From: Flavobacteriaceae bacterium
GTDB lineage: Bacteria > Bacteroidota > Bacteroidia > Flavobacteriales > Weeksellaceae
DNA: 64,000 nt
Assembly (NCBI GenBank): GCA_030538275.1
Contig: JAUNUH010000005.1
Location: forward strand, 1 to 64,000
Direction: 5' to 3'
Notes under the pieces: generated by a model
What the model saw: the letters and a program-made list of their open reading frames with translations, nothing else
Told to the model about the DNA's origin: nothing
Database searches by the model: none
Program-made: the position numbers and the translations under genes
Shown here: positions 1 to 64,000 of the stretch, one piece after another
Layout: each line of letters starts with the position of its first letter
Numbering within the stretch: the first letter of the stretch is position 1

Positions 1-1015
1 CCCATTCTCCTGTATAGGGATTATAGCCGCATTTCAACGGTTTTGAGATATCCAGGCCTTCTTGGTTGGTATGTGTGCGTTCTGTATAAGCTCTGCAATC
101 TGTGCAGATATAACGGAACTCACAATCTTTGCATACTTCAATCTCATCTTTGGTGAGGTTCCAGTATTTTTTGAACCCGGGTTTGTTGAGTGCCTCTTGC
201 AGCGTGGTGTCTTTTATATTACCATAACTTTGTGGCATGGATGGGCAGTTGCGGATTTCGCCGTTTTGGTCGATACCTATCTTTTTATATAAATAATTAT
301 TATGTACTTGAGATTCTAAATAAAAATCTTTGTCAATTACGAAATTCTTACTTTTGATAACACCACTGCTCAAAGGAATATGTAATACCGATTTTACAAA
401 ATGAAAGCTAATGTGACCTAATTCAAAACTCTTTTCTACGGGTGCTGAATGTAAAATAAATTGCAAATACTTTTCACAAATGAGCGAATGATTTTTTATA
501 TAATTGAACAATTGATCACTATATTCGGCAACAAATGAAATTTCATTAATTGCAGAATCGTTAAATAAATATAAATCAGAAATAATTTTTTCAATATCCT
601 TTAATTCAATTCCTTCTGTAATTCTGATTTGAAGATATTGAATATTTAATAAAATAATTTCATTTATAATTTTCTTAGTAAGTGAATTCTTTTTTCCAAT
701 GTCTATGATTAGATATTCTAAATGAGTTGGTTTTTCAATATATTTAAAATCACTTTTAAAAGGAACTAAATCCTCTATATTATCAGCAAAAAAGCCTAAC
801 CGATTATCTAGAATAAATTTTATATATTCTTCTAAAATTTCTTGCTCTTCGGGAGCTAAAGTTTGTTTCAATTCATTATAATTCAAGTCCTTGTTTGATA
901 GTAAATCATAAAAACTCAAAGGGATAATACGATACCATCCTTCATTTGACTCAGTAAGTATTGCCTGTTTATAGCCTTTTGTAATTTGAACAGAATCAAA
1001 AAGTTGTAAAAACAT
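1..1015 (-). CDS. SPASM-domain peptide maturase, module 1 (3' end outside window)
   Basis: The reading frame is open from an ATG at 1015 to the window edge, so the last ~15 codons are missing. By comparison with the gene at 4423-5475, residues after about 247 are the SPASM tail (CKDC, CTDC and KCGYNPYTGEW motifs); this stretch is identical in DNA to that gene. The N-terminal ~245 residues are unrelated by eye and show no CxxxCxxC radical-SAM motif. Where the module 2 protein has CNSC, this one reads HNNY, so the first SPASM cysteine pair is absent. In known grasp-with-spasm systems the SPASM protein acts with an ATP-grasp ligase on a GG-leader peptide. Upstream genes at 1017-3508 form the same operon. 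The exporter expected downstream lies outside the window. Family assignment is good; activity is uncertain because of the missing cysteines. Confidence 0.85.
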   Translation of the reverse strand, partial: MFLQLFDSVQITKGYKQAILTESNEGWYRIIPLSFYDLLSNKDLNYNELKQTLAPEEQEILEEYIKFILDNRLGFFADNIEDLVPFKSDFKYIEKPTHLEYLIIDIGKKNSLTKKIINEIILLNIQYLQIRITEGIELKDIEKIISDLYLFNDSAINEISFVAEYSDQLFNYIKNHSLICEKYLQFILHSAPVEKSFELGHISFHFVKSVLHIPLSSGVIKSKNFVIDKDFYLESQVHNNYLYKKIGIDQNGEIRNCPSMPQSYGNIKDTTLQEALNKPGFKKYWNLTKDEIEVCKDCEFRYICTDCRAYTERTHTNQEGLDISKPLKCGYNPYTGEW

Positions 1016-1016
1016 A

Positions 1017-1175
1017 TTAATGCAGTTGTGAATATGGTTTAATTGATCTCAATACTCTGATGCGTTTACTTTGTAGTTTGTTATAAGACGCGTGTTTTAC
1101 AACACTCATATTACCGCACTCAACCCACTTTTGAAAGGTAAATTCATTACCTTTTAGTTTTAATGAATTTTTCAT
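1017..1175 (-). CDS. small basic protein between ATP-grasp and SPASM genes, module 1
   Basis: A 52-codon frame starts at ATG 1175, 12 bp after the ATP-grasp stop, and its TAA at 1019-1017 lies one base before the SPASM start codon. This tight packing suggests translation as part of the operon. The peptide is Lys/Arg-rich, starts MKNSLKLKGN and ends IKPYSQLH, with one Cys at residue 20. It has no signal peptide or membrane segment. Module 2 has a small basic ORF of 65 residues in exactly the same place, although the two share little obvious sequence. I do not recognise the family. It could be an accessory binding protein or a chance frame; conserved position is the main support. Confidence 0.5.
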   Translation of the reverse strand: MKNSLKLKGNEFTFQKWVECGNMSVVKHASYNKLQSKRIRVLRSIKPYSQLH

Positions 1176-1187
1176 AGTTCAATCTAT

Positions 1188-2114
1188 TTACAAACAATTT
1201 GCTATATGCCTGGAAATATCATAACCTCCAAAATAATTCAAATCCTCAAATTGTCCTAATGGATTAACTTCTAAAAAATAATATTCATTATTAGCAGAAA
1301 GAATGTCCATTGTACCCGTGTTTAAATTAAGTGTCTTTGATAATAACAGAATTTTTCTATTCAATTGCGGAGATAAAGCATATTGCAAGTATTTTTTATC
1401 GAATGTTTGATTATTTCTTACATCAATCTCATTCGAAAAATCAAAAGTGGCAATTGCCCAAACATTTTCCTCAAAAAAGAAAATTCTTAGTTCATAATAC
1501 TTTTTGATCTTCTCTTGAAGAAAGAAAGGAGTTTTATCATCACGATCATCGTCTATTTCATCCAATCTTACTTCTTTGGTATAATTGAGATACAACTTGT
1601 TGTCATGAAAGATATGCATGACCTCAGAAATTGATTTGTTTATATACTCTTTTTCACTGTTCAAATTCTGAATATTATTGGTTTTCATCAAAAGATGTGT
1701 TTCTGGAATTTTCCATCCCAATTTCTTTGCAATCATTAAAACCTCAAGTTTATTTACTTCTTTGTTATTTAGATTGCCAAATATTTTGATATTTAAGTGT
1801 TCCAGTAAAAAGTATATAAAATGTTTAAGTGATTTTATTTCTTCATTGAAAAAAGTGATTAAATTCTCATCACTTTCACTATAGTTTTGAAAAAAACCAA
1901 TTGTCCCATTTCTGTAATAAACTGATTCGAAATTTTTTAAATTATATTTTTCATATTCTATAGTAAGCTCAAAAATCTCTTTATCGAAATTAAAATATAA
2001 ATCCCTTATCAGATTATCCATATTTAAACGTACAAACGGCTTTTTTTGAAATAATAGCCATGCACATATTTCATTGGTCATTGCATCATTCGAGGCACTG
2101 ATGATTAGTTTCAT
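1188..2114 (-). CDS. ATP-grasp peptide ligase, grasp-with-spasm type, module 1
   Basis: 308 residues, MvdD/RimK-like ATP-grasp fold. The C-terminal ATP-grasp signature is clear: TGTMDIL near residue 267 followed by YYFLEVNPLGQF, where the Glu and Asn bind Mg-ATP. A basic/aromatic stretch before it (LQEKIKKYYELRIFFF) matches the central part of the family. Such ligases activate Asp/Glu side chains of a precursor as acyl phosphates and form ester or amide cross-links. The likely substrate is the peptide at 3281-3508. Its start overlaps the end of the preceding gene by 29 bp, which suggests translational coupling. It is a distant paralogue of the 327-residue ligase at 5649-6632, not a recent copy, in contrast to the identical SPASM tails. 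Confidence 0.88.
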   Translation of the reverse strand: MKLIISASNDAMTNEICAWLLFQKKPFVRLNMDNLIRDLYFNFDKEIFELTIEYEKYNLKNFESVYYRNGTIGFFQNYSESDENLITFFNEEIKSLKHFIYFLLEHLNIKIFGNLNNKEVNKLEVLMIAKKLGWKIPETHLLMKTNNIQNLNSEKEYINKSISEVMHIFHDNKLYLNYTKEVRLDEIDDDRDDKTPFFLQEKIKKYYELRIFFFEENVWAIATFDFSNEIDVRNNQTFDKKYLQYALSPQLNRKILLLSKTLNLNTGTMDILSANNEYYFLEVNPLGQFEDLNYFGGYDISRHIANCL

Positions 2115-3153
2115 TGATTTTTATTAAATGTTTTTTCATGAATTCAATGTATTTTTTATCATTGCTTTGTGAACCCACAACGCCACTGTATGGAAAAACA
2201 TAATCGGTATTGCGGAGGTTGTAAAGCCTCTTTTTTAGCAAGTCATCTATACTGCTCATACCTATTTTACTGCGGTTTTCATTGATTTGTTCAACAAATT
2301 GATTTCCCTTTTCGCCCCTTTTCTCGGGGACAAACCATTCATGAACATAACAACATTCAAAATCTTCTTCTTCAAAGGCGAATTCTTTAATATCAAAATG
2401 TATGGGATTAAAGTTTTCGGTTCCTTTTACTAAATCGGATAAGTGACCTGCAAATTCAGGTGATAGCTTTCCTTGATTCAATGCGTTATTAATTTCATTA
2501 CTAAAATCAACCTGTTGAGGAAATAAGGAATTTCTTGCCAATTGGTGAACAATTATGATATAAAAACCGTTAAAAAAATCTGTCGAACTTCTAGACAAAC
2601 CTATATTATATTCATTTGGAAACCCTTTTTTGATGAATAATTTATACAATTCATTGGAGACAATACTGTCATATTTTTCTATGTTTTCGGCAAATTTGTC
2701 ATAATCTCCATCCGACAACAATCTATAATACTGGTCAAGGAAATGCAATGAATCCAGTTTCATTCTATACTCCAAATCAATTTTGAAATTGCAGTTGGTT
2801 TTGCGCGAGTTGTACTGGTTGCCAAAATGTTTATTATGAAAATCCTTGTCAAATCGATAATCCATACAATTCAATCGCTGGTACTTTTCATGTGCCAAAT
2901 CTGTTTTTTTGGAATGAATCAATACCATCATATCATTATATAAATCCTTGGCATGTGGCTCATCAAAAAAACCGAAAGCCTTTTCATAATGCTCATGCGC
3001 TTTTTCTAAATCATTGTCCACAATTGCCATTTCAGCCTGATGGATATGTTGGTAATATTGAATGAGATTAGGGTCTTTGAGTTCAATAGATTGTGAACCA
3101 ACCATTCTAAATAATAAAAATAACAGTATTAAAGTGGAAATTTTAAAATTCAT
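2086..3153 (-). CDS. secreted DUF6624-like protein, module 1
   Basis: 355 residues with a Sec signal peptide (MNFKISTLILLFLLFRMVGSQS). Residues ~35-90 look like a TPR-type helical repeat (AEMAIVDNDLEKAHEHYEKA). The C-terminal part resembles the DUF6624 pattern, with an alpha-helical segment followed by NRSKIGMSSID, equivalent to RAEIGLPPLQD in the module 2 protein and NKTIGLPSIE in the module 3 fragment. Function unknown. It lies between precursor and ligase, and a relative recurs in each cassette, so it probably belongs to the system, perhaps as a periplasmic partner, receptor or immunity-like protein. Those roles are inference only. The family match was made by eye. Confidence 0.75.
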   Translation of the reverse strand: MNFKISTLILLFLLFRMVGSQSIELKDPNLIQYYQHIHQAEMAIVDNDLEKAHEHYEKAFGFFDEPHAKDLYNDMMVLIHSKKTDLAHEKYQRLNCMDYRFDKDFHNKHFGNQYNSRKTNCNFKIDLEYRMKLDSLHFLDQYYRLLSDGDYDKFAENIEKYDSIVSNELYKLFIKKGFPNEYNIGLSRSSTDFFNGFYIIIVHQLARNSLFPQQVDFSNEINNALNQGKLSPEFAGHLSDLVKGTENFNPIHFDIKEFAFEEEDFECCYVHEWFVPEKRGEKGNQFVEQINENRSKIGMSSIDDLLKKRLYNLRNTDYVFPYSGVVGSQSNDKKYIEFMKKHLIKINETNHQCLE

Positions 3154-3280
3154 ACAAGCTTTAGAGCTAAATTATACCTACATTTCAAACGTTATGTTAA
3201 TTTCTTTATTTTACTCAAAAAGAAAAAAAGGCTGTTTTACTTTCTTTGTATTACAGCCAATTTTTTGAATAATTCAAGGT

Positions 3281-3508
3281 TTAGCAAGGATAAGAATCTT
3301 TAAAAACTTCACCAAAATAAACCCAATTACCATCAATTTTTTTATCACCAGTATAGGTTACACAAGTGCAATAACCATTACTTGGATAATTCTGCAATTC
3401 TCTTTCACCCTTAGGGCTAGTTTCTAAATCACCACCCTTACCACCAAAAGTGTTTAAGAGCTTAACATTCTCTAATTGATAAGCTTCCAATTTTTCTAAT
3501 TTTCTCAT
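3281..3508 (-). CDS. GG-leader precursor peptide, module 1
   Basis: 75 residues. The leader begins MRKLEKLEAYQLENVKLLN and ends in FGGKGG at residues 21-26, the double-glycine type cleavage site typical of Bacteroidota natural product precursors (GG-Bacteroidales-like). The core that follows is about 49 residues, rich in Asp/Glu/Lys/Ser/Thr and aromatic residues, with CTC in the middle and a C-terminal Cys. Acidic plus hydroxyl/lysine residues fit an ATP-grasp cross-linking enzyme. It is the first gene of the minus-strand operon and is read divergently from the XRE regulator at 3659. The modification pattern cannot be read from sequence. Confidence 0.85.
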   Translation of the reverse strand: MRKLEKLEAYQLENVKLLNTFGGKGGDLETSPKGERELQNYPSNGYCTCVTYTGDKKIDGNWVYFGEVFKDSYPC

Positions 3509-3556
3509 AATTATACGTAAATTTTATTATTAAAAAAAGGTCTTTCCTTTTTTTCT

Positions 3557-3572
3557 TTTACAAACTTGTAAA
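3557..3572. promoter_or_regulatory. operator-like inverted repeat TTTACAA-AC-TTGTAAA
   Basis: Perfect 7-bp arms separated by AC, between the precursor gene and the XRE gene. The same element, with 6-bp arms, is at 7612-7625. It lies about 50 bp upstream of the precursor start codon on the minus strand, so it may control the peptide operon. Binding protein unknown; the adjacent XRE regulator is the obvious candidate. Confidence 0.5.
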
Positions 3573-3600
3573 TTAATTTTCAAAGCTTAATGCTGGTTTA

Positions 3601-3641
3601 CCGATAATTTTAATCGGCTAACCGATAATTTTGTATTTTTG
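3601..3641 (+). promoter_or_regulatory. CCGAT operator repeats and -7 element before the XRE gene
   Basis: CCGAT at 3601-3605 and ATCGG at 3613-3617 form an inverted repeat; a second CCGAT lies at 3622-3626. A Bacteroidota -7 motif TATTTTTG is at 3634-3641, 18 bp before the ATG at 3659. The repeats would overlap the -33 region, which suggests autorepression by the encoded regulator. The arrangement is conserved at 7655-7695. Confidence 0.55.
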
Positions 3642-3658
3642 TAATAAATTGATTTATT

Positions 3659-4003
3659 ATGACTTTCGGAAGTGTTCTATTAAGAAATCGGGTAAAAAAC
3701 AATTACACTCAAAATCAAGTTGCAGAACTACTACAAGTTTCTCAAAGTACATATTGTGATTGGGAAAGTGGTAGTGCTATACCAAAAACAGAAAATCTGA
3801 TTAAGGTTGCATCTTTATACAATTTAGATTTGAATGAATTATTAGCTTCGTTTCATCAAGAAAAAGTGAATATAGTAAACAGTCCTAATACGATTAGTAA
3901 TAGTCCAAATTCAAAAATAGAAACAACTGAAGCCTTGGTAAAAATAGCCGAAAACATTGAAAAGCTTGTAGTTCTTATTGAGAAATTATACAATAAAGAA
4001 TAG
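3659..4003 (+). CDS. XRE-family (HTH) transcriptional regulator, module 1
   Basis: 114 residues. Residues ~4-62 form a Cro/C1-type HTH: QNQVAELLQVSQSTYCDWESG carries the recognition helix, followed by IPKTENLIKVASLYNLDLNELL. After an Asn/Ser-rich linker (SPNTISNSPNS) the C-terminal ~28 residues look like a coiled coil (TTEALVKIAENIEKLVVLIEKL), probably for oligomerisation. It is divergent from the precursor operon and has CCGAT repeats over its own promoter, so it most likely regulates the cassette and itself. A near-identical copy at 7713-8057 is broken by a stop codon, leaving this as the intact version. Confidence 0.85.
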   Translation: MTFGSVLLRNRVKNNYTQNQVAELLQVSQSTYCDWESGSAIPKTENLIKVASLYNLDLNELLASFHQEKVNIVNSPNTISNSPNSKIETTEALVKIAENIEKLVVLIEKLYNKE

Positions 4004-4221
4004 GAAAAACGGCTTGATTCAATAAAAAAGTAAATCTTGTAACAATTTTATAAATACTGTTTTCTAAAACTTACTGATAAAACAATGGATAAGGGTATTC
4101 TGAACATAATTTAATCAAAAATATTTAAGGAATCGTATGATTCAGTAATGAATTCAAATTTCTTTTGTAGTTTTAAAACTTCTCTTGTCATTTATTCATG
4201 TAGTTTTTTATTTAAAGGTAT

Positions 4222-4368
4222 TCACGAAACTCCACTTCGTTCGTTTTCAGACAAGTTGCGGATTTGATGAATAGGAATGGTTTTGCCGTAATGTTTGGCA
4301 ATAATCTTTAAGCAAGTTGGACCGCAGTCTTTGGCATCGGGTTGTTTGTAGTGAGGGAATTTTTTCAA
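4222..4368 (-). pseudogene. N-terminal stub of a C39-peptidase ABC exporter, copy A
   Basis: A 48-codon frame from TTG 4368 to TGA 4224-4222. It encodes the start of the peptidase C39 domain of bacteriocin-processing ABC transporters (PCAT type): KQPDAKDCGPTCLKIIAKHYG contains the catalytic Cys of the DCGPTC motif. It then stops after NERSGVS, where the family continues for several hundred residues. It follows the SPASM gene by 54 bp, the place where a leader-cleaving exporter would sit. The second copy at 8287-8433 has the same length and stop, so the truncation predates the duplication. It has no ATG; TTG occupies the expected start. Confidence 0.8.
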
Positions 4369-4422
4369 TTTTGAATGTTTAATGCTTGATTTTGAATTAA
4401 TTCATAATTCATAATTCACAAT

Positions 4423-5475
4423 TCAAAATCCATAAAACTCAATGGCTTTTTGTTTTAGGGGATTTGTGCTCCATTCGGCCCATTCTCCTGTATAGGGATT
4501 ATAGCCGCATTTCAACGGTTTTGAGATATCCAGGCCTTCTTGGTTGGTATGTGTGCGTTCTGTATAAGCTCTGCAATCTGTGCAGATATAACGGAACTCA
4601 CAATCTTTGCATACTTCAATCTCATCTTTGGTGAGGTTCCAGTATTTTTTGAACCCGGGTTTGTTGAGTGCCTCTTGCAGCGTGGTGTCTTTTATATTAC
4701 CATAACTTTGTGGCATGGATGGGCAGTTGCGGATTTCGCCGTTTTGGTCGATAGATATTTTAAGGTTGAGGCAGGAGTTGCAAGACTTTGAAGTTAAATA
4801 TGTTCTTAAATTTGGATGAAACAAACTTTCAGATATAATTCCACAATTTTTTTTATCTATTAGTTTTGACTTCACAAAATATACCTCTTCATTTTCAAAT
4901 TTTTCTGTCAATGAACAATTAGTAACGACTAACCTTGCAATAATCTTGTTTGTTAAATAAAAATTTAGATATTCATTAGTCGAATATAATTCATTTTTTT
5001 GAACTATAATTTCTAGAGATAAAAGATCTTGGTTTAAAACCCTTTCTATAATCAGTACCAACTCCTCAATTTTTGGAGAAAAAAATAAGCGTAATTGTAA
5101 GGACTCGAATACAAAATCTAACTTTTCTAAACTATCTAATACGTTATTTGTGCTTTGAGAATCCAAAATAATGTCTTCAATATGAAAAGAAGAAGAATAT
5201 TTTTCATTTCGAATACTAATATTTTTTTGTTTTGATTTTGTAAAGAAAATAAAGTTTTCTAAAACAAGAAAATTCAAATATTTCTCAATATTTTTAACAC
5301 TTGAAATATCATATTTCGTTAATATAACATCCAAATCTTTGTTAAGGTTAGATTGTATGAATAAAGATAATTCTTTTGGAATTTGACAATAGACACCTCT
5401 TTCGGTATCAATTACAGTAGAGAGTTTTGCGCCATCAGTAAAATAACAACAACTGAAAAGATTAAGAAATCTCAT
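4423..5475 (-). CDS. SPASM-domain peptide maturase, module 2
   Basis: 350 residues. The C-terminal SPASM domain has cysteines at 232, 235 (CNSC), 251, 289, 292 (CKDC), 298, 301 (CTDC) and 323, suited to auxiliary Fe-S clusters. The N-terminal half lacks a CxxxCxxC radical-SAM motif, as is described for SPASM proteins of grasp-with-spasm systems. Its partner would be the ATP-grasp ligase at 5649-6632 and its substrate the peptide at 7341-7562. It overlaps the small ORF upstream by 14 bp. From residue ~242 the DNA is identical to the module 1 gene, while the part before it is different, indicating recombination at this point. Confidence 0.88.
   Translation of the reverse strand: MRFLNLFSCCYFTDGAKLSTVIDTERGVYCQIPKELSLFIQSNLNKDLDVILTKYDISSVKNIEKYLNFLVLENFIFFTKSKQKNISIRNEKYSSSFHIEDIILDSQSTNNVLDSLEKLDFVFESLQLRLFFSPKIEELVLIIERVLNQDLLSLEIIVQKNELYSTNEYLNFYLTNKIIARLVVTNCSLTEKFENEEVYFVKSKLIDKKNCGIISESLFHPNLRTYLTSKSCNSCLNLKISIDQNGEIRNCPSMPQSYGNIKDTTLQEALNKPGFKKYWNLTKDEIEVCKDCEFRYICTDCRAYTERTHTNQEGLDISKPLKCGYNPYTGEWAEWSTNPLKQKAIEFYGF
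4479..4753. repeat. 275-bp perfect repeat of 1-275 (SPASM tail)
   Basis: No mismatch was found by eye between 4479-4753 and 1-275. The match ends at base 4753/275 and probably extends left of the window. It covers SPASM residues ~242-332 of the module 2 protein. The flanking N-terminal coding sequences are not alignable by eye, so this is a sharp recombination boundary. Confidence 0.9.
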
Positions 5476-5659
5476 ATATTTTACTTATGCATTTCGTATG
5501 AGATTTTCTTAAATAAACTTGTCTATAAAAATTGTTTACTCTCCCTTTTACTAAAAAGCTAGAAAAAGTTGATTTTTTCATTTCAATAATTTCACTATTA
5601 AAATAAGCAATTGGAAGTTTTCCTTTTTTTACTAAATTATTGATTTCCTCAACTTTCAT
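5462..5659 (-). CDS. small basic protein between ATP-grasp and SPASM genes, module 2
   Basis: 65 residues, starting MKVEEINNLVKKGKLP and ending SKIYEIS. The start overlaps the ATP-grasp gene by 11 bp and the end overlaps the SPASM gene by 14 bp, the pattern of translationally coupled operon genes. It is Lys/Arg/Ser-rich with a single Cys, and has no signal peptide. A 52-residue basic ORF sits at the same place in module 1. I do not recognise the family. It might be a peptide-binding accessory factor, but nothing in the sequence proves this. Confidence 0.6.
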   Translation of the reverse strand: MKVEEINNLVKKGKLPIAYFNSEIIEMKKSTFSSFLVKGRVNNFYRQVYLRKSHTKCISKIYEIS

Positions 5660-6632
5660 TTTTATCTCTTTTTATCATATACTCTACAACTTCTTTTTCA
5701 AAATCCAAATTCCCTCGAAATGAATAGCCCGAAATTTGTCCAACTGGATTTACTTCTAAAAAGTAAAATTCGTTATTTTCTGATTGTAAAATGTCTATAC
5801 AACCAATGTTCAACTTTATAGTTTCCATTAATTTTACGATTCTTTCTTCAATTTCATTAGGCAGCTCGCTATAAATAATACGAAAAACATCTTCATTTCC
5901 ATCTGTTTTTCTTGAATCAATTTTTGATATTTCATTTTCCTGTGTAAGTAGTTCGACAGGGAAACATTTTCTGTTAAAGTACAAAATTCTATATTCTTTC
6001 TTTTTTATTATAAGCTCCTGAAAAATACTCATTTGGAACCTAATTGGAAGTATATTTATAAAATTGGTGTCTATAACCTTTGTATAAATAGGATTAATAA
6101 GAAAATTGTTTTCTGTAAAGTTTCTTGGGAAATTACCAATAGCTTTTGTAATAATCTTGCTGTGTCTTTTCATGAAAGAAGCCAATGCATTTTTATTGTT
6201 TGTCACAATAAAATCAGGGACATTTAATCCACAGCTCATTGCTTTATGCAAAATTGTCAATTTATTTACATTAGCTTTATCAATTTTTGGTATCCACTCA
6301 GCATTTCTTAATGAATGATCTAAAAACTGCCTAAATTCATAAATTTCAGAAGATATAGTTTTTCTTAATCCAATATTAAACTTTTTATCGTCAACAATTC
6401 TGGGTAACTCATCTGTTGTTAACCACCTTCTGTTCAAAATAACCCTTACTTCTTTTGAAAGATTTCTTCCATTTACTAAAAGATGATTGTTTTTATTAAT
6501 ATAAATCTCCGTCTCATTTCGAAAGATGGATTCTCCCGTTAATATCATATAATCTGCTTGGTAGTAATTCAACCACTCTATAAAACGGGAATGAGAAAGA
6601 TCTCCAGCTTCGGTAGTTAAAACAAGAATCAT
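5649..6632 (-). CDS. ATP-grasp peptide ligase, grasp-with-spasm type, module 2
   Basis: 327 residues, ATP-grasp fold of the MvdD/RimK type. The C-terminal Mg-ATP motif reads GCIDILQSENNEFYFLEVNP at about residues 280-300. The central region has a conserved EYRILYFNRKCFPVEL strand pair. It probably activates acidic side chains in the peptide at 7341-7562 to make ester or amide cross-links. It starts 5 bp after the DUF6624-like gene and overlaps the small ORF downstream, so it lies inside a five-gene operon. Similarity to the module 1 ligase is at family level only, so enzyme and substrate seem to have diverged together. Confidence 0.88.
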   Translation of the reverse strand: MILVLTTEAGDLSHSRFIEWLNYYQADYMILTGESIFRNETEIYINKNNHLLVNGRNLSKEVRVILNRRWLTTDELPRIVDDKKFNIGLRKTISSEIYEFRQFLDHSLRNAEWIPKIDKANVNKLTILHKAMSCGLNVPDFIVTNNKNALASFMKRHSKIITKAIGNFPRNFTENNFLINPIYTKVIDTNFINILPIRFQMSIFQELIIKKKEYRILYFNRKCFPVELLTQENEISKIDSRKTDGNEDVFRIIYSELPNEIEERIVKLMETIKLNIGCIDILQSENNEFYFLEVNPVGQISGYSFRGNLDFEKEVVEYMIKRDKNES

Positions 6633-6637
6633 AAACT

Positions 6638-7264
6638 TTAATTACAGTGTATAAACATAGAATCCTGCAATGGAGGTAAACCAATTTCTGCACGAACAGA
6701 ATCGGATTTCTTACGGTATTTTAAACAAGGTTTGCCAAATTGTGAGCCGTATAATATTTTACTGTTTCCCAAAGAATCCCTTCTAATTATGTAGTATTTG
6801 TCTAAATAAAAAATGAAATTATCCATTTGCAGATTACCTTTTTCAACTTCTGATAAAAATAAATTAAAATACTCCTTTTCATTTATAAGTCTATGCGGAT
6901 TATGCAGTAAGACGGCATGGGCAGCAGCCTTGACACATTCGAATTTCATGTTATTTTCACCCAAAATTTCATTTCTTGGAAATCCATTTTTTCTTACAAA
7001 TTGAACAATTTTGTTAAAATTTACTGTATCAACCGCATGAATTAAACTCCATTCCATACGTAATCCATTAGGTTTGCCATCAAATACAAAATGGCCTAGT
7101 CTTATACCTTGATCGAAACCATAAATTTGACACAATTCAAATGCAAGGCTATCCTGTTTATTTTTTTTATATGAATAGTTCAATTCTTTCGAATTACTAA
7201 CTTTACAGCTGATAAAATGTAAACAAACAATAATAACTATATATTTTAAATGGCTAAACTTCAT
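6638..7264 (-). CDS. DUF6624-like lipoprotein, module 2
   Basis: 208 residues with a lipoprotein signal (hydrophobic segment followed by FISCKVS; Cys at residue 20 would be lipidated). The body resembles DUF6624: a helix with AAHAVLLHNPHR, then YIIRRDSLGNSKILYGSQFG and the final RAEIGLPPLQDS motif. Function of that family is unknown. It occupies the same slot, between precursor and ATP-grasp, as the 355-residue protein in module 1. It is probably an envelope-located partner of the modified peptide. Immunity, reception or anchoring are all possible and unproven. Confidence 0.75.
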   Translation of the reverse strand: MKFSHLKYIVIIVCLHFISCKVSNSKELNYSYKKNKQDSLAFELCQIYGFDQGIRLGHFVFDGKPNGLRMEWSLIHAVDTVNFNKIVQFVRKNGFPRNEILGENNMKFECVKAAAHAVLLHNPHRLINEKEYFNLFLSEVEKGNLQMDNFIFYLDKYYIIRRDSLGNSKILYGSQFGKPCLKYRKKSDSVRAEIGLPPLQDSMFIHCN

Positions 7265-7340
7265 AATTTAAAGTTCTAAGAAAAGGAATTAGCTTTGTAT
7301 TTTTAAAAATACAAAGCTAAAAAGAATAAATAGTTAATAT

Positions 7341-7562
7341 TTATATTGGCATATTAAATGTCCCGAGAAATCTATCCCCCTTATCAAACTCACCATTGCC
7401 ATTTGAGTCTTCGTACTCATTTTCTGCGACCTCTGTATAGGTTGTTAAATCGGCGAACCCTACTTGTTTAACTAAAGTAGTGGAGGTCCCTCCTTTAATA
7501 GAAACCAATTGACTTTTTTTGATTTCAGTTTCTTTAAAATTTTTTAGTTTTAATTTTTTCAT
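7341..7562 (-). CDS. GG-leader precursor peptide, module 2
   Basis: 73 residues using the ATG at 7562. An upstream ATG at 7637 would add 25 residues encoded within the shared control region and is less likely. The leader MKKLKLKNFKETEIKKSQLVSIKGG ends in GG at residues 24-25. The core is rich in Thr, Ser, Asp and Glu, with DSNGNGEFDKGD at about residues 52-63, which resembles a calcium-binding EF-hand or dockerin loop and also offers acidic side chains for an ATP-grasp ligase. It has no cysteine, unlike the module 1 peptide. First gene of the module 2 operon. Confidence 0.82.
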   Translation of the reverse strand: MKKLKLKNFKETEIKKSQLVSIKGGTSTTLVKQVGFADLTTYTEVAENEYEDSNGNGEFDKGDRFLGTFNMPI

Positions 7563-7611
7563 ATTTAAACATTTATTTTTATTATTAAAAAAGGTCTTTC
7601 CTTTTTTTCTT

Positions 7612-7625
7612 TTACAAACTTGTAA
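7612..7625. promoter_or_regulatory. operator-like inverted repeat TTACAA-AC-TTGTAA
   Basis: Second copy of the element at 3557-3572, with 6-bp arms. It is about 50 bp upstream of the module 2 precursor start on the minus strand. Conservation in two modules supports a regulatory role. Confidence 0.5.
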
Positions 7626-7654
7626 TTTAATTTTCAAAACTTAATGCTGGTTTA

Positions 7655-7695
7655 CCGATAATTTTAATCGGCTAACCGATAATTTTGTATTTTTG
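7655..7695 (+). promoter_or_regulatory. CCGAT operator repeats and -7 element, module 2
   Basis: Same layout as 3601-3641: CCGAT, ATCGG, CCGAT, then TATTTTTG at 7688-7695, before the ATG at 7713. The sequence is unchanged although the downstream regulator gene is broken, so the site may still respond to the intact regulator at 3659. Confidence 0.5.
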
Positions 7696-7712
7696 TAATA
7701 AATTGATTTATT

Positions 7713-8057
7713 ATGACTTTCGGAAGTGTTCTATTAAGAAATCGGGTAAAAAACAATTACAATCAAAATCAAGTTGCAGAACTATTACAAGTTTCTCAAA
7801 GTACTTATTGTGATTAGGAAAGTGGTAGTACTATACCAAAAACAGAAAATTTGATTAAGGTTGCATCTTTATACAATTTAGATTTGAATGAATTATTAGC
7901 CTCCTTTCATCAAGACAAAGTGAATATAGTAAACAGTCCTAATACGATCAGTAATAGTCCAAATTCAAAAATAGAAACGACTGAAGCCTTGGTAAAAATA
8001 GCCGAAAACATTGACAAGCTCGTAATTCTTATTGAGAAATTATACAATAAAGAATAG
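7713..8057 (+). pseudogene. XRE-family regulator with nonsense codon, module 2
   Basis: Near-identical to the 114-residue regulator at 3659-4003, but codon 35 is TAG (7815-7817) where the intact copy has TGG (Trp, next to the recognition helix). Translation from the normal start would give a 34-residue fragment. The remainder stays open to 8057; an internal ATG at 7851 would give only the C-terminal 68 residues with the coiled coil. That fragment could in principle interfere with the intact regulator by mixed oligomers, but a plain pseudogene is the simplest reading. Confidence 0.85.
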
Positions 8058-8286
8058 GAAAAACGGCTTGATTCAATAAAAAAGTAAATCTTGTAACTAT
8101 TTTATAAATGCTGTTTTCTAATACTTACGGATAAAACAATGTTAAGGGTATTCTGCACATAATTTAATCAAAAATATCTAAGGAATTGAATCTGTAATGA
8201 ATTCAATTTTCTCTTGTAATCACAACAAACTACTGCCTTCTCTTGTAGTTTGTTCATGTAGTTTTTTATTTTTTATTTAAAGGTAT

Positions 8287-8433
8287 TCACGAAACTCCAC
8301 TTCGTTCGTTTTCAGACAGGTTACGGATTTGCTGTATAGGAATGGTTTTGCCGTAATGTTTGGCAATAATCTTTAAGCAAGTTGGGCCGCAGTCTTTGGC
8401 ATCGGGTTGTTTGTAGTGAGGGAATTTTTTCAA
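8287..8433 (-). pseudogene. N-terminal stub of a C39-peptidase ABC exporter, copy B
   Basis: Same 48-codon frame as 4222-4368, from TTG 8433 to TGA 8289-8287. The DCGPTC catalytic motif is kept and few residues differ (HQIRN becomes QQIRN). It ends at the same NERSGVS stop. It lies 54 bp after the end of the SPASM tail fragment, as in copy A. The frame has stayed open in both copies, which is either recent duplication or weak constraint. Confidence 0.78.
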
Positions 8434-8487
8434 TTTTGAATGTTTAATGCTTGATTTTGAATTAATTCATAATTCATAATTCACAAT

Positions 8488-8598
8488 TCAAAATCCATAA
8501 AACTCAATGGCTTTTTGTTTTAGGGGATTTGTGCTCCATTCGGCCCATTCTCCTGTATAGGGATTATAGCCGCATTTCAACGGTTTTGAGATATCCAG
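8488..8598 (-). pseudogene. SPASM maturase tail fragment, module 3
   Basis: Encodes only the last 36 residues of the SPASM protein, from LDISKPLKCGYN to the stop, identical in sequence to 4423-4533. The coding sequence upstream is replaced at 8599 by an unrelated precursor peptide gene, in a different frame. It has no start codon and is not expected to function. Confidence 0.85.
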
Positions 8599-8737
8599 TT
8601 TGTGCAGATGTATAATCATCTGTCATGGCTGGGCCGCCTTGACCGCCAATTTGTTTTGACAATGAAATTTTTGTCATCTTAAACCTGTTAAGTTTTTCTA
8701 ATCTCTTAATGATAAAATATTTAAAGTTAAAATTCAT
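8564..8737 (-). pseudogene. GG-leader precursor peptide fused to SPASM tail, module 3
   Basis: The leader KRLEKLNRFKMTKISLSKQIGGQGG aligns without gaps to the module 1 leader, with IGGQGG at the FGGKGG position. The codon at the expected start is ATT. An ATG at 8737 gives a 57-residue frame that overlaps the end of the upstream gene. After ~14 core residues (PAMTDDYTSAQT) the frame runs across the junction at 8598/8599 into out-of-frame SPASM sequence and stops after YLKTVEMRL. The native core and the whole ligase/SPASM region are missing. It is most likely a deletion product, though a short peptide could still be made. Confidence 0.75.
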
Positions 8738-8999
8738 ATCTAAATCTCTGATATTCAATACTAGGCAATCCAATGGTTTTGTTATTCTCATTGAATTGCT
8801 TGATTTTATTGAAGTCCTTTTTAGCCATAAGCGACGGAATCATTTGAAAATCCAGAAATAAATATTCCTGCGGCTCATTAAGAATTCTTTGTTTGTAGGA
8901 ATTTCTCAAAGAAGCCAAATCCATCGGAGTACATTGTCCTTTTTTTACACATTCGAGCATCTTTTCTTCATAATAATCATAATATCCCTGATAATCCAT
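8727..8999 (-). pseudogene. C-terminal fragment of a DUF6624-like protein, module 3
   Basis: About 90 residues from MDYQGYYDYYEE to RFRYEF. The C-terminus (KQFNENNKTIGLPSIEYQ) matches the ends of the DUF6624-like proteins in modules 1 and 2. No signal peptide is present. The open frame continues upstream to 9041, but there it is antisense to an HTH gene, so the true 5' part has been lost at about 9000. Its stop overlaps the ATG of the next gene. Confidence 0.65.
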
Positions 9000-9001
9000 A
9001 T

Positions 9002-9331
9002 GAAAAAATAAAATTACTGCGTGAAGATAAGAAACTCTCACAAGAATTTGTCGCTCAATCTTTGGGATTGAGTCAGAGCCAATACAGCCGTAGAGAAAAG
9101 GGAAAGATACGTTTTGTAATGGATGAGGTTCAAAAACTTTCCCAATTGTTAGAAACTACTGTGGCAGAACTTTTTGGAGAAGAAACTACCGTATTTTCCA
9201 ACAATAATCAAAAAGGCGGTGTATTTGGTCAATATGTTAGTGTACCAGAAAAACTCATTGAACAGTATGAGGTGAGACTTAAAGAAAAGGATGATTTAAT
9301 CAATTTGTTAAAGCAACAACTTAATTTATAA
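9002..9331 (+). pseudogene. XRE-family regulator lacking its start codon
   Basis: The frame from GAA 9002 reads EKIKLLREDKKLSQEFVAQS, the usual beginning of a small HTH regulator, so only the start codon and perhaps one or two residues are missing. The HTH (SQEFVAQSLGLSQSQYSRREKG) is intact. The C-terminal part is a short helix/coiled coil (YEVRLKEKDDLINLLKQQLNL). The first in-frame ATG, 9062, lies inside the HTH and would give a non-binding 89-residue product. The break coincides with the truncated gene on the other strand at 8999, so one rearrangement probably cut both. It belongs to a different XRE subfamily from 3659-4003. Expression from a non-canonical start cannot be excluded. Confidence 0.6.
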
Positions 9332-9436
9332 ATTTTTTCACCATCCCTCAATTCTTGTGGGAAAACTAGCAAAATTACATTTCCAAAATGGAAGAGGAGA
9401 TAGAAAGATTGCAAAAATCGATGGTCAATTAGCAAG

Positions 9437-9468
9437 TTGAACGCAGAATGCAAAATTGTGTATCTTTG
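9437..9468 (+). promoter_or_regulatory. Bacteroidota-type promoter before the kinase-like gene
   Basis: TTG at 9437-9439 and TATCTTTG (TAnnTTTG) at 9461-9468, 21 bp apart, match the -33/-7 consensus. The start codon is at 9510, so the leader would be about 38 nt. The stretch 9332-9436 holds only a short frame (MEEEIERLQKSMVN, 9388-9432), probably a remnant of another regulator end. Confidence 0.55.
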
Positions 9469-9509
9469 TTATAGCTTTGCACGCCTTGAAAGCAAGTAAG
9501 AAACCGTAA

Positions 9510-10157
9510 ATGGACGTTAAAACCACAAAAAATGAACTACAAAATATCCTTTCGGGAACGCGCATTATTGGCCATGACACAGTTATCCAAACAATTGCCC
9601 GTCACCTTAGAACAGGCAAGAGAACAAGCCCTTTGGCTGAAGAAAAACACCAAAACAAAGCAAAAGAAACAGAGAAACTCATAAAATTTGCACATCAAAA
9701 CAGGATGTTTTTTGACCAAATAGAGGAAGAAAATTACATATCCGAAGGCGCAGAGCAAAAAGTGTACATTAAAAATGATGAATATGTCTTGAAACTAAAT
9801 GATGCCATTTATTACGCATCTTGGGAAGACTACTTTTTCAATATTTTACTTCACAATTATTTTTTTCCTGATACTGCCTATCATTTAATGGGATTTCATT
9901 TTGATGGAAAAATCTTGTATGCCGTTGTAAAACAAGCTTTTGTGCGGGCAGATTCGCTTACGGATTTAGAAAATGTAAAAACTTTTCTGGAAAGTAATGG
10001 ATTTGTAAACACAAAAAATCATGATTATTTCCAACCTGATTTAGGCATTGTATTGGAAGATTTGCACGATGAAAATGTGCTGAGTCAAAAAGGAATTCTT
10101 TATTTTATTGATACTGTTTTTTATATCCAACCAGAAATTTTCTGGGAAAATTCATAA
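9510..10157 (+). CDS. kinase-fold protein resembling polyvalent-protein kinases
   Basis: 215 residues. The central and C-terminal parts follow the compact kinase-like pattern seen in Kinase-PolyVal domains: a glycine-containing strand with EGAEQKVYIKNDEYVLKLND (nucleotide-binding lobe and Lys), a hydrophobic core (LYAVVKQAFVRA), LEDLHDENVL as a catalytic-loop equivalent, and IDTVF in place of DFG. The N-terminal ~60 residues are charged and helical. Such domains are found in mobile-element and phage polyvalent proteins. It has its own promoter and borders the damaged RiPP array. Substrate and activity are unknown; the assignment is from motif shape only. Confidence 0.55.
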   Translation: MDVKTTKNELQNILSGTRIIGHDTVIQTIARHLRTGKRTSPLAEEKHQNKAKETEKLIKFAHQNRMFFDQIEEENYISEGAEQKVYIKNDEYVLKLNDAIYYASWEDYFFNILLHNYFFPDTAYHLMGFHFDGKILYAVVKQAFVRADSLTDLENVKTFLESNGFVNTKNHDYFQPDLGIVLEDLHDENVLSQKGILYFIDTVFYIQPEIFWENS

Positions 10158-10168
10158 TTCACAATCCA

Positions 10169-10906
10169 TTAATCAGAAGTATCAACGCCACGGCCGTAAT
10201 CTTCACCAAATTTCTCTTTACGTTCTTGCATCTTTTTCTGAAATTCTTCTCTTGTCATAATCGTATAATCCTTGAAAAGTTCAAAATCTACTTTTTTATC
10301 AAAGTTTTCAATTTTATTCGCCTTAAATTCTATGCTGAATCCATCCGGATAGGTTTCTTTGTAATACAAAATTAATCCTGGCAAACCGTTGGATCGCCAA
10401 GGTCCTGCTTTGGACTGGATTTCCGGGGTGTACAAGGCATAGATTTCTGCATCATTAGCATCGGGTATAGTTGCTTTGTAAACTTTGTAGCCGATAAAAT
10501 TACTTTCTGTTCGTTCCAATTGCCAATTTGCCGTCGCTATGGTCTCAACAAAGCCTTCTTTTCCTTTATAATGAGGATAAATCAAGGTGTTTTTTTCAAA
10601 ATTGCTCAGATAAGTACGGTCATCGGGTGGCGTAAAAAAGTAATGTTGATCTCCAATGATGACGACACCTTCTTCACGCAAATGTGGAATTCTTTTCCAC
10701 AAAGTTTGATTGCCTTTGATGAATAATTCATAATCATAAATCATATCATTGAAAGTATTTGCGGCAAGTTTGAAGTCTGCATCGGTATTTCTTCCCTCGG
10801 GAATGGGGTTAAAATACTTCATTTCATATTCTATTCTTAAGATGTCCTGTGCATGTACAAATCCCAAACACAGGCATAAAATAATGATTAATTTATTGTT
10901 TTTCAT
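10169..10906 (-). CDS. GLPGLI family protein
   Basis: 245 residues with a signal peptide (MKNNKLIIILCLCLGFVHAQ). The family-defining motif appears as SNGLPGLILYYKE near residue 175. The rest is a beta-rich secreted domain with an acidic C-terminus. GLPGLI proteins are common in Bacteroidota, and their role is not established. It is the last gene of a three-gene minus-strand unit after the thioredoxin-fold protein (20 bp gap) and the cysteine-rich peptide, which suggests a joint role in the envelope. Confidence 0.85.
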   Translation of the reverse strand: MKNNKLIIILCLCLGFVHAQDILRIEYEMKYFNPIPEGRNTDADFKLAANTFNDMIYDYELFIKGNQTLWKRIPHLREEGVVIIGDQHYFFTPPDDRTYLSNFEKNTLIYPHYKGKEGFVETIATANWQLERTESNFIGYKVYKATIPDANDAEIYALYTPEIQSKAGPWRSNGLPGLILYYKETYPDGFSIEFKANKIENFDKKVDFELFKDYTIMTREEFQKKMQERKEKFGEDYGRGVDTSD

Positions 10907-10925
10907 TTATAATTCTTTGTTTTCT

Positions 10926-12392
10926 TTAACGTTTTATAGTGTTTTTTATTTGCTGATACATTTTTTCTTTTTCAGTCGGTAAAAGTGTTTTATCCAACAA
11001 TATTTCGCCGTTCTTTCCAAATAACATATATCTTGGTAAATCAGTTTGGTCTTGAAAATCAGCCAATTGATTTATATTTTGATGCATTTCCATGGGTGGG
11101 AAGTAATGCCAAGTGTTCAGATTGCGTTTGCGGATATTGCGCAGCCATTTACCAGAGTTTACCTGTGAGTCCAAGGTTACATAAAGCAAGTCAATGCCTT
11201 CCTTTTCCAAAAATGCTTTTAAATTCTGATGCTGCAATAATTGCGGAATACAGATTCCGCACCAATTGGCCCATAATGCAACCAATACATTTTTGCCTTG
11301 AAAATTTTCAGAAATTACATTTTCAAGTTTATTATAATTCTTATGGGATTGATTTCGTACCAAATTTGATTCTCGGTCAAAGGTGCCAAACGTATGCACA
11401 TAATCTACATTGTTTTCCTGCGCCAATTGGGTGTAAATCCTATCTAAATTCGGCATTTGAGGATGATCGGGATACAATAGTTTGAAATTATCATAGATTT
11501 CGCGGGTATATTCATAATCAAATTTATCATCATCGTGCATTCCCGTGAGCTGACTCACCGCAATCATAGGTTGTAATCGTGGCGGAATGTAATAATAAGT
11601 GTTATCAGATTCGTTCCAAATGCCTGTGATATATTTTTCTCCAGGCAGCCAACCTTTTTCTATATAGGAAGCCTTTCTTTCTATATAGCCTCTTTTTATC
11701 CACCCTCTATAATCATTGTATTTGGGATCAAAAGGATCATAAGTTTTGGTTAAATAAATCAAAAATTCTTTTTTGGGAATGATGTTATCCTTTAAACTAA
11801 AATACATATGCATAGAAAAAGCCCATTCGAATTTCATAATGTCCAGAAATTTTTTATGAAATGCGGAATCTATTTTCTTTGTTTTCAGCAATAAATCCAA
11901 ATTTCTTCCAATTTTCAGTTGAAATTCGTCTTCAAAAAAATAAATCATTCTTTCGGATGTAGAATAATTTTGAAGTCGTTTAGCCAAATTTGAAGGTACT
12001 TGTACATTGTAATGCCAATCAAAATATTTCTTGGCATGCGCAAAACTGCCGGTACCACTTAAATTCTTATCAAAACTATCTATGCCATCAAATTTAATTT
12101 TAGTCTTCGGTCCAATTATTAAACCTAAACCTCGTGGTCTATTACTTAAATCCGCATAAGTTGTAGAATCTGTATAAAATGAAATCCGGCCTTTGCCGTT
12201 TTTTAAAGGGAAAATTTGAGAAGTATCATAAGTTATAGAATCTCGGTACATTTCTGTTGTGTACAGTATAATTTCATGGTCTTTTAGGTCAATTCCGCTG
12301 TAATCAACATCGATAAACGTATTGGGTTGCTGTCCCATTAGACAGCTACAAAATAAAATCCACGCTAAATTGAAAATACATCTTGTTTGCAT
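10926..12392 (-). CDS. TlpA-like thiol-disulfide protein with long N-terminal domain
   Basis: 488 residues with a signal peptide ending near CSCLMGQQ. The C-terminal ~150 residues are a thioredoxin/TlpA fold with the active-site motif WANWCGICIP (CxxC), then LLYVTLDS and a cis-Pro type DLPRYMLF. The N-terminal ~330 residues resemble the beta-sandwich and helical regions found ahead of the thioredoxin domain in Bacteroidota redoxins. It likely reduces or oxidises cysteines in the periplasm. It starts 30 bp after a peptide with eight core cysteines, which makes that peptide a plausible substrate. Confidence 0.85.
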   Translation of the reverse strand: MQTRCIFNLAWILFCSCLMGQQPNTFIDVDYSGIDLKDHEIILYTTEMYRDSITYDTSQIFPLKNGKGRISFYTDSTTYADLSNRPRGLGLIIGPKTKIKFDGIDSFDKNLSGTGSFAHAKKYFDWHYNVQVPSNLAKRLQNYSTSERMIYFFEDEFQLKIGRNLDLLLKTKKIDSAFHKKFLDIMKFEWAFSMHMYFSLKDNIIPKKEFLIYLTKTYDPFDPKYNDYRGWIKRGYIERKASYIEKGWLPGEKYITGIWNESDNTYYYIPPRLQPMIAVSQLTGMHDDDKFDYEYTREIYDNFKLLYPDHPQMPNLDRIYTQLAQENNVDYVHTFGTFDRESNLVRNQSHKNYNKLENVISENFQGKNVLVALWANWCGICIPQLLQHQNLKAFLEKEGIDLLYVTLDSQVNSGKWLRNIRKRNLNTWHYFPPMEMHQNINQLADFQDQTDLPRYMLFGKNGEILLDKTLLPTEKEKMYQQIKNTIKR

Positions 12393-12421
12393 AGTAAAAT
12401 AACGTGGATTTTTAATTTAAA

Positions 12422-12619
12422 TTATTCATCATCAGGACAATGCGCTGGTTTCAAATCATGTGGCCTACCACAAGCTTTATGACAAAAGCATTGACAGTTT
12501 TGATATGAACCACAATTTTCATGTGATGCACCACAACCACAATCTGCCGACCAACCTCCGCCTTTACCGCCAGAAATTGTCGCCATCTGTTCTCTCGAAA
12601 TAGTTTTAAATCTTTTCAT
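12422..12619 (-). CDS. cysteine-rich GG-leader peptide
   Basis: 65 residues. The leader MKRFKTISREQMATISGGKGG resembles Bacteroidota natural product leaders and ends in GGKGG at residues 17-21. The 44-residue core has eight cysteines (including CGC and CQCFC) and four histidines, with an acidic C-terminus. Such a core could hold disulfides, thioethers or bound metal. No ATP-grasp, radical SAM or lanthionine enzyme is beside it; the neighbours are a TlpA-like protein and a GLPGLI protein. The start is placed at the ATG that begins the leader. Confidence 0.75.
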   Translation of the reverse strand: MKRFKTISREQMATISGGKGGGWSADCGCGASHENCGSYQNCQCFCHKACGRPHDLKPAHCPDDE

Positions 12620-12801
12620 AATAAAAATATTTTTAATTTCCCTACTCGTTAAAAGGCTTTTCGGGTTACCGCCTGTTTAAATGATTAAACATGACAAATA
12701 TCATAAATTAAATACTCCCTCACAATGTGATAAGCACATATTTTATGTGAATTGCACATAGGACGCATTTTATTCAAAAATTCAAAATTCAAAATCCATC
12801 C

Positions 12802-12831
12802 AAAAAAAATGACTCCGTTGCCAGAGTCATT
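12802..12831 (-). terminator. rho-independent terminator after the DoxX gene
   Basis: AATGACTC (12808-12815) and GAGTCATT (12824-12831) form an 8-bp stem with an 8-nt loop. Read on the minus strand it is followed by a T-run (12802-12809). It is 23 bp after the DoxX stop and ends the operon from 14878. The stretch 12620-12801 holds no gene. Confidence 0.8.
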
Positions 12832-12853
12832 TCGTTTTGAGAGATTCAAGTTG

Positions 12854-13252
12854 TTAATCCCATTGATTTGTGGTCGATACCGCATATTTGCCACCACCGG
12901 TAAAGAACAGTGCCAGCGCACCAAACAAGAACAAAGCTTGTAATTCCCACGCCCAAGCACCCGTTTGCGTTAGCGTAAACATCTTGTCGCCATTGGCTAG
13001 AAACATCGCCACCAACATCACAGGTACATAAAACAGCGCGGCAATTCGGGTACGAAATCCAACGAGCAACATCAAAGGCGCAATGATTTCACCCAAATAA
13101 ACGCCGTAGGCCAAAACTGCGGGGAGCCCCTTTTCTGCCAGCACTCCCTCAATATATCCCAAGCCATGCGTCAATTTGGCAATCCCATGAAACAACATCA
13201 ATCCACCAATAGAAAGTCGTAGAAGTAAATAACCTAAATCCTTGTTATTCAT
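12854..13252 (-). CDS. DoxX family membrane protein
   Basis: 132 residues with four hydrophobic segments (about residues 8-26, 43-62, 68-85 and 103-118), the size and pattern of DoxX proteins. The N-terminal LRLSIGGLMLFHGIAKL with its buried His/Lys is typical. Members are often linked to quinone or thiol redox metabolism, but the exact reaction here is unknown. It is the last gene of the YceI-VOC-YceI-DoxX operon and is followed by a terminator. Confidence 0.9.
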   Translation of the reverse strand: MNNKDLGYLLLRLSIGGLMLFHGIAKLTHGLGYIEGVLAEKGLPAVLAYGVYLGEIIAPLMLLVGFRTRIAALFYVPVMLVAMFLANGDKMFTLTQTGAWAWELQALFLFGALALFFTGGGKYAVSTTNQWD

Positions 13253-13261
13253 ATTCGTATG

Positions 13262-13831
13262 TTATTGTTTAGCCATTTGAAGGTGAACCAAGATTTCTAC
13301 ATCTTTTCCGATTCCGGCAGCTCCTGGATCATAGTTGATGTTGTAATCAAAGCGATTGATGGTGGTTTTGGCCTTGAAACCCATTTTTTCGCCTTTGTCG
13401 CTTTTGGCAGTTCCAGAATGCCACAAGTCAAATACCACCGGCTTGGTTACGCCTTTAATCGTTAAATCACCAAACAATAAGTACTGATTTTCTTTACCTT
13501 TTTTCATGATTTTGGTACTCTTGAAAGTCATGTTCGGGTATTTTTCAACTTCAAAGAAATCGGCGCTGCGCAAGTGATTGTCGCGTGGCTCTACGTTGGT
13601 GTTGATGCTGGTTACCTTTACATTAAAGTCAAATTTAGCTGTCTCCAGATCAGGCCCATTAGTGGTCATATCCCCGGTATAGTCGGTAAATTTACCGTTT
13701 ACCAAGCTTATTCCTGAATGTTTGATGCTGAAATTCAGCGATGAATGTGCCGCATCTACCTTCCATGAAGTTTGTGCGAATGTGCCTACCGAAAACATAA
13801 CGATAGCCAAAAGTGTGATGAATTGTCTCAT
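13262..13831 (-). CDS. secreted YceI family protein
   Basis: 189 residues with a signal peptide (MRQFITLLAIVMFSVGTFA). The YceI lipocalin-like barrel is clear: WKVDAAHSSLNFSIKHSGIS at the start, RDNHLRSADFFEVEKYPNMTF in the middle and GDLTIKGVTKPV near residue 120. These proteins bind isoprenoid or lipid-like molecules in the periplasm. A cytoplasmic relative lies two genes upstream (14351-14878), so the operon carries one exported and one unexported version. Confidence 0.9.
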   Translation of the reverse strand: MRQFITLLAIVMFSVGTFAQTSWKVDAAHSSLNFSIKHSGISLVNGKFTDYTGDMTTNGPDLETAKFDFNVKVTSINTNVEPRDNHLRSADFFEVEKYPNMTFKSTKIMKKGKENQYLLFGDLTIKGVTKPVVFDLWHSGTAKSDKGEKMGFKAKTTINRFDYNINYDPGAAGIGKDVEILVHLQMAKQ

Positions 13832-13841
13832 TTTTAATATT

Positions 13842-14348
13842 TTATAAATTATTGTTTACTTCTTTTATTGTGTTCAAAAGATCTTCTATATCGAGTCTGC
13901 GCGTGTGCATTTCTATTTGCCCGGCCGCATTTCTGGGCCATTGCGCTGCGGGTTTGTCCCAGTACAGTTCCAGCCCGTTTCCGTCGGGGTCGTTCAGGTA
14001 AATCGCCTCCGACACGCCGTGGTCTGATTCGCCTGTCAGCGGATAATCATTATCCATCAAACGCTTCAAAATTTGGGCTAAATCTTTCCTTTCACTGTAC
14101 AGAATGGCCGCATGATACATGCCCACACCTTGTTGTGTTGCCGGCGGGTAGCCCGCGCTGTGCCAGGTGTTGAGCCCGATATGGTGATGGTACCCGCCCG
14201 CCGACAAAAACGCTGCCTGTTGCCCGTACATTTGCGTGACCTCAAAGCCCAGCAAATCACGGTAAAACTTGAGCGCGCGTTCCAGATCAGACACTTTCAA
14301 ATGAATATGACCGATTCGGGTTGCCGGCGGAACGGTGTATTTTTCCAT
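13842..14348 (-). CDS. VOC family protein (glyoxalase/dioxygenase type)
   Basis: 168 residues. It opens with GHIHLKVSDLERALKFYRDL, the first beta-alpha-beta unit of vicinal oxygen chelate proteins, and ends with VSEAIYLNDPDGNGLELYWD, the usual metal-ligand Glu strand. Metal ligands would be His at about residue 14, His near 78 and Glu near 130. This resembles CatE-like dioxygenases; the substrate is unknown. Its DNA is visibly richer in G+C than neighbouring genes, which hints at acquisition by transfer. It sits between the two YceI genes. Confidence 0.85.
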   Translation of the reverse strand: MEKYTVPPATRIGHIHLKVSDLERALKFYRDLLGFEVTQMYGQQAAFLSAGGYHHHIGLNTWHSAGYPPATQQGVGMYHAAILYSERKDLAQILKRLMDNDYPLTGESDHGVSEAIYLNDPDGNGLELYWDKPAAQWPRNAAGQIEMHTRRLDIEDLLNTIKEVNNNL

Positions 14349-14350
14349 GT

Positions 14351-14878
14351 TTATTGTTTTACAAACTGAACTTCGGCATTGATTTTCACCTCTTCGCTCA
14401 CCAACAATCCACCTGCCTCAAGCGCCTGGTTCCAGTTCAAACCAAATTCCGTACGGTTGATTTTCCCGCTCATGGTAAAACCAGCTTTGGTATTGCCATA
14501 AGGGTCTTGTCCCACACCACCAAAATCTACGTCAAGCGCAATATTTTTGGTAACCCCATTGATGGATAAATCACCATGCAATTTGTAATTATCCTCGTCT
14601 AATTTTTCAAAAGAAGTACCTTCAAAAGTAATTTCTGGATAGGTTTCTGCATTGAAGAAGTCTGCACTGCGCAAGTGATTGTCGCGATCCTTGTTGTTGG
14701 TAAAAATCGAATCGGTTTTGATGACCGCTTTCACTTTGGCTTGGGTAAAGTTATCCCCCTCTGATACGATTTCGGCATCGAATTCTTTGAACTCGCCCTT
14801 TACGTTGCTTATCATCATGTGTCTCACTTTAAAGGTGATTTCACTGTGTGTTGCATCTGATTTCCAAATTGTTGACAT
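14351..14878 (-). CDS. YceI family protein (no signal peptide)
   Basis: 175 residues starting MSTIWKSDATHSEITFKVRH, the usual YceI opening, without a signal sequence, so probably cytoplasmic. RDNHLRSADFFNAETYPEITF and GDLSINGVTKNI are the conserved core motifs. It would bind a lipid-like or isoprenoid ligand. It is the first gene of a four-gene operon, 120 bp downstream of a Crp-like gene on the same strand, which may regulate it. Confidence 0.9.
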   Translation of the reverse strand: MSTIWKSDATHSEITFKVRHMMISNVKGEFKEFDAEIVSEGDNFTQAKVKAVIKTDSIFTNNKDRDNHLRSADFFNAETYPEITFEGTSFEKLDEDNYKLHGDLSINGVTKNIALDVDFGGVGQDPYGNTKAGFTMSGKINRTEFGLNWNQALEAGGLLVSEEVKINAEVQFVKQ

Positions 14879-14999
14879 AATTGTTATTTTTATTTATTAA
14901 ATTTCTGATGCAAAATTCAGAATTTATAACCAAAATCAAGTTAACCTAAGTTAATCCATTAATTTTTAACAAATAATTAACCTTTTGTCTTTGGAATTT

Positions 15000-15581
15000 T
15001 TAGCTCACAATATTCCGTCGTATGCGGCTCAACGACTGGGGTTTGATGCCTAAATAAGATGCAATGAGGTATTGCGGAATCCGCTGCACAAAATGTGGAA
15101 ACAACTCTACAAACTCCTGGTAGCGGTGCTCTGCACTCTCGCTGTTGGTCTTTGCCAATCGATATTGCTGCGCCACATAGGCGTTTTGCGTAAGAATTCT
15201 GAAGTACCTATCCACAAATGGTATCGTGTCCAGCGCTTTTTCATAATGGTTGTGATTGAACATCAACAATTCACAATCCTCCAAGACTTCTACGGTATAG
15301 AGTCCTGGCTTACCCGTAAGAAAACTGTACAAGTCTGTAACCCAATAACTTTCTATTCCAAACTGAATCGCCGTTTTTTCTCCTTTTTCGTTCAAATAAT
15401 ACATATACGCCGAGCCTTGATTGATGAAGTACAGGTACTTACACACCTGTCCAATATCCGTCAATAGACTTTTTCTTTCTACTTTTTTCGGAAAAAACAT
15501 TTCGCAGAACGCATCCAATTCCGCCTCCGGAATCTCGTAGCCTACGGTGCGGTGCAGATTTTGTTTGAGTATTTCGTACAT
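15000..15581 (-). CDS. Crp/Fnr family transcriptional regulator
   Basis: 193 residues. The N-terminal ~120 residues are a cyclic-nucleotide-binding-like domain (YLYFINQGSAYMYYLNEKGEKT). The short C-terminal HTH reads IPQYLIASYLGIKPQSLSRIRR, typical of the Bacteroidota subgroup in which the HTH ends just after the recognition helix. No Fe-S cysteine cluster is present. It lies upstream of, and on the same strand as, the YceI/VOC/YceI/DoxX operon and may control it. The effector is unknown. Confidence 0.88.
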   Translation of the reverse strand: MYEILKQNLHRTVGYEIPEAELDAFCEMFFPKKVERKSLLTDIGQVCKYLYFINQGSAYMYYLNEKGEKTAIQFGIESYWVTDLYSFLTGKPGLYTVEVLEDCELLMFNHNHYEKALDTIPFVDRYFRILTQNAYVAQQYRLAKTNSESAEHRYQEFVELFPHFVQRIPQYLIASYLGIKPQSLSRIRRNIVS

Positions 15582-15943
15582 GAATTAAAAAAAATAAGAA
15601 CAAATATAAACCATTGACATCAAAACACAGTCTCAAATAAACATACCACCTATTATTTTACCAATCCCATTTGATTAATGCTTTTTCGTAATTCGTTTTT
15701 ACATTTTTAATTTAAATAAAAATGAAACATTGTATGTCCAGCTCTACTATTTCGAGTGTTTTAGTTGCCAAGGAATGGTATGCTGTTGTGGACGCATTCT
15801 GTTGATTTCACCTCGTGTGACAAAATATTGTCGGCTATAATCAAACTTCGTTTTGATTTATAGGGTCAAAATGAATTGTAGTCAAGCTTTTCCTTCATAA
15901 ATTTTAACCTGCTGAATTGTAAAAATAAAACAGGTAAAACCCA
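15582..15943. other. gene-free interval with a Crp-gene promoter
   Basis: No coding frame was found. CAAATATA at 15601-15608 is TATATTTG on the minus strand, a -7 element 20 bp before the Crp-like gene at 15581. A weak inverted repeat (AATCAAAC, then GTTTTGATT) at about 15838-15858 could be a transcription end for the CorA gene, but no clear T-run follows. Nothing else was recognised. Confidence 0.5.
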
Positions 15944-16825
15944 TCACAAAATCCTCTTCCGTTTAAACCAAATCCAAATGATGATACTAATCACGAGCAT
16001 GAGAAGCAGAGTGAAAAAATAGCCGTTTGGGGTGTGCAGTTCGGGCATGTTGTCGAAATTCATTCCATATACGCCGGCAATAAAAGTGAGGGGTAAAAAG
16101 AAGGCTGAAAAGATGGTGAGCAGCTTCATTACGTCATTATTCTTTTTGGAATTTAATGATAAATAGGTGTTGGTGAGCGCGTTGGCATCATCTGCAGCTT
16201 CTTCATATTCCAATATCAACTGCACCAGAACTTCTTTGGCATCTTGATGTTCAGACTTCACCGTCTCTGGTGATTTCAGTAACTGTAATACATTTTGACT
16301 AAACATCAAAAGCTTTTTGGTAAGGCGAATTTCTAATTTCTGAAAGTATAAATCTTCTAGCGAAATGCGATTCAGTTTTTCGGTGAACAACATTTTTTCT
16401 ATCACATCAATTTCGTTGCTGTGCCAAGTGGCGGGATTATTATAAGTTTTGAAAATTAAACGAATCAAATAAAAAAGTAAATGATAAGACGAGTTGAATG
16501 GATTTGGCTGAAGGTTCAAAAATTCAAAAGAATGCTTGTGAAAACTAATCAAATAATGCTCGTTTACAAAAAAAGCTATCTTGTCTGATAATTGTTGAAT
16601 ATTATTGATAATGTCATCTTCATGGGCAGTATAAGCTCTCAAAATCAAAAACTGACCATTATCATAAGCTTCGTATTTGGGTAAATGACCCGGTTGCAAG
16701 GCGTCTTTTACCAGAGGAAGATGCAACTGATACGATTCTATAACTTCTTGTAAATCCTCTATAGAAACGTCATGGCAATCAATCCAAGTGAATCCGTCAT
16801 AGGAGCGAGTGGTAATTTGGGTCAT
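15944..16825 (-). CDS. corA: CorA-type magnesium/cobalt transporter
   Basis: 293 residues. The last ~65 residues hold two transmembrane helices, with the selectivity motif YGMN at the end of the first (YGMNFDNMPEL). The long N-terminal part is the cytosolic funnel domain with charged helices. The protein would form an inner-membrane pentamer that takes up Mg2+ by membrane potential. Single-gene unit, divergent from the Mrp gene. Confidence 0.92.
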   Translation of the reverse strand: MTQITTRSYDGFTWIDCHDVSIEDLQEVIESYQLHLPLVKDALQPGHLPKYEAYDNGQFLILRAYTAHEDDIINNIQQLSDKIAFFVNEHYLISFHKHSFEFLNLQPNPFNSSYHLLFYLIRLIFKTYNNPATWHSNEIDVIEKMLFTEKLNRISLEDLYFQKLEIRLTKKLLMFSQNVLQLLKSPETVKSEHQDAKEVLVQLILEYEEAADDANALTNTYLSLNSKKNNDVMKLLTIFSAFFLPLTFIAGVYGMNFDNMPELHTPNGYFFTLLLMLVISIIIWIWFKRKRIL

Positions 16826-16901
16826 AGTATTTGGGCTTGAATTACGAAGTTACGTAATTTTCAAATCTCTGCTTTTACTATGCAAAAGGTTTATTGTTTC
16901 G

Positions 16902-16909
16902 TATATTTG
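16902..16909 (+). promoter_or_regulatory. -7 promoter element of the Mrp gene
   Basis: TATATTTG fits TAnnTTTG and lies 20 bp before the ATG at 16930. This also argues against an upstream ATG at 16894 that would start before the promoter. Confidence 0.5.
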
Positions 16910-16929
16910 TACGAATTCTAAATAAGGCT

Positions 16930-18030
16930 ATGAGTTTTACAAAAAGTGATGTTGAAAAGGTCTTGAACGATCTCGACATCAAAGACTGGATAAGTAACTT
17001 TCAAATTTTTGGAAATAAATTAATGATTGACGCCGTGTCACCTTCGCCGGCTATGCACGATAAAAAGAAATTGCAAGATGCACTAACCAATGCATTTAGA
17101 GATAAGATTCCAGAAGCCCAAACTGAAATTAAAATTACGGTAAAAGCCCCTGCCAAACCTGCGCTCACCCCATTAAAGGGGAAAGAGATAGAAGGTGTGA
17201 AGCATATTATAGCGGTAGCCTCTGGTAAAGGGGGTGTGGGCAAATCTACTGTAGCTGCCAACCTGGCGGTGAGTTTGTACCAAATGGGGTTCAAAGTAGG
17301 ATTGCTCGATGCAGATATATATGGCCCATCGATGCCGTTGATGTTTGATGTGGAAAAGGAAAAACCGTTTTCTACTGTAAGAGATGGAAAGAATAAAATG
17401 CTGCCAGTAGAAAATTATGGTGTGAAATTGCTTTCGATTGGTTTTTTTGCGCAGATGGATCAAGCGGTAGTTTGGCGCGGAGCAATGGCCTCCAAGGCTA
17501 TTCATCAATTGATACATGATGCAGACTGGGGCGAACTTGATTTTTTGCTGGTAGATTTGCCGCCGGGTACAGGTGATATTCATTTGAGTCTGGTACAGGA
17601 AGTGCCGGTAACGGGCGCCGTGATCGTGAGCACACCACAACATATTGCGTTGGCAGATGCGCGCAAAGGTGTAGGAATGTTTCAAATGGACGCCATCAAT
17701 GTACCGGTACTGGGTTTTGTAGAGAATATGTCCTATTTTACTCCTGCCGAACTGCCTGATAATAAATACTATATATTTGGACAGAACGGGGTGAAGAATT
17801 TAGCAGAAAAAATGAATGTAGCCTTTTTGGGCGAAGTGCCATTGGTGCAGAGCATACGCGAGGCGGGTGATGCGGGCAGACCTGCAGCCATGCAGATAAA
17901 TAGTGTAGCGTCCCAAGCCTACAACCAAATTACCAAAAATATGGTAGCCAGTTTGGCAGAAAGAATCAAAAATTTACCGCCCACAGAAATTGTAAGAATT
18001 ACGACAATGGCAGGCTGCTCTACCCAATAA
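16930..18030 (+). CDS. Mrp/NBP35-type Fe-S cluster carrier ATPase
   Basis: 366 residues from the ATG at 16930. An N-terminal DUF59-like region is followed by the deviant Walker A GKGGVGKST at about residue 105, and VDLPPGTGDIH as the second conserved motif. It loads or carries Fe-S clusters in the cytosol. In the region where ApbC-type proteins carry CxxC, this one reads MSYFTPAELPDNKYYIFG, with no cysteine pair; the only nearby Cys is in the final AGCSTQ. It is followed directly by a NifU-domain gene, forming an Fe-S assembly pair. Confidence 0.92.
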   Translation: MSFTKSDVEKVLNDLDIKDWISNFQIFGNKLMIDAVSPSPAMHDKKKLQDALTNAFRDKIPEAQTEIKITVKAPAKPALTPLKGKEIEGVKHIIAVASGKGGVGKSTVAANLAVSLYQMGFKVGLLDADIYGPSMPLMFDVEKEKPFSTVRDGKNKMLPVENYGVKLLSIGFFAQMDQAVVWRGAMASKAIHQLIHDADWGELDFLLVDLPPGTGDIHLSLVQEVPVTGAVIVSTPQHIALADARKGVGMFQMDAINVPVLGFVENMSYFTPAELPDNKYYIFGQNGVKNLAEKMNVAFLGEVPLVQSIREAGDAGRPAAMQINSVASQAYNQITKNMVASLAERIKNLPPTEIVRITTMAGCSTQ

Positions 18031-18048
18031 TCATAAAAACGAATTTGT

Positions 18049-18282
18049 ATGAACATGGAATTACAAAATAAAGTTCAAAAAGCTCTGGACGAAATCAGAC
18101 CCTACCTGCAAACAGATGGTGGTGATATAGAGTTGGTTTCTATTGATGACAAGGTGGTTACCGTGCGTCTATTGGGTGCGTGTATTGGCTGTACGGTAAA
18201 TCAAATGACCTTGAAATCTGGCGTTGAAATGACCGTAAAAAAACATGCCCCCGAAATTTTGACCGTAGTAAATGTGGCGTAA
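18049..18282 (+). CDS. NifU C-terminal domain Fe-S scaffold protein
   Basis: 77 residues, the single-domain Nfu form. The cluster-binding motif is CIGC (residues ~46-49) in LLGACIGCTVNQMTLKSGVE. It starts 18 bp after the Mrp gene and ends 9 bp before the ferredoxin oxidoreductase gene, so cluster delivery to that Fe-S-dependent system is plausible. Two start codons two residues apart (18049 and 18055) are possible. Confidence 0.92.
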   Translation: MNMELQNKVQKALDEIRPYLQTDGGDIELVSIDDKVVTVRLLGACIGCTVNQMTLKSGVEMTVKKHAPEILTVVNVA

Positions 18283-18291
18283 ATTTGAATT

Positions 18292-20127
18292 ATGACAGAA
18301 AAAGAGCTAAAACAAGCTGTCATTCTTTTTGCTGGAGACTCTGGTGATGGAATGCAGTTTACAGGATCTCAATTCACCAGTACATCTGCACAATTGGGAA
18401 ACGACATCAGTACTTTTCCAGATTTTCCCGCAGAGATACGTGCACCTAGCGGAACCACTGCTGGTGTTTCGGGCTTTCAATTGCACTTTGGTAGTGTAAA
18501 GATTAGCTCACCAGGAGATCAATGTGATGTTCTGGTAGCTATGAATGCGGCTGCGCTCAAGAAAAATTTTGATCAACTCAAACCCCACGGAATCCTTATA
18601 GCCAATACGGCTGGATTTGATGCCAAGAATCTACAATTGGCACATTGTGAGTTGGAAAATCCGCTGGATGCGGCAAGAGAAAAATTCACGGTGTATGAGT
18701 TTGATATTACAGGGCTTACCAAAGAGGCTTTGAAAGACGCAGCTTTGAGCATGAAAGAAAAAGACCGTACCAAGAATATGTTTGCATTGGGCTTTGTCTA
18801 TTGGCTTTTTACGCGTCCGCTGGATTTTACCATTGCCTATTTGGAAGAAACCTTCAAATCTCAACCCCATATTGTAGATGCCAACGTTCGGGTATTGAAG
18901 GCGGGCTACAATTATGGTGAAATTACGGGTATATTCACAGAGCGATTTGTGGTGAAGTCGGCACCTATGGAAAAAGGTGTCTATCGTAATATCACAGGAA
19001 ATCATGCGGTGGCACTTGGTGCTATTGCGGCAGCCCAACAAGCTGGGCTGGATCTCTTCTATGCAGGTTATCCTATAACACCTGCCTCGGATATTTTGCA
19101 TTTTTTGGCAAAATATAAACATATGAACGTCAAAACTTTTCAGGCAGAAGATGAAATTGCAGCTATTGCAGCCGTAATTGGAGCTTCGTATGCGGGTGAT
19201 TTGGCCATTACGGCTACTTCTGGCCCTGGAATGGCGCTCAAAACAGAAGGCTTGGGGCTGGCTATGATGCTAGAAATACCCACGCTGGTCATCAATGTGC
19301 AACGTGGAGGTCCCTCTACAGGATTGCCTACCAAGACAGAACAAGCAGATTTGTTGCAGGCAATTTATGGTAGAAATGGAGAAGCTCCCATTCCTGTTTT
19401 GGCAGCAAAATCTCCCAAGGATTGCTTTCAGATGACCTTTATGGCGTGTAAAATAGCTGTAGAGCATATGACGCCAGTAATTTTGCTATCTGATGGATAT
19501 TTGGCCAACGGTTCAGAGCCTTGGAAGTTTCCAAAAACAACCGAACTAGAAAGCATCGATATGTTAGAACCTTCTATGATAAAAGAAGAATTTCAACCCT
19601 ATCAACGCAATGCAGATTATGTGCGCGGGTGGGCTGTGCCAGGTATGCCCGGGCTTGAACATCGCGTGGGAGGATTAGAGAAAAAAGACATCACTGGAGA
19701 TGTAAACTACGAGCCGAATAACCATGAATTGATGGTGAAACAAAGAGCAGCCAAGGTAGAGCAAATCCAGAATTATATTCCCGATGCGCAATTGGAGCGT
19801 GGTGACGAGAACGCAGAACTGCTCATCATCGGTTGGGGCAGTACCTATGGTTCTATACAAGCAGCGATGACACCATTACTGGAAGAGGGTAGAAGTGTGG
19901 CGCATTTACAGTTGCAGTATTTGAATCCGTTTCCAAAAAATTTGAAAGATTTACTTAAAAATCATTCCAGGTTTTTGGTGCCAGAAATCAATCAAGGGCA
20001 GTTGATCAAAGTTTTGCGGGATAAATTTTTGATAGATGCCAAGCCTTTGAATAAAACCAAAGGGACACCATTTACTGCTCCAGAAATTTATAAAGCTGTC
20101 ATAGAAAATTTAGAAACTGAAGATTAA
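18292..20127 (+). CDS. korA: 2-oxoacid:ferredoxin oxidoreductase, fused gamma-alpha subunit
   Basis: 611 residues. Residues ~8-190 form the gamma domain (LFAGDSGDGMQFTG). The alpha subunit follows (GNHAVALGAIAAAQQAGLD, YAGYPITPASDIL, SGPGMALKTEGLGLA). It ends with the transketolase-C-like domain (NPFPKNLKDLLKNHSRFLVPEINQGQL). The complex oxidatively decarboxylates 2-oxoglutarate or a similar 2-oxoacid to an acyl-CoA, reducing ferredoxin. The TPP- and Fe-S-binding beta subunit that normally follows is not present downstream, where a DUF3108 gene lies after 138 bp. The substrate cannot be fixed from this subunit alone. Confidence 0.9.
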   Translation: MTEKELKQAVILFAGDSGDGMQFTGSQFTSTSAQLGNDISTFPDFPAEIRAPSGTTAGVSGFQLHFGSVKISSPGDQCDVLVAMNAAALKKNFDQLKPHGILIANTAGFDAKNLQLAHCELENPLDAAREKFTVYEFDITGLTKEALKDAALSMKEKDRTKNMFALGFVYWLFTRPLDFTIAYLEETFKSQPHIVDANVRVLKAGYNYGEITGIFTERFVVKSAPMEKGVYRNITGNHAVALGAIAAAQQAGLDLFYAGYPITPASDILHFLAKYKHMNVKTFQAEDEIAAIAAVIGASYAGDLAITATSGPGMALKTEGLGLAMMLEIPTLVINVQRGGPSTGLPTKTEQADLLQAIYGRNGEAPIPVLAAKSPKDCFQMTFMACKIAVEHMTPVILLSDGYLANGSEPWKFPKTTELESIDMLEPSMIKEEFQPYQRNADYVRGWAVPGMPGLEHRVGGLEKKDITGDVNYEPNNHELMVKQRAAKVEQIQNYIPDAQLERGDENAELLIIGWGSTYGSIQAAMTPLLEEGRSVAHLQLQYLNPFPKNLKDLLKNHSRFLVPEINQGQLIKVLRDKFLIDAKPLNKTKGTPFTAPEIYKAVIENLETED

Positions 20128-20265
20128 ATTACCTAACGAATTTTCAATTTAAGTAAAGGCCAATTCGAATAATGATGAGGATTAATATTTGATTGTATAT
20201 CAATTAGAATCATTTTCTTTTTGGCATTTTGTTTGCCTTTAAAGCAGCACAAACCTATTTAGAAA

Positions 20266-21024
20266 ATGAAAAAAACCATATATATATTAATAGCCGTCTT
20301 CATTTCAGCTTTTTCAACTGCACAGGGATTTCAGGACAAAGAATTTTTGAGATATCGCGTGCATTATGGCTTTTTGAATGCGGGATTTGCCTCGCTCAAA
20401 GTTACAGAAACGATGTATAACGGAAAGCAGCATTATCATGTTTTGGGCGAGGGCTCTTCTACGGGTGCTGTGCGGGCTTTTTTCAAAGTAGATGATAGAT
20501 ATGAGACCTATTTTGACAAGAATAAATTTACCCCGAGCAAATTCATTAGAAAAGTAAGAGAAGGAAAACATGAAAAAGACCGAGTGCTTACTTTTGACAA
20601 TCAACGAAAAGTGGTTACTGTGAATGATTTGAGGGCAAAAACGGTGACAAATGTGCGTTTTGAGAATCAAGTTCAGGATATGTTATCTGCCTTTTATTAT
20701 TTGCGAACAAAATCCAATAATGACTTCAAAACTGGTGAATTTATGAAAGTTGATGTTTTTATGGATGGCGAGGTATATCCTTTTAGCCTCAAAGTAGAGG
20801 GTCGAGAGCGTATCAAGACGAAATTTGGATATATAAATTCCATTAAATTGACACCTTATGTGCAGGCAGGTCGGGTATTTGAGGCAAAAGAGAGTGTGAG
20901 TATGTGGGTAAGTGATGATTTAAATTTAATTCCGCTCAAACTCAAAGCCAATTTGGTCGTAGGCTCTCTGGATATGGATTTGCATAATTATCGTAATGTA
21001 AAATATCCTTTAAATTTTAAATAA
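20266..21024 (+). CDS. DUF3108 secreted protein
   Basis: 252 residues with a signal peptide ending at STAQG. The body is a beta-rich DUF3108 domain: FLRYRVHYGFLNAGFASLKV near the start, DDRYETYFDKNKFTPSKF and IPLKLKANLVVGSLDMDL at the end. The family is periplasmic and of unknown function. It follows korA by 138 bp and may be transcribed separately. Confidence 0.85.
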   Translation: MKKTIYILIAVFISAFSTAQGFQDKEFLRYRVHYGFLNAGFASLKVTETMYNGKQHYHVLGEGSSTGAVRAFFKVDDRYETYFDKNKFTPSKFIRKVREGKHEKDRVLTFDNQRKVVTVNDLRAKTVTNVRFENQVQDMLSAFYYLRTKSNNDFKTGEFMKVDVFMDGEVYPFSLKVEGRERIKTKFGYINSIKLTPYVQAGRVFEAKESVSMWVSDDLNLIPLKLKANLVVGSLDMDLHNYRNVKYPLNFK

Positions 21025-21053
21025 GGCAAACCTATTATATCACAAAACGATTT

Positions 21054-22136
21054 TTAATTGTTCAAATCAATTCCAAGGTTTTGTGATCGTTTTTGCCACT
21101 GCTCTCTGGCGTATTGTTGTAGGTCTGTTATATTATCCGTTTCGTCCGTAATCTCGCGCCCGAAAAGGGTTTCAATTAAATCTTCCATGGTTACCAGCCC
21201 TTGAACCATTCCGTACTCATCTACCACCATGCTGATATGATTGTTTTTTTGCACCAATAATTCAAACAAATGGGGTAGTGACAATGATTCGTTTACAGCT
21301 ACGATATTTCGTTTAATATCTTTCAATTTTTTGTGTCCGGCACCATCCACCAATTGCTGCAACAAATCATCCTTCAACAACACGCCAGTAATATTGTCTG
21401 GCGCGTGGTCAAATAAAGGGATTCGGGAATAGGGCATTTTTCGGTTTACCATTTTATAATAATCTTGTATGGTCATATTTTCATCTGCCATAGCGATTAC
21501 CGTACGTGGTGTCATGATATCGAGTGCATTTAATTCTTCAAAACCCAATAAATTTTTAATAATTTTATACTCAGATTTTTGTAATTCTCCACTTTCTTCA
21601 ACCGATTCTGCCATGGCTTTGAAATCGGAGCGCGACAAGACAGATTCATCTTTATTTTTCTTGAGCGAACGTGTTATCAACTGACTTATCCAAACAAAAG
21701 GTGAGAGTATGAAAATCATGATTTTCAATGTTTTGGCGGTAAAACCGATTAGAGATTTCCAATTATTGGCTCCGATGGTTTTGGGGATAATTTCAGATAA
21801 AATCAAAATCGCTAAAGTCATGAAGGTGGCTACGATGGATTCATATGAAATTTGAATTCCTAAAACATTAAAAAAATGATTGCCCCACAGTTTTCCGGCC
21901 TGCGCACCGACACCAATCGCTCCTACGGTGTGCGCAATGGTGTTGAGTGTTAAAATAGCGGATAATGGTTTGTCAATATCTTTTTTGATTTCCTCGAAAT
22001 AAGCTCCAGAAGCACTGCCTTCTCTGGCTAATTTTTTTGAATAAGAGGGTGTAATACTTAACAAAACGGCTTCAATTAGCGAACAAATAAATGAAACCAA
22101 TATTGAAACAACAAAAAATATAATTATTATTGACAT
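21054..22136 (-). CDS. CNNM/CBS-domain membrane protein (HlyC/CorC family)
   Basis: 360 residues. The first ~150 residues are a CNNM (DUF21) domain with hydrophobic helices (IIIIFFVVSILVSFICSLIEA) and the family motif SEIIPKTIGA. Two CBS domains follow (about 205-260 and 268-325: LDIMTPRTVIAMAD, SMVVDEYGMVQGLVTMEDL). Such proteins are implicated in Mg2+ or other cation homeostasis. The C-terminal CorC_HlyC domain is absent, making this a short form. Confidence 0.9.
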   Translation of the reverse strand: MSIIIIFFVVSILVSFICSLIEAVLLSITPSYSKKLAREGSASGAYFEEIKKDIDKPLSAILTLNTIAHTVGAIGVGAQAGKLWGNHFFNVLGIQISYESIVATFMTLAILILSEIIPKTIGANNWKSLIGFTAKTLKIMIFILSPFVWISQLITRSLKKNKDESVLSRSDFKAMAESVEESGELQKSEYKIIKNLLGFEELNALDIMTPRTVIAMADENMTIQDYYKMVNRKMPYSRIPLFDHAPDNITGVLLKDDLLQQLVDGAGHKKLKDIKRNIVAVNESLSLPHLFELLVQKNNHISMVVDEYGMVQGLVTMEDLIETLFGREITDETDNITDLQQYAREQWQKRSQNLGIDLNN

Positions 22137-22155
22137 TTGACAAATATAAGAATTG

Positions 22156-22163
22156 TATGTTTG
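22156..22163 (+). promoter_or_regulatory. -7 promoter element close to the methyltransferase start
   Basis: TATGTTTG fits TAnnTTTG and ends 4 bp before the ATG at 22168. If used, transcription would begin at or just after the start codon, giving a leaderless or near-leaderless mRNA. Confidence 0.35.
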
Positions 22164-22167
22164 TGTA

Positions 22168-22941
22168 ATGATAATAACTAGTCTGCAAAATCAGAAAATT
22201 AAAAATCTGGTTAAGTTGTTAGAGAAATCTCGTGAACGCAGTAATCAAGGCTTGTTTGCAGTAGAAGGGATTCAAGAAAATAGAATGGCATTGGAAAATA
22301 AATTTGAAGCAGAATTGTTTTTTTTGCAGCAAGATATTTTTCAAAATCAAATCAATCTACCCGCTGTAGAAACTTTATTCGTTTCTCAACAAGTTTTTCA
22401 AAAAATTGCTTATCGCTCTACTACAGAGGGAGTTATAGGTGTTTATAAACCCAAGACTTTTTCGTTAACAGACATTCAGAATCAAAAAAATGCGTTACTT
22501 GTCATTCTAGAAAGTGTAGAAAAACCAGGAAATTTGGGTGCAGTATTGCGCTCTGCAGATGCTGCCGGAGCCGATGCGGTAATTGTATGTGACGCACGAT
22601 CAGATTTTTTCAACCCAAATGTGATTCGGTCTAGTGTTGGGACCATTTTTACGCAAACCATTGTTGCAACTTCCAAGGAGTCGATTGTGCAATTCTGTGA
22701 AGAATACGGAATTCAAATTTTGCCTACTTATTTGGGCGAAAATTCACAGAATTTGTATGATTGTGATTTGACACAATCCACAGCCTTGGTTTTTGGGACA
22801 GAATCTCAAGGTTTGTCGGATTTTTGGTTACAGCATAATCATGGAGTTAAAATTCCAATGGCGGGTCAGGTTGATTCTCTCAATGTGAGTAATGCTGTTG
22901 CTGTAGCGCTTTTTGAGGCGGTTCGCCAACGGAGTTTATGA
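22168..22941 (+). CDS. TrmH/SpoU family RNA 2'-O-methyltransferase
   Basis: 257 residues from the ATG at 22168; an ATG at 22153 would lie upstream of the -7 motif. An N-terminal substrate-binding domain (LVKLLEKSRERSNQGLFAVEG) precedes the SPOUT knot. The three SPOUT motifs are present: NLGAVLRSADAAGA, ALVFGTESQGLSD and SLNVSNAVAVALFEA. It transfers a methyl group from SAM to a ribose 2'-OH in rRNA or tRNA; the exact nucleotide is unknown. Confidence 0.9.
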   Translation: MIITSLQNQKIKNLVKLLEKSRERSNQGLFAVEGIQENRMALENKFEAELFFLQQDIFQNQINLPAVETLFVSQQVFQKIAYRSTTEGVIGVYKPKTFSLTDIQNQKNALLVILESVEKPGNLGAVLRSADAAGADAVIVCDARSDFFNPNVIRSSVGTIFTQTIVATSKESIVQFCEEYGIQILPTYLGENSQNLYDCDLTQSTALVFGTESQGLSDFWLQHNHGVKIPMAGQVDSLNVSNAVAVALFEAVRQRSL

Positions 22942-22950
22942 TGAGTTGGA

Positions 22951-23991
22951 TTATCGATCCAAGCTTTCAATCCGCTGAAGGTAATTTCTTGAAATAAATT
23001 TAGTTTCTATTACTTTCCATGAAAAAACGGCGCAAATAAGGGTAATTCCTATGATAAAAAACATCAGCGTCCAGCGATTCCAGTAGGTGTGCAGGGAAAA
23101 CCAAACACAAAGCTGAATGATGGGAAAATGAAAAATATAAGTTCCGTAAGTGAAATCTCCATATTTTCCAAATCGGTTCAAAAAGCTGAAGTGATAGGCG
23201 ATAAATAGGACAATTACCGTAAGCGCAGCAGGTCTTAAAATGACAAAATCTGAAAAGAAGTATTCTATTAAAAAAATGAGAATGGCGGGTAGGAAGAGTA
23301 GTTTTAGGTTTGGAATTATTTTTTCGAAAAAATGAAAAGCAACAATTCCTCCAGAAAAATAACATAAAGAACCTGGTAATTGCTTGGCAAATCTGTGTAA
23401 GCCCGCATGATTTAATATGTTGAAAAACAGAATGGAAGCTATATAGACCAGCAAATAAAATAACCATTTCTTTCCAAAAATCTTTTTGTTTAAAAATGCT
23501 AAAAACGGAAGTAATAAATAAAAAGCTTCTTCAATTTTTATGGTCCATAAGGCGCCATTTACAGCGCACATGGTGTTGGTATTTTCAAAAACACCTGGTA
23601 AACAGGGTTGCAAATAGTTTTGATATAATAAATTTACACTCATATATTTCCAAAACTGTGCAGAGCTGAAATATTCTGTTGGAGAAAACTGGCTCACTGA
23701 TGAGAGTAAAATCCCAAAGAAAATTACCACAAATGTATAAGCGGGAACAATTCGCCTGATTCTTTTGATAAAATATTTTCGAAGCGTTAAAGTATGGGCT
23801 AAACTTTTTGATACCAAAAATCCACTGAGGATAAAAAAAGCATGAATGGCAATTTCACTTTTAAAATAGGGTTGAATTTCGCTGTACAATTCGCCTGGAA
23901 CCAGTACGGCAATATGAGCAATCATTACAATAAACGCCAAGGAAAATCGAATGAAATCAAAATTATTTTTATTGATATGAAAGGCGTGCAC
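22951..23991 (-). CDS. acyltransferase 3 family membrane protein
   Basis: 346 residues with about ten hydrophobic segments. It opens NFDFIRFSLAFIVMIAHIAV, in which the His is the conserved catalytic-type residue of acyltransferase 3 proteins, and continues with HAFFILSGFLVSKSL. These enzymes O-acylate surface polysaccharides or lipids in the inner membrane. No polysaccharide cluster surrounds it, so the acceptor is unknown. It ends 9 bp from the convergent methyltransferase gene. Confidence 0.88.
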   Translation of the reverse strand: MHAFHINKNNFDFIRFSLAFIVMIAHIAVLVPGELYSEIQPYFKSEIAIHAFFILSGFLVSKSLAHTLTLRKYFIKRIRRIVPAYTFVVIFFGILLSSVSQFSPTEYFSSAQFWKYMSVNLLYQNYLQPCLPGVFENTNTMCAVNGALWTIKIEEAFYLLLPFLAFLNKKIFGKKWLFYLLVYIASILFFNILNHAGLHRFAKQLPGSLCYFSGGIVAFHFFEKIIPNLKLLFLPAILIFLIEYFFSDFVILRPAALTVIVLFIAYHFSFLNRFGKYGDFTYGTYIFHFPIIQLCVWFSLHTYWNRWTLMFFIIGITLICAVFSWKVIETKFISRNYLQRIESLDR

Positions 23992-23995
23992 CGTG

Positions 23996-24709
23996 TTATT
24001 CTAATATTTCTTTGATAATTGTGAGCGCATCGGGCTCTTTGAAGCTCGATATATGGATTTGAAAGTACAATATTAGCGAATGTAACAATTGCTCGCGATG
24101 TGTGCGATTAAATTGGTTTTGATAATCTGGCGAAAATGAGCAATCCAGTAATTTTTTCCAATTTTGAGTTTCAATTTCATTCAAACTGAAATCAGAATTT
24201 TGATGATGCGTAAAGTCGCCTTCTGTCAATCTGAAGAATTTCCCATCAGAATTTTTCATGGGTGAAAAACCCATAAATTGGGTGAGCTTCATCAATAGAA
24301 TCAAATGAAATTCAGCAAAATGATGCTTTTTTTCATTAAAAATATTTAATTGATTATAAATAAAGTCGAATAATTTTGGATTTATATCGTCTTCTCTGAG
24401 GACATTATGCAGAATTTCAGCAAGAAATTGTAACATCATTAATTTTACGGGATTCTCTAATGTTTCATTCCAGCTCAAATATGCTTGTGGTTGTCGTGGA
24501 AGTATCAAAGAACTTTTTTTATTGGGTTTGAAACTGAATTCAACAGGTACCAAAGGATATGTAAGCAATCTCAAAGATTTATTTTTGGAACTGAAAAATC
24601 CTTTAAAAAGTAGTGATAACATTCCAAATTCACGCGTATAGATATATGCTATCAGGCTTGTATCACCATATTTTATTGATTTCAAAACAAGTCCAAATGC
24701 TTTTTCCAT
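23996..24709 (-). CDS. recO: DNA repair protein RecO
   Basis: 237 residues. The N-terminal OB fold is recognisable (FGLVLKSIKYGDTSLIAYIYTREFGMLSLLFKGF), followed by the helical RecO C-terminal domain. It anneals complementary strands and loads RecA with RecR. The zinc-finger cysteines found in some RecO proteins are absent. It overlaps the PorZ-like gene by 1 bp, so the two are probably co-transcribed. Confidence 0.9.
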   Translation of the reverse strand: MEKAFGLVLKSIKYGDTSLIAYIYTREFGMLSLLFKGFFSSKNKSLRLLTYPLVPVEFSFKPNKKSSLILPRQPQAYLSWNETLENPVKLMMLQFLAEILHNVLREDDINPKLFDFIYNQLNIFNEKKHHFAEFHLILLMKLTQFMGFSPMKNSDGKFFRLTEGDFTHHQNSDFSLNEIETQNWKKLLDCSFSPDYQNQFNRTHREQLLHSLILYFQIHISSFKEPDALTIIKEILE

Positions 24710-26949
24710 TAGCGTACAATAGCAATTTTGGCTGTTGCAGTTTCTGTTCCGTCGGCATTAATCATCAAGACCAAATAAATACCTGATGCCACTTTTTGAC
24801 CTTTTAAATTGGTTTGATTCCATTTTACAATTCCACCACTGGAGCGTGTTTTATAAATTAAATTTCCCACCACATCGGTAATACGTACATCGGCATTTTC
24901 TGCGATCCCTTTTATGGTAATTTCTCCATGAAAACCTGGTCTTACAGGATTGGGGTAGGCGATAACTTGTCCAAATGAGTCGCCAGTATCCTTGGCATCA
25001 CCTTTATACGCCATCAATCCTTTGTCGGTGGCAAAGTACACCATTCCTGTGGTATTGTCCACAGCAATGTCGTAAATAATATTGGAAGGTAATGGAGAGT
25101 CTTCTTCTTTGAAGTGAAAAAGTAAATCCCTGCCATAAGCAGAAACATAGAAAGCACCCGCTCCTTGTGTACCAATCCATTTTTGGTTGGCGCCATCTAC
25201 TTCTATATCATTGATGGCTGTGTCTGTGAGTAGTGCCTCTGGAATCCCGTTTTGAACGATTACAACGGGTTGAGTTTCTGGATTTCCGGCTTGCAGCTCT
25301 CGTATAGGATTGGTTTTAATTCGCAGTCCAAGTTGCGTGCCTATCCAAGCGGTTCCGTGTTTGTCTATACTTATGGTATAAACATTTGCCGAAGGAAGAT
25401 TTCCGTTGTCCTCTGAATTCATGATTTGATAAATTTCAGTCATATTTGTGATGATGGCTCCGCTGCCACGAGTTGCTGGTACCCATACCCAGCCGTCATC
25501 ACTCACTGAGGGTGCTTTGACACCAGGCGCACCTTGGTTAAAGTTTTCTAGACTGATCATGCTCCATCGGTTGTCTGGTGTTTTTTTATGAACCACGATA
25601 TGGCCACGTATTCCGTCGCCAACATAGGTTTGGGTAAGATACATATTGCCGGCCGCGTCGAAATCGGTTCCGCCTAAAGCCAGAAAAGGTAAATCAGCAA
25701 AAAGAATATTTTCTATAATACTACTGTTGGTATGGTTGAACTCGCGAACTCTAGTGTCGTTTACGACTTCAAAAACACCATTCAAATGAAACCACGATGT
25801 GGCATAAGCAGTATTGATATCCATAGGATTATATGAAATATGGGTGATATCCAAGGCGTTGTTTAACATGCTATTGGGGATGTGAATCCACTCTCTAGCG
25901 TTGAAGTGTGAATATCCGTCAGAATTATTGGTGCTATGAATAAAGCTAAGAATACCCCCTGGTGCAAGCCAAATCTGAGAATCTGTAGCTGTTACCGCAA
26001 ATGATGAATTGGAAATCGGCCCATCAGGAAAAATAGTTTCTCTGGTGTTATAGGGAACAAGTCCTTGTTTTTTTGTGCCAGCATAGATTTGATTATTGGC
26101 GACAATTCCAGAAATTACTCCCGGACCGAACACTACATTTTGAGTTTCTTGTAATTGATCATTTAAAACGATAATTCTATCGGTGGTAGCCACGCTCAAA
26201 ACATTATTATTAACATTTAAATCGGTAATAATTCCAAAAGATCGTAGAAAATGCCAATTATTATCTTGTAAAACATATAAATTACCATGAGATGCCGCCA
26301 TCAACTTATTTCCAAATCTTTGAATATGCGAAAAATTCTGTACGGGCAAACCGGTTGCAAGTTCCCAATTGTTGAAATTTGGGATTAAATCATTTAATTC
26401 ATGCGAAAACACGCCTCTTTCACTGGCTGTATATATCCTTCCATTAAAAAAATCGCTTTCATTTGCTGTGAAAAACTCTCCATTTTGCCTGAAAAAAGCC
26501 GTTTCTGAGAATTCTCTTCGTTCTAAATTGAATAATGAAACACCATAAGCCGCAGAAATTAACATATACTGATCCCAAGTAGAAAGATGATTTATTTGTT
26601 TGTTTCCTTGATATTCATCCAAAGGAATTTCGATGAAATTATAACTTTGTTCACCCAAAATATCCAGCTCGCCCGATTGATAGCCAATAATTAAATAATC
26701 AAAAGTCTCGCTATACACCACACTTGTAGGTTCTACAGCATTCAAAAAATTGGCTTTGGATATTTTTTGAAGTTCATTGTATTGTAAATCATAAGAAAAT
26801 AAAGCATTGGAAGAAGTGCAGTACAATTTGTTACCCACTTGGTTGATGCCTTTAACTTCTTGATAATTAAAGAAATCTTCCCATCTGGTGTTTTGTGAAT
26901 ACATGTTGCCAAACAGGCAAAGAAAAATTAGATAAAGGATTTTATGCAT
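24709..26949 (-). CDS. porZ: PorZ-like beta-propeller protein of the type IX secretion system
   Basis: 746 residues with a signal peptide (MHKILYLIFLCLFGNMYSQ). Two propeller domains are suggested by repeated blade strands such as DLQYNELQKISKANFL, GTAWIGTQLGLRIKT and QKWIGTQGAGAFYVSA. The C-terminal ~85 residues (VIAYPNPVRPGFHGEITIKG to the end) are a type IX CTD-like beta-sandwich. PorZ sits on the cell surface as part of the T9SS attachment complex. Assignment rests on architecture and opening motifs; another T9SS-exported propeller protein is the alternative. Confidence 0.8.
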   Translation of the reverse strand: MHKILYLIFLCLFGNMYSQNTRWEDFFNYQEVKGINQVGNKLYCTSSNALFSYDLQYNELQKISKANFLNAVEPTSVVYSETFDYLIIGYQSGELDILGEQSYNFIEIPLDEYQGNKQINHLSTWDQYMLISAAYGVSLFNLERREFSETAFFRQNGEFFTANESDFFNGRIYTASERGVFSHELNDLIPNFNNWELATGLPVQNFSHIQRFGNKLMAASHGNLYVLQDNNWHFLRSFGIITDLNVNNNVLSVATTDRIIVLNDQLQETQNVVFGPGVISGIVANNQIYAGTKKQGLVPYNTRETIFPDGPISNSSFAVTATDSQIWLAPGGILSFIHSTNNSDGYSHFNAREWIHIPNSMLNNALDITHISYNPMDINTAYATSWFHLNGVFEVVNDTRVREFNHTNSSIIENILFADLPFLALGGTDFDAAGNMYLTQTYVGDGIRGHIVVHKKTPDNRWSMISLENFNQGAPGVKAPSVSDDGWVWVPATRGSGAIITNMTEIYQIMNSEDNGNLPSANVYTISIDKHGTAWIGTQLGLRIKTNPIRELQAGNPETQPVVIVQNGIPEALLTDTAINDIEVDGANQKWIGTQGAGAFYVSAYGRDLLFHFKEEDSPLPSNIIYDIAVDNTTGMVYFATDKGLMAYKGDAKDTGDSFGQVIAYPNPVRPGFHGEITIKGIAENADVRITDVVGNLIYKTRSSGGIVKWNQTNLKGQKVASGIYLVLMINADGTETATAKIAIVR

Positions 26950-26979
26950 ATATCCCGATTTGGATAATTTAAAACGTGA

Positions 26980-26995
26980 AATTTACATGTAAATT
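26980..26995. promoter_or_regulatory. perfect 16-bp palindrome between porZ and the U32 gene
   Basis: AATTTACATGTAAATT is self-complementary over all 16 bases and lies 31 bp upstream of the porZ start on the minus strand, in the divergent spacer. It is a possible operator; no binding protein is indicated. Confidence 0.4.
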
Positions 26996-27024
26996 GCGAA
27001 ATGACCAAAGTCATTTGTTTGTTG

Positions 27025-27032
27025 TAATTTTG
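27025..27032 (+). promoter_or_regulatory. -7 promoter element of the U32 operon
   Basis: TAATTTTG matches TAnnTTTG, 20 bp before the ATG at 27053. A convincing -33 TTG at the right spacing was not seen. Confidence 0.45.
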
Positions 27033-27052
27033 CAGGTTCTAAAACGTAAACG

Positions 27053-28303
27053 ATGACAAAAGATAATAAAATAGAATTAATGGCTCCTGCAGGTAATTTT
27101 GAATCATTGCAGGCGGCTATTGATAATGGGGCAGATTCAGTATATTTTGGTGTAGAACAATTGAATATGCGTGCCCGGGCGTCGATTAATTTCACCTTAA
27201 ATGATTTAAAAGAAATTAGCCGTAGATGCAAGGAAAAAGGCGTCCGATCTTATCTTACGCTCAATACCATCATTTACGACCACGATTTGTCTATCATTCG
27301 CACCTTAATAGATAAAGCAAAAGAAGCAGATCTCACAGCAGTCATTGCTATGGATCAAGCCGTAATAGCTTATGCAAGGCAGGTAGGAATGGAGGTGCAT
27401 ATTTCTACTCAAATCAATGTTACCAATATAGAGACTTTAAAGTTTTATGCCATGTTTGCAGATACCATTGTTTTGTCTCGTGAGCTTAGTTTGAATCAGA
27501 TCAAAAAAATCACACAACAGATTGAAAAAGATGAAGTTCGAGGTCCTTCAGGAAATTTGGTAGAAATAGAGATATTTGGTCATGGAGCTTTGTGTATGGC
27601 GGTTTCTGGAAAATGTTATTTGAGTTTACATTCGCACAATTCCTCGGCCAATCGAGGTGCTTGTAAGCAAAATTGTCGTAAAAAATATACGGTAATCGAT
27701 CAAGAATCGGGTTTTGAAATCGAATTGGATAATGAATACATGATGTCGCCCAAAGATTTGTGCACACTAGAATTCTTGGACAAAGTAATAGATGCTGGAA
27801 TTAAAGTATTGAAAATTGAAGGTAGAGGCCGTGCTCCCGAATATGTTGCCAAGGTGATCAAAACATATAGAGAAGCAATTGATTCCATTTATGATGGAAC
27901 CTTCAGTCAAGAAAAAGTAGATATCTGGATGGGCGAATTAGAAAAAGTGTACAATAGAGGTTTTTGGAGCGGCTATTATTTGGGGCAAAAACTGGGTGAA
28001 TGGTCCAAAAATCCTGGGTCGAACGCAACACAGAAAAAAGTATATATAGGGAAAGGACAGCATTATTATCCTAAATCAGGAATTGCAGAATTCAAAATAG
28101 AAGCATTTGATTTGAAAGCAGGTGATACAGTGTTGATTCAAGGGCCGACAACAGGTTCACAAGAAATGGAAATGAACGAATTTATGGTGGGTGAAAAACC
28201 TGGCGAATTGGCCAGAAGAGGAGATGTAATTACTTTTCCTACCAAATTCCGCGTGAGATTGTCTGATAAGCTGTATAAGGTCGTACCAAATGATTTGAAC
28301 TAA
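27053..28303 (+). CDS. U32 family protein, probable tRNA hydroxylation factor (TrhP-like)
   Basis: 416 residues. It opens with IELMAPAGNFESLQAAIDNGADSVYFG, the U32 hallmark, and carries a cysteine set in HGALCMAVSGKCYLSL and ANRGACKQNCRKKY, likely Fe-S ligands. The size and C-terminal beta domain resemble the YegQ/TrhP group involved in prephenate-dependent 5-hydroxyuridine formation in tRNA. A ferredoxin gene overlaps its stop, fitting a redox-dependent hydroxylation. Peptidase activity is doubtful for this branch. Confidence 0.85.
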   Translation: MTKDNKIELMAPAGNFESLQAAIDNGADSVYFGVEQLNMRARASINFTLNDLKEISRRCKEKGVRSYLTLNTIIYDHDLSIIRTLIDKAKEADLTAVIAMDQAVIAYARQVGMEVHISTQINVTNIETLKFYAMFADTIVLSRELSLNQIKKITQQIEKDEVRGPSGNLVEIEIFGHGALCMAVSGKCYLSLHSHNSSANRGACKQNCRKKYTVIDQESGFEIELDNEYMMSPKDLCTLEFLDKVIDAGIKVLKIEGRGRAPEYVAKVIKTYREAIDSIYDGTFSQEKVDIWMGELEKVYNRGFWSGYYLGQKLGEWSKNPGSNATQKKVYIGKGQHYYPKSGIAEFKIEAFDLKAGDTVLIQGPTTGSQEMEMNEFMVGEKPGELARRGDVITFPTKFRVRLSDKLYKVVPNDLN

Positions 28304-28533
28304 TGGTGATTATCACATTACAGCGCGACAAATGTATAGGTTGTAATTATTGTGCAGAATTCGCACCCAATCAATTCAGAATGTCCAAAAAAGACGGTAA
28401 ATCTGTCTTATTGAAATCTGTGAATAAAAAAGGATTTCATACCTTGAAAGAACCGAATATGTCTGTTCTAAATGATTGTGAAAAGGCGGCAGAAGCTTGT
28501 CCTGTACGAATCATAAGTGTAAAAGTGATATGA
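28303..28533 (+). CDS. 4Fe-4S ferredoxin
   Basis: 76 residues. One cluster motif is visible: CIGCNYC at residues ~11-17, then CP near residue 65 (AAEACPVRII) as the last ligand, with an additional Cys in LNDCEKAA. This is a single-cluster ferredoxin. Its first base overlaps the last base of the U32 gene, and its stop overlaps the cyclo-ligase start, so the three are one operon. It probably supplies electrons to the U32 protein. Confidence 0.9.
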   Translation: MVIITLQRDKCIGCNYCAEFAPNQFRMSKKDGKSVLLKSVNKKGFHTLKEPNMSVLNDCEKAAEACPVRIISVKVI

Positions 28534-29087
28534 CAAAAAAACAAATTCGAAATGAATTTCAATTAAAACGAAATGAATTTACTTCACTTGAAATTCACGA
28601 AATGAGTAAAATGCTAAATCAACATTTTATTTCATCAAAATGGTTTCAAAAGGAAGTTTTTCATGTTTATATCGGGGTTTTGAATTTGAGAGAAATTGAT
28701 ACCTCAATTATTATTGAAAGCCTTTGGCATGCAGAAAAAACGGTAATTACGCCCAAAATGAAAGCCAAAGAGTTACTATCTTGTCATTATCATTATGATT
28801 CTGAATTGGAAAGAAATTCCTGGGGAATTTTAGAGCCCCGCGTTTGTGAAGAGTTGCCCATATCTTCTATCGATATAGTGCTTGTTCCTATGCTTATTTG
28901 CGATGTTTTGGGCAATAGAATCGGCTATGGCGGCGGGTATTATGATAGATTTATGTCTGAACTGAGGCCGGATGTACAATTAATTGGAATTAATTTTTTT
29001 CAACCCATTGAGCATGTTCCATCCGAGCATTACGATATTCCGTTGGATGCATTGATTACGCCGCAAGGTATAATTTCGTTTAAATAA
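28530..29087 (+). CDS. 5-formyltetrahydrofolate cyclo-ligase
   Basis: 185 residues from the ATG at 28530, which overlaps the ferredoxin stop as ATGA; an ATG at 28497 would lie well inside the ferredoxin. The ATP/folate motif IGYGGGYYDRFM at about residue 132 is diagnostic, with LVPMLICDVLGNR before it. It converts 5-formyl-THF to 5,10-methenyl-THF using ATP, returning the storage form to the folate pool. Confidence 0.92.
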   Translation: MTKKQIRNEFQLKRNEFTSLEIHEMSKMLNQHFISSKWFQKEVFHVYIGVLNLREIDTSIIIESLWHAEKTVITPKMKAKELLSCHYHYDSELERNSWGILEPRVCEELPISSIDIVLVPMLICDVLGNRIGYGGGYYDRFMSELRPDVQLIGINFFQPIEHVPSEHYDIPLDALITPQGIISFK

Positions 29088-29113
29088 AAAAGCCCTATTC
29101 AATGAATAGGGCT
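29086..29113. terminator. bidirectional rho-independent terminator
   Basis: AGCCCTATTC (29091-29100) pairs with GAATAGGGCT (29104-29113) over 10 bp with a 3-nt loop. An A-run precedes it at 29086-29090. It separates two convergent genes and serves both, best on the minus strand. Confidence 0.85.
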
Positions 29114-29139
29114 ATTTGAGCTTTTTTTATTTATCAGAT

Positions 29140-30099
29140 TTAATAACCGAAATTAAATGGATTTCCAAAATCGAATCCAAGACTGATTAAATGTCCATCT
29201 CCAGCTTCTTTGGATATGTCTGTAAGTCCCATTTTATAAGCATAACCAATTCTCAAACTTCCAATTTCTAGGTTTACCAGAGGTGTGATACTTAGAGCTT
29301 GTGCGCCCGATTCATCTGTATCTGTTCTGTAATTTACACCTAGTCTTACAGCATTTTCTCCCATGGCAAGACGAGAGCGAAGCGTCAAATCAATTTGTCT
29401 TTCAGAATTTGAATTTAAGTTCATTAAAACAGATGGTTCCAATTGAATTCCTTCAGAAAGATTCCATTTATAACCTACTTGAAAGTAATACCAAGTGGGT
29501 AGAGGTTCAATGGCATTAACGATGGGTCTATTATCACCCAAAGGCATATCCAATACAGAAATTCCACCGTAAATACCGTTATAATGAAAATTGGCACCTA
29601 AGTTAAAATAGGACAAGAAAAAACTAGTATCTTGTAGATATGGATCTTCTGGATGCTGTGCGTTCCATTTTGTACGGTCAAAAACTTGTGAAATGCCGTT
29701 AAAAGAAAGACCAAAAGAGAATTGGTTGTCCTCTTCTCCTTCATAATAACTGAATTGGTCTCCTATCGGAATGTGATATGCCGCAGATAGATTAAATCCA
29801 CGCATACTGGTTGCGCCGTTTCTATCGTTGAAGGCGTAGAATCCTCCTGCCAAACGATTGGTTATACGCGAATGCGCGCTCAAGGTTTGCGTAGAAGGAG
29901 CGTCTTCTAATCCTGCCCATTGTGAGTAATGCGTTGCGCGTAGCCTCAATACTTCTGAGTTCGAACCCGCAAATGAAGGGTTGATCAAATAGTTGTCTGC
30001 TACCAGATAATGCTCGTAAAAAGGCAAACCTTCTTGTGAATATGAATGTTGTAAGAACAACAAACAAATGCCGGCGAATAATATTTTTTTAATTTTCAT
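29140..30099 (-). CDS. PorP/SprF family outer membrane protein
   Basis: 319 residues with a signal peptide ending at HSYSQ. The start LPFYEHYLVADNYLINPSFAG and GFYAFNDRNGATSMRGF are typical of PorP/SprF proteins; the rest is beta-barrel-like. Members are paired with giant T9SS substrates carrying a type B CTD and are thought to help attach or export them. Here it lies 114 bp downstream of such a gene on the same strand, the usual SprB-SprF order. Confidence 0.9.
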   Translation of the reverse strand: MKIKKILFAGICLLFLQHSYSQEGLPFYEHYLVADNYLINPSFAGSNSEVLRLRATHYSQWAGLEDAPSTQTLSAHSRITNRLAGGFYAFNDRNGATSMRGFNLSAAYHIPIGDQFSYYEGEEDNQFSFGLSFNGISQVFDRTKWNAQHPEDPYLQDTSFFLSYFNLGANFHYNGIYGGISVLDMPLGDNRPIVNAIEPLPTWYYFQVGYKWNLSEGIQLEPSVLMNLNSNSERQIDLTLRSRLAMGENAVRLGVNYRTDTDESGAQALSITPLVNLEIGSLRIGYAYKMGLTDISKEAGDGHLISLGFDFGNPFNFGY

Positions 30100-30213
30100 T
30101 ATTTTCTCTCATGTGCACGTCAAGATTCTGCAAAGATAGTTTTCCTTTAGATATTGACTTAATTTTTATGGTTAAAAACAATTTAATAACGTTAAATATC
30201 TCAAAACATTGTA

Positions 30214-33200
30214 TTACTGATGTTTTATGGTAATATGGCCAGTTGCACTACGTCCGTCTGCCAATTTCAATATATACCAATAATCACCAGATGGTAGATT
30301 TCTTCCATTACTCTTTCCATTCCAAATGAATTCTGTCTTTTCATTAGATGATGTGTCAGAAAACAAGAGCTTGCCATATCTGTTATAGATAGAGAAATAA
30401 GACGCTTGTACATTTCCAGCCTCATCGCGGAACGAATCCATAAATGGTATTCTGAAATAATCATTCATACCATCATCATTTGGTGTTATGATATTAGAAA
30501 TATTCAAAATTAGTGTTGTCATTCCAGTACCGATACAGCCGCCTGCCAAAGATCTGATGTGAACGGTGTACATGCCGGGAAGCAATCCTGTGAAATTCGG
30601 ACTCGATTGCCAGTTTACACCATCCAACGAATACTCATAAGGGCCCTCACCCATTGCCGTTACAGAAAGACTGTTATGTGTTGTCTCGAGATGGGTAATA
30701 GATGGAATACGAACGGAATCAAAATCCATCTCCGTAGAAGATGAACATCCTGTGGAAGCATCTGTTACGGTGAGTATTACAGTTTGGTCTCCATCTGCGC
30801 CAGAAAGTGTCAAACTCTCAGTAATACCTAATAAGGCTCCATTTTCATTGGTCCAAGTGTAAATATAATTTGGATTGAAATTGGCAGCAGAAATTTGTAA
30901 TGATTCATTTTCACAATAGAAATTGACAGGTGCTACAATTTCGGCGGTTGGAGCGGGCATGACCTCAACTTCGAATTGCGTAATTGAAGGGCATTTTCTG
31001 TCTGCTGTTACGCGTACGTAAATGGTACCATTCGTGAGTTGAGCATTGTCAGGATCTATTGGATTGATATCATTCTGCGCATCAGTCAAACTCATGTGAT
31101 AAGAAACCCAGTAATTCCCTGTGAGATTGGTAACCAATCCTGCCATAGAGCTGAGGTCGAATACCGCAGTTCCGAATCCGTCATCACAACCTTGAACTGC
31201 AGGAATACTTGTATTGACTTGGGTTTGTTCACTTTGGGTGAGCGTTACCACAGCAATATTGCTACAACTTGGATTTCTGCCAGTCTCGGTAACCCGTACA
31301 TAAATATCCATAGGTAGTGTCGTAATATTATTGGCATTTGCTTGGGTCATTGGATTGGTTCCTCCTTCTGCATTTGCAAGTGATGTATAATAACTAAAGC
31401 TATATCCAGAGGTGTTATTCACAACCAGGCTGTTCAAATCAGTTAGATTAAATCCGTAAACCCCGTCAAATTCTGGATCGCATACCAATAATTCATTATT
31501 ATTAACCCTTGGTAAAGCTTGTAAATTTAATGTAAGTTGTGTATGTGCAGAGCAATCTCCCAAGCTAGCCTGTACATAAATCACTCCTCCAGAAGAAGCA
31601 TATTGCGTAAGATTTCCTGTTATTGGATTGTTGTTTTCTAAATCATTCAAACTCGCAAAATAGGCTAATGTATAGGTGTTTACTCCTCCAGATATTACAG
31701 AATTCATCGATGTGATATCAAAGTTTTCGCTTCCATCATCACCAATATCGCATAAGGTAATAGAGGCAGGTGTAAGCGGCAATCCTTGATGAACAATAAC
31801 ATCAAATGAAGTTACATCAAAACATTCTCCATTGTCCACTCGTACATATATGGTAGTAGTTCCTGTAGAAGCACTATATGCGCTAGGATTGGCAATGGCG
31901 TTCACGGCATTTTCTGCATTTGCCTGTGAAGTGTAGTATGAAAGCGTTAAGCCAGTTTGGGTGCCTATAATATCTGCTTCTTGAGAGCTGAGGTTAATAT
32001 TTTCTGAACCTGACAAATCATTATCACAAATTTCCATATTTTCTGGTTGTGTAGCCACTGGTTCTGGTAGTGCATGTAGAGTTATTTCAGAAACAACTGC
32101 ACATGTTCCATCATCCATGTTAACATAAATAATTTGACCATCTGTTCCGGTAAAAGATCCAATATTTGTGATGGCATTGGCAGTTTGATTATTCTGCGCA
32201 TCGCCCTGATTGATATAATAATTTAATGTAATTCCAGATTGACCGTTCAACAATTGCTGAGATGCGCCGGATAAATCAAAAACGAAATTTCCATTATTAT
32301 CTGCACAAACAGAAAGTTCTGCTGGGTAAATTTGTGGTCCTTCATTTAAGATTAATTCTAAAACGGTTTGGGAAAAACAACCGTTAGCATCGGTTACCAA
32401 CACATGAATAAGAGTAGAACCAGATGCAAAAGTTGTCGTGTTATTAATTTCATTGCTGCCGTTTTGCAAATCTGCCAAGCTAGGGTAAAAATTGAATGTG
32501 AAATTTTCATCATTGGCAATTATTTGTTCATTTGCAAGGGTTAAATCCCAATTTTCAGTTCCATCTTGTCCGATATCACATTTGCTCAGTTCAGCAGGGT
32601 TCAGAACTAATCCATCCTGAATAATGACTTCAAAAGAATTCACCGAAAAACATCCGTTTTCTGATACTGCTCTTACAAAAATTACAGTTGTGCCTTCTTG
32701 AGCCGTATAATTCGTAGGGTCGGGTATTGCATTATCTCCTGAAGTTGCATCTGCCAAGCTTGTATGATAGCTTAATGTAATGGTTGTATCTCCATTGGTA
32801 ATGATGGCAGCGTTTTGTGTAAGGTTCATGGTTTCGCTACCATTGGCGTCCAAATCACATGCCTGTAGCAATTCGCCTGGGAAAATTTCTGGTCCTGGAT
32901 AAGAGTTCAAGGTAATTTCTGAAATGCTGAAACATTCATTTTCATTCTCTAATCGAACATAAATTATTTGCCCTTCATTTCCAATAAATGAAGTAGGATC
33001 CTGAATGGACTCGATGGTATTATTTGCATCGGCATCTGCCGCATTTTCAAAATAAGTAAGTGTGATACCTGTTTGCCCGTTTAGAATTTGTGCGGATGCA
33101 TCTGTAAGATTATATACTAAATTTCCATCTTCGTCTGCACAAACGAACAATTCTGCAGGATTATTTATCGGTGCATCATTTATTTCCAATGTCAAAGTGG

Positions 33201-36200
33201 TTTGTGAGAAGCATCCTTCTGGATTAGTTACCAAAACAAAAATGGTAGTTTCGCCAGAGCTATATGTTGTTGGGTTGGTAATCTCATTTATACCATTTGT
33301 CAAATCAGATTGCGACGGATAATATTGGAAAGTATAATTTTCTGAATTCCCAATAATAGTTTCGTTATCACTTGTTAAATTCCACACCAAATCGGTTGCT
33401 CCAGTTTCGCATAAGATAATTAATCCTGGATTTAGACTTAGACCATCATCAATAATCACATCAAATGTGGTAAAAGCAACACACCCACCTGCGCTTACAA
33501 CACGTACATATATGCTTGTAGTTCCTTCTTGCGCATCAAATTCATCTGGTGATTGGATAGCATTTTCCGCATCTGCAGCGTTCTCCTCAGTTAGATAGTA
33601 ACTCACAGTAACTCCTGATTCCCCTCCAGTAATGATATTTTCACTTGCGGTAAGATCAATAATTTCATTTCCTGTTGCATCCAAATCACAAACTTGAATA
33701 TCGGGAATAGTATTGGCTTGTGGTTGTTCCAAACCAATCAAGGTAATTTGTGAAACGCTTGAACATTCTTCTTCATTTTCCAGATGAACATAAATGATTT
33801 GACCATCTGTTCCAATGAATTCACTTGGATTTTCTATTGCATTATCTGTAATATGATCTGTTGCGTCTTGTTCAGATGTATAAAACGTAAGAATAATGCC
33901 TGTTTGGCCATCGGTTAGCGTATTTTCTGCATCGGTAAGATTATAGACCAGATTGCCTTCCAAGTCTGGACAAACACTCAATTCTGCAGGAATTATTACT
34001 GGGGTAGGGTCTAAAACAAGATTTATAGTAGTTATTGCAGAACAATCTTGGTCTGTACTTACAACTACCCAAATGGTGGTTTCTCCCGAAATATAGGCAG
34101 TAACATCGTCTGTAATGGGATTATTCCCATTATTGGCGTCGTCTTCACTGGTATAATAAGTAAAATTAAATGTATTGGAATTGGCTATGATTTGGTCGTT
34201 TTGAGAAGTTAAATCAAAAGCCTCTGAATTGTCATTGTCTATATCACACATACTAATTTCAACTTGGGCTAATTCCAAACCTGGCATGAGTGAAACAGGC
34301 ATTTCTATGGGGTTACGACAGCCGTTGTCATCTTCAACGACAATCCAGATCATTTCAGTTGTATTTAGTAGATTGTAATTAGAAGGATTGGCAATAGCAT
34401 TGCCTATGTTGAAGTTTTCTGCGTCTGTTTGATTATCAAAATAATAGAAATTCAAACCTGTTTGACCTGCAGATATTTCATCTTCATAAGTGGTAAGATC
34501 TACAATTTCGTCTCCCAACTCTGGGTTGTCACAAAATTGAACTGGTGCAGTAAATGTATATCCAGCCGGCCCATCATTGATTTCTAAAATGATTTGCGTG
34601 ATTCCATAACATCCATTTTCATCCACAGCTCTTACATAAACAATAGTCGTTTCCGTAATTTGAAATTCAGACGCATCGGTACCTTGTAAATAATTATCTT
34701 CAAAGTTTTCTGCATCTTCTTCATTTGGATAAAAATATAATGAATAAAATTGGTCTCCTAATAAGGCGGATTCGTATGAAAACAAGTTGAACTCAGAATA
34801 ATCAGAATCAAACGCAAGGCATCGAGTGTCAGTAAGGGGTTCAATATTTAGGCCATCAAGAAATTCCAAATTTATTGAAAAAATTCCGTGGCAACCATTG
34901 CTTGAATCTTCAACGCGCACATAAACAGTACCACTACCAGCTTCATAAGCATCTGTAGTAGTGATTTGTTCTTCTGCCAATTCTTGGTCAGCACCTCTTA
35001 CGCTTTCATAAAATCCTTCTATCGACCATGTATTGGGTTGATTATTCAATACATTGGCAGTAATAAAGTCCAAATCCCAAGCGGCTTCGTTGTCACCATC
35101 AGCATCACACATTTCAAAAGTGATGTCTTCTATATTTGGTGAGTCATAATCAAAATTAATATGAATTCTATCCTCAACAGTAATAGGGTCTTGTCCACAC
35201 AATTCATAAGTAACTTTTACATCGTAATAAGTATTAGTTCGAGGACAAACTGAAAGATTCTGGCCTGTCCCAACACGTACACCAGCAGAATTATACCACT
35301 GAATCTGTACTGGCATATCTGGACCATCAGGAATAAATCTCCAAGCTTCGTTCGAAGCACCCCATATTCCTGTATTTCTACCTGGCGCAGCTAATCCCTG
35401 CCCGTGATTAGGCCCTTGAATTCCAATTAAAGATGCTGTAGAAGAAGACCAATTACATGCTGGCTTATTATGAATATAAACATCAATATAGTTGGAGCCT
35501 TCCCACAAAACAATTTGCTGGGTGGTTCTTTGTGAACTTTGGGCAGATAAACAAGTACCACTACCGTATAAAGGAATGTTGTTATAATTCACAACAAACA
35601 TACGACAAGGATAGGCACCTTGAAATCCATAAGAAAACTGAGCTCCATTGGGTGGTGTCTGTCCATTTGTGGTTGGTGTAAACCAAATATCATGATAAGC
35701 ACCATTTATGGTGTTGAGCATATGCTGGTTGGGGCTGGTATTTGTGATGGGAAGCGTAGAGCTGTAAGCCCATTCATCATAATCTCGATTCAAATCAAAA
35801 TTTAATCTACCATTTGCACCTACTTGTACGCCTGATTCTTCATTTCCAAAAAAGCAGAAACGAAAAGCAGGAATCCCGCCAGATGCTCCTGGAAACGGAG
35901 TTGGCGCAGCCCAACTATCGTCTGCTGTATTCGTAATTCCAGCACCTTCAGCTACAGGAAATGGTGGCTGAAAAGGAATAGATTGAACTACATAAGTGGT
36001 TGTTTCTTTCATCACAGCATAATTTGCCGTAAGCGTTAAGCAGCCAGACTCATCTAATGGATAATTACAATTTACAGTGAAATTATTAGAATTTTCTACA
36101 GAGTCTAAAGCATGAACCGATGGGCAGGGAACATTGAGGTCATAAGCAACAATCACCAAAAAAGTTTCGGTTACAGCACAATCGGGGTTGCCAGAGTCGT

Positions 36201-36882
36201 CTGTTACGGTAAATGTTACTGTATATGAGCCGGCAGATGCATAAGTATGTGTTGCCGTTAATCCATTGGCTGAAGTTCCATCTCCAAAATCCCAAGTATA
36301 AGTGGCTCCAGCCGAGTTTTGCGAAAAAGTAGCACTTCCAGTGAAAGAAACACTCTCGCCCTCGGTGATGTTGACATGACCATCTGGACCCCGAGATGGA
36401 GAAGTGGTAACAGTAGGAACTATGGTTTGACAAGGAATTACGCAAGAAATTTCGGATACCCATCCTGGTCCTGTACCTGCATTATCTGAAATGAATACCA
36501 CCGTAAGACATCCAGAAGGGTTTACAGACAACTCCGAGGCGGTAATTGCCAGAGGTTGTTGTGGGACCCCCAAAGATTGTCCCGTAAGTGTTATCAACAA
36601 ATCTGCAGTCGTATCATCACCGTCATATATTTCGATATAGTCGGGACCGTTTTGCATAAGAATAGAGGTAAATAACAACTGAATCGCTAATTGTGGATCG
36701 GTTGTACGATCTGGACAAATAGTGAAAGTATAATTCTCATTATCTTCAAATCGACCCGATGGCCCACCCGAGTCATAAAACATACCCGAACAGGTGGTAA
36801 CCATTCCATCCTGCATATTATACTCCTGCCCAAATAAAAAGGAGAAAAAAAGTGGGAAAATCGTGAGTAAAAGTCGTCTCAT
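30214..36882 (-). CDS. giant T9SS type B repeat adhesin
   Basis: 2222 residues. Order: signal peptide (1-19); CUB-like domain (~25-150, NGPDYIEIYDGDD, SGCLTVVFISD); PKD domain (~170-250, YTWDFGDGTSANG); a region of ~300 residues with lectin-like features; then 15 repeats of ~90 residues starting at about 585, each with a CDxDxxGxxxxDLT-type acidic loop and a YYTSxxDAxNG strand; a late Ig-like segment; and a ~95-residue type B CTD (NIITPNDDGMNDYFRIPF, IYNRYGKLLF). Repeats 5-7, 8-10 and 11-13 look like copies of a three-repeat unit. It would be exported by the T9SS and anchored with the PorP/SprF partner, acting in adhesion or gliding. Confidence 0.9.
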   Translation of the reverse strand: MRRLLLTIFPLFFSFLFGQEYNMQDGMVTTCSGMFYDSGGPSGRFEDNENYTFTICPDRTTDPQLAIQLLFTSILMQNGPDYIEIYDGDDTTADLLITLTGQSLGVPQQPLAITASELSVNPSGCLTVVFISDNAGTGPGWVSEISCVIPCQTIVPTVTTSPSRGPDGHVNITEGESVSFTGSATFSQNSAGATYTWDFGDGTSANGLTATHTYASAGSYTVTFTVTDDSGNPDCAVTETFLVIVAYDLNVPCPSVHALDSVENSNNFTVNCNYPLDESGCLTLTANYAVMKETTTYVVQSIPFQPPFPVAEGAGITNTADDSWAAPTPFPGASGGIPAFRFCFFGNEESGVQVGANGRLNFDLNRDYDEWAYSSTLPITNTSPNQHMLNTINGAYHDIWFTPTTNGQTPPNGAQFSYGFQGAYPCRMFVVNYNNIPLYGSGTCLSAQSSQRTTQQIVLWEGSNYIDVYIHNKPACNWSSSTASLIGIQGPNHGQGLAAPGRNTGIWGASNEAWRFIPDGPDMPVQIQWYNSAGVRVGTGQNLSVCPRTNTYYDVKVTYELCGQDPITVEDRIHINFDYDSPNIEDITFEMCDADGDNEAAWDLDFITANVLNNQPNTWSIEGFYESVRGADQELAEEQITTTDAYEAGSGTVYVRVEDSSNGCHGIFSINLEFLDGLNIEPLTDTRCLAFDSDYSEFNLFSYESALLGDQFYSLYFYPNEEDAENFEDNYLQGTDASEFQITETTIVYVRAVDENGCYGITQIILEINDGPAGYTFTAPVQFCDNPELGDEIVDLTTYEDEISAGQTGLNFYYFDNQTDAENFNIGNAIANPSNYNLLNTTEMIWIVVEDDNGCRNPIEMPVSLMPGLELAQVEISMCDIDNDNSEAFDLTSQNDQIIANSNTFNFTYYTSEDDANNGNNPITDDVTAYISGETTIWVVVSTDQDCSAITTINLVLDPTPVIIPAELSVCPDLEGNLVYNLTDAENTLTDGQTGIILTFYTSEQDATDHITDNAIENPSEFIGTDGQIIYVHLENEEECSSVSQITLIGLEQPQANTIPDIQVCDLDATGNEIIDLTASENIITGGESGVTVSYYLTEENAADAENAIQSPDEFDAQEGTTSIYVRVVSAGGCVAFTTFDVIIDDGLSLNPGLIILCETGATDLVWNLTSDNETIIGNSENYTFQYYPSQSDLTNGINEITNPTTYSSGETTIFVLVTNPEGCFSQTTLTLEINDAPINNPAELFVCADEDGNLVYNLTDASAQILNGQTGITLTYFENAADADANNTIESIQDPTSFIGNEGQIIYVRLENENECFSISEITLNSYPGPEIFPGELLQACDLDANGSETMNLTQNAAIITNGDTTITLSYHTSLADATSGDNAIPDPTNYTAQEGTTVIFVRAVSENGCFSVNSFEVIIQDGLVLNPAELSKCDIGQDGTENWDLTLANEQIIANDENFTFNFYPSLADLQNGSNEINNTTTFASGSTLIHVLVTDANGCFSQTVLELILNEGPQIYPAELSVCADNNGNFVFDLSGASQQLLNGQSGITLNYYINQGDAQNNQTANAITNIGSFTGTDGQIIYVNMDDGTCAVVSEITLHALPEPVATQPENMEICDNDLSGSENINLSSQEADIIGTQTGLTLSYYTSQANAENAVNAIANPSAYSASTGTTTIYVRVDNGECFDVTSFDVIVHQGLPLTPASITLCDIGDDGSENFDITSMNSVISGGVNTYTLAYFASLNDLENNNPITGNLTQYASSGGVIYVQASLGDCSAHTQLTLNLQALPRVNNNELLVCDPEFDGVYGFNLTDLNSLVVNNTSGYSFSYYTSLANAEGGTNPMTQANANNITTLPMDIYVRVTETGRNPSCSNIAVVTLTQSEQTQVNTSIPAVQGCDDGFGTAVFDLSSMAGLVTNLTGNYWVSYHMSLTDAQNDINPIDPDNAQLTNGTIYVRVTADRKCPSITQFEVEVMPAPTAEIVAPVNFYCENESLQISAANFNPNYIYTWTNENGALLGITESLTLSGADGDQTVILTVTDASTGCSSSTEMDFDSVRIPSITHLETTHNSLSVTAMGEGPYEYSLDGVNWQSSPNFTGLLPGMYTVHIRSLAGGCIGTGMTTLILNISNIITPNDDGMNDYFRIPFMDSFRDEAGNVQASYFSIYNRYGKLLFSDTSSNEKTEFIWNGKSNGRNLPSGDYWYILKLADGRSATGHITIKHQ

Positions 36883-36891
36883 TTCTGCAAA

Positions 36892-37338
36892 TTATTTTTC
36901 TGTTCTGTTTTGGGGTAAAATACTAATGTAATAATTACCCAATTTGTATATCTCTCTCTTCACAGGGTAGGGGTTGATTTGATATTTTAAAATATTGAAG
37001 TTGGCTGAATAAACAAGATCACGCGTTAAATTTGGATTATATGCCGTATATAACGCTGTGGTGCTCAAGTCGGTAGCATTCATCAACTCATCAGATCCAC
37101 GCGCTTTTTCTAATGGAATTTCCATTACCTCAATCCTGTTGCGCAGCAAATCTTTTATATTTCTTAATAAAGACGGTCTTTCCATTACAAAGGTTGCGCC
37201 CCTTCCATAAACTTCTTCTATTTGAGCCCTCTCCTTGGTTGTTAATGGCGCTTTTACATTGTCAGAGAAATAAATTCGGGATTGCCCATACACGATTCCC
37301 GACAAAATAAAAACGAAAATTAAGCTTAGATATTTCAT
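36892..37338 (-). CDS. secreted protein of unknown function upstream of the adhesin
   Basis: 148 residues with a signal peptide (MKYLSLIFVFILSGIVYGQ). The mature part has a helical region (TTKERAQIEEVYGRGATFV) and a C-terminal beta-type stretch (KYQINPYPVKREIYKLGNYY). I do not recognise the family. It ends 9 bp before the adhesin start on the same strand and is the first gene of the adhesin/PorP unit, so a role in adhesin assembly or presentation is possible. Confidence 0.75.
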   Translation of the reverse strand: MKYLSLIFVFILSGIVYGQSRIYFSDNVKAPLTTKERAQIEEVYGRGATFVMERPSLLRNIKDLLRNRIEVMEIPLEKARGSDELMNATDLSTTALYTAYNPNLTRDLVYSANFNILKYQINPYPVKREIYKLGNYYISILPQNRTEK

Positions 37339-37360
37339 TTCTTGCTGAATTGATAATTAA

Positions 37361-37368
37361 CAAATATA
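37361..37368 (-). promoter_or_regulatory. -7 promoter element of the adhesin operon
   Basis: CAAATATA reads TATATTTG on the minus strand, fitting TAnnTTTG, 23 bp before the start at 37338. No good -33 element was seen at the usual distance. Confidence 0.45.
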
Positions 37369-37536
37369 ATTAACTTCTAACTAATAAATAAAAAAATTGG
37401 ACAAATATTGTATTTACAGGCAAAATTTAACTTAAATCAAAATTATATCCGCACATGCATAGTAAATTTTCTCATACACGGTTAAACCTTTTAAAAATTG
37501 GAATGTCTTATAATAAATCGTAAAATATTTGAATTT

Positions 37537-37899
37537 ATGAAAAATATATTATTCATCGCTATTATAGGTATTTTCTCTCTGAGCTCTAGCGTGCAAGCAC
37601 AACAAGTGAAAGGAAAAAAAGACAAAGTTGAAATGCTGGAAAAAATGAAAGAAAAACTACAACTTTCTGATAATCAAATTTCCCAAATCAAAGCCATTGA
37701 TGCCAAATATGAAGGTCGGGAGACTGAAATAGTAAAGAAAATGAGTGAAATAAAGGAAGAGCACAACGCTTTGAAAACAGAAAAGAAAGCCGAAATCGAC
37801 AAGATTTTAACGAATGAACAACGCGAAAAAATAAAAATTTGGAGAGAAGAGCACAAAAATAATTTCCAAAAAAATAAAGCAGAAATGCGCCGAAAATAA
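37537..37899 (+). CDS. Spy/CpxP-like periplasmic helical protein
   Basis: 120 residues from the ATG at 37537, chosen because the signal peptide (MKNILFIAIIGIFSLSSSVQA) begins there; an ATG at 37498 would prefix 13 charged residues. The mature part is almost wholly helical and charged, with LQLSDNQISQIKAIDAKY and ILTNEQREKIKIWREEHK, resembling the LTxxQ motifs of Spy/CpxP or LTXXQ proteins. It may be a periplasmic chaperone or stress protein. It ends at a strong terminator. Confidence 0.75.
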   Translation: MKNILFIAIIGIFSLSSSVQAQQVKGKKDKVEMLEKMKEKLQLSDNQISQIKAIDAKYEGRETEIVKKMSEIKEEHNALKTEKKAEIDKILTNEQREKIKIWREEHKNNFQKNKAEMRRK

Positions 37900-37948
37900 A
37901 CCTCAGAATTTAATTTTTATAGTTTTGGTTAAATACAATGTAGAGGTG

Positions 37949-37974
37949 AATCCCGGAGAAATCCGGGATTTTTT
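37949..37974 (+). terminator. rho-independent terminator
   Basis: AATCCCGGA (37949-37957) and TCCGGGATT (37962-37970) form a 9-bp stem with a GAAA loop, followed by T6 (37969-37974). It ends the Spy-like gene. Confidence 0.9.
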
Positions 37975-37995
37975 GTTGATTTCAAATGGGATGAA

Positions 37996-39471
37996 TTAAT
38001 AAGCTTTTGCAAAAAGTACCCTTTTTGAACTTTCATTTCCGGATAATATACACTTTCCATTCTCATTCTGCGCATCTAGAGGAATACAACGAATCGTAGC
38101 TTTGGTTAATTCTTTAATCTTTTCTTCAGTTTCTGCTGTACCATCCCAATGCGCCGATAAAAAGCCGCCTTTTTCTTCTAAAACTTGTTGAAATTCTTCC
38201 CACGAATTGACTTCAGTAATATGTGAATTCCTGAATTCCAGTGCCTTTTCGAAAATTGATGCATCTATATCTTCCAATAAAAGGGGTATGTCATCAGACA
38301 AATTTGCGATAGGTAGAAACTCTTTGCTCAAATTGTCACGTCGTGCAACTTCTGCTTGTCCTTTTTCTAGATCTCGTGGACCCAAACCAATTCTTACAGG
38401 AACTCCTTTTAATTCGTATTCTGCAAACTTCCATCCTGGTTTTTGCTTGTCATCATTATCATATTTTACAGAAATTCCCTTTTCTTTCAATTGATTTACA
38501 ATATGATTAGCCGTTTCGTCTATTTGATTTTTTTGTTCGTCATTGAAATAAATCGGAATAATCACAACCTGTATAGGCGCAAGCGTAGAAGGTAATACCA
38601 GCCCATGATCATCTGAATGTGCCATTATCAGAGCACCCATTAATCGCGTCGAAACCCCCCAAGATGTTGCCCATACATATTCTTGCTGGCCATCTTTGTT
38701 GGTGAATTTCACGTCAAAAGCATTAGCAAAATTCTGACCCAAAAAGTGAGAGGTTCCTGCTTGTAAAGCCTTGCCATCCTGCATCAAAGCCTCAATACAA
38801 TAGGTGTCTTCTGCACCCGCAAACCGTTCTGAATCGGTCTTCACGCCTTTTACAACGGGTAATTTCATGTAATTTTCCGCAAAATCGGCATATACGTGCA
38901 GCATTTGCACCGTTTCGTCAATGGCCTCTTGCTTGGTGGCATGCGCGGTATGCCCTTCTTGCCACAAAAACTCTGTTGTACGCAAAAACAAGCGGGTTCG
39001 CATCTCCCATCGCACTACATTTGCCCATTGATTGATAAGAATGGGTAAATCACGATAAGATTGAATCCAATTCTTGTACGTACTCCAGATGATAGCCTCT
39101 GATGTAGGCCGAACCACCAACTCTTCTTCCAATTTGGCATCGGAATCTACGATCAGTTTGCCCGCATTTTCTGGATCATTTTTTAATCGGTAGTGGGTTA
39201 CCACTGCACATTCTTTGGCAAAACCTTCAGCGTTTTTTTCTTCTGCTTCAAACATACTCTTAGGAACAAAAAGAGGGAAATACGCATTTTGATGCCCCGT
39301 TTCTTTGAACATTTTGTCGAGTTGAGCTTGCATTTTCTCCCAAATGGCATAGCCATAAGGTTTAATGACCATGCATCCGCGAACGGCTGAATTTTCTGCC
39401 AAATCGGCAGACACGACCAATTCGTTGTACCATTTGCTGTAATCTGTTGCACGCGAAGTTAATTTTGCCAT
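37996..39471 (-). CDS. proS: prolyl-tRNA synthetase (short, archaeal/eukaryotic-like type)
   Basis: 491 residues, the size of the ProRS type without the editing insertion domain. Class II motifs are visible: [18 protein letters not shown] and [27 protein letters not shown] (motif 2), then [24 protein letters not shown] before motif 3. The C-terminus ends in KAY with a zinc-type domain ([16 protein letters not shown]). It charges tRNA-Pro. Single-gene unit with its own promoter. Confidence 0.95.
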
Positions 39472-39559
39472 AATTTATATCTTTATTCCTTTGGCCATGC
39501 GGTAATTAACACATCATGGCATATATTTTGTTTTATTTTTAACAGTTAAAAAAGAAAGG

Positions 39560-39587
39560 CAAATTTAATTAATTACTATCTTTACAA
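39560..39587 (-). promoter_or_regulatory. Bacteroidota-type promoter of proS
   Basis: On the minus strand TTG (39587-39585) and TAAATTTG (39567-39560) are 17 bp apart, matching the -33/-7 consensus. The leader to the ATG at 39471 would be about 85 nt. Confidence 0.5.
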
Positions 39588-39604
39588 GAAATAATATTTA
39601 CAAG

Positions 39605-40822
39605 ATGAAACCTATACATACAAACGTCAAAAAAATCTTCGGTAGAGTCCTTCCCATCGGATTGATAATCGTCGGAGTTTCGTCTTGTTCTGTTTCCCAG
39701 AATACGACAAAAGAAAGCGATGGTATTTATTATGATCCATCGACTGCCCCCGCACAAGAAGTAGTTGTGCAGGATGTAGAATATCGCCAAAGCGAAGAAA
39801 CCTATACTTATAATCAAAAACCGACTCAAAATTACCAAGAGCCAATTCGTATTGGTGGAAAATATTTTGACGAGGACGGAAATGCACCAGAAACTTCAGA
39901 ATCATACACCAACTCGCCTACCTATAATGATGATCGTGTTGTAATTCTTAACAATAACGATGATTATGTAGAATGGGGAGATAACCAAGGTGTGGATGTT
40001 TATGTAAACAATTATTATGGCTACGGCTACGGCTGGAATCCATATTCCTATTGGAGACCATGGAGATATAATTCCTGGTACAGTCCACATTGGTCTTTTG
40101 GATGGAATTATGGCTGGAGCAGCTGGGGATATTCACCCTTTTCCTATGGTTGGGGTTGGCCACATTATGCTTATGGCGGATTTTATGGTCCTTACGGATT
40201 CTATGGTCCTTATAGCCCATACGGCTACGGATATGGTTACCCATACGGATATGGCTATCCAAGATATTACGGAAATAATTGGTATAGAAATGAATATGTA
40301 CGCGATGTGTATCGTGGAAAAGGAAATACCAACGGCATTACCCGTACTACAGACAATAGAGCCAAATCTGCTACAGATGTTCAGCCACGTATCCGAAGAG
40401 AAGCACCCGCTTCTGCAGCTGTGAATACAACCAACCCGAACACCAGGGTGAAAACTTCACAGCCGGCAAGAACACAGAACGATGTTAATATTCGTCCTAG
40501 ACAAACCCGTACATATGATACCAACGTGCGTCCACCTGTAAGTACCGACCAGGAAGTGCGTACACCCGCTAGAACAAGAGAGGTTCGTCCACAAACGACG
40601 CCTGTTCCTAGACAAACGACACCAAGAAGAGAGGCGCAACCGGTTCCGGAAACCAGATCAACTGCACCTAAACAAAGGTCTAATGATTATAACACTGCGC
40701 CAGCAAGAACACGTAGCAATTCTACAATAAGTACACCTTCTAGGTCAAATTCAAGTTGGGGTGGAAGTAGTGGCTCAACAGGTTCTAGCAGTAGATCATC
40801 TGGTGGTGGAATTAGAAGATAA
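39605..40822 (+). CDS. Tyr/Gly/Trp-rich lipoprotein of low complexity
   Basis: 405 residues. A lipoprotein signal ends at GVSSCSVS (Cys at residue 28). Residues ~135-240 are strikingly rich in Tyr, Gly, Trp and Pro, with repeats such as YGYGYGYPYGYGYPRYYG. The C-terminal ~150 residues are basic and rich in Arg, Thr, Pro and Ser, ending in a Ser/Gly tail (SSRSSGGGIRR). I do not recognise a domain. It lies 28 bp upstream of the FadL-type channel gene and is probably co-transcribed, which suggests an envelope structural role. Confidence 0.8.
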   Translation: MKPIHTNVKKIFGRVLPIGLIIVGVSSCSVSQNTTKESDGIYYDPSTAPAQEVVVQDVEYRQSEETYTYNQKPTQNYQEPIRIGGKYFDEDGNAPETSESYTNSPTYNDDRVVILNNNDDYVEWGDNQGVDVYVNNYYGYGYGWNPYSYWRPWRYNSWYSPHWSFGWNYGWSSWGYSPFSYGWGWPHYAYGGFYGPYGFYGPYSPYGYGYGYPYGYGYPRYYGNNWYRNEYVRDVYRGKGNTNGITRTTDNRAKSATDVQPRIRREAPASAAVNTTNPNTRVKTSQPARTQNDVNIRPRQTRTYDTNVRPPVSTDQEVRTPARTREVRPQTTPVPRQTTPRREAQPVPETRSTAPKQRSNDYNTAPARTRSNSTISTPSRSNSSWGGSSGSTGSSSRSSGGGIRR

Positions 40823-40850
40823 ATAACAATTTAGCATTACAAATATTTAA

Positions 40851-42281
40851 ATGAAGAAAACATTCATCATAGCCGGATTATTGGGGTTATCAGCTGTTAC
40901 CTTTGGTCAACAAAATTTGGTAACCCAGTACCCGGAAGAATTATATCAATATGGCGGTAGTGGAAGTATGGGAGGTACCGCAAGATTTCAATCTATGAGC
41001 GGCGCCATGGGTGCGCTTGGCGGAGACTTGTCTGCTGTTTCTATAAATCCTGCAGGTGCAGCGGTATTTCTGAATTCAGAAGGGGCCATCACAGCAGGTG
41101 TGAATATGAGCAAATATGATTTAGGTAATCATGCTGGCGACAAATTCAGTGATTCAAAGTTTAATTTGGATCAATTGGGTGCAGTTCTAGTTTTTGACCA
41201 ACTCAACAGTTCTAATTGGCGAAATGTTGCTATTGCTATGAACTATCAAAACAGTAATATTGTAAACGAAGCTTTGAAATTCACTCCGAATACCAGCAAT
41301 GTCAACGGCGATCGCATGAGCGAATATTATACCGAAAGAAGCGGTAGCTCATCGGTTACAAGCATAGATGTTGCTGCGAATTATCAGGATAAAATATATA
41401 TCGGTGGCGGTTTCAAATTCCATACTTTCGAGGCGCTCAACTTTGAGGCCATGCGCGTTTTTGAAAGCGCTTATGATAATTCCTATAATTATATCAAAGA
41501 TTTTACGCCAAATTCTAGAGTAGGATCAGGCGTTTCGGCGAGTGTGGGAATTATAGGAAAAGTAAATCAAAATTTGCGTCTTGGTGCCTCTTATCAATCA
41601 CCAACTTGGTATGTGGATAATGAAGAGGTTTTGAGAGAATACGCTATGTACAATGGTTCGGATTCAGAAGGGGATTATTATTATATTTCTTCAGAACAAA
41701 AGTTGTACCTTAATGATTTGACCTCGGCGCACAAATTCACTGGTTCTGCTGCATTGGTGTTGGGTCAACAAGGATTAATCAGTGCTGATTATACCTATAC
41801 AGATTATAGTTCGGCAAAGTTTAAACCAGAAGATTCTTTCTCTCCCGAAAATCAATTTATTGAAAATGCCATGAAAGGAACGAGTTCTGTGAAAATTGGT
41901 GCAGAAGCAAGATTTAATGATTTTAGAGTGAGAGGAGGTTTCAGATATGAGCAATCTCCATTTGAAGAGACAGATTTGTTAGGTAATGGTGATAAATTTC
42001 AATTGTTTGGTGATTTGACCGGGTTCTCATTAGGAGCAGGTTACAATTTCAATAATTTCTATATCGATGCCGCTTACAGCATGTATCAACGAGACAGAGC
42101 TTATGTGGTAGCTGGAAACTTCTATGACAACAGAGGTTCGGTTTCTGCAGATGAATTCACACAAGAAGAGGCTCTAAACGCTTTGAGTTTGAATGCAGCA
42201 GAAAGAGGATTTCAACAGTCTTTAAAAGATGTAAAAGAGCAACAAGGAAATATTGCACTTACAGTAGGTTTTAGGTTTTAA
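40851..42281 (+). CDS. OmpP1/FadL/TodX family outer membrane transporter
   Basis: 476 residues with a signal peptide ending at TFGQ. The mature N-terminus includes GGTARFQSMSGAMGALGGDLSAVSINPAGAA, the NPA-type hatch motif of FadL/OmpP1 channels. The remainder is a long series of amphipathic beta strands ending in ALTVGFRF, a barrel-type C-terminal Phe. It would carry hydrophobic molecules across the outer membrane; substrate unknown. Terminated by the hairpin at 42309. Confidence 0.9.
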   Translation: MKKTFIIAGLLGLSAVTFGQQNLVTQYPEELYQYGGSGSMGGTARFQSMSGAMGALGGDLSAVSINPAGAAVFLNSEGAITAGVNMSKYDLGNHAGDKFSDSKFNLDQLGAVLVFDQLNSSNWRNVAIAMNYQNSNIVNEALKFTPNTSNVNGDRMSEYYTERSGSSSVTSIDVAANYQDKIYIGGGFKFHTFEALNFEAMRVFESAYDNSYNYIKDFTPNSRVGSGVSASVGIIGKVNQNLRLGASYQSPTWYVDNEEVLREYAMYNGSDSEGDYYYISSEQKLYLNDLTSAHKFTGSAALVLGQQGLISADYTYTDYSSAKFKPEDSFSPENQFIENAMKGTSSVKIGAEARFNDFRVRGGFRYEQSPFEETDLLGNGDKFQLFGDLTGFSLGAGYNFNNFYIDAAYSMYQRDRAYVVAGNFYDNRGSVSADEFTQEEALNALSLNAAERGFQQSLKDVKEQQGNIALTVGFRF

Positions 42282-42308
42282 ATTTTATGGTTTATTAGTA
42301 ATTATGCA

Positions 42309-42336
42309 GAGTCGGTTTTTTGACCGGCTCTTTTTT
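42309..42336 (+). terminator. rho-independent terminator of the FadL-type gene
   Basis: GAGTCGGT (42309-42316) pairs with ACCGGCTC (42323-42330), with one G-T pair and a 6-nt loop, then T6. Confidence 0.85.
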
Positions 42337-42502
42337 ATTCATAAAATGGGATTGTGCAACAAACTTGGAAAGTCTGTGGAGCATTCATTCCAAGATTTTA
42401 TTCTGATTGAATGGATTTATAAATTCTAAGGTATTGCCTTTTATTTAACTTTAGCCAAATTCATTTTAAAACTAAAAATATCTATCAGATAAAAAATGAC
42501 CC

Positions 42503-42536
42503 AAAAAAATAGCCGCCTCTCAAATGAAGACGGCTA
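42503..42536 (-). terminator. terminator after mscL
   Basis: TAGCCG (42510-42515) and CGGCTA (42531-42536) form a stem; on the minus strand it runs into T7 (42509-42503). It is 26 bp after the mscL stop. The stretch 42337-42502 holds no recognisable gene. Confidence 0.7.
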
Positions 42537-42561
42537 CAATTTTTTTATTTAAATTATAGAA

Positions 42562-42978
42562 TTATTTCTTAGCCAATAAATCTCTAATTTCCGTCAATAA
42601 TTCTTCTTGAGTTGGCCCCGCAGGAGCTTCTTCTACAGGCGTGCGCACTTTGTTGTAAGCCTTTACAATCATAAATAATACAAAACCAACTGTTACCAAG
42701 CTGATAATAGAATTGATCCAAGCACCATAACGAATTGCGTTTTCTGGAACATAACCATCTGCGCCTTCTACACCGATACCAGGTGTTAAGACATACTTCA
42801 TGTCGGCAAAGTCAACTCCACCGGCAAAATGACCCACAATGGGCATCATAATGTCATTTACAAAACCATTAACAACCAAACCTACGGCACCCGCCAAAAT
42901 TACTGCAACCGCCAAGTCGATTACATTTCCTGTCATGATAAAATCACGAAACTCTCTTAAAATTTTCATATTTTTCAA
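42562..42978 (-). CDS. mscL: large-conductance mechanosensitive channel MscL
   Basis: 138 residues. FRDFIMTGNVIDLAVAVILAGAVGLVVNGFVNDIMMPIVG is split here across the conserved first helix, with the gating glycines. A second helix (INSIISLVTVGFVLFMIVKAYN) follows, and then the cytoplasmic C-terminal helix (TQEELLTEIRDLLAKK). It opens under osmotic downshock. Two ATGs three codons apart are possible starts. It stands alone. Confidence 0.95.
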   Translation of the reverse strand: MKNMKILREFRDFIMTGNVIDLAVAVILAGAVGLVVNGFVNDIMMPIVGHFAGGVDFADMKYVLTPGIGVEGADGYVPENAIRYGAWINSIISLVTVGFVLFMIVKAYNKVRTPVEEAPAGPTQEELLTEIRDLLAKK

Positions 42979-43068
42979 TTTTTAATTTGCGACAAAATTA
43001 GGAAAAAATTTAAATGTACAAAATACACTTAGTTAATTTATATTTCAGAAAATCAAATTATTAGCTTC

Positions 43069-43575
43069 TTAACGGGTTTCGGTCCAATGAATTTTTGTGA
43101 CACCCTCTTCAATACCCCAATCATCTGATTTGCCACCATTAATTTCTAAAACAAAACGATAAGGAGAAGAAGCTCCCTCAGAATTCAAATCAAAAGGTCG
43201 ACGATTTTTTGAAATTGAAATCACAGTACTGTCAGCTCCCAAAAAAATAATATCCAATGGAATACGTGTATCTTTCATATAAAATCCACTCGAATTGTCT
43301 TGTTCAAAAATAAATAGCATAGCCTGATTTTCTTCCAATTTACTGCGATTCATTAACCCAATAGCACGTTCATTTTCGCTTTTGGCGATTTCAATATCCA
43401 ATTCTTTTATCACATCAGAATTGTTGATAAGGCTTAATTCACCCTCTTTCAAAAATTCAATTTCTATCAAATCCGTATTGTTCACCTCAGGTGCCGGACT
43501 TTTTTCATTGTTACATGAAATTAATCCCAAAACAAAACTAATTAAACATAGATTAACCCAAAGTTTTATCTTCAT
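43069..43575 (-). CDS. DUF192 lipoprotein
   Basis: 168 residues with a lipoprotein signal (LISFVLGLISCNNEK; Cys at residue 21). The DUF192 domain is clear: NERAIGLMNRSKLEENQAML and the C-terminal EINGGKSDDWGIEEG. The function of the family is not settled. Its first 23 bp overlap the end of lgt, so translation is likely coupled; a lipoprotein encoded beside the enzyme that lipidates lipoproteins is a natural pairing but may be chance. Confidence 0.88.
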   Translation of the reverse strand: MKIKLWVNLCLISFVLGLISCNNEKSPAPEVNNTDLIEIEFLKEGELSLINNSDVIKELDIEIAKSENERAIGLMNRSKLEENQAMLFIFEQDNSSGFYMKDTRIPLDIIFLGADSTVISISKNRRPFDLNSEGASSPYRFVLEINGGKSDDWGIEEGVTKIHWTETR

Positions 43576-44446
43576 AAATTCTATTTTTTGACGTAATTAA
43601 TATAATCAATCCCAAAATAATAAAAGGAATACTCAAAATCTGACCATTATTCAAATTCATATTCAAGCTATCTGCCACCCATTCTACACCTTGATCCTCT
43701 TTGAAAAATTCTACTGTAAAACGAATCAACCATAAACAAATAAAGAAAAAGCCAAACAAAAATCCCGTTTGGTATTTTTTGCGCGTATAGCGGTACAGAT
43801 ACCACATAATCGCAAACAAAATTATATAAGCAAATGCTTCGTACAATTGCGCCGGATGCCGGGGTACAATCTCACCATACTCAGAACTCTGCTGCTCAAA
43901 AAGCACCGCCCAAGGAGCATCACTAGGCTTGCCCACAATCTCTGAATTTATAAAATTTCCTATTCGCACAAATGCACCTCCAATAGCCACAGGAATCGCC
44001 AGCCTATCCACCATCCACCACAAGTTCTTGCCTTTCAAATACTTACGAGTAAACAAATACATGGCAATCAACAGCCCTAGCGTAGCACCATGACTGGCCA
44101 AACCCATAAATCCTACAAAACGATAATTCTTCAAAAACAACCAAGAATCCCCTGGAGAATAAATCACAGGTAAAAATACCTCAAGTGGACGCTCAAAAAA
44201 TGCCGCCGGATCATAAAAAAGATATTCACCCAAACGCGCACCCGCAATAGCCCCAATAAATGTGTAAAAAAACAATGGATCCATCAAATCCTTACTCACA
44301 CCATCAATTTTGAAAATCCGAGCCATGATAAACCAGCCTACAACAAAAGCCATAATCCACATCAGACTGTAAAAATGGAGCGTAATAAACCCCAAATCAA
44401 GACCCTCAGATCCACCATAGGTAATATATCCCAATTGCTTTATCAT
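43553..44446 (-). CDS. lgt: prolipoprotein diacylglyceryl transferase
   Basis: 297 residues with about seven membrane segments. The signature [14 protein letters not shown] is at about residue 160, and [11 protein letters not shown] follows; both are diagnostic of Lgt. It transfers diacylglycerol from phosphatidylglycerol to the lipobox Cys of prolipoproteins in the inner membrane. It overlaps yidD by 4 bp and the DUF192 gene by 23 bp, giving a three-gene operon. Confidence 0.95.
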
Positions 44447-44697
44447 ACATTTTCTTTTTTTGGTACCGGATCAAACCCATGACCACCCCAAGGATGACAG
44501 CGTGATATGCGTTTGATTGTGAGCCATGTACCTACAAAAACACCGTGCTCTCGCAAGGCCTCAATTCCGTAAAAAGAACAAGTAGGCACATACCGACAGT
44601 TGCTGCCAATCCAAGGCGAAATCGCCAATTGATAAAATCGAATCAATCCAATAAACGGCAAAGCCAATATTTGTTTCCAAGAATACATGACGTGCAA
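44443..44697 (-). CDS. yidD: membrane protein insertion efficiency factor YidD
   Basis: 84 residues, usual family length. [24 protein letters not shown] and [14 protein letters not shown] are the conserved YidD motifs, with three cysteines. It is a peripheral inner-membrane protein that helps YidC-dependent insertion. Its stop overlaps the lgt start. Confidence 0.95.
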
Positions 44698-44724
44698 AGA
44701 TAATTATTTCAAACTGCAACAGAG

Positions 44725-44868
44725 CTAAATTTTTTTGGGCGACTTAACGGGCTTTCCATTACAATCTTTGCCGGTCAACCCAAAAAAAATCCGCCACACA
44801 GTATATTCCGTACCTACATATCCCGTGTGGCGCATTTTTTCATGGGTTGACCAACAAAGGATTTCCAT
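44725..44868 (-). CDS. doubtful 47-residue ORF upstream of yidD
   Basis: An ATG at 44868 opens a frame to TAG 44727-44725. The peptide contains HEKMRHTGYVGTEYTVWRI and ends GKPVKSPKKI. It lies on the yidD strand, 27 bp before that gene. The frame covers the inverted repeat at 44773-44852, which by itself can create parallel open frames on both strands, so coding is uncertain. Family not recognised. Confidence 0.25.
   Translation of the reverse strand: MEILCWSTHEKMRHTGYVGTEYTVWRIFFGLTGKDCNGKPVKSPKKI
44773..44852. repeat. 80-nt compound inverted repeat
   Basis: Outer arms GGTCAACCC (44773-44781) and GGGTTGACC (44844-44852) are perfect complements. Inner arms CGCCACAC (44792-44799) and GTGTGGCG (44825-44832) are also perfect. 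Between them an A8 run faces a T6 run, so the whole can fold as one imperfect stem of ~27 bp with a 25-nt loop. No T-run follows, so it is not an ordinary terminator. Confidence 0.8.
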
Positions 44869-45109
44869 TTCAATCCCTGTCGCAGTACCGCATCAACTTT
44901 TTCCTGTGTATTTATTTTCTTCTCCGCATCTTCAATTTTTTGTAAGAATAAAATGCAAAAACACTCTTTTTAACCGTAAATCATTAATAAACCAGGAGAC
45001 TTCAAATTATAGTTATGGTTTTCAATAGTTGAAAAAAAAATTTCGCATAACTAACTAAAGGCTAGTAAATTACACTCCAATTCCTGGAATTTTGATTCTA
45101 AACAAAAAT

Positions 45110-46063
45110 TTACTTTTTTCTTAATTCAACACGTCTGTTTATGGCTCTGCCCTCTTCTGTATCATTGGGTCTGAGCGGTTTGCTTTCGCCAAATCCCATG
45201 CTTTCGATTCGATGGGGATTGATTCCTTTAGAAATTAGATAAGATTTTACACTTTTTGCCCGATTTTCAGAAAGAATTTGATTGTAAGATTCAGACGCAT
45301 TACTATCGGTATGACCATGTATAAGAACGTTGATTTCAGGAAATTCTTCTAATTTTGATATGATGATATCCAAGTCTTGCACACCTTTATCTTTAATTTC
45401 ATAGCTATCATTCTCGAAATAAACGTTCTCCATAATTAATGCGCGTTTGTCATTTTTATTTTCAAAAAACGTATCAACTTCTTCCATTCCAGTAAATAAT
45501 TCGCGGTTGGCACCAGGTAAAGCATAAGCAGAAACCAAGTCAAAGCCCGGCGAAGAGCATTTAACATCCAAACCTTCAATTTTCAAAAAACGAACCGGCT
45601 GCTTGTATTTAGTTTTGGCCAAGTCAATTTCGTTATCACACCCACTGTATCTACCCAGATAGGTGAAAACTTTGCCATCATAACTGGCAGAAACATCAAT
45701 ATATTCATCACAACAACCTACGTATTCTATGAAAATATCATTTTGATTTGGAGCGTCAAATATCTCATTATCTGTATATTGTAAAATGATATAGCTACCT
45801 GTAGGCAAACTCACAAACCACTTTTCTTTATTCTCACCCAAAATTTTGTTTACATCCATTCGAATGGGGTGATCGATTCCTTTTCCGCCATATAATCCAT
45901 CAAAAACATTAAAATATCCCGAGTAATAAGCTTCAAAAATTAAGTCAGGATATTTACTGTCCACTTTTTTTTGTGCGCAAACCCAACTCGAAAATAGAAA
46001 TAAAGGAATCAACAAAAAGATGATCAAATTTCGTGGGTGAAACAAAATCGAATGGGTTGTCAT
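45110..46063 (-). CDS. OmpA family protein
   Basis: 317 residues with an N-terminal hydrophobic export segment (NLIIFLLIPLFLFSSWVCA). A central domain of ~150 residues has discoidin/carbohydrate-binding-like features (EYVGCCDEYIDVSASYDG). The C-terminal ~110 residues are an OmpA-like peptidoglycan-binding domain: INVLIHGHTDSNASESYNQ, LSENRAKSVKSYLISKGI and RAINRRVEL. It probably links the outer membrane or a surface structure to peptidoglycan. Unpaired on its strand except for the glycosyltransferase upstream. Confidence 0.88.
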   Translation of the reverse strand: MTTHSILFHPRNLIIFLLIPLFLFSSWVCAQKKVDSKYPDLIFEAYYSGYFNVFDGLYGGKGIDHPIRMDVNKILGENKEKWFVSLPTGSYIILQYTDNEIFDAPNQNDIFIEYVGCCDEYIDVSASYDGKVFTYLGRYSGCDNEIDLAKTKYKQPVRFLKIEGLDVKCSSPGFDLVSAYALPGANRELFTGMEEVDTFFENKNDKRALIMENVYFENDSYEIKDKGVQDLDIIISKLEEFPEINVLIHGHTDSNASESYNQILSENRAKSVKSYLISKGINPHRIESMGFGESKPLRPNDTEEGRAINRRVELRKK

Positions 46064-46070
46064 TTTTTTG

Positions 46071-46964
46071 TTAAAGATAACGAAAAATACTTCTTCTCAA
46101 ATGATATTCAGCAATATAAGCTAAAACTTTAAAATTAAACTCTTGTGTTGCAATGCGTGTGGCAATCAGAATGTTACCTGGTCCTAATTTGTGCCTAGAA
46201 TACCATTTTGAAAGATAAAGCATCCGGGAAGAGGGTAATTTTAATGCAGATCCAGCTTTCATTCTTCTTTCAATAGCTTGCTCTATAAGTTCAATTTTTT
46301 GATTCCATGCACGATGTTTATTTTGATTGAGCGAAATACTTGCCATATTTTGTCGATAGAAGTAGAGTTTTTCATTCAAAAATTGGATGGGCGCAACTTC
46401 TTCCATTTGATAGTATAAGTCTTGATCCACAGCTACTTTCAGGTTTGGATTCAAGCCAGGGATTTTATTATAGGCTGATTTTTTAATGGAAACCAAATGT
46501 CCAATTCCATGAAAAGATAAATGACTTTCATGTTTTGGGATTTTCCTGGAAATACTTTCTTGTTTCAAGGGTTGTAACGCCACGTTACACATAAACTGAT
46601 CGGTGTAAACCAAACCAACCTCTGGATTTTTGAGATGTATTTCAACAGATTTACTTACAGCCTGTTTGGCGATGGCGTCATCAGAATCCAGGATGAATAA
46701 AATTTCACCTTTTGCCTCATCAAGTAATTTTTTTTTGGTGTATCCCACACCGAGATTTGATTTATTTTGTTCAATTCTAATTTGAGGATATTTTTGAGCG
46801 AATGCTGTTAAAATTTCCCAAGATCGATCTGTTGAAAAATCATCCACAATTACAATTTCCAAATTTGTATAGGTCTGATTCAATGCGCTTTCTATTGCTT
46901 TTGGCAAGAAATTTTCACGATTATAATTCGCTATTAAAATCGAAACAAATGGAAATACATTCAA
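46071..46964 (-). CDS. family 2 glycosyltransferase
   Basis: 297 residues, GT-A fold. FPFVSILIANYNRENFLPKA at the start and LEIVIVDDFSTDRSWEIL with the first Asp pair bind the nucleotide sugar; ILFILDSDDAIAKQ supplies the DxD-type motif. No membrane segment. It transfers a sugar to an unknown acceptor, perhaps a surface glycan. It precedes the OmpA-type gene by 7 bp on the same strand. Confidence 0.9.
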   Translation of the reverse strand: MNVFPFVSILIANYNRENFLPKAIESALNQTYTNLEIVIVDDFSTDRSWEILTAFAQKYPQIRIEQNKSNLGVGYTKKKLLDEAKGEILFILDSDDAIAKQAVSKSVEIHLKNPEVGLVYTDQFMCNVALQPLKQESISRKIPKHESHLSFHGIGHLVSIKKSAYNKIPGLNPNLKVAVDQDLYYQMEEVAPIQFLNEKLYFYRQNMASISLNQNKHRAWNQKIELIEQAIERRMKAGSALKLPSSRMLYLSKWYSRHKLGPGNILIATRIATQEFNFKVLAYIAEYHLRRSIFRYL

Positions 46965-47028
46965 AATAGAAATTTTGATACAAAACTATTAAATATAAAA
47001 ATATTTGCAGTTTTTTTATCTTTGCTTC

Positions 47029-47436
47029 ATGCGTTCCAAAATTCAAAAATATCGATTGCGCGATGACAAAACAATCGTAGGCTACGCCGAAGAAACTGCG
47101 GAAGGCATGCTTTTTACAGGTAAATTTCCGCTTTTTTGGTTAAAATCCAAACAAAAATTTTCTCATGTGGACCAAGCCGTAGGAATCCTGGACAAGCTCA
47201 ATCGCATGATTTACGAATACGATATTCTTTCGTATAAAATTAATGATTCCCAAATGCGCCGAGAAGGAATTGTGCTGTGGAGTGAAGAAAAATTGGCTTT
47301 TGGCATTTTTGATATAGAATCACGACATTTTAGCTTTTTTTTCGTCGGAAATTTATTTTTGTTTGAGAAAGATAAAGTTGAAATTATTTCACACGCCTTC
47401 AATCGGCCCAAACTCATGGCCGAATTCAAATTATGA
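47029..47436 (+). CDS. hypothetical protein, beta-rich
   Basis: 135 residues from the ATG at 47029; an ATG at 47005 would add eight residues. It begins MRSKIQKYRLRDDKTIVGYAEE and contains alternating hydrophobic strands and WSEEKLAFGIFDIESRHFSFFFVG. No family recognised, no signal peptide. Its stop overlaps the next gene's start by 4 bp, suggesting co-translation with the DUF1801-like protein. Confidence 0.75.
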   Translation: MRSKIQKYRLRDDKTIVGYAEETAEGMLFTGKFPLFWLKSKQKFSHVDQAVGILDKLNRMIYEYDILSYKINDSQMRREGIVLWSEEKLAFGIFDIESRHFSFFFVGNLFLFEKDKVEIISHAFNRPKLMAEFKL

Positions 47437-47774
47437 ATCCCGTCGATAATTATTTCCTGAATTTAAACGAACCAGAACGCAGTTTGCTGCTGTTGCTTAG
47501 GGATTTAATTTTAAAAACGGATGAAAATATTACCTTAGGGTGGGCGTTTCAAATGCCATTTTTTTACTACAAAAAGAAAATGTTCTGTTATATCCGCATC
47601 GAAAAAAAATCTGGAATGCCGTATCTGGCTTTTGCCAAAGGCAAGTTCATGCAACACCCGCACTTGGAAAGTGGTGACCGTAAATTATTCAAAATTCTAT
47701 ACTTAAATACACAAGAAGATTTAGACAATAATTTGGTTAAAAATTTACTTCATGAAGCCATTTCGTATTATTAG
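47433..47774 (+). CDS. DUF1801-like (YdhG) protein
   Basis: 113 residues. YFLNLNEPERSLLLLLRDLIL then LGWAFQMPFFYYKKKMFCYI and GMPYLAFAKG match the small DUF1801/YdhG fold. The biochemical role of the family is unknown. Overlaps the upstream gene by 4 bp. Confidence 0.8.
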   Translation: MNPVDNYFLNLNEPERSLLLLLRDLILKTDENITLGWAFQMPFFYYKKKMFCYIRIEKKSGMPYLAFAKGKFMQHPHLESGDRKLFKILYLNTQEDLDNNLVKNLLHEAISYY

Positions 47775-47888
47775 AGGCGTCACTTTTTTCCTTTTTACAA
47801 ATTTTTGTGTTTCATTTTGGCAACTTTTCGACTTTGAATGAACGCTCTTAATTCTTTTTCTTAATTTTATCCTTTAATTCAAAAAGAC

Positions 47889-48692
47889 ATGGGAATTTTA
47901 GACGGAAAAAAAGGAATCATTTTCGGAGCACTGGATGAAAACTCAATTGCATGGAAAACCGCAGTTCGCGCACACGAAGAAGGTGCAGAGTTCATTCTCA
48001 CCAACGCACCGGTAGCCATGCGTATGGGCGAAATCAATAAACTGGCAGAACAAACGGGCAGCGAAATCGTTCCGGCAGATGCCACTTCTATGGAAGATTT
48101 GGGCCAATTATTTGATGTAGCTATAGAAAAATTCGGCAAACTGGATTTTATCCTTCATTCCATCGGAATGAGCGTGAATGTGCGCAAAGGAAAACATTAC
48201 ACCGACCTCAATTATGAATGGCTTGCAAAGGGTTGGGATGTGTCTGCTGTCTCATTTCATAAAGTCATGAAAACTGCTTGGGACAAGGATTGTATGAATG
48301 AATGGGGCAGTATTCTTGCGCTTACGTATATCGCCGCACAACGCGTTTTTCCGGATTATAATGACATGGCTGATAATAAAGCCTATTTGGAATCCATTGC
48401 CAGAAGTTTTGGATATTATTGGGGAAAAGATAAAAAAGTAAGGGTAAATACCATTTCACAATCACCCACTGCAACAACGGCAGGGCAGGGTGTGAAAGGA
48501 TTTGATGGCTTTTTGTCATTGGCCGACGAGGTTTCGCCATTGGGTAATGCATCTGCAGAAGATTGCGCCAACTTATGCGTTATGATGTTCAGTGATTTTA
48601 CAAAACGAGTGACTTTACAAAATATCTACAACGATGGCGGATACAGCAATACCGGCGTTTCTGAAGGCTTGGTGATGAAATTTATTGAATAA
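47889..48692 (+). CDS. fabI: enoyl-[acyl-carrier-protein] reductase FabI
   Basis: 267 residues, short-chain dehydrogenase fold. The N-terminal cofactor site KKGIIFGALDENSIAW is the FabI variant of the glycine motif. The catalytic YxxMxxxK appears as YNDMADNKAYLES, and SIGMSVNVRKGKHYTD is the substrate-loop region. It carries out the last reduction of each fatty acid elongation cycle with NADH or NADPH. Confidence 0.93.
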   Translation: MGILDGKKGIIFGALDENSIAWKTAVRAHEEGAEFILTNAPVAMRMGEINKLAEQTGSEIVPADATSMEDLGQLFDVAIEKFGKLDFILHSIGMSVNVRKGKHYTDLNYEWLAKGWDVSAVSFHKVMKTAWDKDCMNEWGSILALTYIAAQRVFPDYNDMADNKAYLESIARSFGYYWGKDKKVRVNTISQSPTATTAGQGVKGFDGFLSLADEVSPLGNASAEDCANLCVMMFSDFTKRVTLQNIYNDGGYSNTGVSEGLVMKFIE

Positions 48693-48828
48693 AGAATTGT
48701 ACTAAGTTTTATCATATATATTAAATTCATTTTGGCGGTAAAACCCATTAAATTTACATCGGATTTCTGAGCGCATATTTGCATTTTAGATATTCAAAGA
48801 AAATGTATAAACAAGTAAATTCTAATCT

Positions 48829-50514
48829 ATGAACTGGATAGAATCACTGCTGAGCCCAGTTGAAAATCCCAACATGATTCAATCCTTGTTGGTAATTATG
48901 ATTGCCATTGGCAGCGGAGTTCTCGTGGGTAGATGGCGGGTAGGAAAAGTATCACTGGGAGTAGCTGCCGTGATGTTTACCGGACTTTTCATGGGGCATT
49001 TCGGATATAGAATTCAAAAAGATATTTTGGTGTTTATTCGTGAGCTAGGATTGATTTTCTTTGTTTACGGTATCGGAATGCAGGTGGGGCCATCTTTCTT
49101 TTCTTCATTCAAAACCGAAGGAATTAAGTTTAATATTTTGGCTGTTTCTACTGTTTTGTTTGGTGGATTTATCGCTTGGGTGGTTTTCAAGTTTTCTGCG
49201 CTACCTATAGAATCAGTCGTGGGAATTATGTCGGGTGCTGTCACCAACACGCCCGGTCTGGGTGCGGCTACAGGCACCATAGAAGAAATAAGCAGAATAA
49301 TGCCTGATCGCCAATTTATGGATCCAGCCATAGGATATGCCATTACATATCCCATTGGGGTATTAGGGATAATTCTAGTGATAATTTTAGCCAAATTTTT
49401 CTTGAAAATCGATTCTGGTCAAGAGATGAGAAAATTCAGAAAAAAGAAAATTAATCGCGAAGAACCCCTTATTCAGGAAAAAGTAAGAGTCACCAAACCA
49501 CATGTCGTAGGTAAATCTCTGCACGAAACCTTGAAGGCAATTTCGGCAACCGTTGTTGTTTCTAGATTGAAACGCTCTGGAACGGTCGAAGTTTTTTCAC
49601 CTGCTCTTGATACACGCATTGAAATGCGTGATGTGATGATGCTGGTGGGAACACAAACAGAGATTGATGCTTTTGTAGATGAGGTGGGTCGTAAGTCTAG
49701 CGATTCTTTTATAGAATCGGATTCGGCGTTTATATCAAAAAATTTATTTGTCACCAACAAAAAAGTTGTGCATAAGAATCTTGCCGAACTTGACTTATAC
49801 AATACCTATGATTTGAAAGTAACACGAGTGTTTCGTGCTGGGCGAGAGATGTTGGCTCGTCCATCTTTGGAGTTGTTTTATGGCGATATTCTACGCGTTG
49901 TGGGTAAAGAAGAAAGTATCGTACAAGCGGAATCCATAATCGGGAATTCAGAAAAAAAACTCGTAGAACCCGATTTATTATCCTTATTTGGTGGATTGCT
50001 GATTGGGGTGTTGCTAGGGTCTGTTCCATTGATGGTGCCTGGGCTGCCTGTACCTATCAAGCTGGGATTTGCTGCAGGACCATTAATAGTAGCACTTCTC
50101 ATCAGTCGCTATGGCGGAATCAGTTTTATTCATTCCTATTTGAACAATGGTGCCATATATTTTATGAAAGAATTGGGGATTTGTCTGTTTTTTGCAGCCG
50201 TAGGAATTCAGGCTGGTGAAGGTTTTATAGATAATTTCAAAGCTAATAACGGCTGGCTATGGTTGTTGTATGGTTCTTTTATTACTATTATACCTTTAAT
50301 TATAATGTTGATTGTTGGAAGCTTTTTTATGAAAATTAATTTCTTACAACTTTCTGGACTTATGAGTGGTACCTATACAGATCCAGCTGCTCTGGCTTTC
50401 AGTACTTCCTATCTAGATTCTGATGTGCCGGTGTCTAGTTATGCTCAGATTTATCCACTGGTCACCATTTTTAGAATTTTTGTGGCGCAAATGCTAATTT
50501 TGTTGTTTAGTTAA
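48829..50514 (+). CDS. AspT/YidE-type putative antiporter with TrkA_C domains
   Basis: 561 residues. Two membrane blocks (~1-190 and ~385-561), each with the duplicated AspT-type signature (MSGAVTNTPGLGAATGT and LMSGTYTDPAALAFSTSYL), flank two TrkA_C (RCK-C) domains (~210-370). This is the architecture of the aspartate:alanine exchanger family. The substrate is unknown. It stands just upstream of the Fnr-type regulator gene, 24 bp apart, and could share its transcript. Confidence 0.88.
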   Translation: MNWIESLLSPVENPNMIQSLLVIMIAIGSGVLVGRWRVGKVSLGVAAVMFTGLFMGHFGYRIQKDILVFIRELGLIFFVYGIGMQVGPSFFSSFKTEGIKFNILAVSTVLFGGFIAWVVFKFSALPIESVVGIMSGAVTNTPGLGAATGTIEEISRIMPDRQFMDPAIGYAITYPIGVLGIILVIILAKFFLKIDSGQEMRKFRKKKINREEPLIQEKVRVTKPHVVGKSLHETLKAISATVVVSRLKRSGTVEVFSPALDTRIEMRDVMMLVGTQTEIDAFVDEVGRKSSDSFIESDSAFISKNLFVTNKKVVHKNLAELDLYNTYDLKVTRVFRAGREMLARPSLELFYGDILRVVGKEESIVQAESIIGNSEKKLVEPDLLSLFGGLLIGVLLGSVPLMVPGLPVPIKLGFAAGPLIVALLISRYGGISFIHSYLNNGAIYFMKELGICLFFAAVGIQAGEGFIDNFKANNGWLWLLYGSFITIIPLIIMLIVGSFFMKINFLQLSGLMSGTYTDPAALAFSTSYLDSDVPVSSYAQIYPLVTIFRIFVAQMLILLFS

Positions 50515-50538
50515 TTAATAGTTAGTAGTATTGTAGTA

Positions 50539-51117
50539 ATGATTTCTGAAAAAATTCTATTACAGTATGGGGCTCAACTCAACGAATTACAGAAGGGTGA
50601 AATTATTTTTTCACAATCTGAGCGAGCAGATTATTTTTATCAGATAAAAAAGGGGAAAGTCGTATTGTTTACCATGAGTGAGGACGGAAAGCAGTTTACA
50701 CAAGGTCTTTTTGAGGAAGGAGAAAGTTTTGGTGAACCTTTATTGTTTATTGACAAGGATTATCCCTCGACGGCGAGTACATTAACAGAAGCCAAAATTT
50801 ATCGGCTTTTCAAGGATTCGTTTTTTCAATTGATTCAGGATAACCCTGAATGCCTATTGGCTATTACGAGAAAAATGAGTTCCATGATATATTTCAAAGC
50901 AAAAATGGGAAGTGTAATATCACTCAACGACCCAGAAAACAGGATTTTAACTTTATTAAAATATATAAAAACCAAAGACGTTCCAGAGAAAATTGAACTC
51001 ACACGACAGCAGATTGCGAATCTCACTGCATTGCGGGTAGAAACTGTAATACGTACCATCAAGGCAATGGAGGCAGAAGGCAAGCTGGTGATTAAGAATA
51101 GAAAGGTGTATTATTGA
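50539..51117 (+). CDS. Crp/Fnr family regulator, likely controlling the nos genes
   Basis: 192 residues. An N-terminal cNMP-binding-like barrel (YFYQIKKGKVVLFTMSEDGKQ, FGEPLLFIDKDYPSTAST) is followed by a long dimer helix and a C-terminal winged HTH. The recognition helix reads ALRVETVIRTIKAM; the E--xR spacing matches FNR/DNR proteins that read TGAT half-sites. Only one Cys (PECLL) is present, so it cannot bind a 4Fe-4S cluster; heme/NO or another signal is more likely. A TGAT-N4-ATCA box lies 44 bp downstream of its stop, before the nos genes. Confidence 0.88.
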   Translation: MISEKILLQYGAQLNELQKGEIIFSQSERADYFYQIKKGKVVLFTMSEDGKQFTQGLFEEGESFGEPLLFIDKDYPSTASTLTEAKIYRLFKDSFFQLIQDNPECLLAITRKMSSMIYFKAKMGSVISLNDPENRILTLLKYIKTKDVPEKIELTRQQIANLTALRVETVIRTIKAMEAEGKLVIKNRKVYY

Positions 51118-51160
51118 TTTAAGACTATTATGTCAAAAATCATATAAATTTTTGCCTCAA

Positions 51161-51176
51161 TATGATTGTAATCATA
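51161..51176. promoter_or_regulatory. FNR/DNR-type box before the nos genes
   Basis: TATGATT-GT-AATCATA is a perfect inverted repeat and contains TGAT-N4-ATCA, the core of the FNR/DNR consensus. Its centre (51168.5) is about 41-43 bp upstream of the start point predicted from the -7 element at 51199, the position of a class II activator. Confidence 0.7.
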
Positions 51177-51198
51177 AAGTTAGGCGGTCAATTAAGAA

Positions 51199-51206
51199 TA
51201 ATTTTG
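51199..51206 (+). promoter_or_regulatory. -7 promoter element of the nos operon
   Basis: TAATTTTG matches TAnnTTTG, 28 bp before the cytochrome ATG at 51235. The -33 region has no good TTTG, as expected for an activator-dependent promoter. Confidence 0.55.
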
Positions 51207-51234
51207 AATAGAATTTAAAACTAAAAATATTAAG

Positions 51235-51714
51235 ATGAAAAAAGTATTTATTTTAAGTGTTTTTGCCGGATTATTTATTGTTAGCTGTGGTAAAAAGGAT
51301 GAAACTCCCGACTATGCAGGAGATCGTTCTGAGCAAACAACACAAGGAGGTGCCGATGAAGTAGCTGAAGTAGATCCAATGAAAAACAAAGGAATTGGTC
51401 CTGTAAAAGAATTGGTATTACCAGAAACTATCGATCATGCAATGGCAGAACAAGGAAAAGTGATTTATGAAGCCAAATGTACTGCTTGCCATAAGCCGAC
51501 CGAAAAATTTATTGGTCCACCTCAAAAGGGATTATTAGACAGAAGAACACCAGAATGGGCCATGAATATGATTCTGAACCCAGAAGAAATGACGCAAAAA
51601 GATCCAATCGCAAGACAACTCTTGATGGAATATAATGGCGCACCTATGGCCAACCAAAATTTGACTGAAGAAGAAGCGCGACAGGTATTGGAGTACATCC
51701 GAACTATTGAATAA
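51235..51714 (+). CDS. cytochrome c lipoprotein, probable electron donor to NosZ
   Basis: 159 residues. A lipoprotein signal ends at LFIVSCGKKD (Cys at residue 18). An acidic linker leads to a class I cytochrome domain with one heme motif CTACH (KCTACHKPTEKFIGP) and a likely Met ligand in GAPMANQN. It is tethered to a membrane on the periplasmic side. It lies 32 bp upstream of nosZ under the same promoter, so delivery of electrons to NosZ is the likely role; clade II nos clusters lack NosR and often carry such cytochromes. Confidence 0.88.
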   Translation: MKKVFILSVFAGLFIVSCGKKDETPDYAGDRSEQTTQGGADEVAEVDPMKNKGIGPVKELVLPETIDHAMAEQGKVIYEAKCTACHKPTEKFIGPPQKGLLDRRTPEWAMNMILNPEEMTQKDPIARQLLMEYNGAPMANQNLTEEEARQVLEYIRTIE

Positions 51715-51746
51715 GGTAATTGAATAGACTCTATAAAATAATAATT

Positions 51747-53765
51747 ATGAAAAATCAATTTTTTTACAGGCTTATGATGCTGCTCGTTGCATCTGGTCTA
51801 ATGATCAGCTGTAACAAAGGCCGCGAAGCCAAAACAGGTTCTGGAAGTGGGGCTATTGCTTCAAATGCTGCCGAAAGGGTTTACATTGCGCCAGGAGAAT
51901 ATGATGAATTTTATGCCTTCTTGTCTGGTGGATTTAGTGGACAAATGTCCGTTTATGGATTGCCATCAGGTAGAATGTTAAAGGTAATTCCTGTATTTTC
52001 TCAAGATGCAGAAAAAGGATATGGTTACAATGAAGAAACCAAACCTATGTTAATGACTTCTTTTGGCTTTGTTCCATGGGACGATTCTCACCACCCAGAT
52101 ATTTCACAAACCAATGGTGAATTGGATGGTAGATGGGTTTTTATCAATGGAAATAATACGCCACGAATTGCGAGAGTGAGTCTTGAAACCTTCGAAACAG
52201 AAGAGATTATAGAAATTCCCAATTCTGGAGGTAATCACTCTTCTTCATTCGTTACAGAAAACACGGAATATGTCGTGGCAAATACACGTTTCTCTGTTCC
52301 TATCCCACAAAGAGATATGCCTATTGCCGATTACAAAGGTAATTTCCAAGGTACAGCTTCTTTCGTTTCTGTAGATCAGGAAACAGGACATATGGATATC
52401 GCTTTCCAAATTTTATTACCTGGATTCAACTATGACTTAGCACACCCAGGGCGTGGCAAATCTCACGGATGGTTTTTCTTTACAACCTATAACACCGAAG
52501 AGGCAAATACACTACTAGAAGTAAACGCTTCTCAAAGTGAAAAAGACTTTATTGCTGCTGTAAACTGGAAAAAAGCAGAAGAATATGTAAAAGCTGGAAA
52601 AGGTACCAAAATGGCAGTTGATTATGCACATAATATCTATGACGAGCATACACATATGGCCACACACACTATGAAAAAAGAGGTTTTGGTATTGGATCCA
52701 AGAGAATTGGAAGGTTTGGTTTATTTCTTACCTACACCCAAATCACCTCACGGTTGTGATGTTGACCCTACAGGAGAGTACATTATTGGTAATGGAAAAC
52801 TTTCTACCGACCTTACGGCACACTCATTTACAAAAATGCTAGCTGCCATAGAAGCAAAGAATTTTGAAGGAGAAGCTTATGGATTGCCTATCTTGAAATT
52901 CGAAGACGTATTAGGCGGTACAGTAAAACAACCAGGCCTTGGCCCATTGCATACCGAGTTTGACGATCAAGGAAATGCCTATACAACATTCTTTATTTCT
53001 TCTGAGGTTGTAAAATGGAAAGTAGGTACTTGGGAAGTAATCGACAGAAAGCCAACCTATTACTCTGTAGGTCACTTGATGATTCCTGGAGGAAACTCTC
53101 GCAAGCCTTATGGTAAATATTTATTGGCAATGAACAAAATTACCAAAGACCGCTATCTGCCAACTGGTCCAGAAATGAACCACTCTGCACAGCTATACGA
53201 TATTACTGGAGAAAAAATGGAATTGTTACTTGATTTCCCTGTAATTGGTGAGCCGCATTATGCAGCTGGAATACCTGCAGATAAGATAAAATCTAGGTCT
53301 AAACAGATTTATAAATTAGAAGATAATAATCACCCGTACAAAACTTTGAACGAGAAAGACGCAAAAGTTGTACGCACTGGAAACGAAGTACATATTTATA
53401 TGACAACAATTCGTTCACACTTTGCCCCGGATAATATAGAAGGAATCAAAGTAGGTGATAAGGTGTATTTCCACGTTACCAATCTTGAACAAGATTTTGA
53501 CGTTCCGCATGGATTTGCCATAATGGGAGCACAAAATGCAGAATTGTTGGTAATGCCAGGACAAACAGAAACCCTGTATTATGAACCCACCAAGGTAGGT
53601 GTGTATCCATTCTACTGTACAGACTTCTGTTCGGCGTTGCACCAGGAAATGCAAGGATATATACGTATATCTGCAGCAGGATCGAATGTACCGCTCAAAT
53701 GGAGTTTGGGCGAGACCACTCCAGGACCGAATCAGCCCGCATCGGAAGCGTCAGAAACCAATTAA
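51747..53765 (+). CDS. nosZ: nitrous oxide reductase, clade II type
   Basis: 672 residues from the ATG at 51747. The export signal is of Sec/lipoprotein form (LLVASGLMISCNKG) with no twin-arginine motif, typical of clade II. Seven-bladed propeller His ligands for CuZ are recognisable in DDSHHPDIS, GGNHSSSF, SPHGCDVDPTG, GPLHTEFDD and GEPHYAAG. The C-terminal cupredoxin domain has the CuA site CTDFCSALHQEM plus DVPHGF. It reduces N2O to N2 in the periplasm. All expected copper ligands appear present, so it should be functional. Ends at a strong terminator. Confidence 0.96.
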   Translation: MKNQFFYRLMMLLVASGLMISCNKGREAKTGSGSGAIASNAAERVYIAPGEYDEFYAFLSGGFSGQMSVYGLPSGRMLKVIPVFSQDAEKGYGYNEETKPMLMTSFGFVPWDDSHHPDISQTNGELDGRWVFINGNNTPRIARVSLETFETEEIIEIPNSGGNHSSSFVTENTEYVVANTRFSVPIPQRDMPIADYKGNFQGTASFVSVDQETGHMDIAFQILLPGFNYDLAHPGRGKSHGWFFFTTYNTEEANTLLEVNASQSEKDFIAAVNWKKAEEYVKAGKGTKMAVDYAHNIYDEHTHMATHTMKKEVLVLDPRELEGLVYFLPTPKSPHGCDVDPTGEYIIGNGKLSTDLTAHSFTKMLAAIEAKNFEGEAYGLPILKFEDVLGGTVKQPGLGPLHTEFDDQGNAYTTFFISSEVVKWKVGTWEVIDRKPTYYSVGHLMIPGGNSRKPYGKYLLAMNKITKDRYLPTGPEMNHSAQLYDITGEKMELLLDFPVIGEPHYAAGIPADKIKSRSKQIYKLEDNNHPYKTLNEKDAKVVRTGNEVHIYMTTIRSHFAPDNIEGIKVGDKVYFHVTNLEQDFDVPHGFAIMGAQNAELLVMPGQTETLYYEPTKVGVYPFYCTDFCSALHQEMQGYIRISAAGSNVPLKWSLGETTPGPNQPASEASETN

Positions 53766-53820
53766 TCTAGCAGTATTTACCTGCCTTGGCAGTAGCTGAT
53801 TAATACTTTTTTCAATTTTA

Positions 53821-53860
53821 AAGGCAGGAAATGAAAAATTATTTCCTGCCTTATTTTTTT
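53821..53860 (+). terminator. strong rho-independent terminator after nosZ
   Basis: AAGGCAGGAAAT (53821-53832) pairs with ATTTCCTGCCTT (53841-53852) over 12 bp with an 8-nt loop, followed by T7. It separates nosZ from the accessory genes and may set a high nosZ:accessory ratio. Confidence 0.92.
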
Positions 53861-53952
53861 GATACTAAATTTAAATAAGTGAATTATCACAAATACCATT
53901 TCAACTTATAAATATTTTATTTACTTACGTTCATTAACTTAAAATTATTCGT

Positions 53953-54543
53953 ATGAAACTTTCAAAAATTATCATGTTTGTAGCCGCAGTTGCAATTCTA
54001 GGACTGTTTTTATTTCCGTTATGGGGCATTACGCTAGAGGCGCCACAATATCCTACACCTTTGAGCATGGATATATACATCAACAAGTTTGAGGATTACA
54101 GACCACATGATATCAAGAATATTAATCTAATGAATCATTATGTAGGTATGGAATATATCCCCGAAACAATTCCCGAGTTTACCATTTTTCCAATAGTAAT
54201 TATAGCCATGAGTGTTTTGGGAATTATCATCGCTTTTACAGGTAAATATAAATGGTTTTTGGGATGGTTTATTCTCATGACGCTTCTTTCTATTGCAGGA
54301 ATGATAGATTTCTATATTTGGGAATACAATTATGGCCATAATCTAGACCCGAACGCCATTATGAAATTTACAGACAAAGACGGTAATCCTATGGGATTTC
54401 AACCACCGTTTTTTGGATCTAAACAAATTTTGAACTTTGTGGCGCATTCCTATCCCGGCATTGGTTCTATATTCTTAGGAGCTGGTATAGGACTTTCTCT
54501 ATTGGCCTTTTTTATAGGCAAAAAAGAAAGTAAAACCGCTTAG
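53953..54543 (+). CDS. membrane protein of the nos locus (possibly NosB-like)
   Basis: 196 residues with four hydrophobic segments: ~6-26, ~78-96, ~100-120 and ~170-188. A periplasmic loop after the first helix holds PQYPTPLSMDIYINKFEDYR and HYVGMEYIPETIPEF; His and Met residues there could bind copper. Clade II nos clusters often have an unassigned membrane protein (NosB) after nosZ, and this is in that place. I infer a role in NosZ maturation or electron transfer, not a proven one. Confidence 0.65.
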   Translation: MKLSKIIMFVAAVAILGLFLFPLWGITLEAPQYPTPLSMDIYINKFEDYRPHDIKNINLMNHYVGMEYIPETIPEFTIFPIVIIAMSVLGIIIAFTGKYKWFLGWFILMTLLSIAGMIDFYIWEYNYGHNLDPNAIMKFTDKDGNPMGFQPPFFGSKQILNFVAHSYPGIGSIFLGAGIGLSLLAFFIGKKESKTA

Positions 54544-54593
54544 TAATTTTGTTAAAAAATATTTAATACCAAAAACTCTTAAATTCATGTCAA

Positions 54594-54609
54594 TTCTTAT
54601 GCGTAAGAA
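54594..54609. promoter_or_regulatory. inverted repeat upstream of nosL
   Basis: TTCTTA-TGCG-TAAGAA has perfect 6-bp arms, 46 bp before the nosL ATG. It is not an FNR-type box. It could be an operator or a weak processing hairpin. Confidence 0.4.
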
Positions 54610-54655
54610 ATAATAATTGACTATTTTCGCATCTACTTAATTTAATTTTTTTATT

Positions 54656-55102
54656 ATGTACAGACTTTTGTTAACACTTGTTTTTGTCGCTTTTATTGCC
54701 TGTTCTACAGAACCGAAACCCATCAACTATGGTACAGATATCTGTGATCATTGTGGAATGAATATAATGGATCATCCGTACGGTACAGAATTGGTGACCG
54801 ACAAGGGAAAAGTGTATAAATTCGATTCTACCGAGTGTATGCTATCCTATATGGAAACCAACGAGAATAGAAACTATGCGCATATACTCACCGCAACTAT
54901 GGACCAGCCAGGAACATTACAAAATGCCCTTACTTCTTCTTTTTTGGTAAGTGAAAATTTGCCCAGCCCAATGGGAGCTAATATTACAGCATATACCACA
55001 AAAGAATTGGCCCAAGAAGCTCAAAATGAGTTCAAAGGAGAAGTCTATGATTTTGAAGAGATTAAAAAGCACCAAAGCGGTAATTCATCACAGCATCACT
55101 AA
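54656..55102 (+). CDS. nosL: copper chaperone lipoprotein NosL
   Basis: 148 residues. A lipoprotein signal ends at FIACSTEPK (Cys at residue 16). The Cu(I)-binding motif CDHCGMNIMD is at about residues 27-36, with DSTECML and a Met-containing tail as further ligands. NosL delivers Cu(I) to NosD/NosZ during CuZ assembly. The C-terminal His pair (SSQHH) may add a metal site. Start of the nosLDFY run, 8 bp before nosD. Confidence 0.93.
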   Translation: MYRLLLTLVFVAFIACSTEPKPINYGTDICDHCGMNIMDHPYGTELVTDKGKVYKFDSTECMLSYMETNENRNYAHILTATMDQPGTLQNALTSSFLVSENLPSPMGANITAYTTKELAQEAQNEFKGEVYDFEEIKKHQSGNSSQHH

Positions 55103-55110
55103 ATGATAGA

Positions 55111-56355
55111 ATGACAGGAATCAGAATTTATTGCTCGATAATAATTTTGTTTGTCTGCGCTAATGTATTGAACGCCAAAACTATCACGGTATGTAATAGT
55201 TGTGGTGTAAAATCCATAAAAGAAGCCATTTCCCAGGCACAGCCAGGTGACCAAATTATCGTACAAGAAGGAATTTATAAAGAATATGATTTAATCATAA
55301 ATAAAAAATTAAGTATAATTGGTGAAGGAAACGTAATCGTTGATGGCGAAAAGAAAGGAGGAATTTTTATCATCTCCCAATCAGATGGAGTTACTTTGAA
55401 AAATCTCACGATTCAAAACGTGGGCAATAGCTATTCTGCAGACTATGCAGCGGTACGTGTAACACAATCAACCAATTTTCATTTGGAAAATTTGAAGTTA
55501 AGACAATTTTATTTTGGAATACATGTAGGAAAATCTTCCAACGGCCAAATTTTGAATAATGATATACGAGGTGATGCAAAAGATGAATATAATTCTGGCA
55601 ACGGTGTTCATCTTTGGTATTCTGAAAAAGTGGAGATTAAAAATAATTATATATCTGGTTGCAGGGATGGAATTTATTTTGAATTTGCCAATTTTTGCAA
55701 AATTGAATCCAATTATACCACCAAAAATATTCGATATGGACTGCATTTTATGTTTTCGAATAACGACGAATACATCAACAATGTTTTTACAGAAAACGCA
55801 GCCGGAGTAGCCGTGATGTTCTCCAAAAAAATCAATATGATTGGTAATGTTTTCAAGAAAAACTGGGGTGCAAGTTCATACGGTCTCCTACTAAAAGAAA
55901 TAAGCGACGCAGAAATCCTAAATAATACTTTCGAAGAAAACAGTACTGGAATTCAGATAGATGGAACGACGAGAATCAATTATTTCAATAATAAATTCAA
56001 TAATAACGGATGGGCTATGAAAGTTGCCGGAGCTGCATATTCAAACATTATAAAAAAGAATAACTTTTCAAACAATTCGTTTGACCTGGCCTATAACAGT
56101 AACATCAATGACAATCTTTTTGAAGAAAATTATTGGAGCGATTACAATGGATATGATTTGAATAAAGACGGATTTGGTGATGTTCCATATCGCCCTGTGA
56201 AGCTATTTTCCTATATTGTAGATAAAACGCCCGAAGCTATAATCCTGCTCAGAAGTTTGTTTGTGAGTATAATTAATTTTTCTGAACGCGTTTCACCGGT
56301 ATTTACCCCCGATAATCTGATGGATAATAAACCCAAAATGACTCCCTACCCATGA
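55111..56355 (+). CDS. nosD: periplasmic copper-binding beta-helix protein NosD
   Basis: 414 residues with a signal peptide ending at NVLNA. The body is a right-handed parallel beta-helix with many CASH-type turns (VTLKNLTIQNVGNSYSADYAA, NGVHLWYSEKVEIKNNYISG, FEENSTGIQIDGTTRINYFNN). It works with the NosFY transporter in assembling the CuZ sulfide-bridged cluster of NosZ. It overlaps nosF by 4 bp. Confidence 0.93.
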   Translation: MTGIRIYCSIIILFVCANVLNAKTITVCNSCGVKSIKEAISQAQPGDQIIVQEGIYKEYDLIINKKLSIIGEGNVIVDGEKKGGIFIISQSDGVTLKNLTIQNVGNSYSADYAAVRVTQSTNFHLENLKLRQFYFGIHVGKSSNGQILNNDIRGDAKDEYNSGNGVHLWYSEKVEIKNNYISGCRDGIYFEFANFCKIESNYTTKNIRYGLHFMFSNNDEYINNVFTENAAGVAVMFSKKINMIGNVFKKNWGASSYGLLLKEISDAEILNNTFEENSTGIQIDGTTRINYFNNKFNNNGWAMKVAGAAYSNIIKKNNFSNNSFDLAYNSNINDNLFEENYWSDYNGYDLNKDGFGDVPYRPVKLFSYIVDKTPEAIILLRSLFVSIINFSERVSPVFTPDNLMDNKPKMTPYP

Positions 56356-57059
56356 TCGAAATCAAGAAATTACATAAAAAATTTGGAAAACAAGAAGTTC
56401 TAAAAGGTGTAGATATTAGCGTAGAGCCTGGAAAAATCTATGCTGTGCTCGGTCCGAACGGGTCTGGAAAGACAACCATGATTAAAACTATTCTAGGCAT
56501 GGTGATCAAAAATAAAGGCGAGATTTCGGTCAATGGAAAAGACATTACCAAAGGCGCAAAATATCGTGATGAAATCGATTATTTGCCACAAATTGCTAAT
56601 TTTCCTGCCAATCTCAAAGTCAATGAATTGATAAAAATGATCAAGGATATCCGAGGAAAAAGTCCAGACGAGACCAGCCTTATTCAAATTTTTGGATTAC
56701 AACCTTATCTCAAAAAGAAATTAAGCAACCTATCGGGTGGTACCAAACAAAAAGTGAATCTGGTGTTGGCTTTTATGTTTGACTCGCCTGTATTGATTCT
56801 CGATGAACCTACCAGCGGACTGGATCCCGTGGCAATGCTGCGCCTTAAAGAGCTGATTCTGGAAGCCAAATCCAAAGGAAAATTGATTCTTATTACTTCT
56901 CACATCATGTCCTTTGTAGAAGAAATGGCAGACGAAGTAATTTTTTTGCTCGAAGGTGTTATATATTATAAAGGTTCTCTAGAAGGTTTAAATTCAAAAA
57001 CCCAAGAAACAAGTCTAGAACGAGCCATCGCAAAATTATTGAATACGCAACATGTTTAA
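56352..57059 (+). CDS. nosF: ABC transporter ATPase NosF
   Basis: 235 residues. Walker A GPNGSGKTT, signature LSGGTKQKV and Walker B LILDEPTSGLDP are intact, with the switch His in LITSHIMSF. It powers the NosFY transporter, thought to export a sulfur species for CuZ. Overlaps nosD by 4 bp and nosY by 8 bp, so the genes are translationally coupled. Confidence 0.93.
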   Translation: MIEIKKLHKKFGKQEVLKGVDISVEPGKIYAVLGPNGSGKTTMIKTILGMVIKNKGEISVNGKDITKGAKYRDEIDYLPQIANFPANLKVNELIKMIKDIRGKSPDETSLIQIFGLQPYLKKKLSNLSGGTKQKVNLVLAFMFDSPVLILDEPTSGLDPVAMLRLKELILEAKSKGKLILITSHIMSFVEEMADEVIFLLEGVIYYKGSLEGLNSKTQETSLERAIAKLLNTQHV

Positions 57060-57834
57060 AGTACTTAAATACAGCTTTTTCGACTTAATGCGTAGCCGAT
57101 GGAGCTACGTCTATTTCGCATTTTACCTCATCTTGGGATTCGTACTTTTATTCCTGAACAATGATTTGTCTAAAGGAATCATAACCTTGATGAATATAAT
57201 AATCGTATTGGTCCCTTTGATTTCGACCATATTTGGAATTATGTATTATTATGACTCCAGAGAATTTACAGAACTGCTTCTGGCACAACCCATCAAGCGC
57301 AGTAAGATTTTTCTTGGACAATACTTTGGATTATCCATCTCTCTGATGTTGAGTCTTGTTCTTGGCTTGGGAATTCCATTTATTTCTTATGGTCTTTTTG
57401 ATGGCGGAAGTATAGGAAAATTTATTTTATTAATATTAGCTGGCGCCTTCCTTACGTTTATTTTCTCGGCTATTGCTTTCTGGATTGGACTCAATAACGA
57501 AAACAAAATCAAGGGTTTTGGCTATGCTATTCTTTTGTGGCTCTTTATGGCCGTGATTTACGATGGAATTTTTCTTTTGTCTCTTATCATGTTTCAAGAA
57601 TTTCCATTAGAAAAGCTCACGCTATTTGCAAGTTTGCTCAACCCGATAGATTTATCCAGAATTCTGGTTTTGCTTCAGCTCGATATTTCTGCTTTGTTGG
57701 GATATACTGGAGCGGTTTTCAAAGAATTCTTTGGGACAAACAAAGGCTTTGTCGTGGCATTTATTATTTTGTGCCTTTGGGTAATTATACCAGTTTTTCT
57801 AATTTACCGTAAGGCAAAATTCAAGGATTTTTAA
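57052..57834 (+). CDS. nosY: ABC transporter permease NosY
   Basis: 260 residues with six predicted membrane helices, starting MFKVLKYSFFDLMRSRWSYV, the usual cytoplasmic coupling region of NosY-type permeases. EFTELLLAQPIKRSKIFLGQY is a conserved loop. It is the membrane part of the NosFY transporter. Last gene of the nos locus; no nosR, nosX, nosG or nosH is present in the window. Confidence 0.9.
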   Translation: MFKVLKYSFFDLMRSRWSYVYFAFYLILGFVLLFLNNDLSKGIITLMNIIIVLVPLISTIFGIMYYYDSREFTELLLAQPIKRSKIFLGQYFGLSISLMLSLVLGLGIPFISYGLFDGGSIGKFILLILAGAFLTFIFSAIAFWIGLNNENKIKGFGYAILLWLFMAVIYDGIFLLSLIMFQEFPLEKLTLFASLLNPIDLSRILVLLQLDISALLGYTGAVFKEFFGTNKGFVVAFIILCLWVIIPVFLIYRKAKFKDF

Positions 57835-57866
57835 TCAAAAATTAGTAAAAACAGTTGAAACTTGGA

Positions 57867-58619
57867 TTAAATTTCTTTCCCCGTAAAGAAATTAAAATCC
57901 TGTATGACAAGCCGGATGAATTCTTGATCGGTTATAGTAGGATTCTGATTGGAAATTCCAGTTGTTTCTCTGATTTTCTGTGCCAAATGCATTATTACCG
58001 AATATTCTTTGAGCTGAATAGCCTTGTCAAAATTATCTTTAATAATCCGCATATCATAATCTGTAAGAGCCACAACTTGCGGAAAATGCGGCTGATATTC
58101 AGAGGAAATTTCCTGTAAAATGGTATGATTAATATTCACCCTTCGTTTGAGCGAAATTACAGCTGTTCCACTGGCTATTCCACCCAAACGCTGATTATAT
58201 GGAGAAAAAATCATGGAAATTAAACCTACGATAGCCGTACTCAATAAAATATCCACAATTCTGAAAAACCAGCGTATTAAATAATCACTAAATTTGGCCT
58301 GATATGCATCAATTTTTACCACTTTGATTTTCATCATGCGTTTCCCAGGAGTTTGCCCCTCCATCAAGCTTTCACAAACCAAAGTATATAACTCGACAGG
58401 CAATAAAATAATTATTATAAACGCCATCAAAGACCATTGATCCCAAGACTGTAACAAGGAATCTATAGGTATTACATATTCAAAAATTACCCAAAGTAAA
58501 ATAATATAACTCAACTTGATTACCGTGTCAATGAGGAATGCCGCCATTCTATCACCCAAACTGGCAACTGCAAATTCAAGATTTACATTTTGTGAAGTAT
58601 TTATTGCAATTGAATTCAT
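57867..58619 (-). CDS. RDD family membrane protein
   Basis: 250 residues. LEFAVASLGDRMAAFLIDTVI is the RDD motif region on the first helix; three to four membrane segments follow (ILLWVIFEYVI, LMAFIIIILLPVELYTLV, IVDILLSTAIVGLISMIF). The cytoplasmic C-terminal ~90 residues are helical and charged. Function unknown. It is divergent from the SpoIIM-like gene (24 bp between starts), and this pairing is conserved in Bacteroidota beside MoxR/DUF58 clusters. Confidence 0.88.
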   Translation of the reverse strand: MNSIAINTSQNVNLEFAVASLGDRMAAFLIDTVIKLSYIILLWVIFEYVIPIDSLLQSWDQWSLMAFIIIILLPVELYTLVCESLMEGQTPGKRMMKIKVVKIDAYQAKFSDYLIRWFFRIVDILLSTAIVGLISMIFSPYNQRLGGIASGTAVISLKRRVNINHTILQEISSEYQPHFPQVVALTDYDMRIIKDNFDKAIQLKEYSVIMHLAQKIRETTGISNQNPTITDQEFIRLVIQDFNFFTGKEI

Positions 58620-58643
58620 AATAAAATTCTATATTAGCATATT

Positions 58644-59618
58644 ATGCGAGAGGTTGCATTCATTAAACAAAATAAGGCAAAATGGTTGGGTATAGAAGAA
58701 GTTATCACCGGAAAAATGAAAAAAAATCCGGACGATCTTTCTTCATTATACATCAACCTCATCAACGATTTGTCTTTTGCGCAAACTTATTATCCAAAAA
58801 GTAAAACTACAATTTATTTAAATCATTTAGCAACTTCTCTGTATCAAAGAATTTATAAAACCAAACGTACGGAAACCAATAGAATATCGCAATTTTTCTT
58901 CTACGAAGTGCCCATAATCATGTATGAATACCGCAAATTTCTCTATTTCGCATTCGCTGTATTTGCCATTTTTACAGGAATCGGGGTTGTTTCTGCTCAT
59001 TTTGATGAAGATTTTGTAAAATTAATTTTGGGTGATGACTATGTACACATGACGCAAGAAAACATCAAATCGGGTAATCCTATTGCGGTGTATGATATGG
59101 GATCCACCTGGGGAACGGCCATTGCTATAATTCGCAATAATCTCATGGTTGGCGCCAAAATGTTTTTTTACGGTATTTTTGGTGGTATTGGTACTTTCAT
59201 TATACTTATGCTCAACAGCATTATGTTGGGCAGTTTTCAATATTTTTTTCAACAACAAGCTGTTTTAGGAGAGAGTATGCTGGGAATTTGGGTGCATGGT
59301 GCATTCGAAATTTTTGGGATGGTTGTAGAAGCGATGGCGGGATTTATTCTGGGCGCATCTATTTTATTCCCAAAAACTTACTCAAGGTTCAATTCGTTTA
59401 AAATCGGATTTAAAAAAGCTTTCAAAATTTTTATCAGCACAATTCCTTTTACATTAGCAGCCGGTTTTTTGGAGGGATTTGTTACACGTCATGCGCTAGA
59501 CATCTCCTTGATAATCAATTTGTTTATCATTTTTAGTTGTTTGGGTTTTGTATTTTGGTATTATGTGATATATCCATACAAGCTTAATAAAAAAATGAGG
59601 TATGATACAATTCTATAA
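58644..59618 (+). CDS. SpoIIM-type (stage II sporulation protein M family) membrane protein
   Basis: 324 residues. The soluble N-terminal ~90 residues (FIKQNKAKWLGIEEVITGKM) precede six or so membrane helices. ILMLNSIMLGSFQYFFQQQAV and LGIWVHGAFEIFGMVVEAMAG match the conserved SpoIIM core, with the HGxFE motif. These proteins occur in non-sporulating bacteria with RDD and MoxR partners; their activity is not known. Overlaps the next gene by 17 bp. Confidence 0.88.
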   Translation: MREVAFIKQNKAKWLGIEEVITGKMKKNPDDLSSLYINLINDLSFAQTYYPKSKTTIYLNHLATSLYQRIYKTKRTETNRISQFFFYEVPIIMYEYRKFLYFAFAVFAIFTGIGVVSAHFDEDFVKLILGDDYVHMTQENIKSGNPIAVYDMGSTWGTAIAIIRNNLMVGAKMFFYGIFGGIGTFIILMLNSIMLGSFQYFFQQQAVLGESMLGIWVHGAFEIFGMVVEAMAGFILGASILFPKTYSRFNSFKIGFKKAFKIFISTIPFTLAAGFLEGFVTRHALDISLIINLFIIFSCLGFVFWYYVIYPYKLNKKMRYDTIL

Positions 59619-60540
59619 AACACGAGATTTTGGTGAATTAATTTCGGTGACATTTGATTTTGTTCAGAAATATGGAAGAAATTATTTCAAGAATTTCTTC
59701 ATCATCAACGGTATTTTTTTAATTTTAATTTTGATTATTTTCTGGTTTGGATTTGGTGAAATCCTCACTCAAATTTTTGGCTCCAATCTAGACGGCCAGG
59801 ATTTCTTTTTTGAACAGTATTTTACCGAAAATCAAGGAGTTTTGATTTTTGCTGGAATTGTCGTTGCAATTCTGTTTCTGTTGTTGAGTTTTGTGAATTA
59901 TTCTTTTCCCGTTTTGTATCTCAAACGAATGGCAGAAACCGGTGAAACACAAATTTCCTCTCACCAAATGATAGAAGATATCAAAGCGCATGCTTTACGC
60001 TTTATTACGTATTTTCTGGCAGTTTTATTTATTCTTTTACCCATATTCATCCTTGTTGGCGTATTTTCGGCCATGCTCATGATGATTTTAATCGGCTTTT
60101 TAATTATTATTTTTGCTATGCCGGTGATCATGAATATAGTCAATTTTACCTTATTTCACCATTATAACAGTTCGACCGGAATTTTTGAAGCTATTAAATA
60201 TGCCTTTAATATACAGTTTTCAAAAAGTTTTTGGAAATATTGGGGTTCAACCATCATGATTTATTTGATTATCAATGTAGTGTCATCCATTCTCACCTTT
60301 ATTCCTATATTTTTTGTATTTGGAGCGGCGTATGCCAATCCAGCTGGATTCAATCCAGAAGAGGGTTCTTTTTATTCTATATTGGTGATTGTTATTTATT
60401 TACTTTCGTTTTTGTTGGGTGTGATTTTGATTAATTTAATCTATATCAATACAGGATTTATGTATTATGATTCCAGAAAAGATCTTCACCGAAACATACA
60501 ATTTTCTGAAATAGAATCTATTGGCAAAAGTGAAATTTAA
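59602..60540 (+). CDS. membrane protein in the SpoIIM/MoxR cluster
   Basis: 312 residues. After YKTRDFGELISVTFDFVQKY there are about six hydrophobic segments (IIFAMPVIMNIVNFTLFHHY and others), a pattern like DUF4013/DUF7847-type membrane proteins. No catalytic motif is visible. It overlaps both neighbours, so it belongs to the operon from 58644. Exact family not certain. Confidence 0.75.
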   Translation: MIQFYKTRDFGELISVTFDFVQKYGRNYFKNFFIINGIFLILILIIFWFGFGEILTQIFGSNLDGQDFFFEQYFTENQGVLIFAGIVVAILFLLLSFVNYSFPVLYLKRMAETGETQISSHQMIEDIKAHALRFITYFLAVLFILLPIFILVGVFSAMLMMILIGFLIIIFAMPVIMNIVNFTLFHHYNSSTGIFEAIKYAFNIQFSKSFWKYWGSTIMIYLIINVVSSILTFIPIFFVFGAAYANPAGFNPEEGSFYSILVIVIYLLSFLLGVILINLIYINTGFMYYDSRKDLHRNIQFSEIESIGKSEI

Positions 60541-61345
60541 GCTAATTTTATTCATATTATCCTTTTGTTTCTACCTTGTTGGGTCTCAAGGTCAAGCGCA
60601 TACTGTAGAAAAAGCTGTCCTATTTGATAAAACCGAAGTCGAGATTGACCCAACGCAAGAAGAAATCAAAAATCCAAGTACGGCAGAAATATTAGCGCAA
60701 GGCGTAAATTATAACGAAAGTTTGGAATTGAGACATTTCAAAGATGGTTTTCAGGCAGATTATAAAGGCGCAGATTACGACTATTCGCTTACAAAACCAC
60801 GTGAATCCATTTGGTCTAAAATCAAAAGAAAATTAATTGAATTTCTGTCCAGATTCTTGTCAGATAAAGATGCTGGAAAAATCAATGAAATTAGCCTTTG
60901 GATCATGCGTATTTTGGGAATTGGAATTGTGGGACTCGTGGTTTTTTGGTTGCTACGATTTTTAATTCAAAAAGAAGGAAATTGGTTTTTTAGTAAAAAA
61001 AATAAAAACATTTTACCGCAAGCTACTATTATTGATGAAAATATCCATGAACTTGATTTTCAACAATTAATAGCTGAGAAAGAGCTTCAAAAAGATTATA
61101 GATTTGCTGTGAGATATAATTATCTGGCCTTGCTCAAATCTCTTTCAGATAAAAAATTAATCGAATGGGATCCAGAAAAAACCAATCGTGATTATCTCAC
61201 CGAAATTTCAAATATAGAATTGAAAAAAGAATTCGCATCACTCACCTATATATTTGATTATGTGTGGTATGGTGAATTTGATATTGAACAGCCGGTTTAT
61301 GAAAAATTCAAAACGCAATTTTCAACCTTCAAAAACAAGATATGA
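60521..61345 (+). CDS. DUF4129 domain protein
   Basis: 274 residues if TTG 60521 is used; GTG 60530 is the alternative, and no ATG precedes the signal sequence. A signal peptide (LILFILSFCFYLVGSQGQA) is followed by a periplasmic region, one membrane helix (IMRILGIGIVGLVVFWLLRFL, ~135-155) and the C-terminal DUF4129 domain: DYRFAVRYNYLALLKSLSD, and YIFDYVWYGEFDIE near the end. DUF4129 proteins accompany MoxR/DUF58 systems and some transglutaminase-like proteins. Function unknown. Confidence 0.8.
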   Translation: MAKVKFKLILFILSFCFYLVGSQGQAHTVEKAVLFDKTEVEIDPTQEEIKNPSTAEILAQGVNYNESLELRHFKDGFQADYKGADYDYSLTKPRESIWSKIKRKLIEFLSRFLSDKDAGKINEISLWIMRILGIGIVGLVVFWLLRFLIQKEGNWFFSKKNKNILPQATIIDENIHELDFQQLIAEKELQKDYRFAVRYNYLALLKSLSDKKLIEWDPEKTNRDYLTEISNIELKKEFASLTYIFDYVWYGEFDIEQPVYEKFKTQFSTFKNKI

Positions 61346-62505
61346 ACAATACCTATAAATTATATCTTGTTTTGCTGGCCATCGTTTTGGTGGTAATTGC
61401 TCTGCTGGAATTGAACAAAACCGAAGTGGTAAACTGGTCCAAAACCTATGCTGTACAAGATAAGAATCCATTCGGATTGTTCGTATTCAATCAAGAGGTA
61501 AATCATTTATTAGGGAATGAATTGTTGAAAACTTCGATTATGCCCTATGATTATTTTGAAAAGGATAGTATCTATACGCCACAGAATTTTCTGCTTATCA
61601 ATCAATGGGTTACAGAGCAATCCAATCAAAAATTACTGAATCGAGTAGAGCTTGGGGATAATTTGCTCATATTCAGTGATTTGAGCTGGAATATGCTGTC
61701 AGATACCATGGGTTTTAAAATATCTACTGTAAGATGGGAAACACATAATGAGTTAAAATTAAAAGAAGAAAAATTTGAATCCATTTCTTTAAATATTGAT
61801 AAACTTGCCGGAAATATTGGGATGAATCGAATTGATAATTCCACAACTCGTATTTTGGGAAGTGCATTGGATTCAGAAAATAGAGAAATTGCCAACTTTA
61901 TCGAAATCAAACACGGAAAAGGTAAAATATTCTATCACACAGAGCCATTAGCACTTACCAATTATTATTTGTTGAATGCAGATGATTATAGGTATGCCGA
62001 ATCGGTTTTTTCCTATTTACCACAACGCAGAACAGTTTGGTTTTCAGAGAGTGAGGCATTTGTAAATACATCCCCATTAAGGTTTGTGTTGAGCCAACCC
62101 GCATTGCGATATGCATGGTATATTTTAATTTTTTCAATTCCGTTTTTTGTAATATTTCATGCCAAACGCCGTCAACGAATTGTACCTGTAATCCAACCTT
62201 TGAAAAATGCCTCGGCAGAATTTGTCAAAACCATAGGAAATCTATATTTACAAGAAGGGAATTATAAAGATATGGCCCAGAAAAAGGCGACCTATTTTTT
62301 GAATAAAATACGATCTGAATTGCTTATCGATACTTCTGATTTAGATGAAAATTTTGTTCAAAAATTACAATTAAAAACCGGTGCAAAACCAGAAATAATA
62401 GAAAAAGCCATACCCTTGCTGCGCAAAGCTATACACGAGCAAGCACCCGTACAACAACAAGAATTAATAGAATTAAATAAATTACTCGACCAAATTTATA
62501 AATAA
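61342..62505 (+). CDS. DUF4350-type membrane protein
   Basis: 387 residues. An N-terminal helix (YLVLLAIVLVVIALLEL) anchors a periplasmic domain of ~240 residues with a ThuA/GATase-like beta-alpha pattern (LGDNLLIFSDLSWNML, HGKGKIFYHTEPLAL). A second helix (ILIFSIPFFVIFHAKRR, ~265) precedes a helical cytoplasmic tail. This is the DUF4350 layout seen beside MoxR genes. Overlaps the DUF4129 gene by 4 bp. Confidence 0.8.
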   Translation: MNNTYKLYLVLLAIVLVVIALLELNKTEVVNWSKTYAVQDKNPFGLFVFNQEVNHLLGNELLKTSIMPYDYFEKDSIYTPQNFLLINQWVTEQSNQKLLNRVELGDNLLIFSDLSWNMLSDTMGFKISTVRWETHNELKLKEEKFESISLNIDKLAGNIGMNRIDNSTTRILGSALDSENREIANFIEIKHGKGKIFYHTEPLALTNYYLLNADDYRYAESVFSYLPQRRTVWFSESEAFVNTSPLRFVLSQPALRYAWYILIFSIPFFVIFHAKRRQRIVPVIQPLKNASAEFVKTIGNLYLQEGNYKDMAQKKATYFLNKIRSELLIDTSDLDENFVQKLQLKTGAKPEIIEKAIPLLRKAIHEQAPVQQQELIELNKLLDQIYK

Positions 62506-62554
62506 TAAAAGCTGTAGAAGCGGATAATTTAAATTTTTAAAAACTTAAAGAATT

Positions 62555-63541
62555 ATGGAAAATCAATATCAACCCGAATTTCAATCACGAATCAATCTTG
62601 CACAACTTCAGAATCAACTCCAAAATGTGAAAAATGAAATCAGCAAAGTGATTGTAGGCCAGGAAAATATGATAGAACATCTTCTGGTAGCACTTTTGTC
62701 CAACGGGCATGTGTTGATAGAAGGCGTGCCCGGCGTCGCCAAAACCATTACAGCCAAATTATTAGCCAAAACCATTGATGTCGATTTCAGCAGAATTCAA
62801 TTTACCCCAGATTTGATGCCAAGCGATATTTTAGGAACATCTGTATTCAACATGAAAACAACAGAATTTGAATACAAAAAAGGTCCTATTTTTTCAAACT
62901 TCATTCTTATAGACGAAATCAACCGATCACCCGCCAAAACACAAGCCGCTCTTTTTGAAGTGATGGAAGAGCGACAAATATCGATGGATGGCATTGTATT
63001 TACCATGGAAGAGCCTTTTCTGGTGATTGCAACACAAAATCCCATTGAACACGAAGGTACCTATCGATTGCCCGAAGCGCAATTAGACCGATTTCTCTTT
63101 AAAATCAAGGTAGATTATCCCCAACTCGACGAAGAAGTGCAAATAATCAAAAATCATCACGCACTACGGGTCGATGACAAAACACAGGCAGTACAAGCGG
63201 TGCTTTCTGCATCTGAATTGAAAAGTTATCAGGATTTGGTGAAAAATGTATTGGTAGAAGATCACCTGCTAGCATATATGGCAAAAATCGTAGTGAATAC
63301 CCGCGAAAATCAATTTCTTTTCTTGGGAGCATCACCACGCGCCTCATTGGCATTACTCGTGGCATCCAAAGGATTTGCAGCCATACAAGGACGGGATTTT
63401 GTTACGCCAGAAGATATCAAAAAAGCAGCAAACGCTGTATTGAGACACCGTATCATCGTTTCTCCTGAACGCGAAATGGAAGGACTCAGCCCAGAAGAAA
63501 TCATCAAACAAATTCTTGAATCTATAGAAATACCAAGATAA
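62555..63541 (+). CDS. MoxR family AAA+ ATPase
   Basis: 328 residues. Walker A GVPGVAKTIT (~residue 57), Walker B FILIDEINRSPAKTQAALFE, sensor 1 IATQNP and the DRF arginine-finger region (AQLDRFLF) are intact, as is the C-terminal lid (GASPRASLALLVASKGFA). MoxR ATPases act as chaperones that activate or assemble partner proteins, typically the DUF58/VWA proteins encoded next to them. It starts 49 bp after the DUF4350 gene. Confidence 0.95.
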   Translation: MENQYQPEFQSRINLAQLQNQLQNVKNEISKVIVGQENMIEHLLVALLSNGHVLIEGVPGVAKTITAKLLAKTIDVDFSRIQFTPDLMPSDILGTSVFNMKTTEFEYKKGPIFSNFILIDEINRSPAKTQAALFEVMEERQISMDGIVFTMEEPFLVIATQNPIEHEGTYRLPEAQLDRFLFKIKVDYPQLDEEVQIIKNHHALRVDDKTQAVQAVLSASELKSYQDLVKNVLVEDHLLAYMAKIVVNTRENQFLFLGASPRASLALLVASKGFAAIQGRDFVTPEDIKKAANAVLRHRIIVSPEREMEGLSPEEIIKQILESIEIPR

Positions 63542-63563
63542 TTTCTACAAAGAAAGCAGAAGT

Positions 63564-64000
63564 ATGCGAAGTTTCTTCCAACAAATCTACCTCAACAACC
63601 GATTGTTTATCATTCTCGGAGCAATTGCCATGCTGTACATCCTGGCATTTTTTATCCCATTCTTTATGTGGATAGCACATATCGTGTTGATGTTACTTTT
63701 CGTATTTATAATCGTAGATATACTTTTGCTTTTTACACAAAAAAACGCCATTCAGAGCAAACGAATTTTGCCAGAAAAACTATCCAATGGCGATGAAAAT
63801 ATTACCAGAATTGACATTAAAAATAATTATTCTTTTGATTTAAGTTGTAGCATAATCGACGAAGTACCGTTTCAGTTTCAATATCGGAATTTTGAAATAA
63901 AACGAAAATTAAAAAAGGCTAAAAATCTATTTTTGGAATATCCGCTTATTCCCAAAGAAAGAGGTGAATATAATTTTGGCGCGCTCAATATTTATGCAAA
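63564..64000 (+). CDS. DUF58 domain protein (3' end outside window)
   Basis: The frame opens at ATG 63564 and runs to the window edge (145 codons). Two hydrophobic segments (~18-36 and ~38-56, LFIILGAIAMLYILAFFIPFF and MLLFVFIIVDILLLF) are followed by a beta-rich stretch (PEKLSNGDENITRIDIKNNY) typical of the region ahead of the DUF58 VWA-like domain. It directly follows MoxR, its usual partner. The DUF58 motif itself lies beyond the edge. Confidence 0.85.
   Translation, partial: MRSFFQQIYLNNRLFIILGAIAMLYILAFFIPFFMWIAHIVLMLLFVFIIVDILLLFTQKNAIQSKRILPEKLSNGDENITRIDIKNNYSFDLSCSIIDEVPFQFQYRNFEIKRKLKKAKNLFLEYPLIPKERGEYNFGALNIYA

Follow-up and report, generated by a model that had tools for sequence, protein, structure and literature searches.

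A cysteine-rich leader peptide and a GLPGLI protein as a candidate exported peptide-partner pair in a marine flavobacterium

What does a short peptide with eight cysteines do when its gene lies beside genes for a thioredoxin-fold protein and a GLPGLI protein, and which of these neighbors is its actual partner? This question was raised by a minus-strand locus in the stretch of 64,000 nt analyzed here (the window), from a marine flavobacterium whose genome is nearest to Profundicola (assembly G000, 2.49 Mb, 95% complete). An earlier note had described a trio of a Cys-rich leader peptide, a TlpA-like protein with a CxxC motif and a GLPGLI protein. All three genes were indeed found on the minus strand, arranged head to tail and separated by 29 and 19 nt. 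A PADLOC defence search of the trio gave no match. The features are as follows:

12422-12619, minus strand: precursor peptide, 65 aa, with a double-glycine type leader and an 8-Cys core (sequence; ortholog at L003:2566-2745)
12566-12619, minus strand: leader MKRFKTISREQMATISGG, residues 1-18 (sequence; counterpart in Profundicola chukchiensis, MKKFKTLSRNQMSSIYGSGS)
12425-12565, minus strand: Cys-rich core of 47 aa with 8 Cys, among them CxC and CxCxC motifs (sequence)
10926-12392, minus strand: exported TlpA-like protein, 488 aa (sequence, domain scan)
11409-12251, minus strand: N-terminal and helical part of the TlpA-like protein, residues 48-328 (the sole portion retained in P. chukchiensis)
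11001-11327, minus strand: thioredoxin-fold domain with WCGIC, residues 356-464 (PF08534, E 4.6e-7; missing in P. chukchiensis, L003)
10169-10906, minus strand: exported protein of the GLPGLI family, 245 aa, with a predicted LolA-like bowl fold (TIGR01200, 93 bits; AlphaFold2, pLDDT 92.3)
10370-10387, minus strand: GLPGLI motif, residues 174-179 (sequence)

The peptide reads MKRFKTISREQMATISGG-KGGGWSADCGCGASHENCGSYQNCQCFCHKACGRPHDLKPAHCPDDE as leader and core. A double-glycine cleavage site of the GG/GA type is present as ISGG at residues 15-18, and the eight Cys and four His described before lie within the 47 residues that follow the GG, or within 44 residues if counted after the last G of GGKGGG. 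The curated leader models scored the peptide below their cutoffs (TIGR01847, 14.2 bits with a cutoff of 15.7; NF047798, 13.1 bits with a cutoff of 23.5). Markov shuffling of the window (20 replicates) never produced a short ORF with 8 Cys within 40 residues, compared to one case in the real sequence. Since the shuffles gave no such ORF and P. chukchiensis has a same-order trio whose peptide also contains 8 Cys, a chance origin of the peptide gene was excluded.

This second trio (8-Cys peptide, TlpA-like protein, GLPGLI protein) is located in P. chukchiensis KMM 9724 (G001) at a non-syntenic site. P. chukchiensis was the sole genome found by a contig scan with the GLPGLI pair, and it is the only other genome that was found to have the orthologous TlpA and GLPGLI genes; the peptide gene is present beside them there. 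The two GLPGLI orthologs are 45% identical over the full length. The P. chukchiensis peptide has retained the 8 Cys and has a CxC motif, the four His are not kept, and the GG is replaced by GSGS (IYGSGS). The flanks of the two trios differ: MoxR/DUF58-type and gyrB-like genes are found in P. chukchiensis, and DoxX, YceI and a kinase-polyval gene in the window. Because the flanking genes differ between the sites, the trio seems to move as one unit. A broken HlyD gene follows immediately downstream of the P. chukchiensis trio.

The role of the middle gene was assessed by the same comparison. The N-terminus of an exported protein was read from the TlpA-like sequence, and the Redoxin domain PF08534 was detected above cutoff at residues 356-464 (E 4.6e-7). 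The nearest solved structure to this domain was 2lja, and 4k9z and 3gl3 were also similar. The earlier note had suggested that this protein handles folding or reduction of the peptide. A disulfide isomerase or reductase dedicated to the peptide would be in line with a gene that adjoins the peptide gene on the same strand and encodes an exported product, and also with the intact WCGIC motif and an LPR segment where the cis-Pro usually sits. However, its only ortholog, a protein of 323 aa in P. chukchiensis (39% identity over residues 48-328, E 2.9e-59), has lost the whole thioredoxin domain although peptide and GLPGLI protein were retained there, and thioredoxin-fold genes are nearly absent at other peptide-GLPGLI loci. 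Folding or reduction by the thioredoxin neighbor was thus not confirmed as the central function: since P. chukchiensis keeps the pair without this domain, dependence of the peptide on a redox partner was not upheld, and we consider a dedicated isomerase or reductase quite improbable. As judged from the genes, the system is the peptide-GLPGLI pair, with the thioredoxin as an optional part that is not conserved. The N-terminal domain of the TlpA-like protein was present in only 2 of 296 genomes of the family, and a contig scan with the TlpA-like protein as query found no relative. Its AlphaFold2 model was of low confidence (pLDDT 66) and too uncertain in the N-terminal part, for which no fold is therefore claimed. 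A small exported thioredoxin-fold protein of P. chukchiensis (L078:5224-5787, minus strand, 187 aa, WCKPC) is encoded within a cluster of genes for Cys peptides and GLPGLI-type proteins.

The surroundings of the trio were different from what had been described before. The statement that no classical RiPP enzyme is encoded nearby was inaccurate, as a grasp-with-spasm locus begins about 3.5 kb beyond the GLPGLI gene. This locus forms a transcription unit of its own and has a separate precursor; the ATP-grasp and SPASM enzymes do not belong to the peptide operon and lie 3.5-9 kb away, past a gene on the opposite strand. The region 1188-8433 holds two diverged tandem copies of the graspetide locus:

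1188-2114 and 5649-6632: ATP-grasp genes
4423-5475: intact SPASM gene
3659-4003 and 7851-8057: related HTH genes
7341-7637: precursor-like peptide of the graspetide locus
4201-4359 and 8245-8424: similarly truncated C39 fragments

At 8488-8619 and 8564-8791 a remnant of a SPASM C-terminus (LDISKPLKCGYNPYTGEWAEWSTNPLKQKAIEFYGF) repeats the end of the 4423-5475 gene beside a small GG-containing ORF, which reads as a sign of duplication and decay. The plus-strand gene 9510-10157 encodes a Kinase-PolyVal domain protein (PF18762, 208 bits) and is short and free-standing, next to a partial HTH gene. Domains of the Kinase-PolyVal type take their name from the polyvalent proteins of mobile elements. 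On the minus strand, the segment 12854-14878 immediately upstream of the peptide gene holds genes for DoxX, YceI, glyoxalase and a second YceI, and the DoxX protein matched the HvfX copper-RiPP maturation family weakly (27 bits with a cutoff of 80).

Genome searches for an intact C39-peptidase exporter found none in the window genome (95% complete assembly) and none in P. chukchiensis. The C39 genes of the window genome comprise two truncated fragments, both inside the window, and a third genome of the genus (G002) has two intact ones. Because the dedicated C39 exporter seems to be lost, the window peptide may leave by another route, or the copy may be a relict. In the latter case the trio would be what is left of a decaying locus for peptide export whose transporter was lost, as is suggested by the two fragments being the only C39-ABC genes of the window genome and by P. 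chukchiensis, which is also without C39, has lost the GG and shows the broken HlyD gene. All three frames of the window trio are intact, however, their order was kept at a different site, and the count of 8 Cys was conserved while the remaining peptide diverged. Moreover, at 95% completeness the exporter could be missing from the assembly. We consider decay of the locus rather unlikely.

The pairing of Cys peptides with GLPGLI genes was then analyzed in general at loci from Profundicola genomes, six Chryseobacterium-like genomes (63 genes), other Flavobacteriales and other Bacteroidota. A peptide was counted when it was short, exported, contained at least 2 Cys and ended at most 300 nt upstream on the same strand; the genes for comparison were taken from the same loci. 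Such a peptide was encoded directly upstream of 21 of 148 GLPGLI genes (about 14%) and of 6 of 299 other genes (Fisher p 1.2e-6). Two of these six cases are the window trio and its ortholog, in which the TlpA-like gene intervenes, and the protein of a further one (L084, 195 aa, GLKGLI motif) looks, by its sequence, like a diverged GLPGLI protein. No such peptide was found for the 16 GLPGLI genes of the class and phylum sample. The linkage of variable Cys-rich peptides to GLPGLI genes, as the earlier note had predicted it, thus extends across Flavobacteriales. For about 86% of the sampled GLPGLI genes no Cys peptide was detected upstream, so that the general job of the GLPGLI proteins does not depend on the peptide. 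Of these proteins, 10-27 copies per genome were counted in the Weeksellaceae genomes searched. Leaders of the Chryseobacterium type, as found by NF047798, preceded a GLPGLI gene in 4 of 114 positioned cases, with 0.4 expected. In Chryseobacterium-type genomes we also observed peptides with a double-glycine leader and 4-6 Cys that are arranged in arrays (L194, L195, L196), and neither a GLPGLI gene nor an exporter was seen there within the 5-6.5 kb fetched.

Other GLPGLI genes in the three Profundicola genomes often have a short Cys peptide of the Sec type in front. Many of the peptides have a recurrent core of about 35 residues in common, T-[ST]-C-G...[WY]-[TS]-x-x-Q...C, which contains only 2-4 Cys. 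A profile of this T-C-G core gave 11 matches with E<1e-9 over 11 whole genomes and nothing else of significance, and comparison of the coordinates showed that in 11 of 11 cases the gene immediately after the match encodes a GLPGLI protein. Eight of the 11 were part of the profile; the three from outside are G283:4164994, G021:C1:670507 and G043:2827367. The same core stands behind double-glycine leaders in L203, L204, L208 and L213 and behind Sec signals in L205, L207, L209, L211, L212 and L216, so that the export signal has been exchanged on one core. Ten of the peptides linked to GLPGLI genes were scanned with Pfam and NCBIfam, and no family was assigned to their cores. The window peptide was not matched by the core profile (A7) in the search of the whole window genome. 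The window genome also contains a Sec-type ORF (L088:3036-3407) that encodes 9 Cys (CFCG...CSCNC) and stops 4 nt before another GLPGLI gene; the CxC and CxCxC motifs of this ORF resemble those of the window peptide. Homology of the 8-Cys core to the T-C-G core or to this Sec peptide is not claimed, as the alignment was suggestive only.

The motifs bear on the proposal that the peptide binds metal. An exported peptide that is metallothionein-like or scavenges copper or zinc, and that is delivered by a carrier of the LolA fold, would be in line with the CxC and CxCxC motifs of the window peptide and the CxC of its ortholog, the similar Sec-type peptide in front of another GLPGLI gene of the same genome, and the weak HvfX match of the DoxX-type neighbor. 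The part of the proposal that was based on His was not supported: the P. chukchiensis ortholog has not kept the four His. The DoxX match is also far below its cutoff, no MNIO-type (DUF692) enzyme was detected among the flanking proteins scanned at the window trio, and the commoner T-C-G cores hold few Cys. Metal binding as the function of the peptide is very doubtful to us.

Peptide and GLPGLI protein have diverged in a correlated manner. The distances of peptide cores and of GLPGLI proteins showed a Mantel r of 0.81 for 16 pairs (including one duplicate) and of 0.77 for the 12 distinct pairs, and r fell to 0.58 when close peptide-GLPGLI pairs were removed (p<0.001 in all cases). When 128 GLPGLI proteins were placed in a tree, the label for a peptide required 8 changes, compared to 19 in shuffles, and thus clusters; these counts are approximate because deep branches are partly long or weak and because L069 and L088 were labelled as lacking a peptide, their signals having missed the filter. 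The double-glycine form of the T-C-G core is nested inside the Sec form. The proteins of the window and of P. chukchiensis group with full support in a separate clade that is distant from the T-C-G group, and this separation implies that distant branches either gained or retained the association.

The GLPGLI protein of the window matched TIGR01200 well above the cutoff of 50 bits, and G174, L175, P176 and G177 of its motif were invariant across 58 GLPGLI sequences. An AlphaFold2 model of the protein with 58 relatives reached a pLDDT of 92.3 and a pTM of 0.86. With Z 14.6 over 166 residues, the PNGase F-II bowl domain was the closest fold to this model, and LolA, RseB and VioE gave Z 8-10 (LolA entries, Z 7.8-9.5). 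The profile of the GLPGLI family matched the same PNGase F-II domain by sequence (E 9e-7). The family profile was required for this, as a search of solved structures with the single sequence gave nothing significant. One Bacteroides entry (7zgn) was itself deposited as 'Glpgli family protein', and a protein of 554 aa in a Chryseobacterium-like genome matched TIGR01200 directly; by its length and sequence we read the latter as PNGase F-II-like. We conclude that the GLPGLI protein is predicted with high confidence to form a LolA-like bowl with the N-terminal domain of PNGase F-II as nearest structure. Half-barrels of the LolA and RseB type are periplasmic binders of hydrophobic groups such as acyl chains or of peptides, and because of this property we infer a binding role for GLPGLI.

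The explanation that we favor, and to which we give roughly even confidence, is that the locus encodes an exported Cys peptide together with a dedicated exported GLPGLI partner, which would act as periplasmic carrier or as immunity protein. The peptide would be synthesized with a cleavable export signal, a double-glycine leader here and a Sec signal in most relatives, and would exit the cytoplasm, and its Cys would most likely pair as disulfides in the oxidizing periplasm. The GLPGLI protein would reach the periplasm by the Sec route, and its LolA-like bowl may bind the cognate peptide there, which would then be either carried onward or kept harmless to the producer. The intervening TlpA-like gene would be a Profundicola-specific addition that can help to set the redox state and is dispensable.

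The sharpest version of this explanation is a bacteriocin-immunity pair, with the peptide as antibacterial agent and GLPGLI as periplasmic immunity protein. The leader type that the window peptide has in common with the 'bacteriocin-like protein' family NF047798, the adjacent order of peptide and GLPGLI genes, and a genome with several diverged paralogous pairs of correlated divergence all point in this direction. On the other hand, 86% of the GLPGLI genes are free of a peptide, many double-glycine peptides occur without any GLPGLI gene, and many GLPGLI genes are instead partnered by outer-membrane barrel proteins. We judge an antibacterial pair to be possible, yet unlikely. If the peptides were antagonistic, such loci would be a new reservoir of bacteriocin-immunity pairs.

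The outer-membrane neighbors are a feature of many GLPGLI genes outside the Chryseobacterium-like genomes, where a gene for a carboxypeptidase-regulatory or outer-membrane beta-barrel protein of about 400-910 aa comes next. In L084, L094 and L095 a Cys peptide stands in front of the GLPGLI gene and the large gene lies downstream. This gene order hints at an arrangement of peptide, bowl and outer-membrane barrel. At nine Profundicola loci (L069, L073, L074, L076, L077, L079, L081, L082 and L084), mostly a gene for a protein of 800-910 aa is found 0-220 nt downstream; the Profundicola proteins of this size that were scanned contain a carboxypeptidase-regulatory domain, and one has a clear outer-membrane beta-barrel domain. 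Proteins of about 450 aa with a similar start sequence come after GLPGLI genes in other families.

In a wider reading, which we put forward tentatively and hold with somewhat less than even confidence, GLPGLI proteins would be periplasmic peptide-binding bowls, and a large unnamed class of secreted disulfide peptides, exported by Sec or C39, would exist, each with its co-inherited GLPGLI partner. Together they would make up a new kind of system for carrying peptides or for immunity, to which an outer-membrane barrel would sometimes be added. The GLPGLI proteins are a huge exported family of Flavobacteriales without an explained function, and the pairing provides a concrete handle on them: together with the predicted bowl fold it leads to the testable statement that GLPGLI binds a secreted peptide. 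One peptide core that moves between two export signals is unusual and useful for dissecting export.

The view that no named system has this composition agrees with the literature searched, in which GLPGLI is scarcely mentioned, in one paper only as annotated genes. A search for literature on NVEALA peptides as an analogy found none. Several known systems nevertheless resemble individual parts of the locus. The grasp-with-spasm graspetide locus in the neighborhood also has a precursor of the double-glycine type, together with ATP-grasp and SPASM enzymes, whereas the trio comprises no such enzyme. With the TlpA/ResA-type thiol-disulfide oxidoreductases of Bacteroidota the middle protein shares the CxxC thioredoxin fold at its C-terminus; its long N-terminal part, in contrast, occurs only in Profundicola relatives, and the thioredoxin domain is not conserved. 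LolA, RseB/MucB and VioE have the general architecture of half-barrel bowls in common with the GLPGLI model, a likeness of the predicted structure at identities of only 5-16%. The N-terminal bowl-like (NBL) domain of PNGase F-II (4r4x, 4r4z, 7zgn) is the closest fold and can be detected by profile, but it is fused to a glycosidase. No function of the NBL domain has been explained, and it is dispensable for enzyme activity (PMC9522356). The leaders of the Chryseobacterium 'bacteriocin-like proteins' (NF047798 leader_Chryseo, TIGR01847, NF047792 CCPGW) follow the same logic as the window leader, M-K-x-x-K-x-[LIM]-[ST]-[KR]-x-x-[LM]...GG, although the latter stays below the cutoffs with 13-14 bits. 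These peptides have Cys-rich cores like the window peptide and many paralogs per genome, and differ in that they are mostly without a GLPGLI neighbor and partly organized in tandem arrays. Compared with these systems, the pairing of Cys peptide and GLPGLI protein is a variant assembled from known components, and it stands a real chance of being the visible corner of a new kind of peptide-partner system.
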